Assembly (NCBI RefSeq): GCF_001243045.1
Contig: NZ_LN849007.1
Location: forward strand, 524,989 to 588,988
DNA: 64,000 bases
Source of the DNA: Clostridium niameyense
GTDB taxonomy: Bacteria; Bacillota; Clostridia; Clostridiales; Clostridiaceae
Reading direction: 5' to 3'
In this document: one piece after another, positions 1-64,000 of the stretch
How positions within the stretch are numbered: the first letter of the stretch is position 1
How the letters are laid out: each line of letters starts with the position of its first letter
Notes under the pieces: generated by a model
The model's input: only the letters and a program-made list of their open reading frames with translations
The model's database searches: none
Told to the model about the DNA's origin: nothing
Translations under genes and position numbers: made by a program

Positions 1-1038
1 TATGCTTCTAAAGATACTCCCAAAAGAACAGATACTATGCTTTTAGTAAATTATAACCCTAAAAATAAAAAAATAAATATAGTTTCCATACCTAGAGATA
101 CTCGTATAAATATGATGGGCAAAAAGATGAAAATTAATGCTGCCCACGCAGAAAAAGGAATCAATGGGGCTATTGAAGCTGTAGAGAACCTATTAGGAAT
201 CAGTATTAATAATTACGCCAGAGTTGATTATAAAGGATTTAGAAAAATAATAGATTCTATAGGTGGTATTGATATGGAAATTACACGAAATATGTATTAT
301 GATGATCCGGGACAAAATCTACATATACATTTTAAAAAAGGAACTGTTGAGCATTTAGATGGTGAAAAGGCAGAGAAATTTTTTAGATGGAGAAAGAATA
401 ACAATGGTACTGGTTTTGCAGATGGAGATTTAGGAAGGATAGAAAATCAGCATAAATTTATAGAAAAGGTTATAGAAAAATTTAAAAGTCCAGCTATAAT
501 TCCTAAGATACCAAGTATATTATCAACTATTCCAGATTATGTAGATACAGATATGTCCCCTGAAGAAATAGTCAAATATGGATATATAGTTTCTAAATCG
601 AGTGGTGGAAATATTTCAATGTCTACACTGAAGGGAGAGGCAAAATATATACAAGGAATATCTTATTTTATATATGATAGAGAAAAAAATAGGGATTTAT
701 TATATACATTAACAACTGGAAACATTACTTCGAATGAAGAAAGTTTAATGGATAAAAGTTCTGTCAAAATACAAATATTAAATGGTACAAAAATAAATGG
801 TTTAGCATCTCAATTTGCTGAAAAATTAAAACAAGAAGGATATACTAATATATCCACAGGTAATAATGCAAAGCTAAGAGAAAAAAGTAAAATTTTATAT
901 AACACAGATAATAACTTCTTAATAAGAGAGATAAAAAATAAACTTAATATTTCACAAATAGAAAAAAGTACCCAATCAGATAATAATTTTGATATAATAA
1001 TAATATTGGGAAGAGATTTTTCCAATAGAAATAATTAA
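1..1038 (+). CDS. LytR-CpsA-Psr (LCP) family protein, 5'-truncated by window edge
   Basis: The reading frame is open from base 1, and the first residues (DTMLLVNYNP, then IPRDTR) lie inside the LCP catalytic domain, so the N-terminal membrane anchor and start codon are upstream of the window. LCP enzymes transfer undecaprenyl-linked glycopolymers such as teichoic acids onto peptidoglycan outside the cell. The Arg/Asp residues of the RDTR motif are of the type that binds the pyrophosphate lipid. The last ~90 residues (from about VKIQILNGTKINGLA) match a LytR_C domain. The gene ends in a run of Asn/Ile-rich residues. It is followed after about 10 bases by the ribosome site of ridA, so the two may be co-transcribed. 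The substrate polymer cannot be told. Confidence 0.88.
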   Translation, partial: YASKDTPKRTDTMLLVNYNPKNKKINIVSIPRDTRINMMGKKMKINAAHAEKGINGAIEAVENLLGISINNYARVDYKGFRKIIDSIGGIDMEITRNMYYDDPGQNLHIHFKKGTVEHLDGEKAEKFFRWRKNNNGTGFADGDLGRIENQHKFIEKVIEKFKSPAIIPKIPSILSTIPDYVDTDMSPEEIVKYGYIVSKSSGGNISMSTLKGEAKYIQGISYFIYDREKNRDLLYTLTTGNITSNEESLMDKSSVKIQILNGTKINGLASQFAEKLKQEGYTNISTGNNAKLREKSKILYNTDNNFLIREIKNKLNISQIEKSTQSDNNFDIIIILGRDFSNRNN

Positions 1039-1054
1039 AAAAGGAGTTTTGATT

Positions 1055-1435
1055 ATGGAAAAAGCAATTATAGCTACTAAAAAAGCCCCAGCAGCTTTGG
1101 GACCATATTCACAAGCAGTAAAGGTAGGAAATTTATTATTTACATCAGGTCAAATACCTTTAATACCAGAAACAGGGGAATTGATTTGTGATGATATTAA
1201 AAGAGCTACAGAAAGATCAATGGAAAATTTAAGAGCAGTTTTAGAAGAAGCAGGAACTTCTTTTGATAAAGTAATAAAGTCTGTAATATTTGTTAAAGAT
1301 ATGAATGATTTTGCTGCTGTTAATGAAGTTTATGGAAAATATTTTACTTCAAATCCACCAGCTAGATCTTGCGTTCAAGTAGCAAAATTACCTAAAGATG
1401 CACCAATAGAAATTGAATTGGTAGCTATGGTATAA
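1055..1435 (+). CDS. ridA: RidA family enamine/imine deaminase
   Basis: A 126-residue protein of the YjgF/YER057c/UK114 family. These proteins hydrolyse reactive 2-aminoacrylate and related enamines released by PLP enzymes such as threonine dehydratase. Family features are visible: PAALGPYSQAV near the N-terminus, TSGQIPL, and the C-terminal RSCVQVAKLP segment containing the substrate-contacting Arg, followed by IEIELVAMV. ATG at 1055 is preferred over an in-frame TTG at 1049, because AAGGAG at 1041-1046 is spaced 8 bases from the ATG. Length is normal. A hairpin follows the gene, so it probably ends the transcript coming from the LCP gene. Confidence 0.95.
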   Translation: MEKAIIATKKAPAALGPYSQAVKVGNLLFTSGQIPLIPETGELICDDIKRATERSMENLRAVLEEAGTSFDKVIKSVIFVKDMNDFAAVNEVYGKYFTSNPPARSCVQVAKLPKDAPIEIELVAMV

Positions 1436-1454
1436 AATTTATTGAACATATTAT

Positions 1455-1484
1455 AAATGAGGAGCTTTTATAGCTCTTCATTTG
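1455..1484 (+). terminator. Hairpin terminator after ridA
   Basis: AAATGAGGAGCT pairs with AGCTCTTCATTT around a 5-base loop. It lies about 20 bases after the ridA stop and before the next ribosome site. The right arm ends in TTTG, so the U-tract is short. Confidence 0.65.
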
Positions 1485-1533
1485 TTTAAATGGGATAAAA
1501 CAACTTACATATATTCTAAAGGAGAAGCACACA

Positions 1534-2433
1534 ATGGATAATAAATTAACTTTTATAGCTTCCAATCAACAAGAATTAGATATAAAAGATTATTTAAAAA
1601 ATATAGAAAACTTATCTAGTAGATTAGTAAGAAAGGCTTTGAGAGAAGGAAGAATATTTTTAAATAAGAAAAGAGTAATAAAAAAAGCTAAAGTTGCTTT
1701 AAATGATATGATAGAGGTATATATGCCAGAGGAAGAACATCAAAATATAGAACCAGAAAAAATGAAGTTACATATTATATATGAGGATGATGATATTTTA
1801 GTTATAAATAAAGAACCAGGGATAGTAGTACACCCAACTAAAAGACATCCTAATGGAACCTTATCTAATGGGATATTATATTATTTTAAAGAAAACAATG
1901 AAAAATGTATAGTTAGATTAGTAAGTAGATTAGATATGGATACTTCAGGATTAATATTAATAGCCAAAAATCAATTTTCTCATATGGCATTAGCTAGGGA
2001 TATGGGAAAAGAACACTTTAAAAAGATGTATATAGCAGTAGTTCATGGAAATATGCATGAAAAACAAGGAATAATAAATTTACCTATAGGAAGATCAGAA
2101 GAAGATTCTATAAAAAGGGTTGTAACAGATAGAGGACAAAATAGTATAACCAAGTATAAAGTCATGGAAAGTCTAAAAAATGGAGACATAATACAATTAG
2201 AATTAGAAACTGGAAGGACTCATCAAATAAGGGTACATATGTCACATATAAATCATCCTTTGTATGGAGATTCGCTTTATGGAAAAGAGGAAAAAGATTA
2301 TATAAATAGGCAAGCACTACATGCTTATAAATTAGAATTTCCTCATCCTAGAACTGGTGAAATAATAAAGTTAAAAGCACCTATACCGGAAGACATTATT
2401 AATTTAATATCTAAAATAAAAGAGAACTGTTAA
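1534..2433 (+). CDS. RluA family 23S rRNA/tRNA pseudouridine synthase
   Basis: A 299-residue enzyme that isomerises uridine to pseudouridine in structured RNA. An S4 RNA-binding domain occupies roughly residues 15-75 (LSSRLVRKALREGRIF). The catalytic domain follows, with the family motif containing the nucleophilic Asp (VSRLDMDTSGL, about residues 130-140) and the later TGRTHQIRVHM motif. The family includes RluD, RluC and the Bacillus YlyB/YhcT/YjbO paralogues, and the target uridine cannot be assigned from sequence. The ATG at 1534 has GGAGAAG upstream. The gene ends in a strong bidirectional terminator shared with the convergent carboxypeptidase gene. Confidence 0.93.
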   Translation: MDNKLTFIASNQQELDIKDYLKNIENLSSRLVRKALREGRIFLNKKRVIKKAKVALNDMIEVYMPEEEHQNIEPEKMKLHIIYEDDDILVINKEPGIVVHPTKRHPNGTLSNGILYYFKENNEKCIVRLVSRLDMDTSGLILIAKNQFSHMALARDMGKEHFKKMYIAVVHGNMHEKQGIINLPIGRSEEDSIKRVVTDRGQNSITKYKVMESLKNGDIIQLELETGRTHQIRVHMSHINHPLYGDSLYGKEEKDYINRQALHAYKLEFPHPRTGEIIKLKAPIPEDIINLISKIKENC

Positions 2434-2454
2434 TTAAAATAACAGTTCTCTTTT
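2418..2454. terminator. Bidirectional terminator between RluA-type gene and dac gene
   Basis: A 15-bp perfect stem, AAAAGAGAACTGTTA with TAACAGTTCTCTTTT, has a 7-base loop. It ends in U-rich sequence on both strands and overlaps the stop codon of the upstream gene. Confidence 0.92.
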
Positions 2455-2459
2455 ATTTA

Positions 2460-3686
2460 TTAAACAGATTGTTGTTTTTTATTTTTAATAAATTTTATTA
2501 AAAATATTAAAACTACAATTAATAATCCTATTAATGGAACTATAAACTTAAGATTTAAATAACTTTTAGGTATTTCATTATTTAATATTCTTATTACTTG
2601 GTGATCAGCTCCGCTTTTTAATTTTAATACACCTAAATTTTGGTCATCACAATTAAGACAGGCATCTAAAACTATATCACCTTTTTTAAAATCTTTTGAA
2701 TCTAAATCCACATTAGTTAATTCAATATTAGGCTTCTTATGCTCATTTTTTTTACTTAAATAATAAAAATCTTTAGAAGCATATAAAGGTATATTCAAAT
2801 CCCTAGATTTGTAGGAAGTAACATAAGCATTTTTAGGATACAAAAGTGTTAAAGAATAATTATTAAATCCATAATCAAATAATTTTATAGAATCTTCAAA
2901 GAAGGTTTTTTTATTATCATGTACTAAAGCTACAATTAATCTTTGATTATTTTTAGTAACACTAGCCACATAAGAATGCTCTGATTGAGTAGTATAACCA
3001 GTTTTTCCTCCTTCACAACCTCCATAATAATAATTAGAACTTTTTTGTATTAATTTATTGGAATTCCACAAGGGCCTACTTTCTTTTGATTTATTAGTAG
3101 GAGCAATATTATAAGATGAAGTTGTAGCTATGGTTGTATATTCAGGATGTTTTACTAATTCTCTCATAATTATAGCTAAATCTTTAGAAGAGGTTTTATG
3201 ATTTTTAGAATATAATCCACTAGGATTTTCAAAATTAGTATTTGTACAACCAAGTTCACTAGCTCTTTTATTCATCATTTTAGCAAAGTTTTCTTGAGAA
3301 CCACCTATGTATTCAGCTAAAGCTTCAGCACAATCATTACCAGAGGCTAATAAAAGACCATAAAGTAAATCTCGTACTTTAATTTTTTCTCCTTCAAATA
3401 CGTAAATTTTACTTCCATCAGCTAAAGGAGGATTTTTGCCTATAGTTACTATATTATTTAAGTTTGTTTTTTCTAAAGTTAAAAGGGCAGTCATTATTTT
3501 AGTTGTTGATGCGGGGGGATAGGCTTTGTCAGCATTTTTAGAATATAAAAGTTTACCCGTAGTAGCATCCATTAAAACTGCACTATCTGCTGAAACTTTA
3601 GGTATAGTTTCTTTAGCTTTTATAGTCATAGAGAATAAAGATATAAATAAAAATAAAGATATTAAAAACGAAAAAGTTTTTTTCAT
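2460..3686 (-). CDS. dacF: D-alanyl-D-alanine carboxypeptidase (PBP5/DacF family)
   Basis: A 408-residue serine peptidase that trims the terminal D-Ala from peptidoglycan stem peptides at the outer membrane face. It has a signal peptide (residues 1-24, hydrophobic then SMTIKAKE). The three active-site motifs are intact: STTK at 60-63, SGN at 115-117 and KTG at 228-230. A C-terminal transmembrane helix (about residues 378-398) and basic tail replace the amphipathic anchor usual in PBP5. The region between is a PBP5_C-like beta domain. In Bacillus the related DacF is sporulation-specific, but no sigma-F site was identified here, so dacF rather than dacA is a guess. It is divergent from comEA. 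Confidence 0.9.
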   Translation of the reverse strand: MKKTFSFLISLFLFISLFSMTIKAKETIPKVSADSAVLMDATTGKLLYSKNADKAYPPASTTKIMTALLTLEKTNLNNIVTIGKNPPLADGSKIYVFEGEKIKVRDLLYGLLLASGNDCAEALAEYIGGSQENFAKMMNKRASELGCTNTNFENPSGLYSKNHKTSSKDLAIIMRELVKHPEYTTIATTSSYNIAPTNKSKESRPLWNSNKLIQKSSNYYYGGCEGGKTGYTTQSEHSYVASVTKNNQRLIVALVHDNKKTFFEDSIKLFDYGFNNYSLTLLYPKNAYVTSYKSRDLNIPLYASKDFYYLSKKNEHKKPNIELTNVDLDSKDFKKGDIVLDACLNCDDQNLGVLKLKSGADHQVIRILNNEIPKSYLNLKFIVPLIGLLIVVLIFLIKFIKNKKQQSV

Positions 3687-3822
3687 TATCTCCTAGACCT
3701 CCTATGTTATGTCATTGATATTCCTAATTATATCAAAAAAATAGGTAATATGCGAATTCAATAATGAAATCTGTCAATAATTAAAGTGTATATATAATTT
3801 AAATAATAGGGAGAAGATTTTA

Positions 3823-4410
3823 ATGAAAAGTAAAAAGAAGATAATAGGTTCTATAGCTATACTATGTATTTTAAGTATATTTGCTATAGTAGGTTACTTT
3901 ACTTCAAGACCCTCTAAAGTTCCAAAAGAAGAAGACATATTTGTAGAAAATACAAAGGATAAAGTGAAATCTAGTAAACAAATTTCAGTTTATATAAATG
4001 GAGAAGTTCATAAACCTGGGGTATATAAACTTGAAGAAAATGATAGGGTAGAAGATCTAATAAATAAGGCAGGTGGGTATACAAGTAATGCGGATACCTT
4101 TAAGGTAAATTTAGCTAAAAAGTTAAAAGACGAAGATTATATATATGTAACTGAAAAGAAAAATTCAAAAAACAGTGTTGAAGATAAAGAAAGTAATAGT
4201 TCATCAAACACAGATGAAGATAAAATAAATATAAATAATGCTAGTAAAGAAGAGTTAAAAACTATACCTGGAATTGGAGATGTAACAGCTCAGAAAATAT
4301 TAGATTATAGAGAGAAAAATGGAGGTTTTTCAAAAATAGAAGATTTAAAAAAAATAGATAGAATAGGAGATAAAACATTAGAGAAAATAAAGGATAAGGT
4401 GGATATATAA
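3823..4410 (+). CDS. comEA: ComEA-type competence DNA-binding protein
   Basis: A 195-residue membrane-anchored DNA receptor used in transformation. One N-terminal transmembrane segment (about residues 6-25) is followed by an SLBB domain (about 50-110; ISVYINGEVHKPGVYKLEE), a Ser/Asn/Glu-rich linker, and a C-terminal helix-hairpin-helix pair (ININNASKEELKTIPGIG, then GGFSKIEDLKKI DRIGDKTLEKI). The ATG at 3823 has GGGAGAAG upstream. In Bacillus comEA is followed by comEB/comEC. Here a selenocysteine locus and a P-type ATPase homologue lie between it and comEC, about 8 kb away. Domain order and length are normal. Confidence 0.93.
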   Translation: MKSKKKIIGSIAILCILSIFAIVGYFTSRPSKVPKEEDIFVENTKDKVKSSKQISVYINGEVHKPGVYKLEENDRVEDLINKAGGYTSNADTFKVNLAKKLKDEDYIYVTEKKNSKNSVEDKESNSSSNTDEDKININNASKEELKTIPGIGDVTAQKILDYREKNGGFSKIEDLKKIDRIGDKTLEKIKDKVDI

Positions 4411-4530
4411 CAAGATTCAGTTGAATATTTAAAGTTTCTTACAAAATAATATAATCTATGTTGAATAAAATTAAATTATGTTACAATAAAATTATTAATT
4501 AAGTTTTTATTATAAAGGGGAGTGCTTTAA

Positions 4531-5613
4531 ATGGCAGTTGATATAAACAATATTAAAGAGGGAGATTCATGCTCAATAAAAAAGAAAAAAGTTAGATTAA
4601 CGGAACTATCAAGAACCTCAGGATGAGCTGCAAAAATAGGACCGGGGGTGCTATCAAAAATACTTTCTAAACTTCCTAAAATGGAAAATGAAAATTTAAT
4701 AGTAGGGATAGAAACATCAGATGATGCAGCAGTTTATAAAATGGATGATCAAACAGCTATAATACAAACTTTAGATTTTTTTACTCCTATAGTAGATGAT
4801 CCTTATATGTTTGGTCAAATAGCAGCAGCAAATTCATTAAGTGATGTATATGCTATGGGTGGAAAACCAGTTGTAGCATTAAATATAGTATGCTTTCCTT
4901 CTTGTTTAGATATTGAAATATTAGGAGAAATATTAAAAGGAGGAGCGGATAAGGTATTAGAAGCTGGAGCAGTGGTTATAGGTGGGCATACAGTAGATGA
5001 TAATGAACCTAAGTATGGATTATCTGTTACAGGTATTGTACATCCAGATAAGGTTTTAAAAAATTATGGATCTAAAAAAGGTGATGTTCTTATAACCACA
5101 AAGCCTTTAGGTATAGGAATCATAAATACGGCAATTAAGGGAGAAATGGCATCAGAAGAAGCAAAAGATATGGCAGTAAAATCTATGAGCACTTTAAATA
5201 AATATGCAGGTGAAATAGTTACTAAATACCCTATAACAGCGTGTACAGATATAACAGGTTTTGGCTTTTTAGGACACGCTTATGAAATGGCATCAGCATC
5301 TGATGTATCTTTTAATCTATATTGGGATAAGATACCTTATATAAAAGAAGCCAAAGAATATGCTGAATTTGGGCTAGTGCCTGCAGGAGCATATTCTAAT
5401 AAGGATTATATAGAGGGAAATTTTCAATTTGAAAATGTTCCTACATATATGCAAGATATATTATTTGATCCTCAAACATCAGGGGGACTTTTGATTTCTT
5501 GCAAAAAAGAAGATGCAAAAAATATAATGGAAGAGCTAAATAAGTTAGAATTGCAATCCGCTATTGTAGGAGAAGTAATTCCTAAAGAGGATAAATACAT
5601 AATAGTTAAATAA
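4531..5613 (+). CDS. selD: Selenide, water dikinase (SelD), a selenoprotein with in-frame UGA
   Basis: SelD makes selenophosphate from selenide and ATP, the selenium donor for selenocysteine. A conventional ORF starts only about 4648, but homology runs back through an in-frame TGA at 4624-4626 to ATG 4531, which has AAGGGGAG at 4516-4523. The segment before and after the TGA reads LSRTSG-U-AAKIGPG, matching the SelD catalytic site where other species have Cys or Sec. This gives 360 residues with Sec at position 32, normal for the family. Downstream are the ATP-binding [11 protein letters not shown] motif, [11 protein letters not shown]-like motif ([14 protein letters not shown]) and the C-terminal DPQTSGGLL motif. 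It is the first gene of selD-selA-selB-selC. Confidence 0.95.
4636..4654 (+). promoter_or_regulatory. Bacterial SECIS-like hairpin in selD mRNA
   Basis: Nine bases after the UGA, ATAG pairs with CTAT, then after a G-G mismatch ACC pairs with GGT, closing a GGG loop (4644-4646). A short stem with a G-containing apical loop about 18 nt past the UGA fits the known SelB-binding requirements in bacteria. Pairing was done by eye, not by folding software. Confidence 0.65.
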
Positions 5614-5658
5614 ATTAATGGCTAAAAATAAAAATTAACATAAGAATGGAGAACGTAT

Positions 5659-7047
5659 ATGGAAAAAAGAGAGTTATTAAGGAATTTGCCTAAAATTGAT
5701 GAGCTTTTAAAAGAAGGTAAAGTTATTAATGATTTAAAAAGAGTTTCCAGAAACTTAGTTGTAGATAGTTTAAGGCAAAGTATAGAATATTACAGAAAAA
5801 GTATATTGAAAGGTAAAGTAAAATACTATGAAACAGAAGATATTTTAAATTATTATGATGATGTTTTATATGAAAATAAAGAGACAAAGTTTAAAAAGGT
5901 TATTAATGCTACAGGGGTTGTAATACATACTAACTTGGGGAGATCTCTTTTGGCTAAAGATGCTATAGAGAATATAATTAAGGTTTCAGAAAACTATAGC
6001 AATTTAGAGTATGATTTGAAGGAAGGAAAAAGAGGTTCAAGATATAGTCATGTAGAAGAACTTATTAAAAAAGTTACAGGAGCGGAAGCCGCTATGATAG
6101 TTAATAACAATGCTTCAGCAGTAATGCTTGCTTTAAATACCATTTGTGAAGGAAAGGAAGCTATAGTATCTAGAGGACAACTTGTAGAAATCGGAGGTTC
6201 TTTTAGGGTACCTGATGTAATGAAATTTAGTGGCGCCACATTAGTAGAAGTAGGAACAACTAATAGAACTCATTTATATGATTACGAAAATAATATAAAT
6301 GTAAATACTGGAGTGTTATTAAAGGTACATACTTCCAACTTTAAAATATTAGGTTTTACAGAAGAAGTAACAAGAGAGCAGTTAGTTGAATTGGGTAAAA
6401 AATATGACTTACCTGTAATGGAGGATATAGGTAGTGGAACTTTAATAGATTTCTCTAAGTATGGATTTACTTATGAACCTACAGTGCAAAGTAGTTTAGA
6501 AAAAGGAATAGATATAGTTACTTTTAGTGGGGATAAAATGCTTGGAGGACCTCAAGCAGGTATAATAGTAGGTAAAAAGAAATATATAGACAAAATGAAA
6601 AAGAATCAATTAACAAGAGCACTAAGAATAGATAAGATGACTTTAGCAGCTTTAGAAGGAACTCTTAAATATTATTTGGATGAAGAAGAAGCTATAAAAT
6701 ATATTCCTACGCTTTATATGATATTAAGTTCTAAAGATATACATAAAAAAAGAGCTCAACGTTTAAAAAGAAAGCTACAAAATAATGTAGAAGATTTTAA
6801 AATTAAAATAGAAGAGGATTATTCTATGGTGGGCGGAGGATCTATGCCAGCAGAAAAAATTCCAACTTATGTTTTAAAAATAGCTAGTGATAAAATTACT
6901 GCAGAACAAATTGAAAAGAAACTAAGATTAAGTAGAAATCCTATCGTAGTAAGGGTTAATAAGAATGAAGTAATTTTAGATGTAAGGACTTTATTTGATA
7001 AAGACTTTGATATAATAGTAAATGAATTTAAAAAATTACTAAAATAA
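5659..7047 (+). CDS. selA: L-seryl-tRNA(Sec) selenium transferase
   Basis: A 462-residue PLP enzyme that converts Ser-tRNA(Sec) to Sec-tRNA(Sec) using selenophosphate. The N-terminal domain (about 1-80; [12 protein letters not shown]) contacts the tRNA. The PLP domain has the family signature [15 protein letters not shown] near residue 82 and the Schiff-base Lys in [13 protein letters not shown] (about residue 290). Length is normal. It lies 45 bases after selD and is directly followed by selB, so the three are very likely one operon. The bacterial route with a homodecameric SelA, rather than the archaeal PSTK/SepSecS route, is therefore used. Confidence 0.97.
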
Positions 7048-7065
7048 GTGAAAATGGTGATGTAT

Positions 7066-8973
7066 ATGAAAAATGTGATAATAGGAACAGCAGGACATAT
7101 TGATCATGGTAAAACTACATTAATAAAAGCTTTAACAGGTAGAGAAACAGACACTTTAAGAGAAGAAAGAGATAGAGGAATATCTATAAACTTAGGATTT
7201 ACTTTTTTTGATTTACCTTCAGGTAAAAGAGCTGGTATTGTAGATGTACCTGGTCACGAAAAATTTATAAAAAATATGCTAGCAGGAGTTAGTGGCATTG
7301 ATATAGTACTTATGGTTATTGCAGCAGATGAGGGAGTAATGCCACAAACAAAGGAGCATTTAGAAATATTACAATTACTTAATGTAAAAAGAGGAATTAT
7401 AGTTCTAACAAAAATAGATATGGTAGAAAAAGAGTGGCTGGATATGGTTAAAGAAGACATAAAAGAAGAACTAAAAGGTACATTTTTAGCAGATGCTCCT
7501 ATGTATCCAGTATCATCAAAAACTAAAGAAGGATTAGAGGATTTAATAAAGACTATAGACAATTTAACGGAAAAAATAGATGTAAAAGATATATATGGTC
7601 ATTTTAGATTACCTGTAGATAGAGTTTTTTCTATAACTGGTTTTGGTACTGTTGTAACAGGAACTGTAATTAGTGGAAATATAAAAGAAGGACAAACAGT
7701 TCAGATATATCCATCAAAAATAACTACTAAAGTTAGAGGAATTGAAGTACATGATAAAAAAACTAAAGAAGCTGAAGCAGGACAAAGATGTGCACTAAAT
7801 CTATCTAACATAAAAAAATCAGATATTAATAGAGGGGATATAGTATCTATAGAAAATCTTATGGAGCCCTCTATGATGATAGACTGTAAACTTTATTATT
7901 TAAAAAGTGCTTCAAAACCATTGGAAAATAGACAAAGGGTTAGATTATATAATGGAACTAGTGAAATTATATGTAGAGTAGTAATATTAGATAAAGAAGT
8001 TGTTAACCCTGGTGAAGAAGCCTATGTACAATTAAGATTAGAAAAACCTTTAACTTGTCAAAGAAACGATAGATATGTTATAAGAAATTACTCTCCTATG
8101 GTAACTATAGGTGGGGGAACTATAATAGAACCTGTAGCAAAAAAAGCTAAAAGATTTAATGATAAATACGTAGAAGAGTTAAAATTAAAAGAAAGTGGAG
8201 ATACAGGTAATATATTAGAAAAAACTATAGAAAAGTTAAGTGGTAAATTCCCAAGTAAGGAAGAAATATTAAAAGCTTTAGGAAAAAATGAAGAAAATAT
8301 AAATGAACAGATAGAAGAACTTCTATCAAGTGATAAAATAATATCTCTTAAAAATGGAGATAAGTTTGTATATGCTCATAATATTTTTATAAATACTAAG
8401 TTAAAAGAAATGGAAGACATATTAGAGCAGTTCCATAAAAATAATCCTTTAAAGTGGGGTATTTCTAAAGAGGAAATGAGAATAAAAACTTTAGGCAAAG
8501 AAGTTAAACCGAAAACTTATGATAGTGTATTAAAGTGGTTGGAATCTAAAGAAAAAATAAAAATTCATGGTAAATATGTTTCAAAATATGATTTTGATAT
8601 AGTTTATACGAAAGAGCAAGAAAAGATAAAGGATAAGATTATAAGTGAATATAAAAAAGGAAAGTATACTCCGCCTAAATATGATGAGTTATTTTCCAAG
8701 GAGCAAAATAAAGAAGAATTTAAAAGGGTTTATGAAGCTTTATTAGAAGAAGGAATCTTATTTAAAGTAAATGAAGAATGTGTACTTTTAACTGAATTCT
8801 ATAATGAAGCAAAAGAGAGGGTAACAAATTTTATAAATGAGAATGGAAGCATAACTGTAGCTCAATTTAGAGATATGATGAATACTAGTAGAAAATATTC
8901 TTTAGCTATATTAGAACATTTTGATGGAATAAAATTGACTAAAAGAGATGGAGATAAAAGAACTTTATTTTAA
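7066..8973 (+). CDS. selB: Selenocysteine-specific elongation factor SelB
   Basis: A translational GTPase that brings Sec-tRNA(Sec) to UGA codons with a downstream SECIS. G motifs are intact: G1 [11 protein letters not shown]3 DVPGHE, G4 TKID. EF-Tu-like domains 2 and 3 follow ([24 protein letters not shown]), then C-terminal winged-helix repeats (about 380-635) that bind the SECIS hairpin. I prefer ATG 7066, which is preceded at 5 bases by GGTGA (7056-7060). In-frame starts at 7048 and 7060 are also possible but add residues before the conserved NVIIGTAGH. With this start the protein has 635 residues, normal for the family. Its own upstream neighbour selD supplies at least one UGA target. 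Confidence 0.96.
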
Positions 8974-9022
8974 TATAAAATAAAACTATAATTTTAGGTA
9001 TGTCAAATAAGTTTATTTAATA

Positions 9023-9051
9023 TTGACTTTATGAAAAATTATATGTATAAT
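9023..9051 (+). promoter_or_regulatory. Promoter of selC
   Basis: TTGACT (9023-9028) and TATAAT (9046-9051) are separated by 17 bases, near consensus for the housekeeping sigma factor. The predicted start is about 40 bases before the tRNA. It implies that tRNA-Sec can be made independently of selDAB. Confidence 0.75.
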
Positions 9052-9100
9052 ATAAATCGTATTAAAAATAATGTAATATCTTGTTGATATTAAATGAAAT

Positions 9101-9197
9101 GGGAGTAGATAGGTGCTGGTGTGCCTACCGGTCTTCAAAACCGAGTTGTCGTGCTAAGACCATGATGGGTGGGTTCGATTCCCACATATTCCCGCCA
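9101..9197 (+). tRNA. selC: tRNA-Sec (anticodon UCA)
   Basis: A 97-nt tRNA directly after selB, ending in encoded CCA. Visible parts are a long acceptor stem (GGGAGTA with TATTCCC), an extended D stem TAGG/CCTA lengthened by two G-U pairs, an anticodon loop CTTCAAA with UCA, a long variable arm, and a T arm GTGGG TTCGATT CCCAC. The oversized D and variable arms and the UCA anticodon are diagnostic for selenocysteine tRNA. The eighth acceptor position looks like a G-A mismatch, which I could not resolve by eye. Confidence 0.93.
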
Positions 9198-9211
9198 AAA
9201 AAGTTATATAA

Positions 9212-9250
9212 GGTTTTAAACAGAAAAATCTCTGTTTAAAACCTTTTTTA
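9212..9250 (+). terminator. Terminator of selC
   Basis: GGTTTTAAACAGA pairs with TCTGTTTAAAACC over a short loop and is followed by TTTTTT. It begins 15 bases after the tRNA CCA. Confidence 0.92.
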
Positions 9251-9366
9251 ATTAAATTAATATGTTTGTTATAAATTAAAGACTTTATATATGTATACGA
9301 ATATAATGAAGTATATACAAAAATATAAAAAGAGATTTTCATTTTTTATTTTGGGGGTAGAATATT

Positions 9367-11976
9367 TTGAATAATTACTATAATCGTACATGGATAGATG
9401 TAGTTAAATCCCTACATAGTAATGCTTATTGTGGTTTAACAGAAGATCAAGTTTTAATGCACAGAAAAAAATATGGAGATAACAATATAAATATACCAAA
9501 GAGAAGAAGTATTTTATATTTTATATTTAATGAATTAAAACAGTTTTGGGTTTTATCTATTATATTAAGCTCAATTTTATTTTTTATTTTAAAAGATTTT
9601 GTTTATTTATCCATTGGTGTATTTATTTTAATTATAGATATAGTAATAATGGTATACCTACAAAATAAGGAACAAAAAAATATAAAAACTTTAGAAAATT
9701 TGAATATAACCTCATCAAGGGTTTTAAGGGGAAGTTTAAGTAAAAATATAAATTCAACAGAGCTAGTAGTAGGGGATATTGTAAGAATAAGGCCTGGAGA
9801 TATTGTACCAGCAGATATAAGAATAATAGAAAGTGAAAGAATTAGAGTTAATGAAGGAGTAGTTACTGGAGAAGACTATATAGTAGATAAGTATGCTACT
9901 AAAATAGAGGATAAAGAAATAACTACATCAGAAATGAAGAATATACTTTTTAAATCTTCAAAGGTAGTATCTGGTGAAGGTATAGGAATAGTTATAGCTA
10001 CAGGAGATAATACTGAAATTTCTAATATAATAAGTAAATTTTCAGAAGAAGAAGAAGAAAAAGTTTCTTTGAAAATGAGAATAGAGAGAATAGCTAATGT
10101 ATTTTCGTTAGCAATGTTTTGTATATTATCAATAATTTTTATTGTTAATTATCTTGAAAATAAAAGTATAAATGATATTCTATCTATAATAGCTGTATTA
10201 ATGATTTCCTATATACCCTTAACAAACATTATAATAATATTATTGTCTAAGAATATTGTGCTAAAAAAGCTAAGACAAGAAGGTCAAATATTTAGAAATG
10301 TATCGTCTATGGAAAAGTTTTCTAAAACTAATATAATCTTTTTTAATAAATTAGGATCTGTATCAGAAAACTCTATGATGGTAAATAAAATATACACAAA
10401 TGGTAATTTTGTTCCTTTGAATGAAGAAACTTTAAAAATAGAGGACGAGTTCAGAGAAGATTTAAATGTAGAAAGAATTTTAGAAATAGGTACTTTATGT
10501 AATGATACGGACTTTAGAATAGGTGAAGGAATTACAAATCCTAAGAATGATTTAATAGAGATTGGTCTAATACAGTTAGCTATAAAAAATAATATAAATA
10601 AAAATACTTTAGAAGATGAGTATAATAGAATATTAAAAATACCTTATGATAGAGACAAAAGAATAATGACGTGTATTAATAAAGTAGAGAATAATTATAG
10701 AGCTAACATAAAGGGTGATTTAGATAGTTTATTAAATAAATGTACTCGTATAATGAAAAATGGTATAGAAGTGGAAATAACAGAAGAAGATATACAACAA
10801 ATAAAAATGGCAGATATGGATATGTCTAAAAATAGTTTATTTTCTATAGCGTTTGGATATAGAAGTTTTAATTACGAGCCAAGTCCAAAAGAAAATATAG
10901 AAAGTAACGTAGTATTCGTAGGAATAATAGGTTTTCAAAATCCATTAAGAGAAGATTTAGAGCAGACATTTATGTTATCTAGGTATCTTTGTGTGTCACC
11001 TATAATGATAACAGAGGATAATAAATTTACTGCTTATCATATAGGTAAAAAGATGGGATTTATAAGAGATATAAATCAAGTTACATCTGGTGTAGAAATT
11101 GATAATATGAAAGAAGAAGAGTTTTCTGATATGGTAGAAAAAATAAAAGTTTTTTCTAGAATAAATTATAAAAATAAAACTAAAATAGCTGAAGAATATA
11201 AGGAAAAGGGATATGTTACAGTAATGGAAGCTTCAAATTCTACAGATATTTCGGTTTTAAAGGTAGCAGATGTAGGCGTTACAGATGATGATAATAATTT
11301 ATTAAAGAAATTTTCAGATATAGTATTAAAAAATAAAAGCTTAAAACAGTTATTATTATGTCTTTCAGATTGCAGGAGAATAATGGAAGTATTTAAAAAC
11401 ATAATTTTATATGTTATGATAGCCATGTTATCTACATTTTTATTTTCAACTATTATGTGTTCATATAGTAATATTTATAATTTTAGGCATGAAATATTGT
11501 GGATAAATTCTATTACTATACTTATTTCTTCTTTAGCTATGATAATTCAGTATAAAGATGAAGAGTATGATATGACAGATTATTATATAAATAAAAATAT
11601 ATTTATGGAGAATAAGACACAAATAATGATTACAAGTATTTTAATAAGTGCTTTTTCATTTTTAAATTTTAAGATTGTTTCAAGTTATTCTATAAATATT
11701 AACACTGCCATAGTATTTTCCTTTTTAATACTTAATTTTTTAATAGATACATTAATTTTAGGGTTTGCAAGTGGAAATATATTTAAAAACAAAGCATCTA
11801 ATATTTTAATGATAATAAATATGATATTACCAGTAATTTTAAACATAATATTATATTATGATTTAACTATAAAGATATTTAATCTTATGTACTTAAAGTT
11901 TTTAGGAATTACTGCTGTCATTTGGATTTTAATACTTTTATTCTATAAAAAAGAAAAGAACGGAGCATTGTTATAA
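9367..11976 (+). CDS. Catalytically degenerate P-type ATPase homologue (pseudo-ATPase)
   Basis: An 869-residue membrane protein with the full architecture of a P2-type cation ATPase: an N-terminal cation-ATPase domain (1-50), paired transmembrane helices (about 52-98), A domain (110-225) with TGED at 167-170, helices at 245-300, P/N domains (305-670) and a C-terminal membrane bundle (675-865). The catalytic motifs have drifted. The phosphorylation motif DKTGTLT is NKLGSVS (Asn327 in place of Asp), the helix-4 PEGL site reads YIPLT, KGA is KGD, the TGD motif is TED (549-551), and TGDGVND is replaced by EASNSTD (621-627). The frame is unbroken over 2.6 kb, so selection for a non-pumping role is likely. 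The start is TTG 9367 with GGGGG at 9353-9357. Substrate and role are unknown. Confidence 0.85.
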   Translation: MNNYYNRTWIDVVKSLHSNAYCGLTEDQVLMHRKKYGDNNINIPKRRSILYFIFNELKQFWVLSIILSSILFFILKDFVYLSIGVFILIIDIVIMVYLQNKEQKNIKTLENLNITSSRVLRGSLSKNINSTELVVGDIVRIRPGDIVPADIRIIESERIRVNEGVVTGEDYIVDKYATKIEDKEITTSEMKNILFKSSKVVSGEGIGIVIATGDNTEISNIISKFSEEEEEKVSLKMRIERIANVFSLAMFCILSIIFIVNYLENKSINDILSIIAVLMISYIPLTNIIIILLSKNIVLKKLRQEGQIFRNVSSMEKFSKTNIIFFNKLGSVSENSMMVNKIYTNGNFVPLNEETLKIEDEFREDLNVERILEIGTLCNDTDFRIGEGITNPKNDLIEIGLIQLAIKNNINKNTLEDEYNRILKIPYDRDKRIMTCINKVENNYRANIKGDLDSLLNKCTRIMKNGIEVEITEEDIQQIKMADMDMSKNSLFSIAFGYRSFNYEPSPKENIESNVVFVGIIGFQNPLREDLEQTFMLSRYLCVSPIMITEDNKFTAYHIGKKMGFIRDINQVTSGVEIDNMKEEEFSDMVEKIKVFSRINYKNKTKIAEEYKEKGYVTVMEASNSTDISVLKVADVGVTDDDNNLLKKFSDIVLKNKSLKQLLLCLSDCRRIMEVFKNIILYVMIAMLSTFLFSTIMCSYSNIYNFRHEILWINSITILISSLAMIIQYKDEEYDMTDYYINKNIFMENKTQIMITSILISAFSFLNFKIVSSYSININTAIVFSFLILNFLIDTLILGFASGNIFKNKASNILMIINMILPVILNIILYYDLTIKIFNLMYLKFLGITAVIWILILLFYKKEKNGALL

Positions 11977-12058
11977 ATAATAAAATTAAACCATTTTTAT
12001 AACTGATTAAAGTGTATATATACTGGTTAGAATAATGTTATGGAGGTGGGCTAAAACT

Positions 12059-12328
12059 ATGGATAATATTTTTGAAACAGTGGTTAAAGGAAGTAATATA
12101 GTATTTTTAAATGTACCTTATGAGGAATATTTTGCAAATTACCATAAATTGGATGGGAAATCAGCTGAATATATAATAGAAAATTATTTTAAAAATAAGG
12201 GAAAAAATTGTAGTGCAAAAATTTTAGATATTGAATGTGATGATGAAATTAATAAGATAAAGATAGCCACAGAGGTTAAGCAAAAAAATATAAGTGATAA
12301 TAAAAAACACTATAATTCATTCAATTAG
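12059..12328 (+). CDS. Hypothetical protein, 89 aa
   Basis: I do not recognise this protein. It is small, probably cytosolic and charged, with no signal peptide or transmembrane segment. The middle contains VPYEEYFANYHKLDG and a Lys-rich C-terminal tail. ATG 12059 is chosen because GGAGGTG lies at 12042-12048. An upstream in-frame ATG at 12035 would start before that ribosome site. It sits between the pseudo-ATPase and comEC, with 9 bases to comEC, so it is probably co-transcribed with comEC. No function is assigned. Confidence 0.7.
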   Translation: MDNIFETVVKGSNIVFLNVPYEEYFANYHKLDGKSAEYIIENYFKNKGKNCSAKILDIECDDEINKIKIATEVKQKNISDNKKHYNSFN

Positions 12329-12337
12329 GGGAATAAC

Positions 12338-14092
12338 ATGGAAAGACCATTAGTTTATTTTGCTGTTTCAATTTTTATATCTTGCATTTCCACCTTGATA
12401 TTTTTAAATAAAGCATTTTTAGGTGCAGTATTAGCTGCATCTTTTTTAATATTAATTTTTTTTACTCTAAACTATAAAGAGTTTATTGTAGTATTACTAT
12501 TTTTTATCTTAGGTTGTTTTAGTTTTATAAATTATTTTAATGTGGATATAAATAAAGAAATTACTGTTAGGATTTTAAGAAAAGATAAGTTTTATTGTAT
12601 AGCTGATTATAAGGGAAGAAATTTATCAGTTTTAGGAAATTTAAATAAAGTGGAAGAGGGAGACAAAGTAAGAATTAAAGGTGATTTTAAAAAGAAAGAT
12701 ATATATAGATTAGGTTCTATAGGAAGCTTTAAAGTTAAGAAACATTGCAGAGAAAAAAGAGATTTTATATACAAAATATATAATTTAAAAAAAATAGCTT
12801 ATATTAAATTTAAACAATATTTAGGAGAAGAAAAAGCTGCTACTGTAATGTCCTTATGTTTTGGAGAAACTAAATATATGTCTAATAGTGAAAAAGATAC
12901 ATTAAAAAAGCTAGGGGTAGTACATGTAATAAGTGTGTCTGGTTTTCATATGGCTTTAATTTATAATGTTATAGAGAAGATAATAAAGTTTCCATTTTCT
13001 ATACCAGTTGCCCTTTTATATGTAGTATTTACTGGAATGAAAGCATCATCTATAAGAGCGTTTATTATGATATTAATATTAAAATCTTCTAAAAAGTTTT
13101 TTAGAAAATATGATAGTTTATCAGCCCTTAGCTTAGCTTGTATTATAATTTTACTAAAAAAACCTTATTACATATTAGATATAGGATTTATGTTATCATT
13201 TTTATGTACTTTAGGAATTATATTAAACAACAAAAAAATGTCTAGATATTTATATAAATTACCTAGGAAATTAAATGAATCTTTAAGTTTAACATTAAGT
13301 GCTCAGATATATTCTTTCCCATATATATGTTTTACCTTGAAAAATTTTGGACTAGGTTTTATAATAGGAAATTTAATATTAGTACCTTTATATGCACCAG
13401 TAGTTTTATTAGGAAATCTAGCCTTATTTTTAATTAAAGTTCCTGTTATATTTCCAATTATAAATAAAATAATATATACTATTTTAACAATTATAAGAGG
13501 AGGTCAATTAATATTAGATAATTTAACTCCTTCAATTATGGGTGTATCCTATATACATGGTATACTTTTTAGTATAATATATATTAGTTATTTACTATAT
13601 AATCATGGCTATAAAAAAATAAAATATTTACCTATATATTTTTTCTTTTTTTTAATGTTTTTAAATTATAATATTTATCCTAAACTTTATTATATAAGAG
13701 GAAATGGATATGAAGTATCGATTATAAAATACAAATTTGAAACTACTATGATTTGTAGTTATAATATAAATTCAGCTAAAGATATATTAAAAATAAAAGA
13801 AGAAGTAAAACCTAAAAAAATAATAACTAATCCTTCCATAAGTAAAAAACTAAATTTAGATAATAATTTTCAATTTTATATAAATCCTTATTTAAAAGAA
13901 GAATGCAGAAAATATAATTTAATTTTAAGCTATAAAAGAAAGATATATGTTTTTTCTCAGGATAAGCATAGTTTACCGAATATTAAAAATAAGTACACTA
14001 TGATAAATTTAAATAACAAGAATGGATTAAGTAAAGAAAAAAATGCTTCTTTTATGATATTTTTAGGAAAGGTATATAGTTTTAATTATTAG
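12338..14092 (+). CDS. comEC: ComEC/Rec2-type DNA-uptake channel lacking the metallo-beta-lactamase domain
   Basis: A 584-residue polytopic membrane protein. ComEC forms the channel that passes single-stranded DNA across the membrane in transformation. The N-terminal part has two or three helices and an OB-like DUF4131 region (about 40-150). The Competence domain (about 160-440) includes VVHVISVSGFHMALIYN and ASSIRAFIMI, both family signatures. Canonical ComEC is about 700-800 residues and ends in a metallo-beta-lactamase domain with HxHxDH. Here the last ~130 residues are short, Lys/Asn-rich and contain no such motif. The nuclease-like domain is therefore absent. The gene is followed after a few bases by holA, the usual neighbour. 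Confidence 0.88.
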   Translation: MERPLVYFAVSIFISCISTLIFLNKAFLGAVLAASFLILIFFTLNYKEFIVVLLFFILGCFSFINYFNVDINKEITVRILRKDKFYCIADYKGRNLSVLGNLNKVEEGDKVRIKGDFKKKDIYRLGSIGSFKVKKHCREKRDFIYKIYNLKKIAYIKFKQYLGEEKAATVMSLCFGETKYMSNSEKDTLKKLGVVHVISVSGFHMALIYNVIEKIIKFPFSIPVALLYVVFTGMKASSIRAFIMILILKSSKKFFRKYDSLSALSLACIIILLKKPYYILDIGFMLSFLCTLGIILNNKKMSRYLYKLPRKLNESLSLTLSAQIYSFPYICFTLKNFGLGFIIGNLILVPLYAPVVLLGNLALFLIKVPVIFPIINKIIYTILTIIRGGQLILDNLTPSIMGVSYIHGILFSIIYISYLLYNHGYKKIKYLPIYFFFFLMFLNYNIYPKLYYIRGNGYEVSIIKYKFETTMICSYNINSAKDILKIKEEVKPKKIITNPSISKKLNLDNNFQFYINPYLKEECRKYNLILSYKRKIYVFSQDKHSLPNIKNKYTMINLNNKNGLSKEKNASFMIFLGKVYSFNY

Positions 14093-14109
14093 TATAGAGG
14101 GTGAGAGGC

Positions 14110-15141
14110 TTGATAGATTTATTAGAATTAAAAACCTATATAAATGAGAATCCAAATGAAAATTGTTACATATTTACGGGATATGATGAACAAATTATAA
14201 AAGATAGTATAAAAAAAATAACAAATAATATTGTAAATGAAAATTTTAAAGAATTAAATTATATTACTTTTGATGGTAATTCTTTAGAAGAATTTGATGA
14301 TATTTTTAATGCTTGTGAAACAGTACCTTTTATGAGCGAAAAAAAGGTAATAGTTATATATAGAGCGTCCTTTTTAGAAGATGATAAAAATGATTATAAA
14401 TCTAAAAATTTATATAATAAAATGGAAAAGTATATAGAAAAAATGCCAGATTATTGTACCTTAATTATGTACTCCGTATTAAATAACAAAAGAGATAAAA
14501 TAAGTAGTAGAATAAAAAAATTAGATAAAAAATCTTGTGTAGTACAGGTAGATAAACTAAAAGGAAATAATTTAGAGAAAATAATAGAAAAGCTTTTTAT
14601 AAATAAGGGCAAAAAAATAGACAAAGTATGTTTAAAGGTTTTTGCACAGAATATGAAGGAAGAAAATTTAAGTATAATAGAAAATGAAGTACAGAAAATT
14701 TGTGATTATACTTTAGGAAAAGATATAGAAAAAAAAGATATAAATGAAATGTATCAAAATATTAGTGATGAAGATATATTTGATTTAATGAACTTTATTT
14801 CTCAAAGAAAGACTAGGGAAGCTATAGAAGTATTCAATGAATTATTGTTTAAAGGACATAAAGTCAATCATATACTAGCTATGATAGAAAAACAATTTAG
14901 AAATTTGTATTTAGTTAAAGCAGGTATAGATAATAATAAGACAAAGGATGAATTATCAAGAGAATTAAAAATTCATCCTTATGGATGTAGTATACTAATA
15001 AGTCAAAGCAAAAAATTTACGTTAAAACAAATAGAAAAAGCCATAGGGATGAGTTTAGAAGTGGACAAAAAAATAAAAACTACTTCTGTAAATCCAAATA
15101 CAGAAGTAGAACTTTTAATTATTAACTCTATATCTTATTAA
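14110..15141 (+). CDS. holA: DNA polymerase III delta subunit
   Basis: A 343-residue clamp-loader subunit that opens the beta clamp. The N-terminal AAA-like fold begins with NCYIFTGYDEQIIKDSI (a degenerate P-loop, as usual for delta). The middle has MKEENLSIIENEVQKI and the C-terminal domain has MIEKQFRNLYLVK. TTG 14110 is preferred over GTG 14101 because GAGGGTGAG (14098-14106) is properly spaced for the TTG and overlaps the GTG. Location between comEC and rpsT is the same as in Bacillus (yqeN). Confidence 0.93.
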   Translation: MIDLLELKTYINENPNENCYIFTGYDEQIIKDSIKKITNNIVNENFKELNYITFDGNSLEEFDDIFNACETVPFMSEKKVIVIYRASFLEDDKNDYKSKNLYNKMEKYIEKMPDYCTLIMYSVLNNKRDKISSRIKKLDKKSCVVQVDKLKGNNLEKIIEKLFINKGKKIDKVCLKVFAQNMKEENLSIIENEVQKICDYTLGKDIEKKDINEMYQNISDEDIFDLMNFISQRKTREAIEVFNELLFKGHKVNHILAMIEKQFRNLYLVKAGIDNNKTKDELSRELKIHPYGCSILISQSKKFTLKQIEKAIGMSLEVDKKIKTTSVNPNTEVELLIINSISY

Positions 15142-15175
15142 AATAAATAACCCGTGTTAACGGGTTTATTTATTT
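15141..15175. terminator. Bidirectional terminator between holA and rpsT
   Basis: AAATAAATAACCCGT pairs with ACGGGTTTATTTATTT over a 4-base loop. It has a U-rich tail on both strands and overlaps both stop codons by one or two bases. Confidence 0.88.
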
Positions 15176-15440
15176 AAGCGTTTAATGCATTTAATTTTGC
15201 AGCTAATCTAGATTTTGTTCTAGCAGCTTTGTTTTTGTGTAAAATTCCTTTTGTAACTGACATATCTAAAGCTCTAGCAGCTTTTTCATAAGCAACTTTT
15301 GCTTCATCATAATTTTTTCCTTCAACAGATGTTAAAAAGTTCTTTATTATAGTTTTTAAAGATGATTTTAACATTTTGTTTCTAAGAGTTTTAGTTTCTA
15401 TAACTTTTATTCTTTTCTTAGCTGATTTTATGTTTGCCAT
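15174..15440 (-). CDS. rpsT: 30S ribosomal protein S20
   Basis: An 88-residue basic protein that binds 16S rRNA. The start [21 protein letters not shown] and the C-terminal [17 protein letters not shown] are family-typical. Ribosome site GGGGGTG lies just upstream on the minus strand. It is convergent with holA, as in Bacillus. The leader contains a possible ribosome-site-masking hairpin, described separately. Confidence 0.97.
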
Positions 15441-15441
15441 T

Positions 15442-15486
15442 TTTTCACCCCCTTGTATTTTTGGGTTCCGCAGCTTTTGGGGAAAA
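15442..15486 (-). promoter_or_regulatory. Possible ribosome-site-masking leader of rpsT
   Basis: On the minus strand TTTTCCCC (15480-15487) can pair with GGGG-TGAAAA around the rpsT ribosome site (15442-15453), enclosing about 25 bases that include GCTGCGGAACCC. S20 is known to control its own synthesis in E. coli, but no equivalent element is established for this sequence. Seen by eye only. Confidence 0.35.
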
Positions 15487-15670
15487 TTTGCGTATGTAAA
15501 TTAAATTTCAACACATGATATTATAACATTAAATCAGGTATACTTCAAGGGGATTTTAAATAACTTTATAAATGGAATAATGAAAATTATTAAGGGAAAA
15601 ATAATATCAAATTTGCCTTTATTATATATTATAGTAAAAAATAAATTAATATAAAGAAGGGATGAAAAAA

Positions 15671-16645
15671 ATGTTTAATGTAAGAACAGATTTAGCTATA
15701 GAATCAAAGGAACTTTATGAGAAAAAGAATAAAAGTTCAATATCTGGAGTAGAGGTTAAAAATACAGAATGTAATGATATAAAGATAACAGAAGTAAAAA
15801 TATTAAATGAACAGGGAGAAAGATCTATGGGGAAACCTAAAGGTACATATACAACCTTAGATATTCCTGATTTTACGCATTATGATAGTGATACTATGGA
15901 TGAAGTTAGTGAGGCTTTAGCAAAAACTTTAAGCAGTATTATAAATATAAATAAAGATATGACAGCTTTAGTAGTAGGACTTGGAAACTGGAATATAACA
16001 GCAGATGCACTAGGGCCCAAAGCAGTATCTAAAATTATGATAACAAGACACTTAAAAGAATTAATCCCAGATCAAATTGATGAAAATGTAAGACCAGTAT
16101 GTGGAATATCACCAGGGGTATTGGGGATAACTGGAATAGAAACCGGGGAAATAATAAAGAGTTTAGTAGAAAAAATAAGACCTAATTTAGTAATATGCAT
16201 AGATGCATTGGCTTCAAGAAAAACTGAGAGAGTAAATAATACTATACAAATAGGAACTAGTGGAATATCGCCAGGATCAGGAATTGGTAATAAAAGAATG
16301 GAACTTAGTGAAAAAACATTAGGTATACCTGTTATAGCAATAGGAGTGCCTACAGTAGTAGATGCAGCTACTCTTGCTAATGATACTATAGATATGGTGG
16401 TTTCTGATATGATAAACCAGTCGAAAGAGGGAGGCGAATTTTATAAACTATTAAAGTCTTTACAAGAGGAAGAAAAGTTGAGAATGATACAAGAAGTTTT
16501 AGATCCTAGATTAGGAAATTTAGTAGTTACCCCTAAAGAAGAAGATGCAGTGATAGATTCTATGTCAAAAATAATAGCTAATGGCATAAATATAGCTCTT
16601 CAACCAGCTTTAACATTAGAGGATATAAATAGATATTTAAATTAA
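15671..16645 (+). CDS. gpr: Spore germination protease GPR
   Basis: A 324-residue aspartic-type endopeptidase that degrades small acid-soluble spore proteins during germination. It is made as a zymogen, and the N-terminal FNVRTDLAIE segment corresponds to the self-cleaved propeptide. Later motifs include VVGLGNWNITADALGP and CIDALASRKTERVN, both highly conserved. ATG 15671 is chosen with AGAAGG at 15655-15660. ATG 15662 lies almost on the ribosome site. Next to spoIIP as in Bacillus. Expression in the forespore is expected from the family, but I did not identify a sigma-G site. Confidence 0.95.
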   Translation: MFNVRTDLAIESKELYEKKNKSSISGVEVKNTECNDIKITEVKILNEQGERSMGKPKGTYTTLDIPDFTHYDSDTMDEVSEALAKTLSSIININKDMTALVVGLGNWNITADALGPKAVSKIMITRHLKELIPDQIDENVRPVCGISPGVLGITGIETGEIIKSLVEKIRPNLVICIDALASRKTERVNNTIQIGTSGISPGSGIGNKRMELSEKTLGIPVIAIGVPTVVDAATLANDTIDMVVSDMINQSKEGGEFYKLLKSLQEEEKLRMIQEVLDPRLGNLVVTPKEEDAVIDSMSKIIANGINIALQPALTLEDINRYLN

Positions 16646-16661
16646 AGGTAATAAATAAAAA

Positions 16662-16699
16662 CCCCCCTGCATATAATTTTATATAATTACAAGAGGGGG
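16662..16699 (+). promoter_or_regulatory. Inverted repeat covering the spoIIP ribosome site
   Basis: CCCCCT (16663-16668) is complementary to AGGGGG (16694-16699), which is the spoIIP ribosome site, eight bases before its ATG. Between them ATATAA/TTATAT forms a second stem. On the minus strand the same repeat is followed by TTTTTATTT. It may mask translation start or act as a weak terminator. Confidence 0.45.
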
Positions 16700-16707
16700 A
16701 TTTAAGA

Positions 16708-17793
16708 ATGGATTACAAAAAGATAAAACCTAAAGTAAATAAGAAATTTAATTCTATATTGCTTTTCTTATTTATGATAATTATATTTTTTATGGTAGCA
16801 TTACCGTGCGTAGTAAAAGCTAAGGAAAAAATAAATTTAAACAGAAGAAACATGTTTTATGTTCAAGTATTAAATTATGCTATGCCTACGGTTAAAGTCA
16901 CTTCATTTAATGAAGAAGATATGGCAGAGAATAATTTTAGTTGTAAAAATATGTTACTTCAAATGCTAGGGGTAAATATAAATAATCCTATGTCTTTATT
17001 AGAAAAGGAAATACCAGTATTTTCTCAAAGTTCATCTAAAGATTTGGCTTATAATAAACAAGAGGCTCCGTGTGATTCTTTTAAACTAGAGGATAAAGAA
17101 ATTTCAAAATATGATAAAGAAGTTAAAGATAATTTAAATATGCCTAATAAAGTAGTTAATGTTCAAGAACCTAAATTAAAAAAGAAATTAGATCCTAAAA
17201 AACCAGAAGTTTTTATATATCATACTCATACTACAGAAAGTTATAGACCAGGGGAACCTACTAACTTTGATACAGATAAAAATGTTTGTGCAGTAGGAGA
17301 TGAACTTGCAAAAGAACTTTCAAATAATTATGGTATAAATACATTGCACGATAAAACAGTACATGATGCTCAGGCTTATACTCAAAGTTATGCTAGATCA
17401 TCTGTGACTTTAGACAAATATTTGAAGCAATATGGGGACTTTAAATTAGTTATAGATTTACACAGGGATTCTGTAGATAATAAAAAAGCTGTTACTATTA
17501 AAATGAATGGAGAAAATGTAGCTAAATTTATGATGGTAATGGCTAGAAAGAATCCTCATTTTAATAAAAATATGCAAATGGCTAATAATATTATGAAAAA
17601 TTCAGATAGGTTATTCCCTGGATTTTGTAAAGGCGTATTTTATTACAACTATGGCACTAGATATTTTAATCAAAATAAAAGTAATAATGCATTACTTATA
17701 GAAGTTGGTGCAGATTGTAATACTACTTTAGAAGCTAAAGGTTCAGCTAAATACTTGGCAAGGATCATAGCAGAATGTTTAAATAAAAATTAA
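16708..17793 (+). CDS. spoIIP: Stage II sporulation protein P
   Basis: A 361-residue amidase/endopeptidase of the SpoIID-SpoIIM-SpoIIP engulfment complex, which cuts peptidoglycan so that the mother-cell membrane can engulf the forespore. A transmembrane anchor (about 18-37) is followed by a variable linker and the catalytic amidase domain, with FIYHTHTTESYRPG, DLHRDSVD and LLIEVGADCNT holding the metal-binding His and Glu residues. The length is normal. The ATG at 16708 has GAGGGGG at 16693-16699. It follows gpr, the conserved order. Confidence 0.96.
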   Translation: MDYKKIKPKVNKKFNSILLFLFMIIIFFMVALPCVVKAKEKINLNRRNMFYVQVLNYAMPTVKVTSFNEEDMAENNFSCKNMLLQMLGVNINNPMSLLEKEIPVFSQSSSKDLAYNKQEAPCDSFKLEDKEISKYDKEVKDNLNMPNKVVNVQEPKLKKKLDPKKPEVFIYHTHTTESYRPGEPTNFDTDKNVCAVGDELAKELSNNYGINTLHDKTVHDAQAYTQSYARSSVTLDKYLKQYGDFKLVIDLHRDSVDNKKAVTIKMNGENVAKFMMVMARKNPHFNKNMQMANNIMKNSDRLFPGFCKGVFYYNYGTRYFNQNKSNNALLIEVGADCNTTLEAKGSAKYLARIIAECLNKN

Positions 17794-17808
17794 TTGAATA
17801 AAATTAAC

Positions 17809-17856
17809 AAAAAAGTACATCCTTATAATAAGAGATTAGAAAGGGTGTACTTTTTT
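17809..17856 (+). terminator. Terminator-like hairpin after spoIIP overlapping next gene's ribosome site
   Basis: A 16-bp stem, AAAAAAGTACATCCTT with AAGGGTGTACTTTTTT (one T-G pair), has a 16-base loop and ends in six T. The right arm contains the only ribosome-like site (AAAGGGTG) for the gene starting at 17857. Confidence 0.85.
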
Positions 17857-18291
17857 ATGGAGATATTAAAAAGGAAAAGAAGATTTAAGATAAAGTGGAA
17901 TAAATACAAAACAATTATTTTATTATGTTTTTTATTGTCTTTAGTAGGTTTTTTATGTATTGAAAATAGGATGCCCCAATTTATAAAGAATAGATCTAAG
18001 TTTTCTATATATTTTTCTATATCTCCATTCGATTTAAGATTTAAAACGGAAAATTACACATTATATTTTAATGATAAGGTATTAAATAATTTACAAAATA
18101 GAAGTTATAAAGTATTTAACAACGCAAAAGATTTTTCAAAAAATATTAATCCAAATAAAATAAAAATAAATACGGGATTTAATATAGGCAACAAATTAAA
18201 TTTAAATGATAAACTAAAAGGTGTAGAGAATGTATTTTTACAAATTAAGTACAAAATAGAAGATGCTTTTTTTAGTGGTAGAGTAAAATAA
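17857..18291 (+). CDS. Single-pass membrane protein in yqxA position
   Basis: A 144-residue protein with a basic N-terminus (MEILKRKRRFKIKW), one transmembrane helix (about 23-40) and an outside domain rich in Asn, Lys and Phe. It occupies the slot held in Bacillus by yqxA, between spoIIP and lepA, but I see no diagnostic motif and do not assert homology. ATG 17857 directly follows the T-run of the spoIIP terminator. AAAGGGTG at 17840-17847 is within the terminator stem. An in-frame TTG at 17794 would extend into the terminator and is less likely. Confidence 0.65.
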   Translation: MEILKRKRRFKIKWNKYKTIILLCFLLSLVGFLCIENRMPQFIKNRSKFSIYFSISPFDLRFKTENYTLYFNDKVLNNLQNRSYKVFNNAKDFSKNINPNKIKINTGFNIGNKLNLNDKLKGVENVFLQIKYKIEDAFFSGRVK

Positions 18292-18333
18292 TATTTATAT
18301 TATAGAACTTATAAAATGTAAAAGCGTATTAAG

Positions 18334-18364
18334 TTGACATAGTACAGGATGTTTATGATATAAT
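18334..18364 (+). promoter_or_regulatory. Probable promoter of lepA
   Basis: TTGACA (18334-18339) and TATAAT (18359-18364) are both perfect. Spacing is 19 bases, slightly long. They lie about 70 bases before the lepA start codon. Confidence 0.6.
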
Positions 18365-18435
18365 TTACAGTGATTAATTAGCATTTTATTAAAACATATG
18401 CAAGTATACATTCTTATTTTGGGGGTAAATATATA

Positions 18436-20244
18436 ATGCAAAGTGAAAGACAAAAACATATAAGAAACTTTTCAATAGTCGCACATATAGATCATGGAAA
18501 GTCTACTTTAGCAGATAGATTAATAGAAAAAACTGGTACATTAACAAAAAGAGAAATGGATACTCAAGTACTAGATAATATGGACTTAGAAAGAGAAAGA
18601 GGAATAACTATAAAGTCTCAGGCAGTAAGATTAATATATAAAAGAGAAGATGGAAAAGAGTATATATTAAATTTAATTGATACTCCTGGGCATGTAGATT
18701 TTAACTATGAGGTTTCAAGAAGTTTAGCAGCTTGTGAAAGTGCTATATTAGTAGTGGATGCAACTCAGGGTATACAAGCTCAAACACTTGCAAACTGTTA
18801 TTTAGCTTTAGATAATGATTTAGAAATAGTTCCTGTTATAAATAAGATAGATTTACCAAGCGCTAGGCCAGATGAAATAAAACAAGAGATAGAAGATATA
18901 ATAGGTATAGATGCAGAAGATGCCCCATTGGTATCTGCAAAAACAGGATTAAACATAGAAGATGTATTAGAAGCTATAGTAGAAAAAGTGCCAGCACCAG
19001 AAGGTGACGAAGATGGACCTCTTAAAGCTTTAATATTTGATTCTTATTATGATAGTTATAAAGGTGTAGTATGCCATGTAAGAGTTAAAGAGGGTACTAT
19101 AAAAAAAGGCATGGAAGTAAAACTTATGAATACAGGTAAGATTTATGAAGTAGTAGAAGCAGGTGTCTTTGTTCCAAATTACATGCCTGTAAAAGAACTT
19201 AAAGCAGGAGAAGTTGGTTATATAACAGCTTCTATAAAAAATGTTAGAGATGCAAGAGTAGGTGATACCATAACTGGAGCGGAAATATCAGCTAAGGAGC
19301 CATTACCAGGATACAGACCTGCTGTTCCAATGGTGTTTAGTGGAATATATCCAGTAGATGGAGCTAAATATGGAGAATTAAAAGAGGCTTTAGAAAAATT
19401 ACAAGTAAATGATGCAGCTCTATCTTTTGAACCAGAAACATCTATAGCATTAGGATTTGGATTTAGATGTGGTTTCTTAGGATTACTTCATATGGATGTA
19501 ATACAAGAAAGATTAGAAAGAGAATTCAACTTAGATATTATAACTACAGCACCATCAGTTATATATAAAATAACTAAAACAGATGGAACGTTGATAGAAC
19601 TTACAAATCCTACAAATATGCCAAGTCCATCTGAAATAAAAACTATGGAAGAACCTATAGTTAAAGCATCTATAATTACTCCATCAGATTATGTAGGAGC
19701 AGTTATGGAACTTGCTCAAAATAGAAGAGGAATTTTTAGGGATATGCAATATCTAGATACTACTAGAGTATCTTTAAACTATGAAATACCTTTAAATGAA
19801 ATAATATATGATTTCTTTGATGCATTAAAATCTAGAACAAGGGGATATGCTTCCTTTGATTATGAACTTTATGGATATAAAGAAGCAGACCTTGTTAAGT
19901 TAGATATTTTATTAAACGGAGATATAGTGGATGCTTTATCTATGATAGTCCCTAGGGAGAGATCTTATGCAAAGGGAAGAGGTATAGCTCAAAAGTTAAA
20001 AGAAATTATACCAAGACAATTATTTGAGATTCCAATACAAGCTGCAGTTGGGGCTAAAATAATAGCAAGAGAAACAGTAAAAGCTATGAGGAAAGACGTA
20101 CTTGCCAAATGTTATGGGGGAGATATATCAAGAAAAAGAAAGCTCCTTGAAAAGCAAAAAGAAGGTAAGAAGAGAATGAGGCAAGTAGGTTCTGTTGAAG
20201 TACCACAAGAAGCATTTATGGCAGTGCTTAAAACAGATGAATAA
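18436..20244 (+). CDS. lepA: Elongation factor 4 (LepA)
   Basis: A 602-residue ribosome-binding GTPase thought to aid 30S assembly and to back-translocate stalled ribosomes. G motifs: [27 protein letters not shown]-like domains 2, 3 and 5 follow, and the LepA-specific C-terminal domain ends with the conserved [19 protein letters not shown] segment. Length normal. ATG 18436 has GGGGGT upstream. It is followed 30 bases later by hemW, the conserved order. Confidence 0.98.
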
Positions 20245-20274
20245 TCTATATTTTAAAATATAGGAGTGATATAT

Positions 20275-21420
20275 TTGAATATAAGGGATGAAAATAAAAA
20301 GATTTCCTTGTACATTCATATACCGTTTTGTAAACAAAAATGTTTGTATTGTGATTTTACATCTTATACTTGTAAGGAACAATTAATGATAGATTATATT
20401 AAATCTCTATCTAAAGAAATTTCTATAGTAACTGATAAAAAAATTATAAAGACTATATTTATAGGTGGGGGAACTCCCACCTATTTGTCATTAGAGGCTT
20501 TAAATTTATTAAAAGAAAGTTTGGATAAGGTACAAAAAACTAAAGATGTAGAATTTACGGTGGAGGGAAATCCAGGAACATTCACAGAGGAAAAGTTAAA
20601 AACTTTAAGGTCTATGGGAGTTAATCGATTAAGTATAGGACTTCAATGTTTTCAAAATTCAATGCTTAAAATGTTAGGAAGAATTCACACTGTAGAAGAA
20701 TTTAAAGAAAGTTTTAAAATGGCAAGAAAATTAGGTTTTAATAATATAAATATAGATTTAATGTTTGGACTTCCAAACCAAAAATTAGATCAGTGGAAGG
20801 AAACCTTGGAAAGTGTTGTAAAGTTATCTCCAGAACATTTATCTTGTTATAGTCTTATTATAGAAGAGGGTACTCCTTTCTATGAAATGTATAAAAAAGA
20901 TATCCTTAGTATGCCGGGAGAAGATGAAGAAAGAGAAATGTATGATTACTGTATAAGTTTTTTAAGAGAAAATGGTTTTTTTCAGTATGAAATTTCAAAT
21001 TTTGCTAAACCTAATAATGAGTGTAAACATAATTTAGTTTATTGGAATTTAGAAGAATATTTGGCTTGTGGAGTATCTGCCCATTCATATATAAAAGGGA
21101 AAAGAATAAGAAATACAAATAATATAGAAGAATATATAAAAAGTATAAAAGAAAATATATTGCCACAAGCAGAAGTACATATAAATACACAAAAAGAAGA
21201 AATAGAAGAATTTATATTTATGGGACTTAGAAAATCGGAGGGGATTTCCATAACTAAATTTAGAAAAAGATTTAAGCAAGATATATTTTCAATTTATAAA
21301 AATCCAATACAGAAATATTTAAAATCAAATTTATTAGTTATAAAAGGAGATAATTTATATTTATCAAAGGATGCTATAAGTGTGTCTAATACTATATTAT
21401 GTGATTTTGTGTTAGACTAA
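20275..21420 (+). CDS. hemW: HemW-type radical SAM heme chaperone
   Basis: A 381-residue radical SAM protein of the HemN/HemW family. The N-terminal cluster motif CKQKCLYCDF (C-x3-C-x2-C-x-F/Y) and GGGTPTYL are present, and the C-terminal HemN_C-like domain is wing-helical. Position downstream of lepA and upstream of hrcA, and the lack of the N-terminal extension of true HemN coproporphyrinogen dehydrogenase, favour HemW, which hands heme to acceptor proteins. TTG 20275 is chosen because TAGGAG (20261-20266) is spaced 8 bases away. A GTG at 20266 overlaps that site. Confidence 0.92.
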   Translation: MNIRDENKKISLYIHIPFCKQKCLYCDFTSYTCKEQLMIDYIKSLSKEISIVTDKKIIKTIFIGGGTPTYLSLEALNLLKESLDKVQKTKDVEFTVEGNPGTFTEEKLKTLRSMGVNRLSIGLQCFQNSMLKMLGRIHTVEEFKESFKMARKLGFNNINIDLMFGLPNQKLDQWKETLESVVKLSPEHLSCYSLIIEEGTPFYEMYKKDILSMPGEDEEREMYDYCISFLRENGFFQYEISNFAKPNNECKHNLVYWNLEEYLACGVSAHSYIKGKRIRNTNNIEEYIKSIKENILPQAEVHINTQKEEIEEFIFMGLRKSEGISITKFRKRFKQDIFSIYKNPIQKYLKSNLLVIKGDNLYLSKDAISVSNTILCDFVLD

Positions 21421-21526
21421 TTTTAGAAAGATACAGATATCTAGAGAAAAAATGAGATTTTAAATAGTTAATTTAAAATTTTAGAATCTATCTGTTTTAA
21501 AAAAAGAATAATGTGAAATAGTTAGG

Positions 21527-21555
21527 TTGACAAATTATTTATACAATGTTAGATT
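21527..21555 (+). promoter_or_regulatory. Promoter of the hrcA-grpE-dnaK-dnaJ operon
   Basis: TTGACA (21527-21532), 17 bases, TAGATT (21550-21555). It lies directly upstream of the CIRCE element, so a repressor bound there would block transcription start. Confidence 0.75.
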
Positions 21556-21568
21556 TTAATCATAGTAA

Positions 21569-21595
21569 TTAGCACTCGGCGATAATGAGTGCTAA
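21569..21595 (+). promoter_or_regulatory. CIRCE operator
   Basis: TTAGCACTC, 9 bases, GAGTGCTAA: a perfect match to the consensus inverted repeat bound by HrcA. It is placed just after the promoter and before hrcA, giving autorepression relieved by heat shock through GroE-dependent HrcA activity. Confidence 0.98.
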
Positions 21596-21616
21596 TAAAA
21601 GAGGTGGCAATAGAAA

Positions 21617-22648
21617 ATGGATGAAAGAAAAATAAAGATACTTCATGCAATAATAAACGATTATATAAATACTGGAGAGCCAATAGGATCAAGAACTATT
21701 GCCAAAAAATATGACTTGGGAGTAAGTTCTGCTACCATAAGAAATGAAATGGCAGATCTTGAAGATATGGGGTATCTTGAGCAGATTCATAGTTCATCAG
21801 GAAGAAGGCCATCTGACAGAGGGTATAGATTGTATGTAGATAAACTTATGACATTATGTAGATTATCAGAATATGATGAGAAGTTAATTAAAGATAGTCT
21901 TATAAATTCTGAATTATATGAAGTAGATAAGTTAATAAGGCAATCTATAAGTTTGTTATCAGAACTTACTAATTTAACTTGCTTAGTGAGAACTCCTTCT
22001 ATGGAAAGAAGCAATTTAAAATCATTACAAATAGTAAAAGTAGATGAGAATCACTTGCTTTTAGTAATTATAACTGATAGTGGAGTTATAAGAAATAATA
22101 TATTGAGGATAAAAAATAACTTAGATAATGATGGTATTTTAAAATTAAATAATATATTAAATTCTAGACTAAGAGGGCTTAATTTACGTCAAATAAATAC
22201 AGAATTAATATATGAATTAAAAAATACTTTATTAGGTTATGATGTTATATTTAATTCAATTATACTTTCAGTTTATGATATGCTTACAGAAATAGAAGGC
22301 GAAAAAATATATATGGAAGGTGCTACTAATATATTTAATTATGTAGAATATAATGATGTTTCTAGAGCTAAAGAATTTTTATCTATGTTAGATGATAAAA
22401 GCAAGTTAGATATGTTGTTAAATGTAGATTCAGGAATGTCTGTTAAAATAGGTGCAGAGAATTTTATAGAAGATGCAAGAAACTGTAGTGTAATTTCTGC
22501 AGTTTATAGTATAGGAAGAAAACCAATAGGAACTATTGGTGTTATTGGACCTACTAGAATACCTTATGGTAAGGTAATATCAACGGTAGCCACTATAGTA
22601 AAAGAAATAAATTTAAACTTAACTAAGGATAAAAATATAGATATTTAA
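21617..22648 (+). CDS. hrcA: Heat-inducible repressor HrcA
   Basis: A 343-residue repressor of class I heat-shock genes. It has an N-terminal winged helix (residues 1-80; SSATIRNEMADLEDMGYLEQIHSSSGRRPSDRGYR) and a GAF-like dimerisation domain that ends with PIGTIGVIGPTRIPYGKV. It binds the CIRCE operator located 22 bases upstream of its own start. First gene of the operon with grpE, dnaK and dnaJ. Length normal; ATG 21617 has GAGGTGG upstream. Confidence 0.97.
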   Translation: MDERKIKILHAIINDYINTGEPIGSRTIAKKYDLGVSSATIRNEMADLEDMGYLEQIHSSSGRRPSDRGYRLYVDKLMTLCRLSEYDEKLIKDSLINSELYEVDKLIRQSISLLSELTNLTCLVRTPSMERSNLKSLQIVKVDENHLLLVIITDSGVIRNNILRIKNNLDNDGILKLNNILNSRLRGLNLRQINTELIYELKNTLLGYDVIFNSIILSVYDMLTEIEGEKIYMEGATNIFNYVEYNDVSRAKEFLSMLDDKSKLDMLLNVDSGMSVKIGAENFIEDARNCSVISAVYSIGRKPIGTIGVIGPTRIPYGKVISTVATIVKEINLNLTKDKNIDI

Positions 22649-22669
22649 TTTAAGAATGGAGGTATATAC

Positions 22670-23314
22670 TTGGAGGAAAAATGTGATTGCACACAAAATG
22701 AAGATATTAAAAAACAAAATTTTAAAGATCAATGTAATTGTAAAGAAGAGAAGTTAAATAAAGAAGTGGATGAAGCAGAAAAAGAAGATAAAGAGTTTGA
22801 AGGTATTGAGGAAAATTCAAATGAGGATAATAAAGAAAAGGAAAAAGATGAAATGATAAGTACTATAAAAAACTTAAAAAGTGAAAATGCTAAATTCCAA
22901 AATGAACTAGATGAATTGAAGGATAGACTTACTAGAACTGTAGCAGAATATGATAACTATAGAAAAAGAACAACTAAGGAAAAAGAAGCTCTATATGTAG
23001 GAGCTTGCGAAGATGTTTTAAAAGAAATGTTACCAGTTTTAGATAATCTAGAAAGAGCTGCAGAGGTTGATGGGAATTTAGAAGATATAAAAAAGGGTAT
23101 AGAAATGACAATAAAGCAATTCCAAACTTCTTTAGAAAAACTAGGAGTAGAAGAAATTCCTACAAAATGTCAATTTGATCCCAATATCCACAATGCAGTA
23201 ATGCATATGGAAGATAGTGAATATGGAGAAAAAGAAATAGTGGAAGTATTCCAAAAGGGATATAAAAAAGGTGACAAAGTTATAAGATATAGTATGGTAA
23301 AAGTTGCAAATTAG
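22670..23314 (+). CDS. grpE: Nucleotide exchange factor GrpE with Cys-rich N-terminus
   Basis: A 214-residue co-chaperone that releases ADP from DnaK. The acidic N-terminal half (about 1-65) is followed by a long coiled coil (about 65-125; TVAEYDNYRKRTTKE) and the C-terminal beta domain (VDGNLEDIKKGIEM, VEEIPTKCQFDPNIHNAVM). Unusually, the disordered N-terminus holds two CxC pairs (CDC at 5-7, CNC at 22-24). Start TTG 22670 with GGAGGT at 22658-22663. Second gene of the hrcA operon. Confidence 0.96.
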   Translation: MEEKCDCTQNEDIKKQNFKDQCNCKEEKLNKEVDEAEKEDKEFEGIEENSNEDNKEKEKDEMISTIKNLKSENAKFQNELDELKDRLTRTVAEYDNYRKRTTKEKEALYVGACEDVLKEMLPVLDNLERAAEVDGNLEDIKKGIEMTIKQFQTSLEKLGVEEIPTKCQFDPNIHNAVMHMEDSEYGEKEIVEVFQKGYKKGDKVIRYSMVKVAN

Positions 23315-23370
23315 CTTAACTTTTAAAATAGAAATCTAACAAAAAAGTTTCATAATAGGAGGTAATATAA

Positions 23371-25233
23371 ATGGCAAAAATAATTGGTATTGATTTAGGA
23401 ACAACAAATTCTTGTGTGTCTGTTATGGAAGGTGGGGAACCAGTAGTTATAGCTAACTCTGAAGGAGCTAGAACAACTCCATCAGTAGTATCTTTCCAAG
23501 CAAATGGAGATAGATTAATAGGTCAAGTAGCAAAAAGACAAGCTATAACAAATCCAGAAAAGACAATAATTTCTATAAAAAGATATATGGGAACAGATCA
23601 TAAAGTTAAGATAGATGATAAAGAATATACTCCACAGGAAATATCAGCTATGGTACTTCAAAAATTAAAGTCAGATGCTGAAAGTTATTTAGGAGAAAAG
23701 GTAAATCAAGCAGTTATTACAGTACCAGCTTACTTTAATGATAGCCAAAGACAGGCTACAAAGGATGCAGGTAAAATAGCAGGACTTGAAGTTTTAAGAA
23801 TAATAAATGAACCAACAGCAGCAGCACTTGCTTATGGATTAGATAAAATGGATACAAATCAAAAGATATTAGTTTACGATTTAGGTGGCGGTACTTTTGA
23901 CGTATCTATATTAGAACTTGGAGATGGAGTATTTGAGGTTAAAGCAACTAATGGTAATACAAAATTAGGTGGAGACGACTTTGACCAAAAACTAATAGAT
24001 TATATAGCAGAAAACTTTAAAGCAGAAAATGGAATAGATTTAAGAAATGATAAAATGGCAGTACAAAGATTAAAAGAAGCTGCTGAAAAAGCTAAGATAG
24101 AATTATCTTCAGCTACACAAACTAATATTAACTTACCATTCATAACAGCAGATGCAACAGGACCAAAACACATAGATATGAATTTAACTAGAGCTAAATT
24201 TAATGAATTAACACATGATTTAGTTCAAGCAACATTAGAACCAATCAAGAAATCATTAAGCGATGCAGGATACACAGTTTCTGATGTAGATAAGGTTATA
24301 ATGGTTGGTGGTTCTACAAGAATACCTGCTGTTCAAGAAGCAGTTAAACAATTTATGGGAAAAGAATTAACAAAAGGTGTTAACCCTGATGAAGTAGTTG
24401 CTATGGGTGCAGCTATACAAGCGGGAGTTTTAACAGGAGAAGTTAAGGACGTATTACTTCTAGATGTTACTCCATTAACATTAGGAATAGAAACATTAGG
24501 AGGAGTTGCAACTCCATTAATAGAAAGAAATACAACAATACCAACAAAGAAGAGTCAAGTGTTCTCTACAGCAGCAGATGGTCAAACATCAGTTGAAATA
24601 CATGTAGTTCAAGGTGAAAGACAAATGGCTGCAGATAATAAGACACTTGGAAGATTTACACTATCTGGTATAGCACCAGCACCAAGAGGAATTCCTCAAA
24701 TAGAAGTTACATTTGATATAGATGCTAATGGAATAGTTAATGTATCAGCTAAAGATAAAGGAACAGGAAAAGAAGCTAATATTACTATTACAGCATCAAC
24801 AAATTTATCAGATGATGAAATTGATAAGGCTGTTAATGAAGCTAAAAAATTTGAACAAGAAGATAAGAAGAAGAAAGAATCTATAGAAATTAAAAATAAT
24901 GCAGAACAAGTAGTATACCAAACAGAAAAAGCTTTAACTGACTTAGGAGATAAGGTGTCTAAAGAAGATAAAGCAAAGATAGAAGAAAAAGTAAAAGCAG
25001 TTAAAGATATAAAAGATGGAGAAGATTTAGAAGCTATAAAGAAAGCTACAGAAGAATTAACTCAAGAATTCTATCAAATATCATCAAAAATGTATCAACA
25101 AGCAAACCCACAAGGAGCACAAGGTGCAGGATTTGATCCTAACAACATGGGTGGAGCAACAGGAAATAATGAAGAAAAAAAAGATGATGATAATGTAGTA
25201 GATGCTGATTTTAAAGTAGAAGATGATAAATAA
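23371..25233 (+). CDS. dnaK: Chaperone DnaK (Hsp70)
   Basis: A 620-residue ATP-driven chaperone. The nucleotide-binding domain (1-360) has [32 protein letters not shown] and [13 protein letters not shown]. The linker [13 protein letters not shown] leads into the substrate-binding beta domain, and the helical lid ends in an acidic tail ([15 protein letters not shown]). Gram-positive DnaKs lack a loop of about 24 residues found in E. coli, and the length here fits that. ATG 23371 has AGGAGGT upstream. Confidence 0.99.
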
Positions 25234-25280
25234 AATAATGACATATTATAAAAAGTATGTATAATATATAGTGTAACTAT

Positions 25281-25307
25281 AAGGGAGGGAGTTTCTACTC
25301 CCCCCTT
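25281..25307 (+). terminator. Hairpin between dnaK and dnaJ
   Basis: AAGGGAGGGAGT pairs with ACTCCCCCCTT (one-base bulge) around TTCT. No T-run follows, so it may attenuate rather than end transcription, or stabilise the dnaK mRNA 3' end. Confidence 0.5.
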
Positions 25308-25380
25308 AATTTGAGTAAAAATAAAATTTACTATAGTTTATGCTAGCCTAGAAATTTATAATTAGGTGGTGAGAAAAAGC

Positions 25381-26520
25381 ATGGCAAGCAAAGATTTTTA
25401 TGAAGTATTAGGAGTAGAAAAGGGAGCTAGTCAAGAAGAAATAAAAAGAGCTTTTAGAAAACTAGCCATAAAGTATCATCCTGATAAAAACAAAGGAAAT
25501 AAAGAAGCAGAAGAAAAATTTAAGGAAATAAATGAAGCTTATCAAGTGTTATCCGACCCAGATAAGAGATCTAAATATGATCAATTTGGTACTGCAGATT
25601 TTAATGGAGCTGGAGGATTTGATTCATCAGGATTTGGTGGATTTGATTTTTCAGATCTAGGTGGATTTGGAGACATATTTGATTCTTTCTTTGGAGGTGG
25701 ATTTTCATCCGGTAGAAGAAGACCAGATGGACCTCAAAGGGGAGCAGATATAGAATATACAATTAATTTAACTTTTGAAGAAGCAGTATTTGGAGCTGAA
25801 AAAGAAATATCTATAAATAAACATGATAATTGTGATACATGTAATGGTACTGGTGCAAAACCAGGAACTAGTGCGAAGACTTGTGATAAATGTGGTGGAA
25901 CAGGTAAAATTAAGGTTCAAAAAAATACCATACTTGGAAGTATGGTAACAGTAACTACTTGTGATAAGTGTAATGGTACTGGAAAAGTTATTGAAAATCC
26001 TTGTCATAAGTGTAATGGTACAGGCAGAGTTAAGAAAAACAAAAAAATAAAAGTTAAGATACCAGCAGGAGTAGATACAGGTAATGTAATCCCATTAAGG
26101 GGTCAAGGAGAACCAGGAGTAAAAGGTGGTCCTGCAGGAGATTTATATTTAAATATACAGGTAGCTCATCATAATACATTTAAGAGAAAAGGCTTTGATA
26201 TTTATATAGAAACTCATATAAGTTTTGCTCAAGCTGCTTTAGGAACAGAAATAAAAGTTCCAACGGTAGATGGAAGTGTAAAATATGATATACCATCAGG
26301 AACACAACCTGGAACTATATTTAGATTAAGAAGTAAGGGAGTACCTAGAGTTAATAGTAACTCTAGAGGAGACCAATATGTTACCGTAGTTGTAGATATA
26401 CCTAAAAAATTAAATAATAAACAAAGAGATGCATTATTAATGTATATGGAAGCTAGCGGAGAAAATGTATCAGGAAAAGGAAAAGATTCTATATTCCATA
26501 AGTTTAAAAAAGGATTTTAA
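25381..26520 (+). CDS. dnaJ: Co-chaperone DnaJ (Hsp40)
   Basis: A 379-residue type I J protein that stimulates the DnaK ATPase. J domain (1-70) with the HPD motif (IKYHPDKN), a Gly/Phe-rich stretch (about 75-110), four zinc-binding CxxCxGxG repeats ([32 protein letters not shown]; about 148-215) and the C-terminal substrate domain. ATG 25381 is chosen since the AGGTGGTGAG ribosome site (25364-25373) lies 7 bases before it. An upstream GTG overlaps this site. Last gene of the hrcA operon. Confidence 0.98.
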
Positions 26521-26573
26521 AAATATTTAAGATTACAATAAGAATAATTAGAATATGGTAAACGTGAAAAGTG

Positions 26574-26633
26574 AAAATTAGTATCAGAGTTATATAAAGT
26601 TTTTTGTATAACCTCTGATTACTAATTTTTTCT
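26574..26633 (+). terminator. Terminator of the heat-shock operon
   Basis: AAATTAGTA-TCAGAG-TTAT pairs with ATAAC-CTCTGA-TTACTAATTT with small bulges, followed by TTTTCTTTTTT. Confidence 0.85.
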
Positions 26634-26742
26634 TTTTTAATATGTTTTTGGAGATACTTTAATTCACAATATTTTTAGCTTTTGTTGTATAATATATAAA
26701 GGACAGTTTTAATAGCAATAATTTTTAGGAGGAATTTTTATA

Positions 26743-27684
26743 ATGAACAAGGAATGGTTAGAAGTTATTATATATACAAGTAGTGAAGCCATAGAAGCAG
26801 TATCTGGAATAATGTATAATACTGGAGTGGAAGGGGTTTCTATAGAGGATCCTAAAGATATAGAATTTAAGAAAAAACATCCAGGAGATTGGGATTATTT
26901 TGATGAAACTTTACTTAAGGTTACTGATACAGCTATAGTTAAAGGATATTATAAAGAAGATGAAAACTTTAATGAATATGTAAAATACATAAAGAAAGCT
27001 ATAGAAAATTTAAAGGATTTTGGGATAGATAAGGGTCAAGGATTAGTTGAAGTACATAAAGTTAATGAGGAAGATTGGGAAAATAACTGGAAAAAATATT
27101 ATAAACCAACTAAAGTTTCAGATAAGATAGTTATAAAACCTATATGGGAAAGTTATGATAAAAGTCAAGATGAAATAGTGGTAGAATTAGATCCAGGTAT
27201 GGCCTTTGGTACAGGAACACATGAAACCACAAGAATGTGTATGGAATCTTTAGAGGAATATGTTAAAGAAAATTCTATAGTATTTGATATTGGCTGTGGT
27301 TCAGGAATATTGTCAATAGTAGCATCAAAGTTAGGGGCAAATAAGGTTATAGGAGTAGATTTGGATCCTGCTGCAGTGAAATCTTCAAAAGAAAACATAA
27401 GCTATAATAATTTAAATAACATAGAAATATTAGAAGGTAATCTTATGGAAGTAGTTGATGGAAAGGCTGATATAGTAGTAGCAAATATTATAGCAGATAT
27501 TATAATATTTTTAACAGATGGAGTTAAAGATTTCATAAAGGATAAGGGTTATTTCATATCTTCAGGAATATTAAATTCTAGAAAGCAAGATGTAATAGAT
27601 AAATTAGAAAACTCTGGTTTTGAAATTGTAGAAGTTAAAGAGCAAGGCGAATGGGTTTGTATAATTTCAAGAAATGTAAATTAG
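26743..27684 (+). CDS. prmA: Ribosomal protein L11 methyltransferase
   Basis: A 313-residue SAM-dependent enzyme that methylates L11. The N-terminal recognition domain (about 1-95) includes [11 protein letters not shown]. The Rossmann methyltransferase domain has the motifs [35 protein letters not shown] and the catalytic-site-like [13 protein letters not shown] 26743 has AGGAGGA upstream. Followed by rsmE with a short gap, as in many Firmicutes. Confidence 0.96.
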
Positions 27685-27708
27685 TAATTTTATAAAGTAG
27701 GTGATTTT

Positions 27709-28467
27709 TTGCATAAGTTTTTTGTACCTTCTGATAATATACAAGAAAACACGGTATATATTGAAGGAGAAGATGTAAAACATATATACAAAGTTTTAAG
27801 ACTAAATGTTGGGGATACAATAAATGTAAATAATTGTAAAGGCACAGAATATGAAGTTAAGATAAATGATATAAACAAAAAAGTGGTTTCAGGTGAAATA
27901 ATAAAAAAGATAGATATCAATAATGAAAGTCCACTAAATATTTATTTATATCAAGGCTTACCTAAGTCTACAAAAATGGATTTTATAGTCCAAAAAGGTA
28001 CTGAATTAGGAATTAAAGAGGTAATTCCTATAATAACAAAACGAGTAGTAGTAAAAGGGGATTTAAAAGAGTTTAAAAAGTTAGATAGGTGGAACAGAAT
28101 AGCATTAGAATCCTGTAAGCAGTGTAAAAGATCCTTTATACCTAAAGTAAGAACTCCAATAACATTTGAAGAACTTATAGAAAATATAAAACTTATGGAT
28201 TTAATTTTAGTTCCTTATGAAAATAAAGAGAATTATGGTATTAAAAAAGTTATGGAGTATGTTGCAGGACAAAAGGATAAAATAAAAAATATAGCAATTA
28301 TTATAGGTCCAGAAGGTGGCTTTGAAGAAGAAGAAATTAACATATTGGAAAGTTTAAAGGCACATATAATTACTTTAGGGCCTAGAATATTTAGAACGGA
28401 AACTGCAGGTATAATATGTTCTACAATAATAAGTTACGAACTTGGAGACTTAGGAGGAAGTTTATAA
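27709..28467 (+). CDS. rsmE: 16S rRNA m3U1498 methyltransferase
   Basis: A 252-residue SPOUT-class methyltransferase. The N-terminal PUA-like domain is MHKFFVPSDNIQENTVYIEGEDVKHI-like and the C-terminal knot includes IAIIIGPEGGFEEEE and LGPRIFRTETA, the SAM-binding signature. Start TTG 27709 with GTAGGTGAT upstream. Its stop codon overlaps the first base of the mtaB ATG (TAATG), indicating translational coupling. Confidence 0.95.
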   Translation: MHKFFVPSDNIQENTVYIEGEDVKHIYKVLRLNVGDTINVNNCKGTEYEVKINDINKKVVSGEIIKKIDINNESPLNIYLYQGLPKSTKMDFIVQKGTELGIKEVIPIITKRVVVKGDLKEFKKLDRWNRIALESCKQCKRSFIPKVRTPITFEELIENIKLMDLILVPYENKENYGIKKVMEYVAGQKDKIKNIAIIIGPEGGFEEEEINILESLKAHIITLGPRIFRTETAGIICSTIISYELGDLGGSL

Positions 28468-29762
28468 TGAAGGTTGCTTTTAATACATTAGGCTGTAGGG
28501 TAAATCAGTATGAAACAGAGGCTATGGCTGAAAAATTTTTAAAACAAGGTTATGAATTAGCATCTTTTGATGAGTTTGCAGATGTATATGTTATAAATAC
28601 TTGTACTGTAACTAATATGGGAGATAAAAAATCAAGACAAATGATACATAGAGCAAGAAGAAAAAATGCTGATGCTATTATTGCTGTAGTAGGATGTTAT
28701 TCACAGATAGCTTCTGAAGAAGTATCAAAAATACAAGGTGTAGATGTAGTATTAGGAACACGAAATAAAGGCGATATTGTATACTTTGTTAATAAGGCAA
28801 GAGCAGAAAAAGAACAAATTATAGAAGTTAATGATGTTCTTAAAAATAGAAAATTTGAAGAGCTTAATATAGAAGAATACCAAGACAGAACTAGGGCATT
28901 TTTAAAAATACAAGATGGTTGCAACAGATTTTGTTCTTATTGTTTAATACCTTTTGCTAGGGGAGCCGTATGTAGTAAGGATCCTAAAAAGGTAATTGAA
29001 GAGGTTAAAAGACTTGCAAGTCACAATTTTAAGGAAATAATATTATCAGGAATAGATATAGCTTCCTACGGGGTGGATTTAGAAGGAAAATGGGATTTGA
29101 CATTATTATTGCAAGAATTAGATTCTATAGAAGGAATACATAGAATAAGAATAGGTTCCATTGATCCTACATTTTTTACAGATGATGTAATAAATAATAT
29201 AAGTAAATTAAATAAGTTATGTCCGCATTTTCATTTATCTTTACAAAGTGGATGTGATGACACATTAAAGAGAATGAATAGAAAATATAAAATAGAGCAG
29301 TATAAACACATAGTAAAAGGCCTTAGAAAAAATATAAAAGATGTATCTATAACCACAGATATTATAGTAGGATTTCCAGGTGAAACAGAAGAAGAATTTA
29401 ATAAGACCTATGAATTTTTAAGGGATATAAAGCTATCAAAAATGCACGTATTTAAATTTAGTCCAAGGGAAGGAACAAAGGCAGAGACAATGCCAAATCA
29501 GATAGATGGAAATATTAAAGAATATAGAAGCAGTAAATTAATAGAATTAGATAAGCAATTAGAAAAAGAATTTATGGAAAATTTCATAGGTAGGGAAATG
29601 CCTGTTTTATATGAACAAGAAAGCAGGGAACAAGGTTACTATGAAGGATATACTCCTAATTATATAAAGGTCAATTCTAAAAGTAATGTGGATATTTCTG
29701 GGAAAATTATAAATACTAATATAAAACGCTTAAAAAATGAATCACTATATGGCGAAATTTAG
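28467..29762 (+). CDS. mtaB: tRNA t6A37 methylthiotransferase MtaB
   Basis: A 431-residue radical SAM enzyme that adds a methylthio group to N6-threonylcarbamoyl-A37 of tRNA. The N-terminal UPF0004 domain (KVAFNTLGCRVNQYETEAM) carries one cluster with three Cys. The radical SAM motif is CNRFCSYCLIPFARG, and a TRAM RNA-binding domain is C-terminal. CRVNQYE at the N-terminus favours MtaB over MiaB/RimO. ATG 28467 is the coupled start. A longer frame from 28416 would overlap rsmE by 50 bases and lacks a ribosome site. Confidence 0.95.
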   Translation: MKVAFNTLGCRVNQYETEAMAEKFLKQGYELASFDEFADVYVINTCTVTNMGDKKSRQMIHRARRKNADAIIAVVGCYSQIASEEVSKIQGVDVVLGTRNKGDIVYFVNKARAEKEQIIEVNDVLKNRKFEELNIEEYQDRTRAFLKIQDGCNRFCSYCLIPFARGAVCSKDPKKVIEEVKRLASHNFKEIILSGIDIASYGVDLEGKWDLTLLLQELDSIEGIHRIRIGSIDPTFFTDDVINNISKLNKLCPHFHLSLQSGCDDTLKRMNRKYKIEQYKHIVKGLRKNIKDVSITTDIIVGFPGETEEEFNKTYEFLRDIKLSKMHVFKFSPREGTKAETMPNQIDGNIKEYRSSKLIELDKQLEKEFMENFIGREMPVLYEQESREQGYYEGYTPNYIKVNSKSNVDISGKIINTNIKRLKNESLYGEI

Positions 29763-29841
29763 TGATATATAAGCTTTTAAACATAATATACAGAAGGAAT
29801 TTAAAATATTTTATTGAATATTTTATGGAGGAGGTGAGAAA

Positions 29842-30186
29842 ATGGAAGATTGTATATTTTGCAAGATAATAAAGGGAGACATACCAAGTAATAAAGTCTA
29901 TGAAGATGAGTTAGTATATGCTTTTAAAGATATAGATCCTGTAGCACCTTGTCATGTGCTTATAATTCCTAAAAAACATATTTCAAATTTAAATGAGGTA
30001 AATGAGGAGAACAGTAAGGTGATTTCTCATATATATGTAGTAATAGGGAAATTAGCAAAAGAATTAAAAATAGATGAAGAAGGTTTTAGAGTAGTTTCAA
30101 ACTGTAATGAAGCTGGAGGTCAAACAGTACCTCATATACATTTTCATTTAATAGGTGGTAGAAATATGCAATGGCCACCAGGCTAA
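29842..30186 (+). CDS. HIT family nucleotide hydrolase/transferase
   Basis: A 114-residue protein with the HIT signature HIHFH (about 99-103) and the N-terminal CIFCKIIKGDIPSNKVYED metal-binding segment typical of HinT-type purine nucleoside phosphoramidases. Natural substrate in bacteria is not settled. ATG 29842 with GGAGGTGAG upstream. It lies between mtaB and rpsU. Confidence 0.93.
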   Translation: MEDCIFCKIIKGDIPSNKVYEDELVYAFKDIDPVAPCHVLIIPKKHISNLNEVNEENSKVISHIYVVIGKLAKELKIDEEGFRVVSNCNEAGGQTVPHIHFHLIGGRNMQWPPG

Positions 30187-30215
30187 AAATAAAATTTCTA
30201 ACGAGTATTAAGTTG

Positions 30216-30245
30216 TTGACAGTTTCCCAAAATATGTTGTATAAT
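30216..30245 (+). promoter_or_regulatory. Promoter of rpsU
   Basis: TTGACA (30216-30221) and TATAAT (30240-30245) are both perfect matches, separated by 18 bases. Transcription would start about 65 bases before rpsU. Confidence 0.82.
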
Positions 30246-30318
30246 AGCTAGTGTGTTATTTTCACCGCAATAACTGCTTTGTTTTATTAAATTGAACTAG
30301 CGGAGGGAGGGAGAAAAC

Positions 30319-30495
30319 ATGTCAGAAATAAAAGTTAGAGAAAACGAATCACTAGAAAATGCATTAAGAAGATTTAAGAAACAATGCGCAAGAGCTGGTG
30401 TTTTATCAGAAGTTAGAAAAAGAGAACACTATGAAAAGCCAAGCGTAAAAAGAAAAAAGAAATCAGAAGCTGCAAGAAAGAGAAAGTTTAAATAA
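30319..30495 (+). CDS. rpsU: 30S ribosomal protein S21
   Basis: A 58-residue basic protein near the 3' end of 16S rRNA, involved in translation initiation. The frame is short but clear: it starts [20 protein letters not shown], has the conserved [26 protein letters not shown] core split around residue 25, and ends in a Lys/Arg-rich tail. GGAGGGAGGGAG lies directly upstream. It precedes the yqeY homologue, as in Bacillus, and has its own strong promoter. Confidence 0.97.
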
Positions 30496-30527
30496 TCCAT
30501 TCTTTTGAAAGAGGGTATTGGAAAATA

Positions 30528-30971
30528 ATGTCTCTTAAAGAAACCTTACAAGAAGATTGGAAGCGAGCCTTAAAAGCCAAAGAGAAAGACAAAGTAAGTG
30601 TTATAACTATGGCTAAGTCTGCTATACTTTTGGCAGAAAAAGATAAGGGAGAAGCTCTTGACGATTCAGAAATAATAAGTATTTTATCTAAGGAAATAAA
30701 GCAAAGAAAAGAAGCTTTAGAAGATTTCAAAAAGGGAAATAGACAAGACTTAGTACATCAGAATAATTTTGAAATAGAAGTTTTATTAAATTACCTTCCT
30801 CAGCAATTGACAGAAGAGGAAATTACTGAAATTGTTAAAGAAGCAGTTCAAGCGGAAAAGGCAAATACTATAAAAGATATGAAAAAAGTTATGAGTGTTG
30901 TTATCCCTAAAACTAAAGGCAGAGCTGATGGAAAACTTGTAAGTGATATTGTAAAAAGTATGTTAAACTAA
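30528..30971 (+). CDS. yqeY: GatB/YqeY domain protein
   Basis: A 147-residue protein resembling the tRNA-binding tail domain of the GatB amidotransferase subunit. Signature segments: MAKSAILLAEKDKG, EIKQRKEALEDFKKG and LLNYLPQQLTEEEI. It has no amidotransferase domain of its own, so a tRNA-related role is inference only. It follows rpsU by 32 bases and is closed by a strong terminator. Confidence 0.93.
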   Translation: MSLKETLQEDWKRALKAKEKDKVSVITMAKSAILLAEKDKGEALDDSEIISILSKEIKQRKEALEDFKKGNRQDLVHQNNFEIEVLLNYLPQQLTEEEITEIVKEAVQAEKANTIKDMKKVMSVVIPKTKGRADGKLVSDIVKSMLN

Positions 30972-30975
30972 TAAG

Positions 30976-31006
30976 AAAAAGCTGAGAGTTAAATCTCAGC
31001 TTTTTA
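30976..31006 (+). terminator. Terminator after yqeY
   Basis: AAAAAGCTGAGA pairs with TCTCAGCTTTTT over a 6-base loop, ending in a T-run. Confidence 0.92.
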
Positions 31007-31084
31007 TTTATGCTTATTTTACTTAGTCATTTATTAAAAGATACTTTCATAAATTAATATGAAAGTATTTTTTTAGGGAGAAAT

Positions 31085-31375
31085 ATGAAAAAGAAATTTT
31101 ATAAAACAAGACAAACCATGGCAGAAACATTTGATTTACCTAAAGATGTTATTTTAGATATGCCTAGAATAATAATAACTGGAGATAAAGAGATAACTAT
31201 AGAAAACCATAGGGGAGTTGTAGTTTTTGAAGATGAACAAGTTAAAGTAAATTCAGGAATAGGACTAATATCTATATATGGTAATAATTTTGAAATTTTA
31301 TTCATGGGGGGAAGTACAATTACATTAGGTGGAATATTTAAATCAGTAATTTATGAAGGAAATGGTGAAAATTAA
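31085..31375 (+). CDS. yqfC: Sporulation protein YqfC
   Basis: A 96-residue YabP/YqfC family protein (AETFDLPKDVILDMPRII, then a beta-rich ITIENHRGVVVFEDEQV). It is found in spore-formers, and in Bacillus it is a sigma-E gene needed for spore formation at the engulfment or cortex stage. It overlaps the start of yqfD, its constant partner. ATG 31085 with TAGGGAGA upstream. Confidence 0.93.
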   Translation: MKKKFYKTRQTMAETFDLPKDVILDMPRIIITGDKEITIENHRGVVVFEDEQVKVNSGIGLISIYGNNFEILFMGGSTITLGGIFKSVIYEGNGEN

Positions 31376-32537
31376 TTTTAAAAAATATAAAAATGCCTAT
31401 ATTACTATAGAAATTCAGTCGATGATTCCTGAAAGATTTATAAATTTATTATGGAAAAATGGGGTTCCTATAAAGAATGTTGTTAAAAAAAGTATAACCA
31501 CTTTTTATATGGAAGTAAATTTAAAAGATTACGATATGATAGATAGCATAGCTAGAAGAACAGGAACCAAGATAAAAATAATAAAAAGAAGAGGAGTTTC
31601 TTTTTTACTATTATTTTTAAAAAGAAGATTTGCTCTTTTAATTGGAGCAGGTATATTTATATTTATTTTATATTTTATGTCTAATTTTATATGGGGTATA
31701 GATATAGTTTCTGATCATAAGGTTGCGCCTTATGAAATAAGGCAGCAACTTAAAAGTTATGGTATAAAGCCAGGTATAAATAAAAATACTGTAAATGTAT
31801 ATGAAATAGAGGAAAAGCTTACAAAAGATGTGGATAATATTATGTGGGTAAGGGCAAGACTTGAGGGGTCTAAATTAGTTGTTAAAATAGAAGAGAGGCA
31901 ATCGCCACCACAAATAGTAAAAGATGAAGAACCATGTGATTTAGTAGCTAAGAAAGATGCCCAAATACAGAGAGTTTATACAACAGGGGGGACAGCTGTT
32001 GTAAAAAAAGATGACATTGTAAAAAAAGGAGACCTATTAGTAAAAGGAGAACAAGGCAGAGAAGAAGAACAAACCTATAAAGTTCATGCAGAGGGAAAAG
32101 TAATTGGAAGAACTTTTTACGAAAATATTAAAAACATAAAAGATTATAATATAAAAAGAAAGAGAACAGGTAAGAGTATAGAAAAAATATATATAAATAT
32201 TAAAGGAAAAAAAATATATTTAAAAAATAATATAAATAAATTTGATAAATATGATAAAATAGAGAATAATAAGTTTTTTATAAATAAAGATATCTATTAT
32301 GAGGTTAAGGAATATAAAGATAATGAAAATTTAAAAAAGATAGTAGATAAAACTTCTAATGAAATGTACAAAGATATAAGCAAAAACTTAGATAAGTCTG
32401 TAAAGATAGTAGATAAAGTTGTAAACTATATGCCAGAAGGTGACAACTGTACAGTAAGAGTGTTAGTTATAGCAGAAGAAGATATAGCTGTACCTCAGAA
32501 GATCATTGAAGATGAGACACCTGAAAGTACAAAATAA
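31353..32537 (+). CDS. yqfD: Sporulation protein YqfD
   Basis: A stage IV sporulation membrane protein of about 390 residues. An N-terminal domain (VRGYVTIEI-like; here KNAYITIEIQSMIPERFINL) is followed by a transmembrane helix (about 90-110; FALLIGAGIFIFILYF), a FtsQ/POTRA-like part, and a domain that may thread the mother-cell membrane. The start is uncertain: ATG 31353, ATG 31362 or GTG 31365. AAGGA at 31356-31360 favours the last two, which still overlap yqfC. In Bacillus phoH follows. Here pgpH follows directly. Confidence 0.92.
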   Translation: MKEMVKINFKKYKNAYITIEIQSMIPERFINLLWKNGVPIKNVVKKSITTFYMEVNLKDYDMIDSIARRTGTKIKIIKRRGVSFLLLFLKRRFALLIGAGIFIFILYFMSNFIWGIDIVSDHKVAPYEIRQQLKSYGIKPGINKNTVNVYEIEEKLTKDVDNIMWVRARLEGSKLVVKIEERQSPPQIVKDEEPCDLVAKKDAQIQRVYTTGGTAVVKKDDIVKKGDLLVKGEQGREEEQTYKVHAEGKVIGRTFYENIKNIKDYNIKRKRTGKSIEKIYINIKGKKIYLKNNINKFDKYDKIENNKFFINKDIYYEVKEYKDNENLKKIVDKTSNEMYKDISKNLDKSVKIVDKVVNYMPEGDNCTVRVLVIAEEDIAVPQKIIEDETPESTK

Positions 32538-32568
32538 ACGGTGTATGTTATAAAGGTGGTATATGATA

Positions 32569-34656
32569 ATGAAAAAAGTTACTATGGGAAAAATGTTTAA
32601 AAATTATAAACTAAAGAGAAATTTAGTTTTTTTAATTACATTTATTTTTATGTATGTTACGTTAATAACAACATTAGTGACAAAAAAGTATGATTTAAAA
32701 GAAGGAGATATAGCAAAAGTAGATATAAAAGCGCCTAGGGAGATTAAAGATGAAGTGTCTACAAAGGCAAGAATGCAGCAAGCACTAGAATCTGTTCCAG
32801 TACAATATAGCAAAAGACCAGAGATTAAAACTGAAGTATTAAATGAAATAAATAGCTTTCTTTCTCAAGTACAATCTGTAAAATCTAAATCAATAAGTGA
32901 CAAAGAGAAATTACAACAACTTTCAAAAGAGGCAAAAATAGATTTATCTAGTGATGATTATATGGAGCTAATAACACTAGATAAGGATAAGTTTCAATCT
33001 TTACAAGAGTCTTTGATTAAACTTATGTCGGATCTTTATGAAAATTTAACTATTAGTGATAATTCTCAAAAGGATAATCAGCAAGATATTAAAAAGGCAC
33101 AAGAATATATATTTAGAAAAGTAAGTACATTTAAGTTATCTAAAAATTTAAAAACACTGTGCATAACTATATCTTATACTCAAATAAAACCTAACTTTTT
33201 TTATGATAAAGAAAAAACTGATGAGCTAAAAAAAGAAACAGTTAAAAATACATCACCAGTTATGATAAAAAAGGATCAAACAATAATAAAAGAGGGAGAG
33301 CCTGTAACAAAATATCAGTTAGATTTACTAAAGGATGTAGGACTCTTAAACAATAATGCTAATTTTGAATGGTATATTTTTATAAGTTTAGCTATAGTAA
33401 TAGCCTTAGTACTTTTTATAGAATATGCTTATATTTATAAATTTTATAAGGAACATTTTGATAAGTTAAATGACTTAATATTAATAAGTTTAGTTAATTG
33501 TGTATCTGTTCTTTTGGCAAGAACATTAGCTACAGTATCCCCTTTTTTAATACCATTAGCTTGTGCACCTATGATTTTAACACTACTTTTAAATTATAAA
33601 ATATCTTTGGTCACAAGTCTTCTTAATTGTATATTGGTTGCTATAGCAGTAAACTTTAACGTAGAAATAATACTTTTATCTATAATGAGTACAGCTTTAG
33701 GGGCTACTATACTAAGAAAAATGCAACAAAGAAATGATATATTATATGCTTCTTTATATATTACAATAGTAAATGTAGTGCTGACTTTTTCAGCAGGATT
33801 TCTATTAAGTAACAGTGCCGTAGATGTATCGCAAAAAGCTTTATTTTCATTTATAGGGGGCATAATATCAGCAGTATTAACAATAGGTTTTTTACCAGTA
33901 CTTGAGAGTGCTTTTGATATTGTAACTACTATAAAATTGTTAGAGCTATCTAATCCTAACCATCCATTGCTTAAAAGATTACTTTTAGAAGCTCCAGGAA
34001 CTTATCACCATAGTATATTAGTAGGAAACTTAGCGGAAGTTGCATCAGAGGCTGTGGGTGGAAATTCAGTTCTAGCCAGAGTATCTGCTTATTATCATGA
34101 TATAGGAAAATTAAAAAGGCCTTATTTCTTTAAAGAAAACCAAATAGGAAAAGAAAATCCTCATGATAAAATATCTCCTAATTTAAGTACCTTAATAATT
34201 ATATCTCATGTAAAAGATGGGTTGGAGATGGCAAATGAACATAAGATTCCAAAAGTTATAAAAGATATAATACAGCAACATCATGGTACTTCTTTAGTAA
34301 AGTATTTTTATATAACTATGAAAAATAATAGTGAAAGACCAGATGAAGTAAATGAAGAAGATTTTAAATATCCAGGTCCGATACCTGAAACTAAAGAAGC
34401 TGCTATTATAATGCTTGCAGATGGAGTAGAGGCGGCTGTAAGATCTATAAGTGATCCTAATAGTTTGAAAATAAGGGAAATGGTAAATAATATAATTAAA
34501 GCTAGATTAGATGATGGTCAGTTAGATGATTGTGACCTTACATTAAAGGATATAGGAAAAATAAAAGAAGCTTTTTTAAAGGTTCTTACAGGAATATATC
34601 ATCAAAGGATAGAGTATCCTGAGGATAGATGGATGAAAAATAGGAGGAACAACTAA
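32569..34656 (+). CDS. pgpH: HD-domain c-di-AMP phosphodiesterase PgpH (YqfF)
   Basis: A 695-residue 7TMR-HD protein. One N-terminal transmembrane helix precedes an extracellular 7TMR-HDED domain (about 50-265). Seven helices follow (about 270-460), then a cytosolic HD domain with [22 protein letters not shown] (the His-Asp pair) and [13 protein letters not shown]. Members hydrolyse c-di-AMP in Listeria. ATG 32569 is preferred to 32563 from the AAAGGTGGT site. The stop overlaps the ybeY ATG (TAATG), so the two are coupled. Confidence 0.94.
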
Positions 34657-35156
34657 TGATTTTTATAGATAATAGACAAGATAAAATAGAAGTAACAGAA
34701 GAATTTACAAATAAAATAAAAAAAATAATAGATTATGCACTAAGAGAAGAAAAGGTAGACATAGATTATGAAGTAAGTGTTATTTTTATAGATAATGAAA
34801 ATATAAAAGAAATAAATAAAGAATGTAGGAATATAGATAAGGCTACAGATGTATTGTCTTTTCCAATGTTAGATTATGAAGAAGGTAAAGTTTTTAAAGA
34901 TATATATTTAAATTATGAATTTGATGAAAGTGATTTAGATGAAGGTAATTTGGTATTAGGTGATATAGCTCTTTCTTTAGAAAGAGCTAAAGAACAAAGT
35001 GAAGAATTTGGTCATAGCTTTTTAAGGGAAGCTTGCTATTTGACTATACATTCTGTATTACATCTTTTAGGATATGATCATATGGAACAAGAAGAAAAGG
35101 GCATAATGAGGAAAAGAGAGGAAAATATATTAGAAAAGTTTAATTTAGAAAGATAA
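34656..35156 (+). CDS. ybeY: Endoribonuclease YbeY
   Basis: A 166-residue single-strand-specific metallo-endoribonuclease used in 16S rRNA 3' maturation and ribosome quality control. The zinc motif [11 protein letters not shown] (H-x3-H-x5-H) is intact, and the typical ATDVLSFPM segment lies upstream. An Asp/Glu-rich insertion of about 20 residues ([14 protein letters not shown]) lies between these. Start coupled to the pgpH stop. Followed by the dgkA-PAP2 fusion. Confidence 0.95.
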
Positions 35157-35189
35157 ATTATATAAGCTATAAAGGGTGGTGTTTCTAAT

Positions 35190-35888
35190 TTGAAAGTAAA
35201 CAAACTTCTAGATAGTTTTAATTATGCCATAGATGGAATCATACATGCAGTTAGAACCCAAAGAAACATGAGAATACATATGATAACAGCTCTTTTGGTT
35301 TTGACTGCTTGTTTTTTTTATGATTTGAGTAAATTAGAATTGGTTTCTATATGTATAGTTGTAACTTTAGTTATATTTGCAGAACTTTTAAATACAGCAA
35401 TAGAATTTGCTATAGATGCAACTACTAATTACTATCATCCTTTAGCTAAAGTGTCAAAAAATATAGCAGCTGGAGCAGTATTAATTACAGCTGTAAATGC
35501 AGTGGTAGTAGGATATATAATATTTAGAGATAAATTAAAATATATGAATTTTGTATTAATTAAAAAAATAAAAAACTCTAATCCTTACGCAATATTTATA
35601 GTACTTGCCATTGTATGTATATGTACTATTGTAGTGAAAGCTATATATGGAGAAGGAACACCACTTAAAGGTGGTATGCCAAGTGGTCATAGTACCATGG
35701 CTTTTTCTATAGCTACTATAATAGCTCTTATTACGGAGGAATTTCCCATAGTTGTTTTAAGTTATCTTTTAGCTCTTATAGTAGCACAGAGTAGAGTGGA
35801 TTCAAAAGTACATTCGGTGATTGAAGTTATAGTAGGAGGATTATTTGGAACATTACTTACAACTTTATTATATAGGATATTTGGATAG
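35190..35888 (+). CDS. Fused undecaprenol/diacylglycerol kinase and PAP2 phosphatase
   Basis: A 232-residue membrane protein with two enzymes in one chain. Residues 1-118 are a DgkA-type kinase with three helices and the signature ELLNTAIE (65-72) and KNIAAGAVL (100-107). In Gram-positives such kinases phosphorylate undecaprenol. Residues 135-232 are a short PAP2 domain with PSGH (164-167) and SR-x5-H (201-208). The first PAP2 motif is weak (K150 then T157-P158 instead of R-P), and the last Asp is Glu212. Whether both halves are active is unknown. In Bacillus this slot holds dgkA alone. Start TTG 35190 with GGGTGGT upstream. Confidence 0.88.
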   Translation: MKVNKLLDSFNYAIDGIIHAVRTQRNMRIHMITALLVLTACFFYDLSKLELVSICIVVTLVIFAELLNTAIEFAIDATTNYYHPLAKVSKNIAAGAVLITAVNAVVVGYIIFRDKLKYMNFVLIKKIKNSNPYAIFIVLAIVCICTIVVKAIYGEGTPLKGGMPSGHSTMAFSIATIIALITEEFPIVVLSYLLALIVAQSRVDSKVHSVIEVIVGGLFGTLLTTLLYRIFG

Positions 35889-35965
35889 TTGAAATAATAA
35901 CCCAAAATGCTATAATTTATGTACATAATTAATATAGCGAATTTTATTCAATGGGAGGATTGAAA

Positions 35966-36364
35966 ATGAAATATAAAGAACTTATAGATAAAGCTATTAA
36001 AGCAAGGGAGAATGCCTACGTACCTTATTCAAACTTTAAAGTAGGAGCGGCAATTATTACAGAAGATAATAAAATTTACTCTGGTTGTAATATAGAAAAT
36101 GCATCTTATGGTGCTACTAATTGTGCAGAGAGAACGGCTATATTTAAAGCAATTTCTGAAGGTCATAAAAATATTAAAGCTATAGCTATAGTTGGAAGTG
36201 AAAAAGATTATACTTATCCTTGTGGTATATGCATACAAGTAATAAGTGAATTTGCAGATGGAAATATAGACATAATAATAGTAAAAAATAAAGATGAATA
36301 CATGGTAAAAAAATTAGATGAAATAATACCAGTAACTTTTACTAAAAAAGATTTAATGAAATAA
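35966..36364 (+). CDS. cdd: Cytidine deaminase
   Basis: A 132-residue zinc enzyme of pyrimidine salvage, cytidine to uridine. Catalytic CAERTA (Cys and Glu) and PCGICIQ (two zinc Cys) are present, and YVPYSNFKVGAA near the N-terminus is standard. ATG 35966 is chosen because GGGAGG at 35953-35958 lies before it and overlaps the alternative ATG 35951. It sits between the kinase fusion and era as in Bacillus. Confidence 0.96.
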   Translation: MKYKELIDKAIKARENAYVPYSNFKVGAAIITEDNKIYSGCNIENASYGATNCAERTAIFKAISEGHKNIKAIAIVGSEKDYTYPCGICIQVISEFADGNIDIIIVKNKDEYMVKKLDEIIPVTFTKKDLMK

Positions 36365-36381
36365 AGACAAGGAGATAGAAT

Positions 36382-37272
36382 ATGTTTAAATCAGGATTTG
36401 TAACTATTGTAGGAAGACCTAATGTTGGTAAATCAACTCTTTTAAATGCTATGATGAAAGAAAAATTATCAATAGTTTCTTGTAGACCACAAACTACGAG
36501 AAATAATATACAAACTATACTAACAGAGGATGAATATCAACTTATATTCGTAGATACCCCAGGAATTCATAAACCTAAACATAAATTAGGTGAATATATG
36601 GTAAAGTCTGCTTCTGATTCGATAAAAGATGTAGATTTAGTTTTATTTTTAGTAAACCCAGATGAAAAGCCAGGAAAAGGGGACCTATTTATAATAGAAC
36701 AATTAAAGAATATAAATCAACCTGTATTTTTAGTAGTAAATAAGGTAGATGAAAATTCACCAGAAAAGGTAGCAGAAACTTTAAAAAATTATTCAGAACT
36801 TATGGATTTTAAGGAGATAATACCAATATCAGCTTTAAAAAGAAAAAATGTAGAATTATTAAAGGAACTTATGGTAAAGTACATGCCAGAAGGACCAAAG
36901 TTTTATCCGGATGATATGATAACAGATCAAAATGAAAGATTTATAGTTTCAGAGATAATAAGAGAAAAAGCATTAAGAATGTTAAAAGAGGAAGTTCCTC
37001 ATGGAATAGCAGTAGAAATAATTCAAATGAGAAAAAATGAAAAAGGTATATATAGAATAGAAGGTAATATACTATGTGAAAAAAGTTCTCATAAACCTAT
37101 AATTATAGGTAAAGGAGGCAACACATTAAAAACAATATCTAAATATGCAAGACAAGATATAGAGGAATTTCTACAATCTAAAGTATATATAAGATTATGG
37201 GTAAAAGTTAAAGAGGAATGGAGAGACAATCAAAAGCTATTAAAAGAACTAGGCTATAAAGAAATAAAATAA
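36382..37272 (+). CDS. era: GTPase Era
   Basis: A 296-residue GTPase that binds the 3' end of 16S rRNA during 30S maturation. G1 [10 protein letters not shown], switch segment [11 protein letters not shown]3 [10 protein letters not shown] and G4 NKVD are intact. The C-terminal KH domain has the [15 protein letters not shown] motif. Stands 17 bases after cdd. Length and order normal. Confidence 0.98.
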
Positions 37273-37356
37273 AATATATTTATTATAATATTTAGGATAT
37301 ACTAAATATAAGAAATTTGATTTTTAAAATTAAATTTTATTTTAGGAGTTGATTTT

Positions 37357-38100
37357 CTGTCTATTTTTAAAACTAGAGCTGTAGTAATAAAAACACAAGA
37401 CTTTAAAGAAGCAGATAAATTAGTATGGCTTTATACAGAAAAATTAGGAAAGGTAACTTCAATAGCTAAAGGAGCTAAAAAAAATAGAAGTAAGTATTTA
37501 TCAAACACTATTCCTTTTTGTTATGGAGATTATGTATTATATAAAGGTAAGAGTATGTTTAATCTATCAGAAGGAAAATTAATAGAATCTTTTCAAGATT
37601 TTTTGAAGGATTTAAATACATTAACTTATGCTTCATATTTTTGCGAACTTATAGACATATGTGCAGAAGAAGGAGAAAGTAATAGGGATTTATTTAGGCA
37701 TCTTGTTACTGCATTTTATTTAATAAAAAATAAAGCTGTTGATATAGAAATTTTAGCTAGAGCTTTTGAGGTTAAGGTTCTACAAGCTACTGGATACGGA
37801 TTGAATTTAGATTATTGTAGTATATGTGGTAAAAATATAACTACGTCTAATTACATTAATTTTCAAAATGTAGGTGGAGTTTGTAGAGAATGTGAAAAAA
37901 TAAATGGTATAAATATAAATTACGCTACTTATAATATATTAAAATATTTTTCAAAAACGTCCTTAGAGAAAATATATAGGTTATCTGTAGAAAAACAAAC
38001 TAAGAGAGAGCTATATAAAATACTAAATTCAATAATATCTCAAAATTATTTAAAAAAACCTAGAAGTCTTCAAATATTAAATTATATAGAGGAGGAGTAA
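37357..38100 (+). CDS. recO: DNA repair protein RecO, probable CTG start
   Basis: RecO loads RecA onto SSB-coated DNA. The family N-terminal OB domain begins at [21 protein letters not shown], well before the first ATG (37555), so a start further upstream is required. The only suitable codon is CTG 37357, 8 bases after TAGGAG (37343-37348). No in-frame ATG, GTG or TTG lies between that site and the conserved sequence. The protein is then 247 residues, normal for RecO. The C-terminal part has a zinc finger with CSIC and CREC pairs. Its stop is two bases before the next gene. Confidence 0.92.
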
Positions 38101-38102
38101 AC

Positions 38103-38705
38103 ATGACTGAAATAACATTAGAAAAAATTGATATTATAAGAGAGAGGACAGGAGTAACTTATACAGCGGCAAAGGAAGCTTTAGAAGCTTGTAATGGAAA
38201 TGTAGTAGATGCATTGGTTTATATTGAAAATAAAGAAAAAGAAGAAAAAGATAATATATATACTACTAAAGATGAATTTGTAAAATGGATAAAAGATACT
38301 ATAAATAAAGGCAATGTAACTAGAATAAAAATAAAGAAAGATGATAAAACTATAGTGGACATACCAGTAAATGCAGGTATAGCAGCTACAGCTGTAGCTG
38401 CATTGATATGGGCACCATTACTTGGAATAGGTATAGCAGCAGCTTTATTTACAAAGGTAACTATAGAAATAACAAAAGAAGATGGTTCTGTAGAAGTAGT
38501 AAACAAAATAATAAAATGTACAGCTAAAGATATAAAAGAAACTGTACAAAATAAGACCTCAGATATAAAAGAAAAATTTACAAACAAGATGAGTTCAGAA
38601 GATGGTAATTTAGATGAACATGTATATAGTTATACAGTAAAATTTGATGATGAAGAAGCAGATAAAGAAGAAACAGATAATGAAAAGACTGATGAAGATA
38701 AGTAA
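38103..38705 (+). CDS. UBA-like domain plus DUF4342 protein
   Basis: A 200-residue protein. Residues 1-45 look like a UBA/TS-N helix bundle, as in EF-Ts (IDIIRERTGVTYTAAKEALE). Residues 60-140 match DUF4342, with a Gly/Ala-rich hydrophobic segment (about 90-118) that could enter the membrane, then an acidic C-terminal tail rich in Glu, Asp and Lys. No enzymatic motif is seen. It begins 2 bases after recO, so it is likely co-transcribed. Function unknown. Confidence 0.82.
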   Translation: MTEITLEKIDIIRERTGVTYTAAKEALEACNGNVVDALVYIENKEKEEKDNIYTTKDEFVKWIKDTINKGNVTRIKIKKDDKTIVDIPVNAGIAATAVAALIWAPLLGIGIAAALFTKVTIEITKEDGSVEVVNKIIKCTAKDIKETVQNKTSDIKEKFTNKMSSEDGNLDEHVYSYTVKFDDEEADKEETDNEKTDEDK

Positions 38706-38730
38706 AGAGCTATAATTTATATATACTTAA

Positions 38731-38761
38731 AAATCAGCAGTTTAAAGCTGCTGATTTTTTG
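38731..38761 (+). terminator. Terminator ending the era-recO operon
   Basis: AAATCAGCAG pairs with CTGCTGATTT over a 7-base loop, followed by T-rich sequence. Confidence 0.9.
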
Positions 38762-38943
38762 AATTTATTTTTTAAAAAAATAATGAAAAAATGGCGTAAT
38801 AGGAAGAAAAAAATAATAAGCATAACATAATTTTAAATAAATAAGCATAAATCGTAAAAGTGCTATACTATTTATTGAAAAATAGTGGTATAATATATAT
38901 AGTTTAGTTTTATAATTTTAATAATTACTATATAAGGAAGAGG

Positions 38944-39585
38944 GTGAATACTATCAAGTTATCTGAAAGACAAGAACAAATAGTAGAACTAGTAAAAAAG
39001 AATGAACCGATAACAAGTGAAAATTTGGCTACTCATTTAGGGGTAACTAGAGCAGCATTAAGACCTGATTTGGCTATATTAACAATGATAGGAATATTAG
39101 AGGCAAAACCTAAAGTAGGATATATTTATTCTCATAAGCCTTCATATAGCTTTTTACAAGATTATATAGAAAGTATAGTAGTAAAAAATATAATGTCAGA
39201 TCCAATTATGGTTGAAGAAAGTACAACAGTATATGATTCTATATTACATTTATTTCTAAATGATGTAGGTACAATTTTTATTCATAATGATGGTATATTA
39301 GTGGGTGCTGTATCGAGAAAAGACTTTTTAAAGATAGCCATGGGTGGAACAGATATGCATAAAGTTCCAGTAGGTATAATAATGACAAGGATGCCTAATA
39401 TAGTTTATGTAGACAAAGAAGATAATGCATATGTGGCAGCACAAAAGATAATAGATCATGAGGTAGATAGTTTACCAGTAGTTGATAAAGTGGTTAAAAA
39501 TGGTAAAGAAGAGCTAAAAATAATAGGTAAAGTTTCAAAAACAAATATAACTAGACTATTTGTTAAATTGGGGGAAAATTCCTAA
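38944..39585 (+). CDS. CcpN-like transcription regulator (HTH plus two CBS domains)
   Basis: A 213-residue regulator with an N-terminal winged helix (about 1-60; SERQEQIVELVKKNEPITSENLATHLGVTRAALRPDL) and two CBS domains (about 75-135 and 145-205) that usually bind adenine nucleotides. Bacillus CcpN has the same design and represses gluconeogenic genes, and its gene is followed by the PPDK regulatory protein. Here ppdK itself follows directly. GTG 38944 is the start, with AAGGAAG before it. A TATAAT at 38889-38894 may be a -10 box, though I see no good -35. Confidence 0.9.
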   Translation: MNTIKLSERQEQIVELVKKNEPITSENLATHLGVTRAALRPDLAILTMIGILEAKPKVGYIYSHKPSYSFLQDYIESIVVKNIMSDPIMVEESTTVYDSILHLFLNDVGTIFIHNDGILVGAVSRKDFLKIAMGGTDMHKVPVGIIMTRMPNIVYVDKEDNAYVAAQKIIDHEVDSLPVVDKVVKNGKEELKIIGKVSKTNITRLFVKLGENS

Positions 39586-39589
39586 GGTC

Positions 39590-39633
39590 TTTTGTTTAAA
39601 ACAGATAATAATTATCTGATCATATAAACAAAA
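39590..39633 (+). promoter_or_regulatory. Nested palindrome upstream of ppdK, candidate operator or attenuator
   Basis: CAGATAAT-A-ATTATCTG (39602-39618) is a perfect 8-1-8 palindrome. It is flanked by TTTTGTTTA (39590-39598) and its complement TAAACAAAA (39625-39633), giving a two-part hairpin. It begins 5 bases after the regulator stop and ends about 20 bases before the ppdK start. No T-run follows. Confidence 0.55.
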
Positions 39634-39654
39634 TTATAAGAGGGGATGTTTACA

Positions 39655-42288
39655 ATGGAAAATAAAAAGTATGTTTATCTTTTTAGTCAAGGAAATGCAA
39701 AGATGAGAAATCTTTTAGGGGGCAAAGGAGCTAACTTGGCCGAAATGACTATTCTAGGAATACCTGTTCCATCAGGATTTACAGTGACTACAGAGGCTTG
39801 TTTACAATATTATGAAGATGGAAAGAAATTAAATAATCATATAATAGATGAAATTATAGGGGCTATGAAGGATATAGAGAATAAAACTAATAAAAAGTTT
39901 GGAAGTAAAGAAAATCCTTTATTAGTTTCTGTAAGATCTGGGGCTAGAGTTTCTATGCCAGGTATGATGGATACTATATTAAATTTAGGATTAAATGATG
40001 AAACTGTAATAGCTTTATCAAAGCTCACAAATAATGAAAGATTTGCATATGATTCTTACAGAAGATTCATTCAAATGTTTTCAGATGTAGTTATGGGAAT
40101 AGACAAGAGAGAGTTTGAAGACGTACTTGATGATATGAAAGAGACTAAAAATGTTAAATATGATACAGATTTAACAACAGAAGATTTAAAAGAGGTAGTA
40201 GTTAAATTTAAAGAAATCTACAAAAAAGAAATAAAAGAAGATTTTCCACAAGATCCCAAAGAACAGTTACTATCATCAGTAACAGCAGTATTTAGATCTT
40301 GGGATAATCCAAGAGCTATAGTATATAGAAGATTAAATGATATACCAGGTGATTGGGGTACAGCAGTAAATGTTCAAGCTATGGTATTTGGAAATATGGG
40401 AAATACTTCAGGAACTGGTGTTGCATTTACAAGAAATCCTGCCACTGGTGAAAACGAAATATTTGGTGAATATTTAATAAATGCGCAAGGTGAAGACGTT
40501 GTAGCTGGAATAAGAACACCTCAACCTATATCAAAATTAGAAAAAGAATTACCAGAGTGTTACAAACAATTTAGAGATATAGCTAAGAAATTAGAAAGCC
40601 ATTACAAAGATATGCAGGACATGGAATTTACTATAGAACAAGGCAAGTTATATTTCTTGCAAACAAGAAATGGTAAAAGAACAGCACAAGCCGCATTAAA
40701 AATAGCAGTAGATTTAGTAGAAGAAGGTTTACTAACTCAAGAGGAGGCTTTATTAAAAGTAGAGCCAAAACAATTAGATACACTACTACACCCTAATTTT
40801 GATGAGAATGAATTAAAAAATTCTAATCCTATAGCAAAAGGACTTCCAGCTTCACCGGGAGCTGCTTGTGGTAGAATTTATTTTACAGCTGAAGAAGCTA
40901 AAGCTCATCATGATAAAGGAGAAAAAGTAATTTTAGTCAGACTTGAAACATCCCCTGAGGATATAGAAGGAATGATAGCTGCAGAGGGCATACTTACTAT
41001 AAGAGGAGGAATGACATCTCATGCAGCAGTTGTAGCTAGAGGTATGGGAACATGCTGTGTAGCAGGTTGTGGAGATTTAAATGTAAATGAAGAAGGAAAA
41101 TACTTTAAAGCTTTAGGAAAAACTTATAAAGAAGGCGAATATATCTCACTTGATGGAAGTACAGGAAAAGTTTATGGAGAAGCTATAAAAACAGTAGCTC
41201 CAGCTATCAGTGGATACTTTGGAAGATTTATGGAATGGGCAGATGAAGTAAGAGCATTAAAAGTTAGAACAAATGCAGATACTCCAAAGGATGCTTCTCA
41301 AGCAGTAAGTTTTGGTGCAGAAGGAATAGGGCTTTGTAGAACAGAGCACATGTTCTTTAAAGAAGAAAGAATACCTGCTGTTAGAGAAATGATACTTTCA
41401 AAAACAGAGAAACAAAGAAGAAAAGCTTTGGAAAAACTTTTACCAATGCAAAGAGAAGATTTTATAGGACTTTACGAGGCTATGGGCGAAAAAGCTGTAA
41501 ATATAAGATTATTAGATCCGCCACTACATGAATTCTTACCCAAAAATGATGAAGATATTAACAGTCTAGCAAAGGAAATGGGCATAACCTTTGAAGAAGT
41601 AAAAGAAGCTGTAGTATCATTACACGAATTTAACCCAATGATGGGTCATAGAGGATGTCGTTTAGCAGTATCTTATCCTGAAATAGCAGAAATGCAAACA
41701 ACTGCTATAATACAAGCAGCTATAGAAGTTACAAAGAGTAAAAATATAACTATAAAACCAGAAATAATGATACCATTAATTGGCGAAGTAAAAGAAATGA
41801 AGTATGTAAAGGATGTAGTAGTAGAAACAGCAAATAGAGTTATAGAAAATGCTAATATAGAGATGAAGTATCAAGTAGGAACTATGATAGAAATACCAAG
41901 AGCAGCACTTACTGCGGATGAAATAGCTAAAGAAGCAGAATTTTTCTCATTTGGAACTAATGATTTAACACAAATGACTTTTGGATTCTCAAGAGATGAC
42001 GCTGCTAAATTCTTAAACGATTACTATGACAAAAAGATATATGAATTTGATCCATTCCAAAGAATAGATCAAACTGGTGTAGGAAAACTTGTAGAAATGG
42101 CAGTAAAACTAGGAAAACAAACAAGACCAGATATAAAATTAGGAATATGCGGAGAACATGGTGGAGATCCATCATCTATTGAATTCTGTCATAATGTAGG
42201 ATTAAATTATGTATCCTGTTCACCATATAGAGTTCCACTAGCTAGATTAGCAGCAGCACAAGCTCAAATTAAAAATCCTAGAAAATAA
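39655..42288 (+). CDS. ppdK: Pyruvate, phosphate dikinase
   Basis: An 877-residue enzyme interconverting pyruvate + ATP + Pi and PEP + AMP + PPi, glycolytic or gluconeogenic in clostridia. The N-terminal nucleotide domain starts VYLFSQGNAKMRNLLGGKGANLAEM. The swivelling phosphohistidine domain has RGGMTSHAAVVARGMG (catalytic His about residue 455). The TIM-barrel PEP domain has GICGEHGGDPSSIEF with the catalytic Cys near residue 830. ATG 39655 is chosen since the AGAGGGGA site covers the earlier ATG 39646. Preceded by a CcpN-like regulator and a palindrome. Confidence 0.98.
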   Translation: MENKKYVYLFSQGNAKMRNLLGGKGANLAEMTILGIPVPSGFTVTTEACLQYYEDGKKLNNHIIDEIIGAMKDIENKTNKKFGSKENPLLVSVRSGARVSMPGMMDTILNLGLNDETVIALSKLTNNERFAYDSYRRFIQMFSDVVMGIDKREFEDVLDDMKETKNVKYDTDLTTEDLKEVVVKFKEIYKKEIKEDFPQDPKEQLLSSVTAVFRSWDNPRAIVYRRLNDIPGDWGTAVNVQAMVFGNMGNTSGTGVAFTRNPATGENEIFGEYLINAQGEDVVAGIRTPQPISKLEKELPECYKQFRDIAKKLESHYKDMQDMEFTIEQGKLYFLQTRNGKRTAQAALKIAVDLVEEGLLTQEEALLKVEPKQLDTLLHPNFDENELKNSNPIAKGLPASPGAACGRIYFTAEEAKAHHDKGEKVILVRLETSPEDIEGMIAAEGILTIRGGMTSHAAVVARGMGTCCVAGCGDLNVNEEGKYFKALGKTYKEGEYISLDGSTGKVYGEAIKTVAPAISGYFGRFMEWADEVRALKVRTNADTPKDASQAVSFGAEGIGLCRTEHMFFKEERIPAVREMILSKTEKQRRKALEKLLPMQREDFIGLYEAMGEKAVNIRLLDPPLHEFLPKNDEDINSLAKEMGITFEEVKEAVVSLHEFNPMMGHRGCRLAVSYPEIAEMQTTAIIQAAIEVTKSKNITIKPEIMIPLIGEVKEMKYVKDVVVETANRVIENANIEMKYQVGTMIEIPRAALTADEIAKEAEFFSFGTNDLTQMTFGFSRDDAAKFLNDYYDKKIYEFDPFQRIDQTGVGKLVEMAVKLGKQTRPDIKLGICGEHGGDPSSIEFCHNVGLNYVSCSPYRVPLARLAAAQAQIKNPRK

Positions 42289-42292
42289 ATAT

Positions 42293-42324
42293 AAAAGCCT
42301 GAATTTTAATATTCAGGCTTTTTA
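42293..42324. terminator. Bidirectional terminator between ppdK and CotS-type gene
   Basis: AAAAGCCTGAAT pairs with ATTCAGGCTTTTT over a 6-base loop. The right arm overlaps the last codons of the convergent gene at 42306-43373. Confidence 0.92.
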
Positions 42325-43373
42325 AATTTATCTTCTATATATTTACCCAATATATAGGAAAATTTAATTTGTTTTTCAGTATCCTGTATAGACTTATTTA
42401 GTATTTTTTGAAATGATTTCTTATTGCATTTAGTTATATTCTTATAATAATCTCTTGATATTTTCCAGAATTTCTGTGGGAAAGATAAATAGCTTAATAT
42501 ATATTTATATTCATCAAAATTTAAAGGATTTAATTTATTATAAGTATCTAGTAATTCTATAGTTAAATTTGCATTCCAATTGGTAGAAGATCTTCTTAGA
42601 ATTCTTCTCAAAAAGTAGGATATATCATGTACCCTAAAATCTTTAGCGCATTTATCAAAATCTATCACCCATATATTACTTGTATCATCTATTATAATAT
42701 TTTTATTTACATAATCCAGATGGCATAAACATCTAGATAAATTATCTGGATTAATAGTAGAAGCTATTTTTACAGAAGTTTTTGCCAGTAACAGGTTAAG
42801 ATCAAAATTATTTATAAAAGTGTTAGAAAATTTGTCTTGATATTTAAAGGCATAATTATAACATTTTAGCATTTGATTTAGATGTTTCTCATAGGATAAA
42901 TATATATTATCTTTTTTTTCTTTTCGGTATCCACCTTTTATAGGAATAAATTTTTCAGCACAATTATGCATTTTACTTAAATTTTCCATAGAATAAAAAA
43001 TATGTTCTTTTTTATCATAATCACATTTTTCCCCTAATATCCATGGGGTAAGTATAAAAAGCATATTATTTAAATTTACAAATCGACCGTTATTTTTATT
43101 AGGTAATATTCTAGGAACATTTATGTTATGTCTATAGAGCCATTCCATAGAAGAATACACAAATAAAAGTTCCTCTTCTTTAAAATAAACTTTTTTAAGA
43201 CAATAATTTTTGTCATTATGAGAAACTTTGTATACGGCACGTTGTTTATCAGTATTTTTAAATTTAATCTGTGAAATAGTGGAATCTTCTAAATTATATT
43301 CAGGAAGGATGTATTTTTTTACATTTTCTTCAGATAATAAACTTATATTAAATGACTTAGACTTATAAGCCAT
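42306..43373 (-). CDS. CotS family spore coat protein (kinase-like)
   Basis: A 355-residue protein with the aminoglycoside-phosphotransferase/choline-kinase fold of the Bacillus CotS-CotI-YtaA family. Kinase-like landmarks include CLCHLDYVNKNIIID (H-x-D-x4-N) and VIDFDKCAKDFRVHDISYFLR (D-F-D). The catalytic-loop Asp and metal-binding Asp are both present, so phosphotransfer is possible. CotI-type members phosphorylate a coat polypeptide. No partner coat gene is adjacent. Its 3' end lies within the shared terminator. Confidence 0.88.
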   Translation of the reverse strand: MAYKSKSFNISLLSEENVKKYILPEYNLEDSTISQIKFKNTDKQRAVYKVSHNDKNYCLKKVYFKEEELLFVYSSMEWLYRHNINVPRILPNKNNGRFVNLNNMLFILTPWILGEKCDYDKKEHIFYSMENLSKMHNCAEKFIPIKGGYRKEKKDNIYLSYEKHLNQMLKCYNYAFKYQDKFSNTFINNFDLNLLLAKTSVKIASTINPDNLSRCLCHLDYVNKNIIIDDTSNIWVIDFDKCAKDFRVHDISYFLRRILRRSSTNWNANLTIELLDTYNKLNPLNFDEYKYILSYLSFPQKFWKISRDYYKNITKCNKKSFQKILNKSIQDTEKQIKFSYILGKYIEDKFKKPEY

Positions 43374-43533
43374 AAGAACACTCCTTAAAAAATATTTCTT
43401 CTATAATGATATTATTGAAATCTATATATTATACATTTCAATAAAAAAAGGAGTTAGAAAATTAATATAGAATTAATTAATAAAAATAGTTATTTAATAA
43501 TTTGGTGATTTAAATGTTTAAAGGATGATAATT

Positions 43534-44562
43534 ATGAGTATAAGAGAAGGTATAGAAAAAAATGAAAAGCTAATATTAAATAGTAAGGCATGTTTAGTGG
43601 TGGATTCTAAGGGAAGAGATAGGAAAGAAAAAAAAGATGAAATAAGAACAGATTTTATGCTAGATAGAGATAGAATTATCCATAGCAAATCTTTCAGGCG
43701 ACTTAAACACAAAACTCAAGTTTATATAAAAACCTCAGGGGATCATTATAGAACTAGACTTACTCATACTCTAGAAGTATCCCAAATTGCAAGGACTATA
43801 GGACGTGGAATAGGACTAAATGAAGATTTAATAGAAGCTATAGCATTAGGACACGATATAGGTCATGTAGCTTTTGCACATAATGGAGAAGAAGTTTTAA
43901 ATGAACTTCTGCCAAATGGATTTAAGCATAATGAAAATAGCATAAGAGTTTTAACAAGGATTGAAAAGCAAGGCTTAGGACTAAATTTAACTTATGAAGT
44001 GCTAGATGGAATTCTTCATCATAGTGGATTTTCTAAGAAAACTACTAGGGCTTATACACTGGAAGGACAGGTAGTTAAGTATAGTGATAAAATAGCATAT
44101 GTAAATCACGATATAGATGATTCTATAAGAGCAGGAATTTTACAGATAAAAGATATTCCGATGAATTTACTAGAGTCCCTAGGGGATACTCATGGGAAAA
44201 GAATAGATACATTAGTTACAGACTGTATAGAAAATACTTTAAATAATATAAAGGAAGGAGTTTTAAAAGTATCTTTAAGTGTTAAAAAAGAAGAATGTTT
44301 ATATGAGCTTAGAAGATTTTTATTTGATAATGTGTATAATGGTAATGCATTAAAGGAAGAAAGAGAAAAAGCGAAGTTTATATTAAGGCAAGTTTTTAGT
44401 TATTTTATGAAAAATCCTGATAGGATGCCAGAACTTTATAAAAATATAGCAAAAGAAGAAGGGTTATCTATTGGGGTATCAGATTATATATCTGGCATGA
44501 GTGACGATTATTGTTTATATTTATTTAATAATATATATGTTCCTAAAATAGTATTATACTAA
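43534..44562 (+). CDS. dgt: Deoxyguanosinetriphosphate triphosphohydrolase-like (dGTPase) protein
   Basis: A 342-residue HD-domain enzyme that hydrolyses dNTPs to nucleoside and triphosphate. HD motif residues are visible in [39 protein letters not shown] and [14 protein letters not shown]. The N-terminal [24 protein letters not shown] is the family signature. ATG 43534 is preferred to 43525 because AAAGGATG (43520-43527) covers the latter. In many clostridia this gene precedes dnaG, as here. Confidence 0.94.
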
Positions 44563-44833
44563 TTGTTATAATATTACAAAAAAGTATAAAAATCGTATTC
44601 TAATAGGTGAACTATAATATAAAAAATGTAAAAATACAATATCTTTATAAAAATTATACATTTTTGAAGGAAATTTATCATTTATAAAGAATATATATAT
44701 ATAAGTTTATAGTACAATTTAAAAAAACATTTAATTTATTAGAAGGAAAAAAGTAATTTTTGTCGAATATATTAATTTTGCCTAAGTATTTTTTGATTTT
44801 ATTAAAATATAAAAAGTAAGGTGGGAGTAATTA

Positions 44834-46603
44834 TTGATATCGGAAGATGTCATTCAGAGGGTAAAAGATGAAAATGATATAGTGGAAGTTATATCAGAGG
44901 ATGTAAAGCTTAAAAGAGCGGGAAGAAATTATTTTGGATTATGTCCTTTTCATCATGAAAAAACGCCTTCATTTAGTGTATCACAAGACAAACAAATATA
45001 TAAATGTTTTGGATGTGGTGAAGTAGGAAATGTTATAACTTATACAATGAAGACTAAAAATCTTAGTTTTCCGGAAGCTATAAAGTTATTAGCAGATAGA
45101 GTTAACATAGATATAGATATTGACGGTAAAGGGAATGAAAAAAATACATTTAAAAATAAAATGTATAAAATAAATGTAGATGCTGCTAGATATTTTTTCG
45201 GAAATCTTATAAAAAATAAAAAAGCAGTGAATTATTTTTTAAATAGAGGGGTTACTGGAAAAACTATAAAAAGATTTGGTTTAGGCTATGCTAAAGATAA
45301 TTGGGATGGTACTTTAAGTTACCTTAAAAATAAAGGTTACAAAGAACAAGATATTTTAGAGGCAGGTTTGGCTGTAAGGGGAAGAAATAATTCTTGTTAT
45401 GATAGATTTAGAAATAGAGTTATATTTCCAGTTTTCGATTATAAAGGTAGAGTTATAGGATTTGGTGGTAGAGTACTTGATGATTCTAAACCTAAGTATT
45501 TAAATTCCCCAGAAACATACGTATTTAAAAAAGGTACTAACTTATATGGATTAAATTATGCCATTAAGCAAAGGACTAGAAATTTAATAATAGTAGAAGG
45601 ATATATGGATTGTATAACCTTACATCAATATGGAATAGAAAATGTAGTAGCTTCATTAGGTACAGCTTTAACTATGAATCAAGGAAGGCTTTTAAAAAGA
45701 TATGCAGACAGAGTTATAATATCCTATGACGCTGATGTCGCAGGACAGGCAGCTACAATGAGAGGTCTTCAGATATTAAAAGAAGTTGGACTTGAAGTTA
45801 GAATTTTAACTGTACCAGAAGGAAAAGATCCAGATGAATTTGTAAGGAATAATGGTAAAGAAGCTTATTTAGAGCTTGTAGATAAAGCCCTTCCACTTAT
45901 AGAATATAAAATAGAAATGGCTAAAAAGAATATAAATTTTAATAATCCTCATCATATTGCAAAATATGCAGAAAAAGTTATAAATATTACAACCCCATTA
46001 GAACCAGTAGAAAGAGACTTGTACATAAAGAAGTTAGCAGAAGAAACGAATATAAAAATTCAGACTTTATATGACCAATTAAATGATAAAATTAAAAAAT
46101 CTGGAGAAAATTCTGAAAAAATGAATAGGTTAGCATCTTTTGGACAAAAATTATATTTAGAACCAGCTTATATAACAGCTGAAAGACTTGTTTTACAGGT
46201 TATGTTCAATAATAAAGATGTTTATGACAACATAATAAATAATTTAAAAGAGGAAGAGTTAGCATTAGAAAGTCATAAAAAGATATATAAATATATAACT
46301 GAAAATATAGAGTGTGAAGATATAGAAAAAAGAAAAATTCAGATAGAGGCTAAATGCGATAAGCAAGAGGAAACTTCGAAGGAATGGATTAAAATATTAG
46401 ATACTGAGTTTATGTATGATGAAGAAAAAATAGAAGAGATAATAAAGGATTCAATTAAGAGTATAAAAAAGTATCAATTAGAAAAAGACAAAAAAGAGCT
46501 TATGGATAAAATAAAGCAACTAGAAAAAGAGGGCAAATATAAAGAATCTATAGATATATCTCAAAAACTTGTGAAGTTGCAGAAAACTATAGCTAATATG
46601 TAA
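44834..46603 (+). CDS. dnaG: DNA primase
   Basis: A 589-residue primase. The N-terminal zinc domain has [15 protein letters not shown] and CFGCGEVGN. The core has the TOPRIM motifs [13 protein letters not shown] and [11 protein letters not shown], and the C-terminal domain for DnaB contact is coiled-coil rich ([19 protein letters not shown]). Start TTG 44834 with AAGGTGGGAG at 44818-44827. It is followed by sigA after 25 bases, the macromolecular synthesis operon order. Confidence 0.97.
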
Positions 46604-46628
46604 TAGGATCGAAAGGAGGCTATATTTC

Positions 46629-47723
46629 ATGAAAGAAAAAAAGGATAGTAAAAATGTTCAAAAAGATAAAAAAGAAAAAATGAAGTTAGTTAGACGACTT
46701 ATTGAAAAAGGTAAGAAAAGTGGAAACTTAACTTATAAAGAAATAATGGATGAATTAGAAGAAATAGATTTAGGTCCTGAGCAAATAGAAAAAATATATG
46801 AAGTTTTAGAGTCTATGGGTGTAGAAGTTGTAGGGGACATAAATGAGATAGATGTAAAGGAAGAGGATATGGATTTATCTGTACCAGAAGGTATTGCTAT
46901 AGATGATCCAGTAAGAATGTACTTAAAAGAAATAGGAAAAGTATCTCTTTTAACACCAGAGGAAGAAATAGAATTGGCTAAAAGAATAAATGAAGGAGAT
47001 ATGGCAGCTAAAAAGAAGTTAGCAGAGGCCAATTTAAGACTTGTAGTAAGTATAGCTAAAAGATATGTAGGTAGAGGAATGCTATTTTTAGACTTAATAC
47101 AAGAAGGAAATTTAGGATTAATAAAAGCAGTAGAAAAGTTTGATTATACAAAAGGATATAAATTTAGTACTTATGCTACTTGGTGGATAAGGCAGGCAAT
47201 TACAAGAGCTATTGCAGACCAAGCAAGAACTATAAGAATACCGGTTCATATGGTTGAAACTATAAATAAATTAATAAGGGTATCAAGACAGTTACTTCAG
47301 GAACTTGGAAGAGAACCTCAACCAGAAGAAGTAGCTAAGGTTATGGAAATGCCAGTAGATAAAGTTAGAGAAATCACAAAGATAGCTCAAGAACCAGTAT
47401 CATTAGAAACACCAATAGGTGAAGAGGAAGATAGTCATCTAGGGGACTTTATACCAGATGATGAAGCGCCAGCGCCAGCAGAAGCTGCAGCCTTTACTAT
47501 GCTAAAAGAACAACTTATAAATGTACTTGATACTTTAACACCAAGAGAAGAAAAAGTATTAAGATTGAGATTTGGATTAGATGATGGAAGGGCAAGAACT
47601 TTAGAGGAAGTTGGTAAGGAGTTTAATGTAACTAGAGAAAGAATAAGACAAATAGAAGCAAAAGCACTAAGAAAATTAAGACATCCAAGTAGAAGTAAAA
47701 AACTTAAAGATTATTTAGATTAA
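46629..47723 (+). CDS. sigA: Primary sigma factor SigA (RpoD)
   Basis: A 364-residue housekeeping sigma factor. Region 1.1 (acidic, 1-85), 1.2 ([29 protein letters not shown]), region 2 with the -10-binding core [30 protein letters not shown], region 3, and region 4 with the -35-binding helix ([22 protein letters not shown]). Length is normal for Firmicutes. GAAAGGAGG precedes the start. Many promoters in this window match its TTGACA-17-TATAAT consensus. Confidence 0.99.
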
Positions 47724-47724
47724 T

Positions 47725-47750
47725 GCACCATATTAAAGGTGCTTTTTTTT
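47725..47750 (+). terminator. Terminator after sigA
   Basis: GCACC pairs with GGTGC over an 8-base loop, followed by eight T. Confidence 0.85.
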
Positions 47751-47814
47751 ATAGTCATATATGATATAATAATTTGTGTACTATGTGAACAAAACATAAA
47801 GAAAGGGTGATAGA

Positions 47815-48702
47815 ATGAACAAATTTAAACCTATAAGGGGAGCAGGATTATCTTCTATAATAACTAATAGCTTATTTTATAATGCTATAGTAATTATTAC
47901 AATATTATTAGTGGATTCCTATGAAATTGTAGAATTATTAAAGCTATGTGTTATAGGTTTAAATATGTATTTAATTTATTACATATTAATGTATATAACT
48001 ATGGAGTATTACATAGATGATGAAAAGATATATATAAATAGTATATTTGGTCTTAAGAAGGTAAGTATACCAATTAATACAATTCAGTGTTATAGAAAAG
48101 ATGTAGGATATATAAAAAGCATAAGGGTATCTGGTTTTAGCAAATATTATTATGCTATAGGTAGAAATATAATAGATAAGATAGGAAATACCTATATGTA
48201 TGTATCTTCAAATAAAAATATAATATATTTAAAAACAGATAAAATTAATTATGGTATATCTCCAGAAAATATAGATGAATTTGAAAATAAATTAAAGGAA
48301 AGAAATGTATTAGAATCTGATTGGAGTTATAAGATTAGTAAAAATTCTAATGTATTTAAAAATAAGAAATATTTATATCCATTTATTGTTGTAACTATAG
48401 TTACAATAATAATAACTTTAAATCCACTTGTTTTATATCTTTTAAATAAATTACCTAAAAAAATGCCTTTATTATTTAACGCTAAGTTTACACCATTAAC
48501 TTTTGGAACGGGGAAACAATTTGCTTTTAAGCAAATGATATATGGTGCCTTAAATATGGTAATATTTTTTTGTATGTATTATGTATCATATTTTTATTCC
48601 AAATATGATAAGAATTATGCTTATAAATTCTTATATGTACCGTTAGTTTTATCTATATTATTTTTAATAATGCAAATTAGAATACTTTGTGTATATGGTT
48701 AA
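47815..48702 (+). CDS. Membrane protein with bacterial PH-like domain
   Basis: A 295-residue protein with helices at about 18-38, 42-62, 185-205 and two near the C-terminus (about 243-292). The part between the second and third helices (EYYIDDEKIYINSIFGLKKVSIP, then GNTYMYVSSNKN) looks like a bacterial PH domain. The segment MPLLFNAKFTPLTFGTGKQFAF resembles the DUF1648-type loop of related transporter-regulator proteins. No catalytic motif. It sits between sigA and trmK but has a terminator on its left, so it is probably a separate unit. Function unknown. Confidence 0.75.
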   Translation: MNKFKPIRGAGLSSIITNSLFYNAIVIITILLVDSYEIVELLKLCVIGLNMYLIYYILMYITMEYYIDDEKIYINSIFGLKKVSIPINTIQCYRKDVGYIKSIRVSGFSKYYYAIGRNIIDKIGNTYMYVSSNKNIIYLKTDKINYGISPENIDEFENKLKERNVLESDWSYKISKNSNVFKNKKYLYPFIVVTIVTIIITLNPLVLYLLNKLPKKMPLLFNAKFTPLTFGTGKQFAFKQMIYGALNMVIFFCMYYVSYFYSKYDKNYAYKFLYVPLVLSILFLIMQIRILCVYG

Positions 48703-48726
48703 AATAAAATAATTAGGAGTTTTGAT

Positions 48727-49410
48727 ATGGAAATAAGTTTAAGGTTAAAAACTATAGCAAGTATGGTAGATAAATGTGATTGTATAGTAGATGTAGGAAC
48801 AGATCATGCGTATATTCCAATATACTTAGTTAAAAATAATATCTGTAAAAGTGCTATTGCATCAGATATAAATAAAGGGCCTATAGAAAGGGCAGAGAAT
48901 AATATAAGAACGAAAGGATTATCAAATAGCATAGAATGTAGATTAGGGGCAGGACTTAATCCTATAAAACCTAATGAAGCAGAGGGTGCTGTAATTGCTG
49001 GTATGGGTGGAAATATGATAAAGGATATACTAGAAGAATCCCAAGAGGTATTTAAACTTTTAGATTTTTTAGTATTGCAACCTATACAAAATCCAGAGGT
49101 TCTTAGAAAATACATATATGATAAAGGTTATAAAGTATTAGAAGAAGGAATAGTATTTGACGAAAACAAATTTTATGAGATAATAAAGATAAGGTATGAT
49201 AACAATCCTAAAAAATTGGAGCCTATTTATTATGAAATAGGTAAGGATTTGATAGACAAAAATCATAAATTATTAAGTGAATTTATAAATTACAAAATAG
49301 ATATTTATAATAAAATATTGATTTACATAAAAGAAGATACAGAAGGGGCAAAAGCTAGAAAAAAAGATATTATAAAAAAGATAACTAAGTTAAAGGAGCT
49401 GTTGAAATGA
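48727..49410 (+). CDS. trmK: tRNA (adenine22-N1)-methyltransferase
   Basis: A 227-residue Rossmann methyltransferase with a C-terminal coiled coil. Motifs: VDVGTDHAYIPIYLVKN (SAM site), SDINKGPIERAENNI and AVIAGMGGNMIKDIL. It methylates N1 of A22 in tRNA. Its last codons overlap the start of the following gene by four bases (ATGA), typical of the conserved sigA-trmK-nif3 arrangement. Confidence 0.95.
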   Translation: MEISLRLKTIASMVDKCDCIVDVGTDHAYIPIYLVKNNICKSAIASDINKGPIERAENNIRTKGLSNSIECRLGAGLNPIKPNEAEGAVIAGMGGNMIKDILEESQEVFKLLDFLVLQPIQNPEVLRKYIYDKGYKVLEEGIVFDENKFYEIIKIRYDNNPKKLEPIYYEIGKDLIDKNHKLLSEFINYKIDIYNKILIYIKEDTEGAKARKKDIIKKITKLKELLK

Positions 49411-50210
49411 GTTTAAAAATAAAAGATATACAGGATATAATGGAACAATATGCACCTTTATACTTAAAAGAAAGCTATGATAATGTAGGACTTATGGTGG
49501 GAGATTCAGAAAGTATAGTTAAAAATATACTGGTAGCCTTAGACTGTACACTAGAAGTAATACAGGAGGCTAAGCGCAGGAAATGTAATTTAATAGTTAC
49601 GCACCATCCACTTTTATTTAGGAAACCTTCTAGTATAACTACAGATACTATTTTAGGTAGAAAGATAATAGAACTTATAAAAAATGATATTAGTTTATAT
49701 TCAAGTCATACAAATTTAGATTCTACAGAAAATGGACTCAATGATATAGTAGCTAAATTAATGGGATTAAAAAATATTAAAATAATAGATGATAATAAGC
49801 TGAATCCAAAAGCAGGTATAGGTAGAATAGGAGACTTAAAAGAAGATATTACTTTAAGTAGTTTATGTTATAAGGTGAAGGAAATCTTAAATGTTTCTAC
49901 ATTAAGATATTCTGGAGAGGATAACGTTAAAATAAGAAAAATAGCAATAATAAATGGTAGTGGAGAAAGTTATTTTAACAAAGCAAAAGCTTTGGGGGCT
50001 CAATGTATAATAACAGGGGATACTACTTATCATCATGTAAGTGATTTATTAGAAGAAAATATACCAGTTATTGATGCAGGACATTTTCATACAGAATGGC
50101 CGGCTTTAATAAAGGTTTATGAATATTTAAAAAATAAAATAGAAATTAAGGGCTATAACAATAGGATATTTTTATCCCAAAATAGCAAAAGTCCTTACAA
50201 GTATAAATAG
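49407..50210 (+). CDS. Nif3-like dinuclear metal centre protein (YqfO type)
   Basis: A 267-residue NIF3/DUF34 protein that forms hexamers with a dinuclear metal site. Visible are VTHHPLLF, SSHTNLDS, GDTTYHHVSDL and the C-terminal DAGHFHTEW, each with His/Asp metal ligands. The extra PII-like insert of some YqfO homologues is absent, as length is short. A biochemical role is not established; GTP cyclohydrolase assignments were early misannotations. Coupled to trmK. Confidence 0.92.
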   Translation: MSLKIKDIQDIMEQYAPLYLKESYDNVGLMVGDSESIVKNILVALDCTLEVIQEAKRRKCNLIVTHHPLLFRKPSSITTDTILGRKIIELIKNDISLYSSHTNLDSTENGLNDIVAKLMGLKNIKIIDDNKLNPKAGIGRIGDLKEDITLSSLCYKVKEILNVSTLRYSGEDNVKIRKIAIINGSGESYFNKAKALGAQCIITGDTTYHHVSDLLEENIPVIDAGHFHTEWPALIKVYEYLKNKIEIKGYNNRIFLSQNSKSPYKYK

Positions 50211-50243
50211 AAAAGAGTAACTAATCTCCTTTCTATTTTTTTT
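50206..50243 (+). terminator. Terminator after the nif3-like gene
   Basis: ATAGAAAAGAG pairs imperfectly with CTCCTTTCTAT, followed by eight T. Confidence 0.75.
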
Positions 50244-50286
50244 ATACAACTAGGGAAAAATTTTATATCTAAAGGAGAATGATTTT

Positions 50287-51021
50287 ATGAGCAATTTAAA
50301 TTTATTAATGGAACTTGAAAAAAACTATTCTTGTATGGAAAAAAATAAAAAAACACTAAAAGATGAATCTTATATAAACTTTTTAAAAGGGTTAAAGAAA
50401 AACTTTGAAGAAGCAAAAAAACAATATAAAATAAGAGAAAGTGAATTAAATGAAATAAAAAAAGAGTATAAAAATATAACCTTAAAAGTAAAAGAAGAAG
50501 ATAGTAAAGTAGCTCATATGGAAAATGTTTTATATGAAGAAACAGGTAATAATATAAAACTTATATATAGTCTTCAAGAAGATATAAAAAAAGAAAAAGA
50601 TAAAATAAAAGATTTAGATGATTTATCTCTTAATTTATTAGAAAGGGATGAAAAGATAAGCTCTGAGAAAGAAGAGTTATTAAAGAATATAAAAAAAATA
50701 AAGATAGAATTTGAAGAGTATAAAAAAAGTACTGTAGATAAAATAAATAAGGCTAAAAAAGAATTAATAGACTGTGAAGAAAAAATAAAAGAATTAAGAA
50801 AATGTATACCTGAAGATATGCTAAGAGAATTTGATAATATAAAAACTAAGAAAAAAGTAGCAGTAGCTTCACTAGAAAATCAAGTTTGTTTGGGTTGTAG
50901 AATGAAGGTGTCTAGTATAACTATGGATAAACTTAAAAATGAAAATAATCTAGTATATTGTGATAACTGTGGTCGTATATTGTACTATGATAAGAATAAT
51001 ACTAAAACTAAGAAAAAATAA
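50287..51021 (+). CDS. Coiled-coil protein with C4 zinc ribbon (DUF164 type)
   Basis: A 244-residue protein: a long coiled coil (about 1-185, Lys/Glu heptads) followed by a C-terminal zinc ribbon with CLGC and CDNC pairs (about 200-230). Such proteins (HP0958/CdsZ type) lie next to the nif3-like gene in many Firmicutes and bind RNA or RNAP/ribosome components in some species. Here the role is inferred only from location and fold. It directly precedes rnpB. Confidence 0.9.
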   Translation: MSNLNLLMELEKNYSCMEKNKKTLKDESYINFLKGLKKNFEEAKKQYKIRESELNEIKKEYKNITLKVKEEDSKVAHMENVLYEETGNNIKLIYSLQEDIKKEKDKIKDLDDLSLNLLERDEKISSEKEELLKNIKKIKIEFEEYKKSTVDKINKAKKELIDCEEKIKELRKCIPEDMLREFDNIKTKKKVAVASLENQVCLGCRMKVSSITMDKLKNENNLVYCDNCGRILYYDKNNTKTKKK

Positions 51022-51070
51022 AAAAAAAATTAATTTGATTTTTTATAGATATTATGATATTATAATATTT

Positions 51071-51411
51071 GCGAGTAAGCCAGACAATCGCTGCTGATTT
51101 AAATCAGGAGAGGAAAGTCCGAGCTCCATAGGGCAGGGTGCTGGGTAATACCCAGTCAGGGCGACTTGAAGGATAGTGCAACAGAGATATACCGCCGAGA
51201 TTTTCTCGGCAAGGGTGGAAAGGCGAGGTAAGAGCTCACCAGCACATGGGTGACTATGTGGCTATGTAAACCCCACCTGGAGCAAGATCGAATAGGAGAG
51301 CGTTAAGGGGCTGCCCGTCCCGCTCTCGGGTAGTATCGCTAGAGTGTAATGGTAACATTGCGCGTAGATAGATGATTGTCTAATACAGAACTCGGCTTAT
51401 AGGCTTGGTCG
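51071..51411 (+). ncRNA. rnpB: RNase P RNA
   Basis: Catalytic RNA that removes tRNA 5' leaders. The universally conserved 5' block GAGGAAAGTCCGAGCTCC (51102-51126 region), the GGGTGGAAAGGCGAGGTAAGAG-like P10/P11 part, and the 3' block CAGAACTCGGCTTATAG are all present. The P1 helix can form from the ends (AAGCC near 51081 with GGCTT near 51401), which sets the limits to a base or two. The overall layout looks like the ancestral type A, the form usual in clostridia. The 3' block doubles as the left copy of a 17-bp direct repeat. Confidence 0.96.
51379..51395 (+). repeat. 17-bp direct repeat, left copy within rnpB
   Basis: TCTAATACAGAACTCGG, part of the conserved 3' block of rnpB. An identical copy is at 52751-52767. 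Flanking bases differ at once on both sides. It may be a site-specific recombination core. Confidence 0.85.
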
Positions 51412-51418
51412 TGCCATT

Positions 51419-51453
51419 GAAAACACTAGGTTTCATATCTAGTGTTTTTTTGT
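51419..51453 (+). terminator. Terminator of rnpB
   Basis: AAAACACTAG pairs with CTAGTGTTTT over a 9-base loop, followed by more T. Confidence 0.9.
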
Positions 51454-51475
51454 TTTTACAGCAAACTTCCACCAT

Positions 51476-51660
51476 TTATAATCCATCCATTAGATTTGTA
51501 AACTTTTCAGTAGCAGATTGTTGCATTTTTGGATTTACATGAGAATATACATTTAAAGTTGTATTTATATCAGAATGTCCTAGTTTAGTTTGGATAACTT
51601 TAAAATCTATTCCTTTTTCCTATGTCATTACAAAATTACATTTCTTAGAATTAAATATAT
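51476..51660 (-). pseudogene. Tyrosine integrase C-terminal remnant
   Basis: On the minus strand the 45 codons before a stop near 51477 read GIDFKVIQTKLGHSDINTTL, then NVYSHVNPKM and a short tail. This is the C-terminal catalytic block of a phage/ICE tyrosine recombinase: the LGHS motif with its His, and the Tyr in NVYSHV. Reading further upstream, an in-frame TAG occurs just before GIDF (KCNFVMT-stop-EK), and homology fades. About 85% of a normal integrase is missing. It lies about 65 bases from rnpB and points toward it, the usual orientation next to an attachment site. Confidence 0.85.
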
Positions 51661-52126
51661 TATCAATATAGTATGCTCAGTATTTAAGTTTATTTTCAAT
51701 CTGAATTTTTTTTGTAAATTTTAGGAGTTTTATTAAATTATTTTTAAATAAATGTTTGTTTTTGTAAGCAAAGCTCTATATAATGAAAAATATATAAGAA
51801 AGAGATTCTCTATTATATTTTAGAGGGTACATAATAGTAAATTACTTATTAAGTTATTAAACATTTTATTATTTGTAATTTTAACTTTTAGTGGATGTGG
51901 CTTTGGTATTATTTTTATGGTGAATTATTAATAAGACAGACAAGAACCAATCTTGTTTTTATATTTTATTATAAAGTAAACCCTAAATTTCAATATGTAA
52001 AGCAAATATAAGAATAGTAATTTATCAATCAGTTTAAATTCAATGTTGCAAAAAAGTTAATACTATGATACTATACTTAACAATTAAATAACACGATGTT
52101 TATTTTTATCACTGGGTAAGAATATT

Positions 52127-52187
52127 AAAAAGCACTGAGTCTTGCTCCATTAGGGTCTTTTAAGGAGGAATGAGATCTGGTGCTTTT
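52127..52187 (+). promoter_or_regulatory. Structured leader upstream of the ElaA-type gene
   Basis: AAAAGCAC (52127-52134) pairs with GTGCTTTT (52180-52187). Within it GCTCC (52144-52148) can pair with GGAG (52164-52167). The middle arm contains further partial complementarity. About 65 bases separate it from the start codon. It could be a terminator of an upstream transcript or a regulatory leader. Confidence 0.45.
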
Positions 52188-52251
52188 ATCCTTATTAGAG
52201 AAGCTTAGGTATTATTAAAATATAATATTTCATGTATATGGAGGTACTTTG

Positions 52252-52695
52252 ATGAATTGGAAACTAAAAAAATTTAGTGAACTTAATGTAGAAGAAATAT
52301 ACAAAATTTTAGCATTAAGAAATGAAGTATTCATTGTAGAACAGGATTGTGCATATCTTGACTGTGATTATAAAGATTTAAATTCATATCATTTCTTTTG
52401 TGAAGAAAATGAAGAAATAGTTGCATATTTAAGAATTTTGAAGAAAGGAGTTTCTTATGATGAAATATCAATAGGGAGAGTATCGGTTAAGAAGAATTAT
52501 CGTAAAAAGGGAATTTCAAGAGAAATGATGGTAAAAGCTATTAAGATTGTGGAAAATAATTTAAATGAAGATATCATAAAAATCCAAGCACAAGCATATT
52601 TACTTAATTTTTATAGTAGTCTTGGCTTTAAGGCAATTTCAGAAGAATATTTAGAGGATAATATTCCACATATAGATATGTTATATAAAAAATAA
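52252..52695 (+). CDS. ElaA-type GNAT acetyltransferase
   Basis: A 147-residue GNAT protein. The start (MNWKLKKFSELNVEEIYKIL, then LRNEVFIVEQ) is characteristic of ElaA, and the acetyl-CoA site is GRVSVKKNYRKKGISREMM (R/Q-x-x-G-x-G/S). The C-terminal LNFYSSLGFK is standard. Substrate unknown. ATG 52252 has GGAGGT at 52240-52245. It lies inside the repeat-bounded patch next to rnpB, so it may be cargo of the former element; codon use does not differ obviously. Confidence 0.9.
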   Translation: MNWKLKKFSELNVEEIYKILALRNEVFIVEQDCAYLDCDYKDLNSYHFFCEENEEIVAYLRILKKGVSYDEISIGRVSVKKNYRKKGISREMMVKAIKIVENNLNEDIIKIQAQAYLLNFYSSLGFKAISEEYLEDNIPHIDMLYKK

Positions 52696-52750
52696 ATAAT
52701 CCAATTTTATGTAGCTAATATTAATATATTAAATTTAAATATTAGCTTTT

Positions 52751-52767
52751 TCTAATACAGAACTCGG
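52751..52767 (+). repeat. 17-bp direct repeat, right copy
   Basis: TCTAATACAGAACTCGG, identical to 51379-51395 in rnpB, 1372 bases downstream. The sequence after it (AGTTCCACAATG) does not resemble the rnpB 3' end, so this is not a second full rnpB end. Confidence 0.85.
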
Positions 52768-52785
52768 AGTTCCACAATGAGATAG

Positions 52786-52813
52786 AAAACATCCGTTTTT
52801 ACGGGTGTTTTTT
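52786..52813 (+). terminator. Terminator after right repeat
   Basis: AAAACATCCG pairs with CGGGTGTTTT (one T-G pair) over a 6-base loop, then T residues. Ends transcripts from the acetyltransferase gene or from the ancestral locus. Confidence 0.8.
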
Positions 52814-52832
52814 ATTGTCCATAAATAAAACT

Positions 52833-53045
52833 ACCTGCTATGCAGGTGTGACCAGAAAAGCTTAAGCGTTGAAAAAAAATACCTTACTTTGATAATATAG
52901 ATATGGTTTCGTCAGCCAATCTAAAATTTAAGGAGGTATTATCCCAATGGATAATAGTTTAGCACATACTAATTAAAGATGTAAATAAATATCATATAGT
53001 ATTTGCATCTAAATATAGAAGGAAGGAAATATATATCTACCTATA
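52833..53045 (+). pseudogene. IS200/IS605-like element remnant with broken tnpA
   Basis: From ATG 52947, after AGGAGGT, the frame reads MDNSLAHTN, then stops. In the next frame KYHIVFASKYRRKEIY follows, the start of an IS200-type Y1 transposase (CKYHIVFxPKYRRK). Sequence homology ends about 53040, so more than three quarters of the gene is lost. Upstream, a perfect hairpin ACCTGC-TAT-GCAGGT (52833-52847) is suited to be the left-end subterminal hairpin. The remaining 130 bases to the next gene are AT-rich with no feature seen. Confidence 0.75.
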
Positions 53046-53174
53046 AAATAAATTTTATATAAATACTATAGAGTTATATAGAAAATATATATTATAAAAG
53101 TTAAAATGTAATCATAAGATTCTTAAAGTTAATGTAAGATTTGTTTCTTACAGATAATATAATAGGAGGGTGAC

Positions 53175-54128
53175 ATGTTAGAAGAAAAGTATGTTATAGG
53201 AGTAGATCTTGGAGGTACAAAAATTAATACAGCTTTATCTAATGTAGAGGGAAACATAGTTTCAAAATGTACTTTACCTACAAATTCTTATGAGGGAGAT
53301 ATAGCTGTATTTGAAAGAATTTTAAATTCTATAGAAGAGGTAATTAATAATTCTAAAGTAGATAAAGAAAATATTATATCTATAGGAATTGGTTCGCCAG
53401 GACCCTTAGATTATAAAAAAGGAAGAATTATAACTACACCTAATTTACCCTTTAAAGACTTTGATATAGTAAGTCCTATAGAAAATAAATTTGGAATTAA
53501 AACTTATTTAGATAATGATGCAAATGTAGCATCTATAGGAGAGTATATATTTGGGTCAGGAAAAGAAAGTAATAATATGATTTTTGTAACAGTATCTACG
53601 GGTATTGGTGCTGGAGCTATATTAAATGGAAAAATATATAGAGGAAATACTTCTAATGCATTGGAAATAGGACATACTACTTTAAAGAAGGATGGTACAA
53701 AATGTAACTGTGGAAATTATGGATGCGCAGAAGCTCTAGCATCTGGTACAGCTATAGGGAAAAAAGGTAGGGAAGCAGTAGAGAGAGGATTAAAAACGTC
53801 TCTTTCTCAGTATAAATATATAACAGCAAAAGAAGTTTTTAAAGAAGCTAAGAAAAATGATAAAGTAGCTTTAGGAATATTGGATGAGTCTTTAGAATAT
53901 CTTGGAATATGTGTAGCAAATCTAATAAGTTCTTTTGATCCAGAAAGAATTATAATAGGTGGTGGAGTTTCTAAGGCAGGAAAAATAGTATTTGATAAAA
54001 TAGAAAAGGTAGTAAAAGAAAGGTGTTTTAAAGTCATGTATGAAAACACTAAGATACTTCCAGCTATTTTAGGGGATGATGCAGGGGTTATGGGAGCTAT
54101 AGCTCTTGCTATAATGGAAAGCAAGTAA
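53175..54128 (+). CDS. ROK family sugar kinase (glucokinase type)
   Basis: A 317-residue kinase. The N-terminal ATP loop GVDLGGTKINTAL, the sugar site with EIGHTTLKKDGTKCNCGNYGC (zinc motif C-x-C-G-x2-G-C with His) and IIGGGVSKAG are ROK signatures. The presence of the zinc motif and the active-site Asp in LDNDANVASIGE favours a glucokinase rather than a repressor, and no HTH is present. Substrate is inference. ATG 53175 with AGGAGGGTG upstream. A phosphodiesterase gene follows. Confidence 0.93.
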   Translation: MLEEKYVIGVDLGGTKINTALSNVEGNIVSKCTLPTNSYEGDIAVFERILNSIEEVINNSKVDKENIISIGIGSPGPLDYKKGRIITTPNLPFKDFDIVSPIENKFGIKTYLDNDANVASIGEYIFGSGKESNNMIFVTVSTGIGAGAILNGKIYRGNTSNALEIGHTTLKKDGTKCNCGNYGCAEALASGTAIGKKGREAVERGLKTSLSQYKYITAKEVFKEAKKNDKVALGILDESLEYLGICVANLISSFDPERIIIGGGVSKAGKIVFDKIEKVVKERCFKVMYENTKILPAILGDDAGVMGAIALAIMESK

Positions 54129-54158
54129 GAAAAGTTAAAATATTTAGGGGGTAGAAAG

Positions 54159-54890
54159 ATGATAGATACTAAAATTATGGCACATAGAGGAGCAGCAGCC
54201 TATGCTCCAGAGAACACTATAGCTGCCTTTACTAAGGCTATAGAAATGAAAGCAGATGCAATAGAGTTAGATATTCATTTAAGCAAAGATGACCATATTG
54301 TGGTTATACATGATGAAAAGGTGGATAGAACTACTAATGGAAAAGGTTTAGTTATGGAATTTACATTGGAGGAGTTAAAAAGATTAGATGCAGGTTTTTG
54401 GTTTAATAAAGAATTTAAAAATGAAAAGATACCTACTTTAAGAGAAGTATTAGAACTTGTAGCTTATAAGAACATTGATTTAAATATAGAAATAAAAGCA
54501 GGATATAGAGTGTATCCTAATATAGAAGAAAAATTATTAAGGCTTTTAAAAGGGTATGAAATTATGGATAGATGTATTATATCTTCTTTTGATCATTATT
54601 CTTTAGTAAAAATTAAAAATCTATGCCCTGAAATTAAAACAGGAATGCTTTATTCTGCATCTTTATATGAACCTTGGGATTATGCTAAAAGTATAAAGGT
54701 AGATGCGCTTCATCCTTTTTATATAACTGTTACGGAAGATTTTATAAAGAAGGCTTATATGAATTCTTTAGAAATAAATCCATATACGGTGGATGATGAA
54801 ATTATTATGGGCAAACTTGCTTTGGGAGGGGTATCAAATATAATTACTAATTACCCAGATAAAGCAAAAAATATAATATCTAATATATAA
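54159..54890 (+). CDS. Glycerophosphodiester phosphodiesterase
   Basis: A 243-residue TIM-barrel enzyme cleaving glycerophosphodiesters to glycerol-3-phosphate and alcohol. Catalytic MAHRGAAAYAPENTIAAF and AIELDIHLSKDDHIVVIHD hold the two His and metal-binding Glu/Asp residues. The LNIEIKAG segment supplies another metal-binding Glu. No signal peptide, so cytosolic. ATG 54159 with GGGGGTAG upstream. Followed by a terminator. Confidence 0.95.
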   Translation: MIDTKIMAHRGAAAYAPENTIAAFTKAIEMKADAIELDIHLSKDDHIVVIHDEKVDRTTNGKGLVMEFTLEELKRLDAGFWFNKEFKNEKIPTLREVLELVAYKNIDLNIEIKAGYRVYPNIEEKLLRLLKGYEIMDRCIISSFDHYSLVKIKNLCPEIKTGMLYSASLYEPWDYAKSIKVDALHPFYITVTEDFIKKAYMNSLEINPYTVDDEIIMGKLALGGVSNIITNYPDKAKNIISNI

Positions 54891-54904
54891 AAAATATAAT
54901 TAAT

Positions 54905-54942
54905 AAAACTTAACTTTAATTTTGGTTAAGTTTTATTTTTTT
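54905..54942 (+). terminator. Terminator after the phosphodiesterase gene
   Basis: AAAACTTAAC pairs with GTTAAGTTTT over a 10-base loop, then ATTTTTTT. Confidence 0.88.
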
Positions 54943-55043
54943 ACATAAAAATTCATGATGAATAAGAGAATTATAACCTTTTTATAAACACAAACTAAAT
55001 TTATAAAATATTGTGTTTTACAATAATTGAAAGGTTGAAATAT

Positions 55044-57206
55044 ATGAAAAATATAATTAGGATTTACAAAAGAGATATAAAAAATATAGTAACAAATTGG
55101 GTAGCGTTAGTAATAGTTTTAGGTCTTATAATATTACCTTCCTTATATGCATGGTTTAATATAAAATCATCTTGGGATCCTTATTCTAACACTAAAGGAA
55201 TATTAGTTGCTGTGGTAAACAAAGATAGAGGAGGTAGTTATAAAGAAATAAAAATAAATATTGGAGATGAAATCATAAAAGAATTAAAAAATAATAATAA
55301 AATAGGATGGAATTTTGTAAATGAAAAAGAAGCAGAGTGGGGAGTTACAAATGGTAAATATTATGCTAGTTTAACTATACCAGAGGATTTTTCTTCAAAA
55401 ATGTTATCTATAGTGGGAGATAATCCTACAAAACCTAGCTTAATTTATTCTATAAATGAAAAAAGAAATGCGGTAGCACCTAAAATAACAGACAAAGGGA
55501 TAAGTACTGTACAAAATGAGGTGACGAAAGATTTTGTTAAAACTGTAAATGGTATTATTTTCAATGTATTCAATAAGCTAGGAGTAGAACTTGAAAAAGG
55601 AAAACCAAAACTAAAAGATTTAACTAATATGATATTTTATATAGATAGTAAAATACCAGACATAAATAATGATATAGACAAATTAGAAAAGGGAGCCATA
55701 ACTTTAGAAGAATTTATAAATAAAATACAAAAGGATATACCTTTAATTAAGGACACTATAAACAGGGGGCTAAATGTATTAGATAAGGGAGAGATTTTTT
55801 TACAAAAGTTTAAAACTAGTTTAGATAAAATAGCTCCATATATTAAAGAGGATTTGATTATCGCAAAAAATATAACATCTACAGCAGAAAATATAATGGA
55901 AGATGGAATAAATCTAATAAAAGATAATTCAAAAAAATCTAAAGAAATTTTATCTATATCAAGAGATAAATTTATTAAGAGCAAGGAAATAATTCAGAAT
56001 ATAATAGATTTATTAAATTCTATAAATAAAGATAGAAATAATAATATATTAAACAGCTTTATAAATAATCTTTCTAATGTAGAAAATAGATTAAATGACA
56101 GAATAAATAGTATAAATAAGGTAATAAATATAATAGATAAGGGCGAAAAGCCTTCAGTAGAATTACTAAATACATTAAAAAATAAAGCTTTAAATGTAAC
56201 TCCTATATTAAATAATATAATAGATAATTTTGATTCAAAAATTTTACCTGCTATAAATAATGTGGTTAATGAATTAAATATAATAGCGAATAATACAACT
56301 AAGTTATTAAAAGATACTAAAAGTGAATTACCTGCAGCGGAAAACTTATTAAATGAAACCTATGAAGGAAGCAAGAAAGGAATAAATAGTATAAAAATAA
56401 TTAAAAATAAATTGCCATCTATTGAAAAGTCTATACATGAAGTTGCAGGTAAATTAAGAAAATTAGATGACGATGAAAAATTAAATGAAATAATTAAAAT
56501 CATGAAAAAGAATGCAAATATTGAAAGTGATTTTATATCTAACCCAATAGAAATTAAGGAAAATAGAATATATCCTATACCTAATTATGGATCAGCTATG
56601 GCACCATTTTTTACAACTTTATCTTTATGGGTAGGAGCATTAATTTTAGTATCTATTCTTTCAGTGAATGTATTGGAGTCGGAAAACATTAAAAACTTAA
56701 GAATTCAGGAAAAATATTTTGGAAGATATTTAACATTTATGACTATAGCTGTATTACAAGCATTGGTAGTTAGTTTAGGGGATATTTTTTTATTAAAAGT
56801 ATATGTAAAAAATAAAATTATTTTTGTAGTACTGTCTATATTTATAAGCATAGTATTTTCTATGATAGTATATACTCTAGTTTCCGTATTTAAGAATGTA
56901 GGTAAGGCTTTAGCAGTTATACTTTTAGTTCTTCAAATATCATCTTCTGGAGGAACTTTCCCTATAGAAATGACACCACCGTTTTTTCAAAAAATTAACC
57001 CACTATTACCATTTACTTATGCTATAGCTGGTATGAGGGAAGCTGTGGGTGGGGTTATCAAAACTGTACTTTTAAAAAATGTTTTCATATTGAGCATATA
57101 CTTTGTTTTATCTTTAATTTTAAGTTTTTTACTAAAGAAAAAATTAGAGGGCATAAATGAAAAGTTTGTAGAAAAGTTTAAAGAGAGTGGATTAGTAGAA
57201 GAGTAA
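55044..57206 (+). CDS. YhgE/Pip family membrane protein
   Basis: A 720-residue protein. One N-terminal helix (about 15-35; VALVIVLGLIILPSLYAWFNI) leads to an extracellular region that begins with a conserved domain (VAVVNKDRGG) and continues as a long helical or coiled-coil stalk (about 180-500). Five C-terminal helices (about 515-705) resemble ABC-2 type permeases. The family includes phage-infection protein Pip and the EsaA-like secretion components, but role here is unknown. ATG 55044 has GAAAGGTTG upstream. An in-frame start at 55011 has no such site. Confidence 0.9.
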   Translation: MKNIIRIYKRDIKNIVTNWVALVIVLGLIILPSLYAWFNIKSSWDPYSNTKGILVAVVNKDRGGSYKEIKINIGDEIIKELKNNNKIGWNFVNEKEAEWGVTNGKYYASLTIPEDFSSKMLSIVGDNPTKPSLIYSINEKRNAVAPKITDKGISTVQNEVTKDFVKTVNGIIFNVFNKLGVELEKGKPKLKDLTNMIFYIDSKIPDINNDIDKLEKGAITLEEFINKIQKDIPLIKDTINRGLNVLDKGEIFLQKFKTSLDKIAPYIKEDLIIAKNITSTAENIMEDGINLIKDNSKKSKEILSISRDKFIKSKEIIQNIIDLLNSINKDRNNNILNSFINNLSNVENRLNDRINSINKVINIIDKGEKPSVELLNTLKNKALNVTPILNNIIDNFDSKILPAINNVVNELNIIANNTTKLLKDTKSELPAAENLLNETYEGSKKGINSIKIIKNKLPSIEKSIHEVAGKLRKLDDDEKLNEIIKIMKKNANIESDFISNPIEIKENRIYPIPNYGSAMAPFFTTLSLWVGALILVSILSVNVLESENIKNLRIQEKYFGRYLTFMTIAVLQALVVSLGDIFLLKVYVKNKIIFVVLSIFISIVFSMIVYTLVSVFKNVGKALAVILLVLQISSSGGTFPIEMTPPFFQKINPLLPFTYAIAGMREAVGGVIKTVLLKNVFILSIYFVLSLILSFLLKKKLEGINEKFVEKFKESGLVEE

Positions 57207-57342
57207 GTTGTAAATAAAGACATAGTTGTTATACTTTTGTAACTATTATTTATTCATTTTGTAACAAAGATTATACTTATTAAAGTTATACTATAAGCAT
57301 AGAATTATTATAGAGAGTTTATTATATAGGAGGATTGTTAAA

Positions 57343-57474
57343 ATGAAAAAGCTATTTTATTTTACTATGGCAGTTGTTTTAAGTATAGGTATAATTGCGG
57401 GATTATCTATAAAAGGAACCCAGGCACAAAATTTTGAGGCCAAAAGTACAACAGTTGAAGCTATAGTTAAATAG
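57343..57474 (+). CDS. Small secreted peptide, 43 aa
   Basis: A short frame with a strong ribosome site (AGGAGG at 57328-57333) and a clear signal peptide: MKK, a hydrophobic core of about 20 residues, and a plausible cleavage at TQA-QN. The exported part would be only about 15 residues with no Cys. It has a terminator of its own. I recognise no family. It might be a signalling peptide, but no receptor or processing gene is adjacent. Confidence 0.7.
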   Translation: MKKLFYFTMAVVLSIGIIAGLSIKGTQAQNFEAKSTTVEAIVK

Positions 57475-57528
57475 GAGTGCCCCTATATAATTTGTTGACA
57501 TATAAAATAAAATTTAACTGTTTTTTAA

Positions 57529-57567
57529 AATATAAAGCCCTACAGGTTTTGTAGGGCTTTATATTTT
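57529..57567. terminator. Bidirectional terminator between small peptide gene and gerQ
   Basis: AATATAAAGCCCTACA pairs with TGTAGGGCTTTATATT over a 5-base loop, with T-rich sequence on the plus strand. Confidence 0.9.
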
Positions 57568-57571
57568 TATG

Positions 57572-58090
57572 TTAATCAAATATTCTTACAAATTTAATAG
57601 AATACATATCTGCCATTATTAAGTCGTTAGTGTCTACTTCTCTTATTAATAAGTAGCTTATTCCAACAGATAGTAATGTACCTTCTCTATCAATCAACAT
57701 ATTCGTACCTATTAAAAATTCTATTTTTACACGTCTACCAATTTGAGTCTTTAAAAATCCTTGATTGTAATTTATATTATCTTGCACAGGTTCGCTAGCT
57801 CCAATTATACCATTCATAGGTTTAGGAATAGGCATAGGAGGTATAGACATTTCTTTATTAGGTGTTGATTGAGTATTTTGTGTTGATGGTTTAGTAGTAG
57901 TGGATTGATTTTGCTCTTTAGTATTAGTCATATTAGATGTGCCGTACATAGGTTGCTGCATAGGTTGATTGCACCATGGCATAGAACCATAAGGCATAGG
58001 ACCATAAGGCATAGATTGAGATGTCATAGGCATGTAAGATCCAGCACCTCCTCTAGCATTTTCAAAGAAAGGACAATTTTTGGACAACAT
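57572..58090 (-). CDS. gerQ: Spore coat protein GerQ
   Basis: A 172-residue coat protein. The N-terminal half (1-95) is low-complexity, rich in Pro, Met, Gln, Ser and Thr (MPYGPMPYG), and the C-terminal part (about 105-172) matches the GerQ domain (NQGFLKTQIGRRVKIEF, then MADMYSIKFVRIF). In Bacillus GerQ is cross-linked in the coat and is needed for the function of CwlJ. The Gln-rich region could be a transglutaminase target. It follows cwlJ by 20 bases on the minus strand, the conserved pairing. Confidence 0.9.
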   Translation of the reverse strand: MLSKNCPFFENARGGAGSYMPMTSQSMPYGPMPYGSMPWCNQPMQQPMYGTSNMTNTKEQNQSTTTKPSTQNTQSTPNKEMSIPPMPIPKPMNGIIGASEPVQDNINYNQGFLKTQIGRRVKIEFLIGTNMLIDREGTLLSVGISYLLIREVDTNDLIMADMYSIKFVRIFD

Positions 58091-58110
58091 AAAATTCCTC
58101 CTAAATATTA

Positions 58111-58554
58111 TTAAGTTTCAGCATATAACTCTGTAGGATTGTAAAAGCAGTGTTGAACTACTTTCACTTGGAAAGAACCTACACCATTTGAAGGGAAGGT
58201 ATAAGGACAGGTGGGTAAATATGGATTAAAATACCATAGAGAATATCCTACATTGTATAATCTATTCCCAGATAAGGCCCAGTCGGCTATATCATAGTGT
58301 ATTTGTTCTGGGGGATTAGACCATATGGTTTGAGGATTAGGCTGACCACCCAGTGTATCTCTAACACAGTCGAATTGACCTTGTTGATAAATTACTTTTC
58401 TCAGATCACCTTGGCATACTCTTTGATATTCTCCATAAGGTATCCTAACTCTATTCATAACTACGGTGGCTACGGCCTTCATACCATCTTCACCTTCACC
58501 ACCAGCTTCACATTTAATTATTCTAGCTAATAATTCCCTATCGGAATAAGCCAT
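58111..58554 (-). CDS. cwlJ: Spore cortex-lytic hydrolase CwlJ
   Basis: A 147-residue Hydrolase_2 (SleB/CwlJ) domain protein with no signal peptide and no peptidoglycan-binding domain, which separates CwlJ from SleB. Catalytic-site segments are LLARIIKCEAGGEGEDGMKAV (Glu) and QFDCV, with a C-terminal FNP. It degrades cortex during Ca-DPA-triggered germination. GAGGTG lies before the ATG on the minus strand. It forms an operon with gerQ. Confidence 0.95.
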   Translation of the reverse strand: MAYSDRELLARIIKCEAGGEGEDGMKAVATVVMNRVRIPYGEYQRVCQGDLRKVIYQQGQFDCVRDTLGGQPNPQTIWSNPPEQIHYDIADWALSGNRLYNVGYSLWYFNPYLPTCPYTFPSNGVGSFQVKVVQHCFYNPTELYAET

Positions 58555-58636
58555 GTAATTTACACCTCGTAAATATTCCTCACACTAATTAATATATTCA
58601 AATAATCAAAAAGTGTACTAATAATTTTAAAATTTT

Positions 58637-59314
58637 TTAATATAAAATTTCTTCAAGGGTTTCTCTAGAATTTAAAACAATAATATTTTTGTTAAAATCT
58701 ATTAATCCATCTTTTTTCATATTAATAAGCTCCCTAGATAAAGATGGTCTAGGGATGGCAAGCAATTCTGATAATGCTTCCCTTGATAGATTTAATTTTA
58801 TAGTTAAGTTTTTTTGAGTAGAATATTGTTCTAATAAAAAACTAGCTATTTTTTCACGTAAAGTATTGTAAGATAAATATTTTACTTTTTTATTAAGCAT
58901 TAATATTTTGTTAGATAATAAAGACATTAAATTGTTTAATAAAATAGAATTTAAACTGCAAAGTTTTAAAATGTATTCTTTAGTAATGAATAAAACAATA
59001 GTATTTTCAGAGGCAATAATACTAGATGGATAAGTATTAGTATTAGAAAATACTATTACTTCCCCAAATATATCTCCACTATGAAGTATATCTACAGTGA
59101 CTGTCTTACCAGAAGAAAATAATTTTTGAATTTCTACTGTACCATCTAATAATATGCCAATACTGTTACATTTATCACTTTCTAAAGCTATAGTTTCCTG
59201 CTTTTCATAAGAACATATTTTATAATTTATATTGTTTAATATATGCTTGATTTCTTCTTCCTCAAAATTTTTAAATAGTATACAGTTTTTTAATACAGAT
59301 ATTATATTGTTCAT
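58637..59314 (-). CDS. Crp/Fnr family transcription regulator
   Basis: A 225-residue regulator: cyclic-nucleotide-binding-like beta barrel (about 15-125; LLDGTVEIQKLF, SGDIFGEVIVFS), dimerisation helix, and a C-terminal HTH_Crp (about 165-205; LSREALSELLAIPRPSLSRELINMKKDGLI). No Cys set for an iron-sulfur cluster at the N-terminus, so it is not FNR-like in oxygen sensing. Effector and targets unknown. GGAGGAAC precedes the start. It lies just downstream of trpP on the same strand. Confidence 0.92.
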   Translation of the reverse strand: MNNIISVLKNCILFKNFEEEEIKHILNNINYKICSYEKQETIALESDKCNSIGILLDGTVEIQKLFSSGKTVTVDILHSGDIFGEVIVFSNTNTYPSSIIASENTIVLFITKEYILKLCSLNSILLNNLMSLLSNKILMLNKKVKYLSYNTLREKIASFLLEQYSTQKNLTIKLNLSREALSELLAIPRPSLSRELINMKKDGLIDFNKNIIVLNSRETLEEILY

Positions 59315-59341
59315 AAAGTTCCTCCAAAAATGTTATTTCTA

Positions 59342-59854
59342 TTAAATATTCATAGATGATCTTCTTAGAGACATGTTTATTATATTATATAGTATTACTG
59401 TAGTTATAGTATTTATAATAGATGCAGGTAATACTACTGATAAAACTAAAGAAATAAATGGAGCAGGAAGAGATATAAATAATAGTGATGAGCCTAAAAA
59501 TACTGAACCACTTATAAAAGTACCTATAAAAGATAATATAATTACTTTAACTTTTTTATTGAATTTATTTTCAGTAGCTTTTATTAAAAAAAATAATAAA
59601 TTAGATGTAATTATTTTGTCTATTATATTTGGCAACTGTCCTCCAGGGAAAGTTGTAGTAAAAGCAGTTAAAATTCCAGATAAAATTCCTATAACTAAAG
59701 TACTTTTATAATCTTTATTTAATATTAAAGTTATAAACATCATAATTAGTAAAAAGTCCGGTTTCATTCCAAATAATAAGGGAGGGGCTATTTGGTGTAG
59801 TAACAATCCCATAGCTAAAAGTAATGAACTAAGTATCATTTTTTTCAAATTCAT
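59342..59854 (-). CDS. trpP: Tryptophan transporter TrpP
   Basis: A 170-residue polytopic protein with five or six helices, similar to Bacillus TrpP (MGLLLHQIAPPLLFGMKPDFLLIMMFI at the start). The start is ATG 59854, preceded by AAAGGAGAT. A longer frame to 59872 begins upstream of that site. A T-box that reads UGG precedes it, which strongly supports tryptophan as substrate. In Bacillus trpP is regulated by TRAP, so the control mode differs here. Confidence 0.9.
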   Translation of the reverse strand: MNLKKMILSSLLLAMGLLLHQIAPPLLFGMKPDFLLIMMFITLILNKDYKSTLVIGILSGILTAFTTTFPGGQLPNIIDKIITSNLLFFLIKATENKFNKKVKVIILSFIGTFISGSVFLGSSLLFISLPAPFISLVLSVVLPASIINTITTVILYNIINMSLRRSSMNI

Positions 59855-59966
59855 AATAATATCTCCTTTCAATATAGAAAAATAACTTGATTTTATAAAA
59901 AATTTTAAATACCAATAACTATCTTCAGTTCAAGACACTTAAACCACCTCCTTATAAATTTATACA

Positions 59967-60245
59967 TAAAAAAACCTTCATCCTTATTTAGGACGAAGGT
60001 TAACTCGCGGTGCCACCTAATTTATGTTTGAATTATGTAAATTATATAATTTAAACATCTCTTGAATTCAGGTACTAACATACCCTATCCCCTATAACGG
60101 TGGGCTTCCGATAAATACTACTATCTAAATAGAGTTCGCTTTATTTCTCGAAGGGCCATTCACTAAAATTTGTATTGTTAAGATTACACCACCCTTAACT
60201 CTCTTTAAATCTTCCTCTTAGCTACTATTCCTTGTTAATGAATTT
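59967..60245 (-). promoter_or_regulatory. T-box riboswitch, tryptophan-specific (UGG specifier)
   Basis: Minus strand. The T-box sequence AGGTGGCACCGCG is at 60018-60006. A terminator (AACCTTC-TCCT with AGGA-GAAGGTT, then a T-run) lies at 60002-59967. Upstream stem I has AGAGAG and GGTGGTG, and the specifier loop reads GTGAA-TGG-CCC. Uncharged tRNA-Trp would bind it and prevent termination, switching on trpP when tryptophan is short. Confidence 0.92.
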
Positions 60246-60263
60246 TAATATTTAATTTTCTCA

Positions 60264-60292
60264 ATTATATCACTTTAATTTTATAAAGTAAA
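60264..60292 (-). promoter_or_regulatory. Promoter of the Trp T-box leader
   Basis: On the minus strand TTTACT (60292-60287), 17 bases, TATAAT (60269-60264), just before the T-box leader. Confidence 0.78.
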
Positions 60293-60512
60293 GGTTTAAT
60301 TAATAAATTTTAATTCTATTATACGATATAATTATTGTATAATAAGATAAAAATTTAATTTATTAATTTCTGCAAATATTTTAAACTATTTTGTTAAACA
60401 TATTAATATATATATTTAAAATAATTAATTAAAGTAATTTACTTAAACGTTCTAGAATACTAATGATGTATCAAAAGGTTATTAATATCTTATAATTTAA
60501 AGGGGTGATACT

Positions 60513-60794
60513 ATGATTATAGGATCTGTTAAGATATATTTATATGCCAATTGGGTGCATTCCTTGAAAGAAAAAAGAATGATAGTTAAAAGTATTATAG
60601 CTAAAACAAAAAATAAATTTAATGTATCTGTAGCAGAAGTAGAAAATCAGGATATGCATCAATCTATAGTTATAGGAGTAGTATGTGTAACTAATAGTAC
60701 GAAACAAGCTAATAGTATAATACAAAGTGTAATAAATTATGTAGAAGGTAGTACAGATGCATTAATGGAAAGAACAGATATAGAAATCCTATAA
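60513..60794 (+). CDS. DUF503 family protein (YlxP-like)
   Basis: A 93-residue protein of the DUF503 family (MIIGSVKIYLYANWVHSLKEKR start, then FNVSVAEVENQDMHQSIVIGVVCV). It is a small ferredoxin-like fold; in Bacillus YlxP is linked to ribosome maturation or RbfA, but no partner is near here. ATG 60513 has AAGGGGTGAT upstream. Stands alone between the T-box promoter region and the TPP riboswitch. Confidence 0.9.
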   Translation: MIIGSVKIYLYANWVHSLKEKRMIVKSIIAKTKNKFNVSVAEVENQDMHQSIVIGVVCVTNSTKQANSIIQSVINYVEGSTDALMERTDIEIL

Positions 60795-60813
60795 AATATT
60801 TTGCTTAAAAACC

Positions 60814-60842
60814 TTTACATTAAATTGCTATAGATATATAAT
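60814..60842 (+). promoter_or_regulatory. Promoter of the TPP riboswitch operon
   Basis: TTTACA (60814-60819), 17 bases, TATAAT (60837-60842). Transcription would begin about 25 bases before the riboswitch. Confidence 0.8.
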
Positions 60843-60875
60843 ATATTTTAAGCAATTAAATAGAATAATGATGAA

Positions 60876-60964
60876 AAATGCAGGGGTGCCATATAGGCTG
60901 AGAAGAATTTCTTTTCTAACCCTTTGAACCTGATGTAATTAAAATTACCGTAGGGAGCATTGCA
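60876..60964 (+). promoter_or_regulatory. TPP riboswitch (THI box)
   Basis: Conserved parts are GGGGTGCC, GGCTGAGA, AACCCTTTGAACCTGAT and a 3' GTAGGGA. P1 forms from AATGC and GCATT at the ends. The element lies before purF-like and thiC genes. With the following terminator it should shut down the operon when thiamine pyrophosphate is plentiful. Confidence 0.97.
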
Positions 60965-61000
60965 ATATATATAAATTTATATGTTTTGTATATAATGTAA

Positions 61001-61036
61001 AAAAGCTTACCTTTCGGGGTAAGCTTTATTTTTTTA
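61001..61036 (+). terminator. Riboswitch-controlled terminator
   Basis: AAAGCTTACC pairs with GGTAAGCTTT around TTTCGG, followed by a T-run. It sits between the aptamer and the purF-like start codon, the expected expression platform. Confidence 0.9.
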
Positions 61037-61054
61037 TAACAGAAGGGATAAAGT

Positions 61055-62428
61055 ATGCTATTAAACCAAGATAAAGATAGATTTCAAGAAGAATGTGGAG
61101 TTTTTGGGATACATAAATGTAATTATACTAATTTACCAGATATATTTCATGGAGCACTGACTTCTCTTCAACATAGAGGAGAGGAAAGCGTAGGTGTAAC
61201 CTGTATAACAGAAAAAGGAATCATTACTAAAAAAGCTTTAGGTTTAGTTTCAAATTTATTTTCTAAAAAAGATGTATTAAAGATACAATATTCTTCTGCT
61301 ATAGGACATGTTAGATATTCAACCTGTGGAGAAGTATCACTAAGGAATGCACAGCCTATACAAGATATATCAATAAAAAACAATATAGCTTTGGCTCATA
61401 ATGGGAATTTATTAAATAAAAGTGATATTAAAGAAAAACTTGAAAAAGAAGGCTTAAAATTTGCTACTACCACAGATTCAGAGGTAATATTAAAGTTTTT
61501 AATCAAAGAATTAAATAATAAAAAGTCTTTAGAACAAGGAGTAGTAAAGGCTATAAAAGAATTAAAAGGAGCTTTTTCGGCTTTAGTATTAACAGAGAAT
61601 AAATTAATAGGGTTTAGAGATGAAAAAGGTATAAGGCCTTTAGTTCTTGGAAAGGTTGGAGAAAGCTATGTTTTAAGTTCAGAGACTGCTGCTATAACCT
61701 CTGTGGGAGGACATTTTATAAGAGATGTAAGGGCTGGAGAAATAGTTATTATAGATAAATGCGGATTAAAATCTATAGAAACTACCAAAAATAAATCTAA
61801 TATTTGTGCTTTAGAATATATATATTTTTCAAGACCAGATAGTTTTATAGAAAATATCAATGTTTGTGATTTTCGAATGAAATGTGGACAAATGTTATAT
61901 AAGCCTTATGAAAAACAAGGAGATATAGTAATAGGTGTGCCAGACTCTGGACTTTTAGCAGCATTAGGCTATTCAAAAGCTTCTAATATACCTTATGAAA
62001 TAGGCATTATAAAAAATCCTTACGCAGGAAGAAATTTTATAAAGTCTACAAAGAAAAAAAGAGAAAAAAATATTAATGTAAAATTAAACATAATAAAACC
62101 TATAGTAAAGAATAAAAAGGTTATAGTTATTGATGATTCCATTATAAGAGGGACAAGCAGTAAAAGAATAGTGTATGAGCTAAAAAGGGCAGGAGCTATA
62201 GAGGTACATTTTAAAGTAGCATCCCCAAAGGTAGATTTTAACTGTAATTTGGGTATAGATATAAAAAATACAAAAGAATTATTATCTTCAAATAAAAGTT
62301 TAGAAGATATGAGGAAATTTATAGGAGCAGATAGCTTAGAATTTTTAAGTTTAGATGCTATGAAAAAATGTTTAAAAGATGTAAATATTTGTACAGGATG
62401 CTTTGATGGTATTTATGCAGATAATTAA
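61055..62428 (+). CDS. purF: Amidophosphoribosyltransferase (PurF) paralogue in a thiamine operon
   Basis: A 457-residue enzyme making phosphoribosylamine from PRPP and glutamine. A 13-residue propeptide precedes Cys14 (QEECGVFGIH), the Ntn glutaminase nucleophile. GHVRYSTCGE, AHNGNL and TTDSEV are glutaminase-site motifs, and VIVIDDSIIRGTSSK is the PRPP loop. The PRPP-closing loop, normally NRYxGRTFI, reads NPYAGRNFI, a departure from usual PurF. C-terminal Cys pairs (CTGC) suggest the 4Fe-4S type. It is the first gene after the TPP riboswitch and precedes thiC, so it likely supplies AIR for HMP-P. A main purF elsewhere in the genome is expected but not visible. Confidence 0.9.
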   Translation: MLLNQDKDRFQEECGVFGIHKCNYTNLPDIFHGALTSLQHRGEESVGVTCITEKGIITKKALGLVSNLFSKKDVLKIQYSSAIGHVRYSTCGEVSLRNAQPIQDISIKNNIALAHNGNLLNKSDIKEKLEKEGLKFATTTDSEVILKFLIKELNNKKSLEQGVVKAIKELKGAFSALVLTENKLIGFRDEKGIRPLVLGKVGESYVLSSETAAITSVGGHFIRDVRAGEIVIIDKCGLKSIETTKNKSNICALEYIYFSRPDSFIENINVCDFRMKCGQMLYKPYEKQGDIVIGVPDSGLLAALGYSKASNIPYEIGIIKNPYAGRNFIKSTKKKREKNINVKLNIIKPIVKNKKVIVIDDSIIRGTSSKRIVYELKRAGAIEVHFKVASPKVDFNCNLGIDIKNTKELLSSNKSLEDMRKFIGADSLEFLSLDAMKKCLKDVNICTGCFDGIYADN

Positions 62429-62470
62429 AAATTATTTATATAAACTTATTTAAGAAAGGGAGTATTTAAT

Positions 62471-63784
62471 ATGAATTATACAACTCAGATGGATGCTGCT
62501 AAGAAGGGTATAGTAACTAAGGAAATGGAAATAGTCTCTAAAAAGGAAAGCATGGATGTAAACAAACTTATGAAATTAGTTGCAGAAGGTAAGATAGCAA
62601 TACCTGCTAACAAAAATCATAAAACTTTAGATCCAGAAGGAATAGGTCAGGGACTTAGAACAAAAATAAATGTTAATTTAGGTATATCAAAAGATTGCTG
62701 TAATATAGATATGGAACTTGAAAAAGTTAAAAAAGCTATAGATATGAAAGCAGAAGCTATAATGGATTTAAGTTGTTTTGGAAAAACTGAAGAATTTAGA
62801 CAAAGACTTATATCTATGTCACCAGCTATTATAGGAACAGTTCCAATATACGATGCAGTAGGTTTTTACGATAAAGAATTAAAAGATATTACTTCAGAAG
62901 AATTCTTAAAAGTGGCAGAAAAACATGCTAAAGACGGAGCAGACTTTTTAACTATACATGTAGGTATGAGTAGGGAAACTGCAGAAGTTTTCAAGAGAAA
63001 TGAAAGAAAAATGAATGTAGTATCAAGAGGTGGATCGCTTTTATATGCTTGGATGCAACTAAATGATAAAGAAAATCCATTCTATGAAAGATTTGATGAA
63101 TTACTAGATATATGTGAAAAATATGATGTAACTTTAAGTCTTGGAGATGCTTGTCGTCCAGGATGTATAGATGATTCAACAGATGCAAGTCAAATACAAG
63201 AACTTATAATTTTAGGAGAACTTACAAAAAGAGCTTGGAAGAGAAATGTACAAGTTATAATAGAAGGACCAGGCCATATGACATTAGATGAAATAGAAAC
63301 TAATATGAAAATAGAAAAGAAATTATGTCATGGAGCACCTTTCTATGTATTAGGACCTATAGTTACAGATATAGCACCTGGATATGATCATATAACATCA
63401 GCCATAGGTGGGGCTATGGCAGCCACTTACGGAGCAGATTTTCTATGCTATGTAACACCAGCAGAACATTTAAGACTTCCTAATTTAGATGATATGAAGG
63501 AAGGGATAATAGCATCTAAAATAGCAGCACATGTAGCAGATTTGGCAAAAGGTATAAAGGGTGCAAAAGAAATGGACAACAAGATGGCAGATGCTAGAAG
63601 AATTTTTGATTGGGAAGAGATGTTTAAATTAGCTATAGATCCGGAAAAACCTAGAAAATATAGAGAAGAATCTCAGGCTCAAAGTAAGGATTCTTGTACA
63701 ATGTGTGGAAAAATGTGTGCAGTAAGAAATATGAATAGAGTTATAGAAGGCAGAGATTTAAATATGTTAAGAGAAGATGACTAA
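62471..63784 (+). CDS. thiC: Phosphomethylpyrimidine synthase ThiC
   Basis: A 437-residue radical SAM enzyme that rearranges AIR to HMP-P. The C-terminal cluster motif [11 protein letters not shown] (C-x2-C-x4-C type) is intact. Substrate segments such as [11 protein letters not shown] and EGPGHM are visible. It lacks the N-terminal extension found in Gram-negative ThiC, the usual state in clostridia. AAGGGAG precedes ATG 62471. It is 42 bases from the purF paralogue and thus likely co-transcribed under TPP control. Confidence 0.97.
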
Positions 63785-63805
63785 TTAAAAGGAAGTAGAT
63801 TAACA

Positions 63806-64000
63806 ATGTATGTAGATGCACATACTCATTTATCTAATTATAGAGATAAGAATAAAATAAATGAAGCTTTGAAATGTATAAATGAACATAAAATATATAC
63901 TGTAGATAATTCTATGGAATTGATAGACTATAAAGAAAGTTTAAAATATAGAGATATAAGCAAATATATTATTCCAAGTTTTGGAATACATCCTTGGAAA
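63806..64000 (+). CDS. TatD family metal-dependent hydrolase, 3' end cut off by window
   Basis: A frame of 65 codons from ATG 63806 with AAGGAAG upstream. It begins MYVDAHTHLSNY (metal-binding H-x-H) and reaches SFGIHPWK, the second family landmark. These are typical of TatD/YcfH-type nucleases or amidohydrolases. The remainder is outside the window. It follows thiC by 21 bases, so it may belong to the same operon. Confidence 0.82.
   Translation, partial: MYVDAHTHLSNYRDKNKINEALKCINEHKIYTVDNSMELIDYKESLKYRDISKYIIPSFGIHPWK

Follow-up and report, generated by a model that had tools for sequence, protein, structure and literature searches.

A probable P-type pseudo-ATPase family encoded next to comEC in Clostridiaceae

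The window (the whole stretch of 64 000 nucleotides analysed here) encodes a P2-type ATPase-like protein that is, on well-supported sequence evidence, a conserved pseudoenzyme, with catalytic residues lost throughout one clade that is under purifying selection. The protein is almost certainly catalytically inactive, judging from the residues it has lost. P-type ATPases are defined by a phosphorylated aspartate and its P-domain helper residues; a clade present in 143 of 206 Clostridiaceae genomes has dropped the residues that define the class, yet was kept.

The pseudo-ATPase gene is open for 869 codons from a TTG start, which is preceded at about 10 bases by a GGGGG stretch (Table 1). The initial annotation had reasoned that a random pseudogene of this size should contain stops, and at the base composition of the window the chance of 869 open codons is indeed about 10^-39. 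Its statement that the domain and membrane layout of a P2-type pump is kept is borne out by matches above cut-off to the Pfam families Cation_ATPase_N, E1-E2_ATPase and Cation_ATPase, and by a predicted P-type ATPase fold with the A, N, P and membrane domains of a P2 pump. The gene lies, as first described, after the selenocysteine locus and before comEC; the row of genes at 4648–9197 is presumably selD, selA and selB, with tRNA-Sec completing the locus. A terminator scan of the window places a hairpin between tRNA-Sec and the pseudo-ATPase gene and found no terminator-like site between position 11976 and comEC. The comEA-like gene farther upstream was named through a gene of locus L001 that occupies the position of the comEA-family match in its genome.

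Table 1. Features of the window that bear on the pseudo-ATPase gene
Feature	Position	Strand	Remarks
comEA-like gene	3823..4410	+	5 kb upstream of the pseudo-ATPase gene; 53 % identity to the L001 gene
tRNA-Sec	9101..9197	+	End of the selenocysteine locus
Terminator-like hairpin, 15 pairs	9210..9245	+	Between tRNA-Sec and the pseudo-ATPase gene (terminator scan)
P2-type pseudo-ATPase gene	9367..11976	+	869 codons; TTG start; GGGGG ribosome-binding-like stretch at 9353-9357
Actuator-domain TGE, retained	9865..9873	+	Residues 167-169 (T167 G168 E169); the next Ser is replaced by Asp
Helix-4 ion-site motif, YIPLT replacing the PEGL region	10210..10224	+	Residues 282-286
Phosphorylation motif, NKLGSVS replacing DKTGTLT	10345..10365	+	Residues 327-333
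Nucleotide-binding (N) domain region	10402..10908	+	Residues 346-514, borders set by hand
Family signature YRSFNYEPSPKENIESN	10858..10908	+	Residues 498-514; N-to-P domain hinge
TED replacing TGD	11011..11019	+	Residues 549-551
EASNSTD replacing TGDGVND	11227..11247	+	Residues 621-627; last Asp kept
97-aa ORF, no Pfam or NCBIfam family	12035..12328	+	Directly before comEC
comEC, 584 aa	12338..14092	+	Pfam Competence domain only; no HxHxDH nuclease motif
holA (DNA polymerase III delta)	14101..15141	+	After comEC; named via the L008 orthologue

The motifs of the window protein were read from alignments with LMCA1, a Ca2+-ATPase of Listeria, and with 19 active-type P-type ATPases found in related clostridia. 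All four replacements given in the initial annotation (NKLGSVS, YIPLT, TED and EASNSTD) are present as stated, but its broader claim that every key catalytic motif has been lost holds only in part: DKTGTLT, TGD, TGDGVND and PEGL are altered, whereas the actuator TGE and most residues of the nucleotide pocket (E398, Y427, R432, K449 and G450) are kept, with the equivalent of R560 lost (F492). At the ion site the window protein has P284 and L285 in helix 4, and I718 at the position of the helix-6 Asp.

An initial search of related loci yielded nine orthologues, 29–40 % identical to the window protein and with degenerate motifs in all nine. A profile search of 206 Clostridiaceae genomes (NCBI taxonomy; the family of C. 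rectalis) then gave 133 matches at E-values of at most 1e-175, and a discriminating sub-profile, covering window residues 420–560, matched 143 of the 225 genomes of the order, all 143 lying within the 206 Clostridiaceae. The 19 genomes of the order outside this family had no pseudo-ATPase match (17 of them individually listed as unmatched), and 63 of the 206 family genomes also lacked one. Across the class, a sample of 391 genomes gave 43 matches, of which 16 were strong (194–234 bits) and came entirely from the Clostridiaceae set; the other 27 were weaker (114–132 bits), and the four of these that were checked are intact pumps over the length of their frames, all with DKTGT and TGD and three of them also with GDGVND. 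The fourth, L215, has a 623-codon frame without GDGVND. Identity to the window protein is 27–43 % for 51 members, the best being about 43 %. A single open frame of 739–919 codons was found in 141 of the 143 matching genomes, three being cut by contig ends (L115, L119 and L193), and broken copies are present in the other two (G033 and G072). The two broken copies, at loci L166 and L175, lie next to comEC; identity to intact relatives reaches 78 % for the largest piece at L166, where the break is accordingly either recent or an assembly error.

The motif losses that the initial annotation proposed looking for in related clostridia extend throughout the family. The alignment contained 134 members, including the window protein (nine duplicate loci were dropped), and, as controls, 19 active-type P-type ATPases taken from these genomes or loci, while eight divergent members (L179, L193 and L218–L223) were read separately as possible transitional forms, bringing the number of members read to 142; SERCA residue numbers were placed on the members through the alignment. 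DKTGT and GDGxND are intact in none of the 134 aligned and none of the eight divergent members and in all 19 controls. The Gly of TGD is kept in none of the 134, where it is replaced by Glu in 99 and by Asp in 29 (128/134 acidic), and in one of the eight divergent proteins, whereas all 19 controls keep TGD. The DPPR Asp is kept in none of the 134 (Asn in 126), the DKT Thr in three, the GDGxND Asn in three, the R560-equivalent in two and the helix-6 Asp in none, and the helix-4 PE is present in five; at the TGD Gly, DPPR, DKT, GDGxND, R560-equivalent, helix-6 and phospho-Asp positions the pump residue is found in 19/19 controls. The phosphorylated position itself is Asp in 85 members, Glu in 22, Lys in 16, Asn in seven and Pro in four, so that the Asp-to-Asn change described at first is correct for residue 327 of the window protein but is not typical of the family. 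The actuator TGE is exact in 92/134, and its Glu is Glu or Asp in 122/134, with the following Ser kept in eight. The divergent member that keeps TGD, L220 (genome G094), has lost DKTGT and GDGxND; it is placed within the clade beside L140, and its state may reflect a reversion or an early branching.

A tree built from 52 members and 22 controls puts the members in one clade, with SH support of 1.0, on a stem of 1.02 substitutions per site, for which a single ancestral loss is the simplest reading. Pairwise NG86 dN/dS for 28 disjoint pairs (70–98.5 % identical) has a median of 0.135 and a range of 0.08–0.245. For the 20 pairs in which comEC could also be measured the medians are 0.160 for the pseudo-ATPase gene and 0.183 for comEC, the former being higher in four of the 20, and the pseudo-ATPase is thus under much the same constraint as the adjacent gene. 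Beside the active-type pump it seems far less constrained and much faster-evolving: the best matches of that pump are at least 66 % identical to the query among the matches listed, compared with the 27–43 % given above. The initial annotation had taken close orthologues with intact DKTGTLT and dN/dS near 1 as the mark of simple decay; what is found is no intact DKTGT in 142 members and dN/dS well below 1 in every pair. Its suggestion that selection has kept the protein for a function other than pumping has good support, with the losses fixed across the family, all 28 pairs under constraint and DKTGT nowhere intact.

Constraint was compared by domain as the weighted information per column in members and in controls, with domain borders set by hand from the predicted structure. 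The N domain carries 2.38 bits in members and 2.47 in controls, and the A domain 2.47 and 2.79, whereas the P domain falls to 2.23–2.31 from 3.26–3.41, helices 1–2 to 1.57 from 2.88, helices 3–4 to 1.35 from 3.00 and helices 5–10 to 1.42 from 2.66. Members have also gained near-invariant residues of their own, among them R445, E468, R499, F501, Y503, P505, E509, N510 and N525. A pocket set of E398, an aromatic residue or Met at 427, basic residues at 432 and 449, and G450, positions which we take to hold adenine in active pumps, is complete in 94 of the 134 members and in all 19 controls. The N-domain constraint, with that of the A domain nearly equal, and the kept pocket together point to surfaces of the head that have been retained while the catalytic centre and the ion path have been released.

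Of 140 members placed, 138 have at least 900 bp of sequence downstream, and in 137 of these comEC is the next gene on the same strand, within 60 bp in 85 of them. At the sole exception, L067, holA follows the pseudo-ATPase gene and the comEC match is on another contig of the same assembly. The upstream side varies: among 100 loci flanked by 4 kb to either side the neighbour within 600 bp is spoVAE in 40, DUF503 in four, selB in four and sigF in three, and 32 of 104 loci have comEA no more than 6.5 kb upstream. We note, however, that comEC-holA-rpsT-gpr-spoIIP is conserved as a unit, and adjacency alone is therefore no proof of a partnership.

The small gene downstream of the pseudo-ATPase gene had been described as encoding 89 aa and put forward as a possible conserved neighbour. 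Read from its first ATG it encodes 97 aa, the shorter length fitting the second ATG, and it was detected in only 22 of the 100 well-flanked loci, the constant neighbour being comEC. A gene of this type precedes comEC in the window, in family genomes without the pseudo-ATPase and in other families of the order with full-length ComEC (loci L180–L184, L225–L229, L231–L233 and L236), which indicates that it goes with comEC, and it was ruled out as a partner of the pseudo-ATPase. In a few loci a 92-aa Hol44-like membrane protein (Phage_holin_5_2, below cut-off) is encoded between the pseudo-ATPase gene and comEC (L007:8549-8827, with similar genes in L218, L219, L104, L129, L136 and others), and this looks like a sporadic insertion. 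At L187, where the pseudo-ATPase gene is absent, the place directly before comEC is taken by an ORF of 1116 aa (1404-4751, minus strand) with the P-loop GFFGSGKSHF, whose product is to our eye similar to BrxC of BREX systems.

The adjoining ComEC is itself reduced. The HxHxDH motif is absent from all 107 complete comEC frames among the 134 pseudo-ATPase loci and from 15 further comEC loci of family genomes. Of 17 genomes from the rest of the order, 15 had a match to the Competence domain, and the 14 full frames (693–728 codons; the split comEC of G594 was dropped from the count) all have HxHxDH. Still shorter family frames of 446–450 codons are found at L073, L074, L078–L080, L082 and L086. 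A passage in the literature already reports the loss of both DUF4131 and Lactamase_B from ComEC of Clostridiaceae (PMC6299819). The pseudo-ATPase is thus known only from a family with a stripped ComEC, a coincidence that is suggestive and does not amount to a dependence. A comEC match is present in 200 of the 206 family genomes, and 58 of the 206 have comEC with no pseudo-ATPase gene, so that ComEC does not need the pseudo-ATPase; among 38 comEC loci from genomes that gave no first match, several have the gene cleanly absent between spoVAE and comEC. Nor does the pseudo-ATPase appear to track comEA, since 9 of the 13 genomes without a comEA-family match carry it, as do 134 of the 193 that have one. 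In the 96 of 134 members usable for rate covariation (all four genes long enough) the partial correlation with the pseudo-ATPase is 0.453 (s.e. 0.049) for comEC and 0.410 (s.e. 0.057) for holA, and the two are not separable.

The explanation that we prefer, and hold with somewhat less than even confidence as a whole, is that the pseudo-ATPase is a non-pumping, possibly nucleotide-responsive partner of the nuclease-less ComEC. A P2A pump ancestor of the PMR1/SERCA-like type would have ceased to be phosphorylated and to bind ions, most simply just once, and its descendants would have been kept as non-pumping membrane proteins whose working parts are the cytoplasmic actuator and nucleotide domains. 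The protein would be made from one transcript with ComEC, a shared transcript being likely, and would be sited beside that channel, where its head domain might report nucleotide state or change shape and so gate or stabilise ComEC. Adenine nucleotide may perhaps still be bound without a phosphoenzyme cycle; such binding is conceivable, with the scales tipping slightly against it, and the losses of the R560-equivalent and in the P domain make tight ATP binding less likely. A physical or functional partnership with ComEC, which gene order suggests, is likewise only a tentative proposal. A bolder version, that at the time ComEC of Clostridiaceae lost its nuclease and OB domains a dead Ca2+-pump scaffold was recruited beside it as an accessory subunit whose unphosphorylatable head gates or energises the DNA channel by nucleotide binding alone, we regard as speculative and unlikely.

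Several other explanations must be weighed against this one. That the gene is decaying and has stayed open by chance is extremely improbable: broken members do occur, as do family genomes with no match at all, but the low dN/dS in 28/28 pairs, the improbability of so long an open frame and the single open frame in 141 of 143 genomes argue against it, and with the shared, position-specific losses they lead us to rule out decay. For the window copy, the nearest relative is only about 43 % identical, and no closer one with a broken frame was seen. A protein that still moves something, whether it acts as a passive channel or lipid scramblase or pumps by way of an unusual phosphorylation site, would be consistent with the full P2-type fold that is predicted and with the Asp that many members retain at the phosphorylated position and the TGE that most keep exactly. 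It is nevertheless quite improbable, since conservation is at its lowest in the membrane helices (1.35–1.57 bits against 2.66–3.00 in controls), the helix-6 Asp is lost without exception and an acidic residue stands in place of the TGD Gly in nearly all members.

A role in sporulation, with the dead pump sensing or regulating how Ca2+ or Ca-dipicolinate moves in the sporulating cell, whether through the SpoVA channel or through an active Ca2+ pump, draws on the frequent position of spoVAE directly upstream, on the presence of the pseudo-ATPase in 142 of 194 genomes with spoVAD as against one of 12 without, and on best family matches that are PMR1- and SERCA-type Ca2+ pumps. A sigma-K-like motif also occurs upstream of four of 131 members where 0.85 are expected (at most two in 20 shuffles), but for the same 131 the other motifs are at chance (sigma-E 9 against 7.0, sigma-F 0 against 0.75 and sigma-G 1 against 2.2). 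The scan is weak evidence either way, since these patterns missed both spoVAC and gpr, and of the positive controls only spoIIP was recovered, with sigma-E (16/59 against 4.8). An adjacent spoVAE is missing from 60 of the 100 well-flanked loci and from the window; eight of the 12 spoVAD-negative genomes carry close labels (G183–G196), and shared ancestry may explain the association. Gene order in Bacillus marks spoIIA-spoVA and comEC-holA-rpsT-gpr-spoIIP as old blocks, which may simply have joined here, and on balance we consider a sporulation role unlikely. At L093 and L118 spoIIA genes lie between the pseudo-ATPase gene and an active-type PMR1-like pump gene (L093:352-2904, L118:11574-14126), one of several such pump genes found from a few kb to about 28 kb away (also in G003, G004 and G008). 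A close subfamily of active-type pumps is present in 194 of the 206 family genomes, many of them without the pseudo-ATPase, so that co-occurrence argues neither for nor against a regulator of such a pump, which the initial annotation had named beside a sensor or scaffold as a possible role; the gene that constantly adjoins the pseudo-ATPase gene is comEC and not a pump gene. A stand-alone, membrane-anchored sensor of a nucleotide or second messenger, with comEC as a mere neighbour in an old gene block, is about as unlikely as a sporulation role. N-domain constraint equal to that of active pumps, the new near-invariant residues from R445 to N510 and the lack of specificity in the comEC rate covariation all fit such a sensor, but comEC adjacency has been kept in 137 of 138 members while the upstream side was repeatedly rearranged.

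The near-fixed place of the pseudo-ATPase beside a nuclease-less ComEC bears on the fate of the non-transforming strand, whether degraded or displaced, where ComEC lacks a nuclease domain, which a passage of PMC8579336 presents as an open question. The Competence-only ComEC resembles the adjoining pseudo-ATPase in being without a catalytic domain, but ComEC is a channel, and it is gene order that ties the two together. We know of no com protein that is homologous to the pseudo-ATPase. A literature search, conducted mostly through listings, recognised no description of a conserved bacterial P-type pseudo-ATPase family.

Among known proteins the closest are the P2A-type Ca2+-ATPases (PMR1/SPCA and SERCA type), with which the window protein shares a similar length, the A, N and P domains and the layout of membrane helices, and from which it differs in being without the phosphorylation, TGD, GDGxND and helix-4 PEGL motifs and the helix-6 Asp. 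LMCA1 of Listeria (PDB 6zhf) is the best sequence match in the PDB (E-value 1.8e-81, window residues 22–797). The best NCBIfam matches are TIGR01522 and TIGR01116, with cut-offs missed by a wide margin (277.7 against 798.3 bits and 237 against 703.4 bits, respectively), although several active-type controls also fall slightly under the TIGR01522 cut-off (e.g. 764.7 and 754.9). The window protein does pass the subfamily cut-off of the HAD-IC family P-type ATPases (TIGR01494; 100.6 against 62.3 bits), so that automatic annotation would probably call it a P-type ATPase, a label that implies an enzyme for a protein without the residues that make one; public annotation probably describes many such non-pumps as 'cation-transporting ATPase'. 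In pseudoenzymes such as pseudokinases and iRhoms a fold is conserved under purifying selection after catalysis has been lost, and it is these that the pseudo-ATPase appears to resemble in all three respects.
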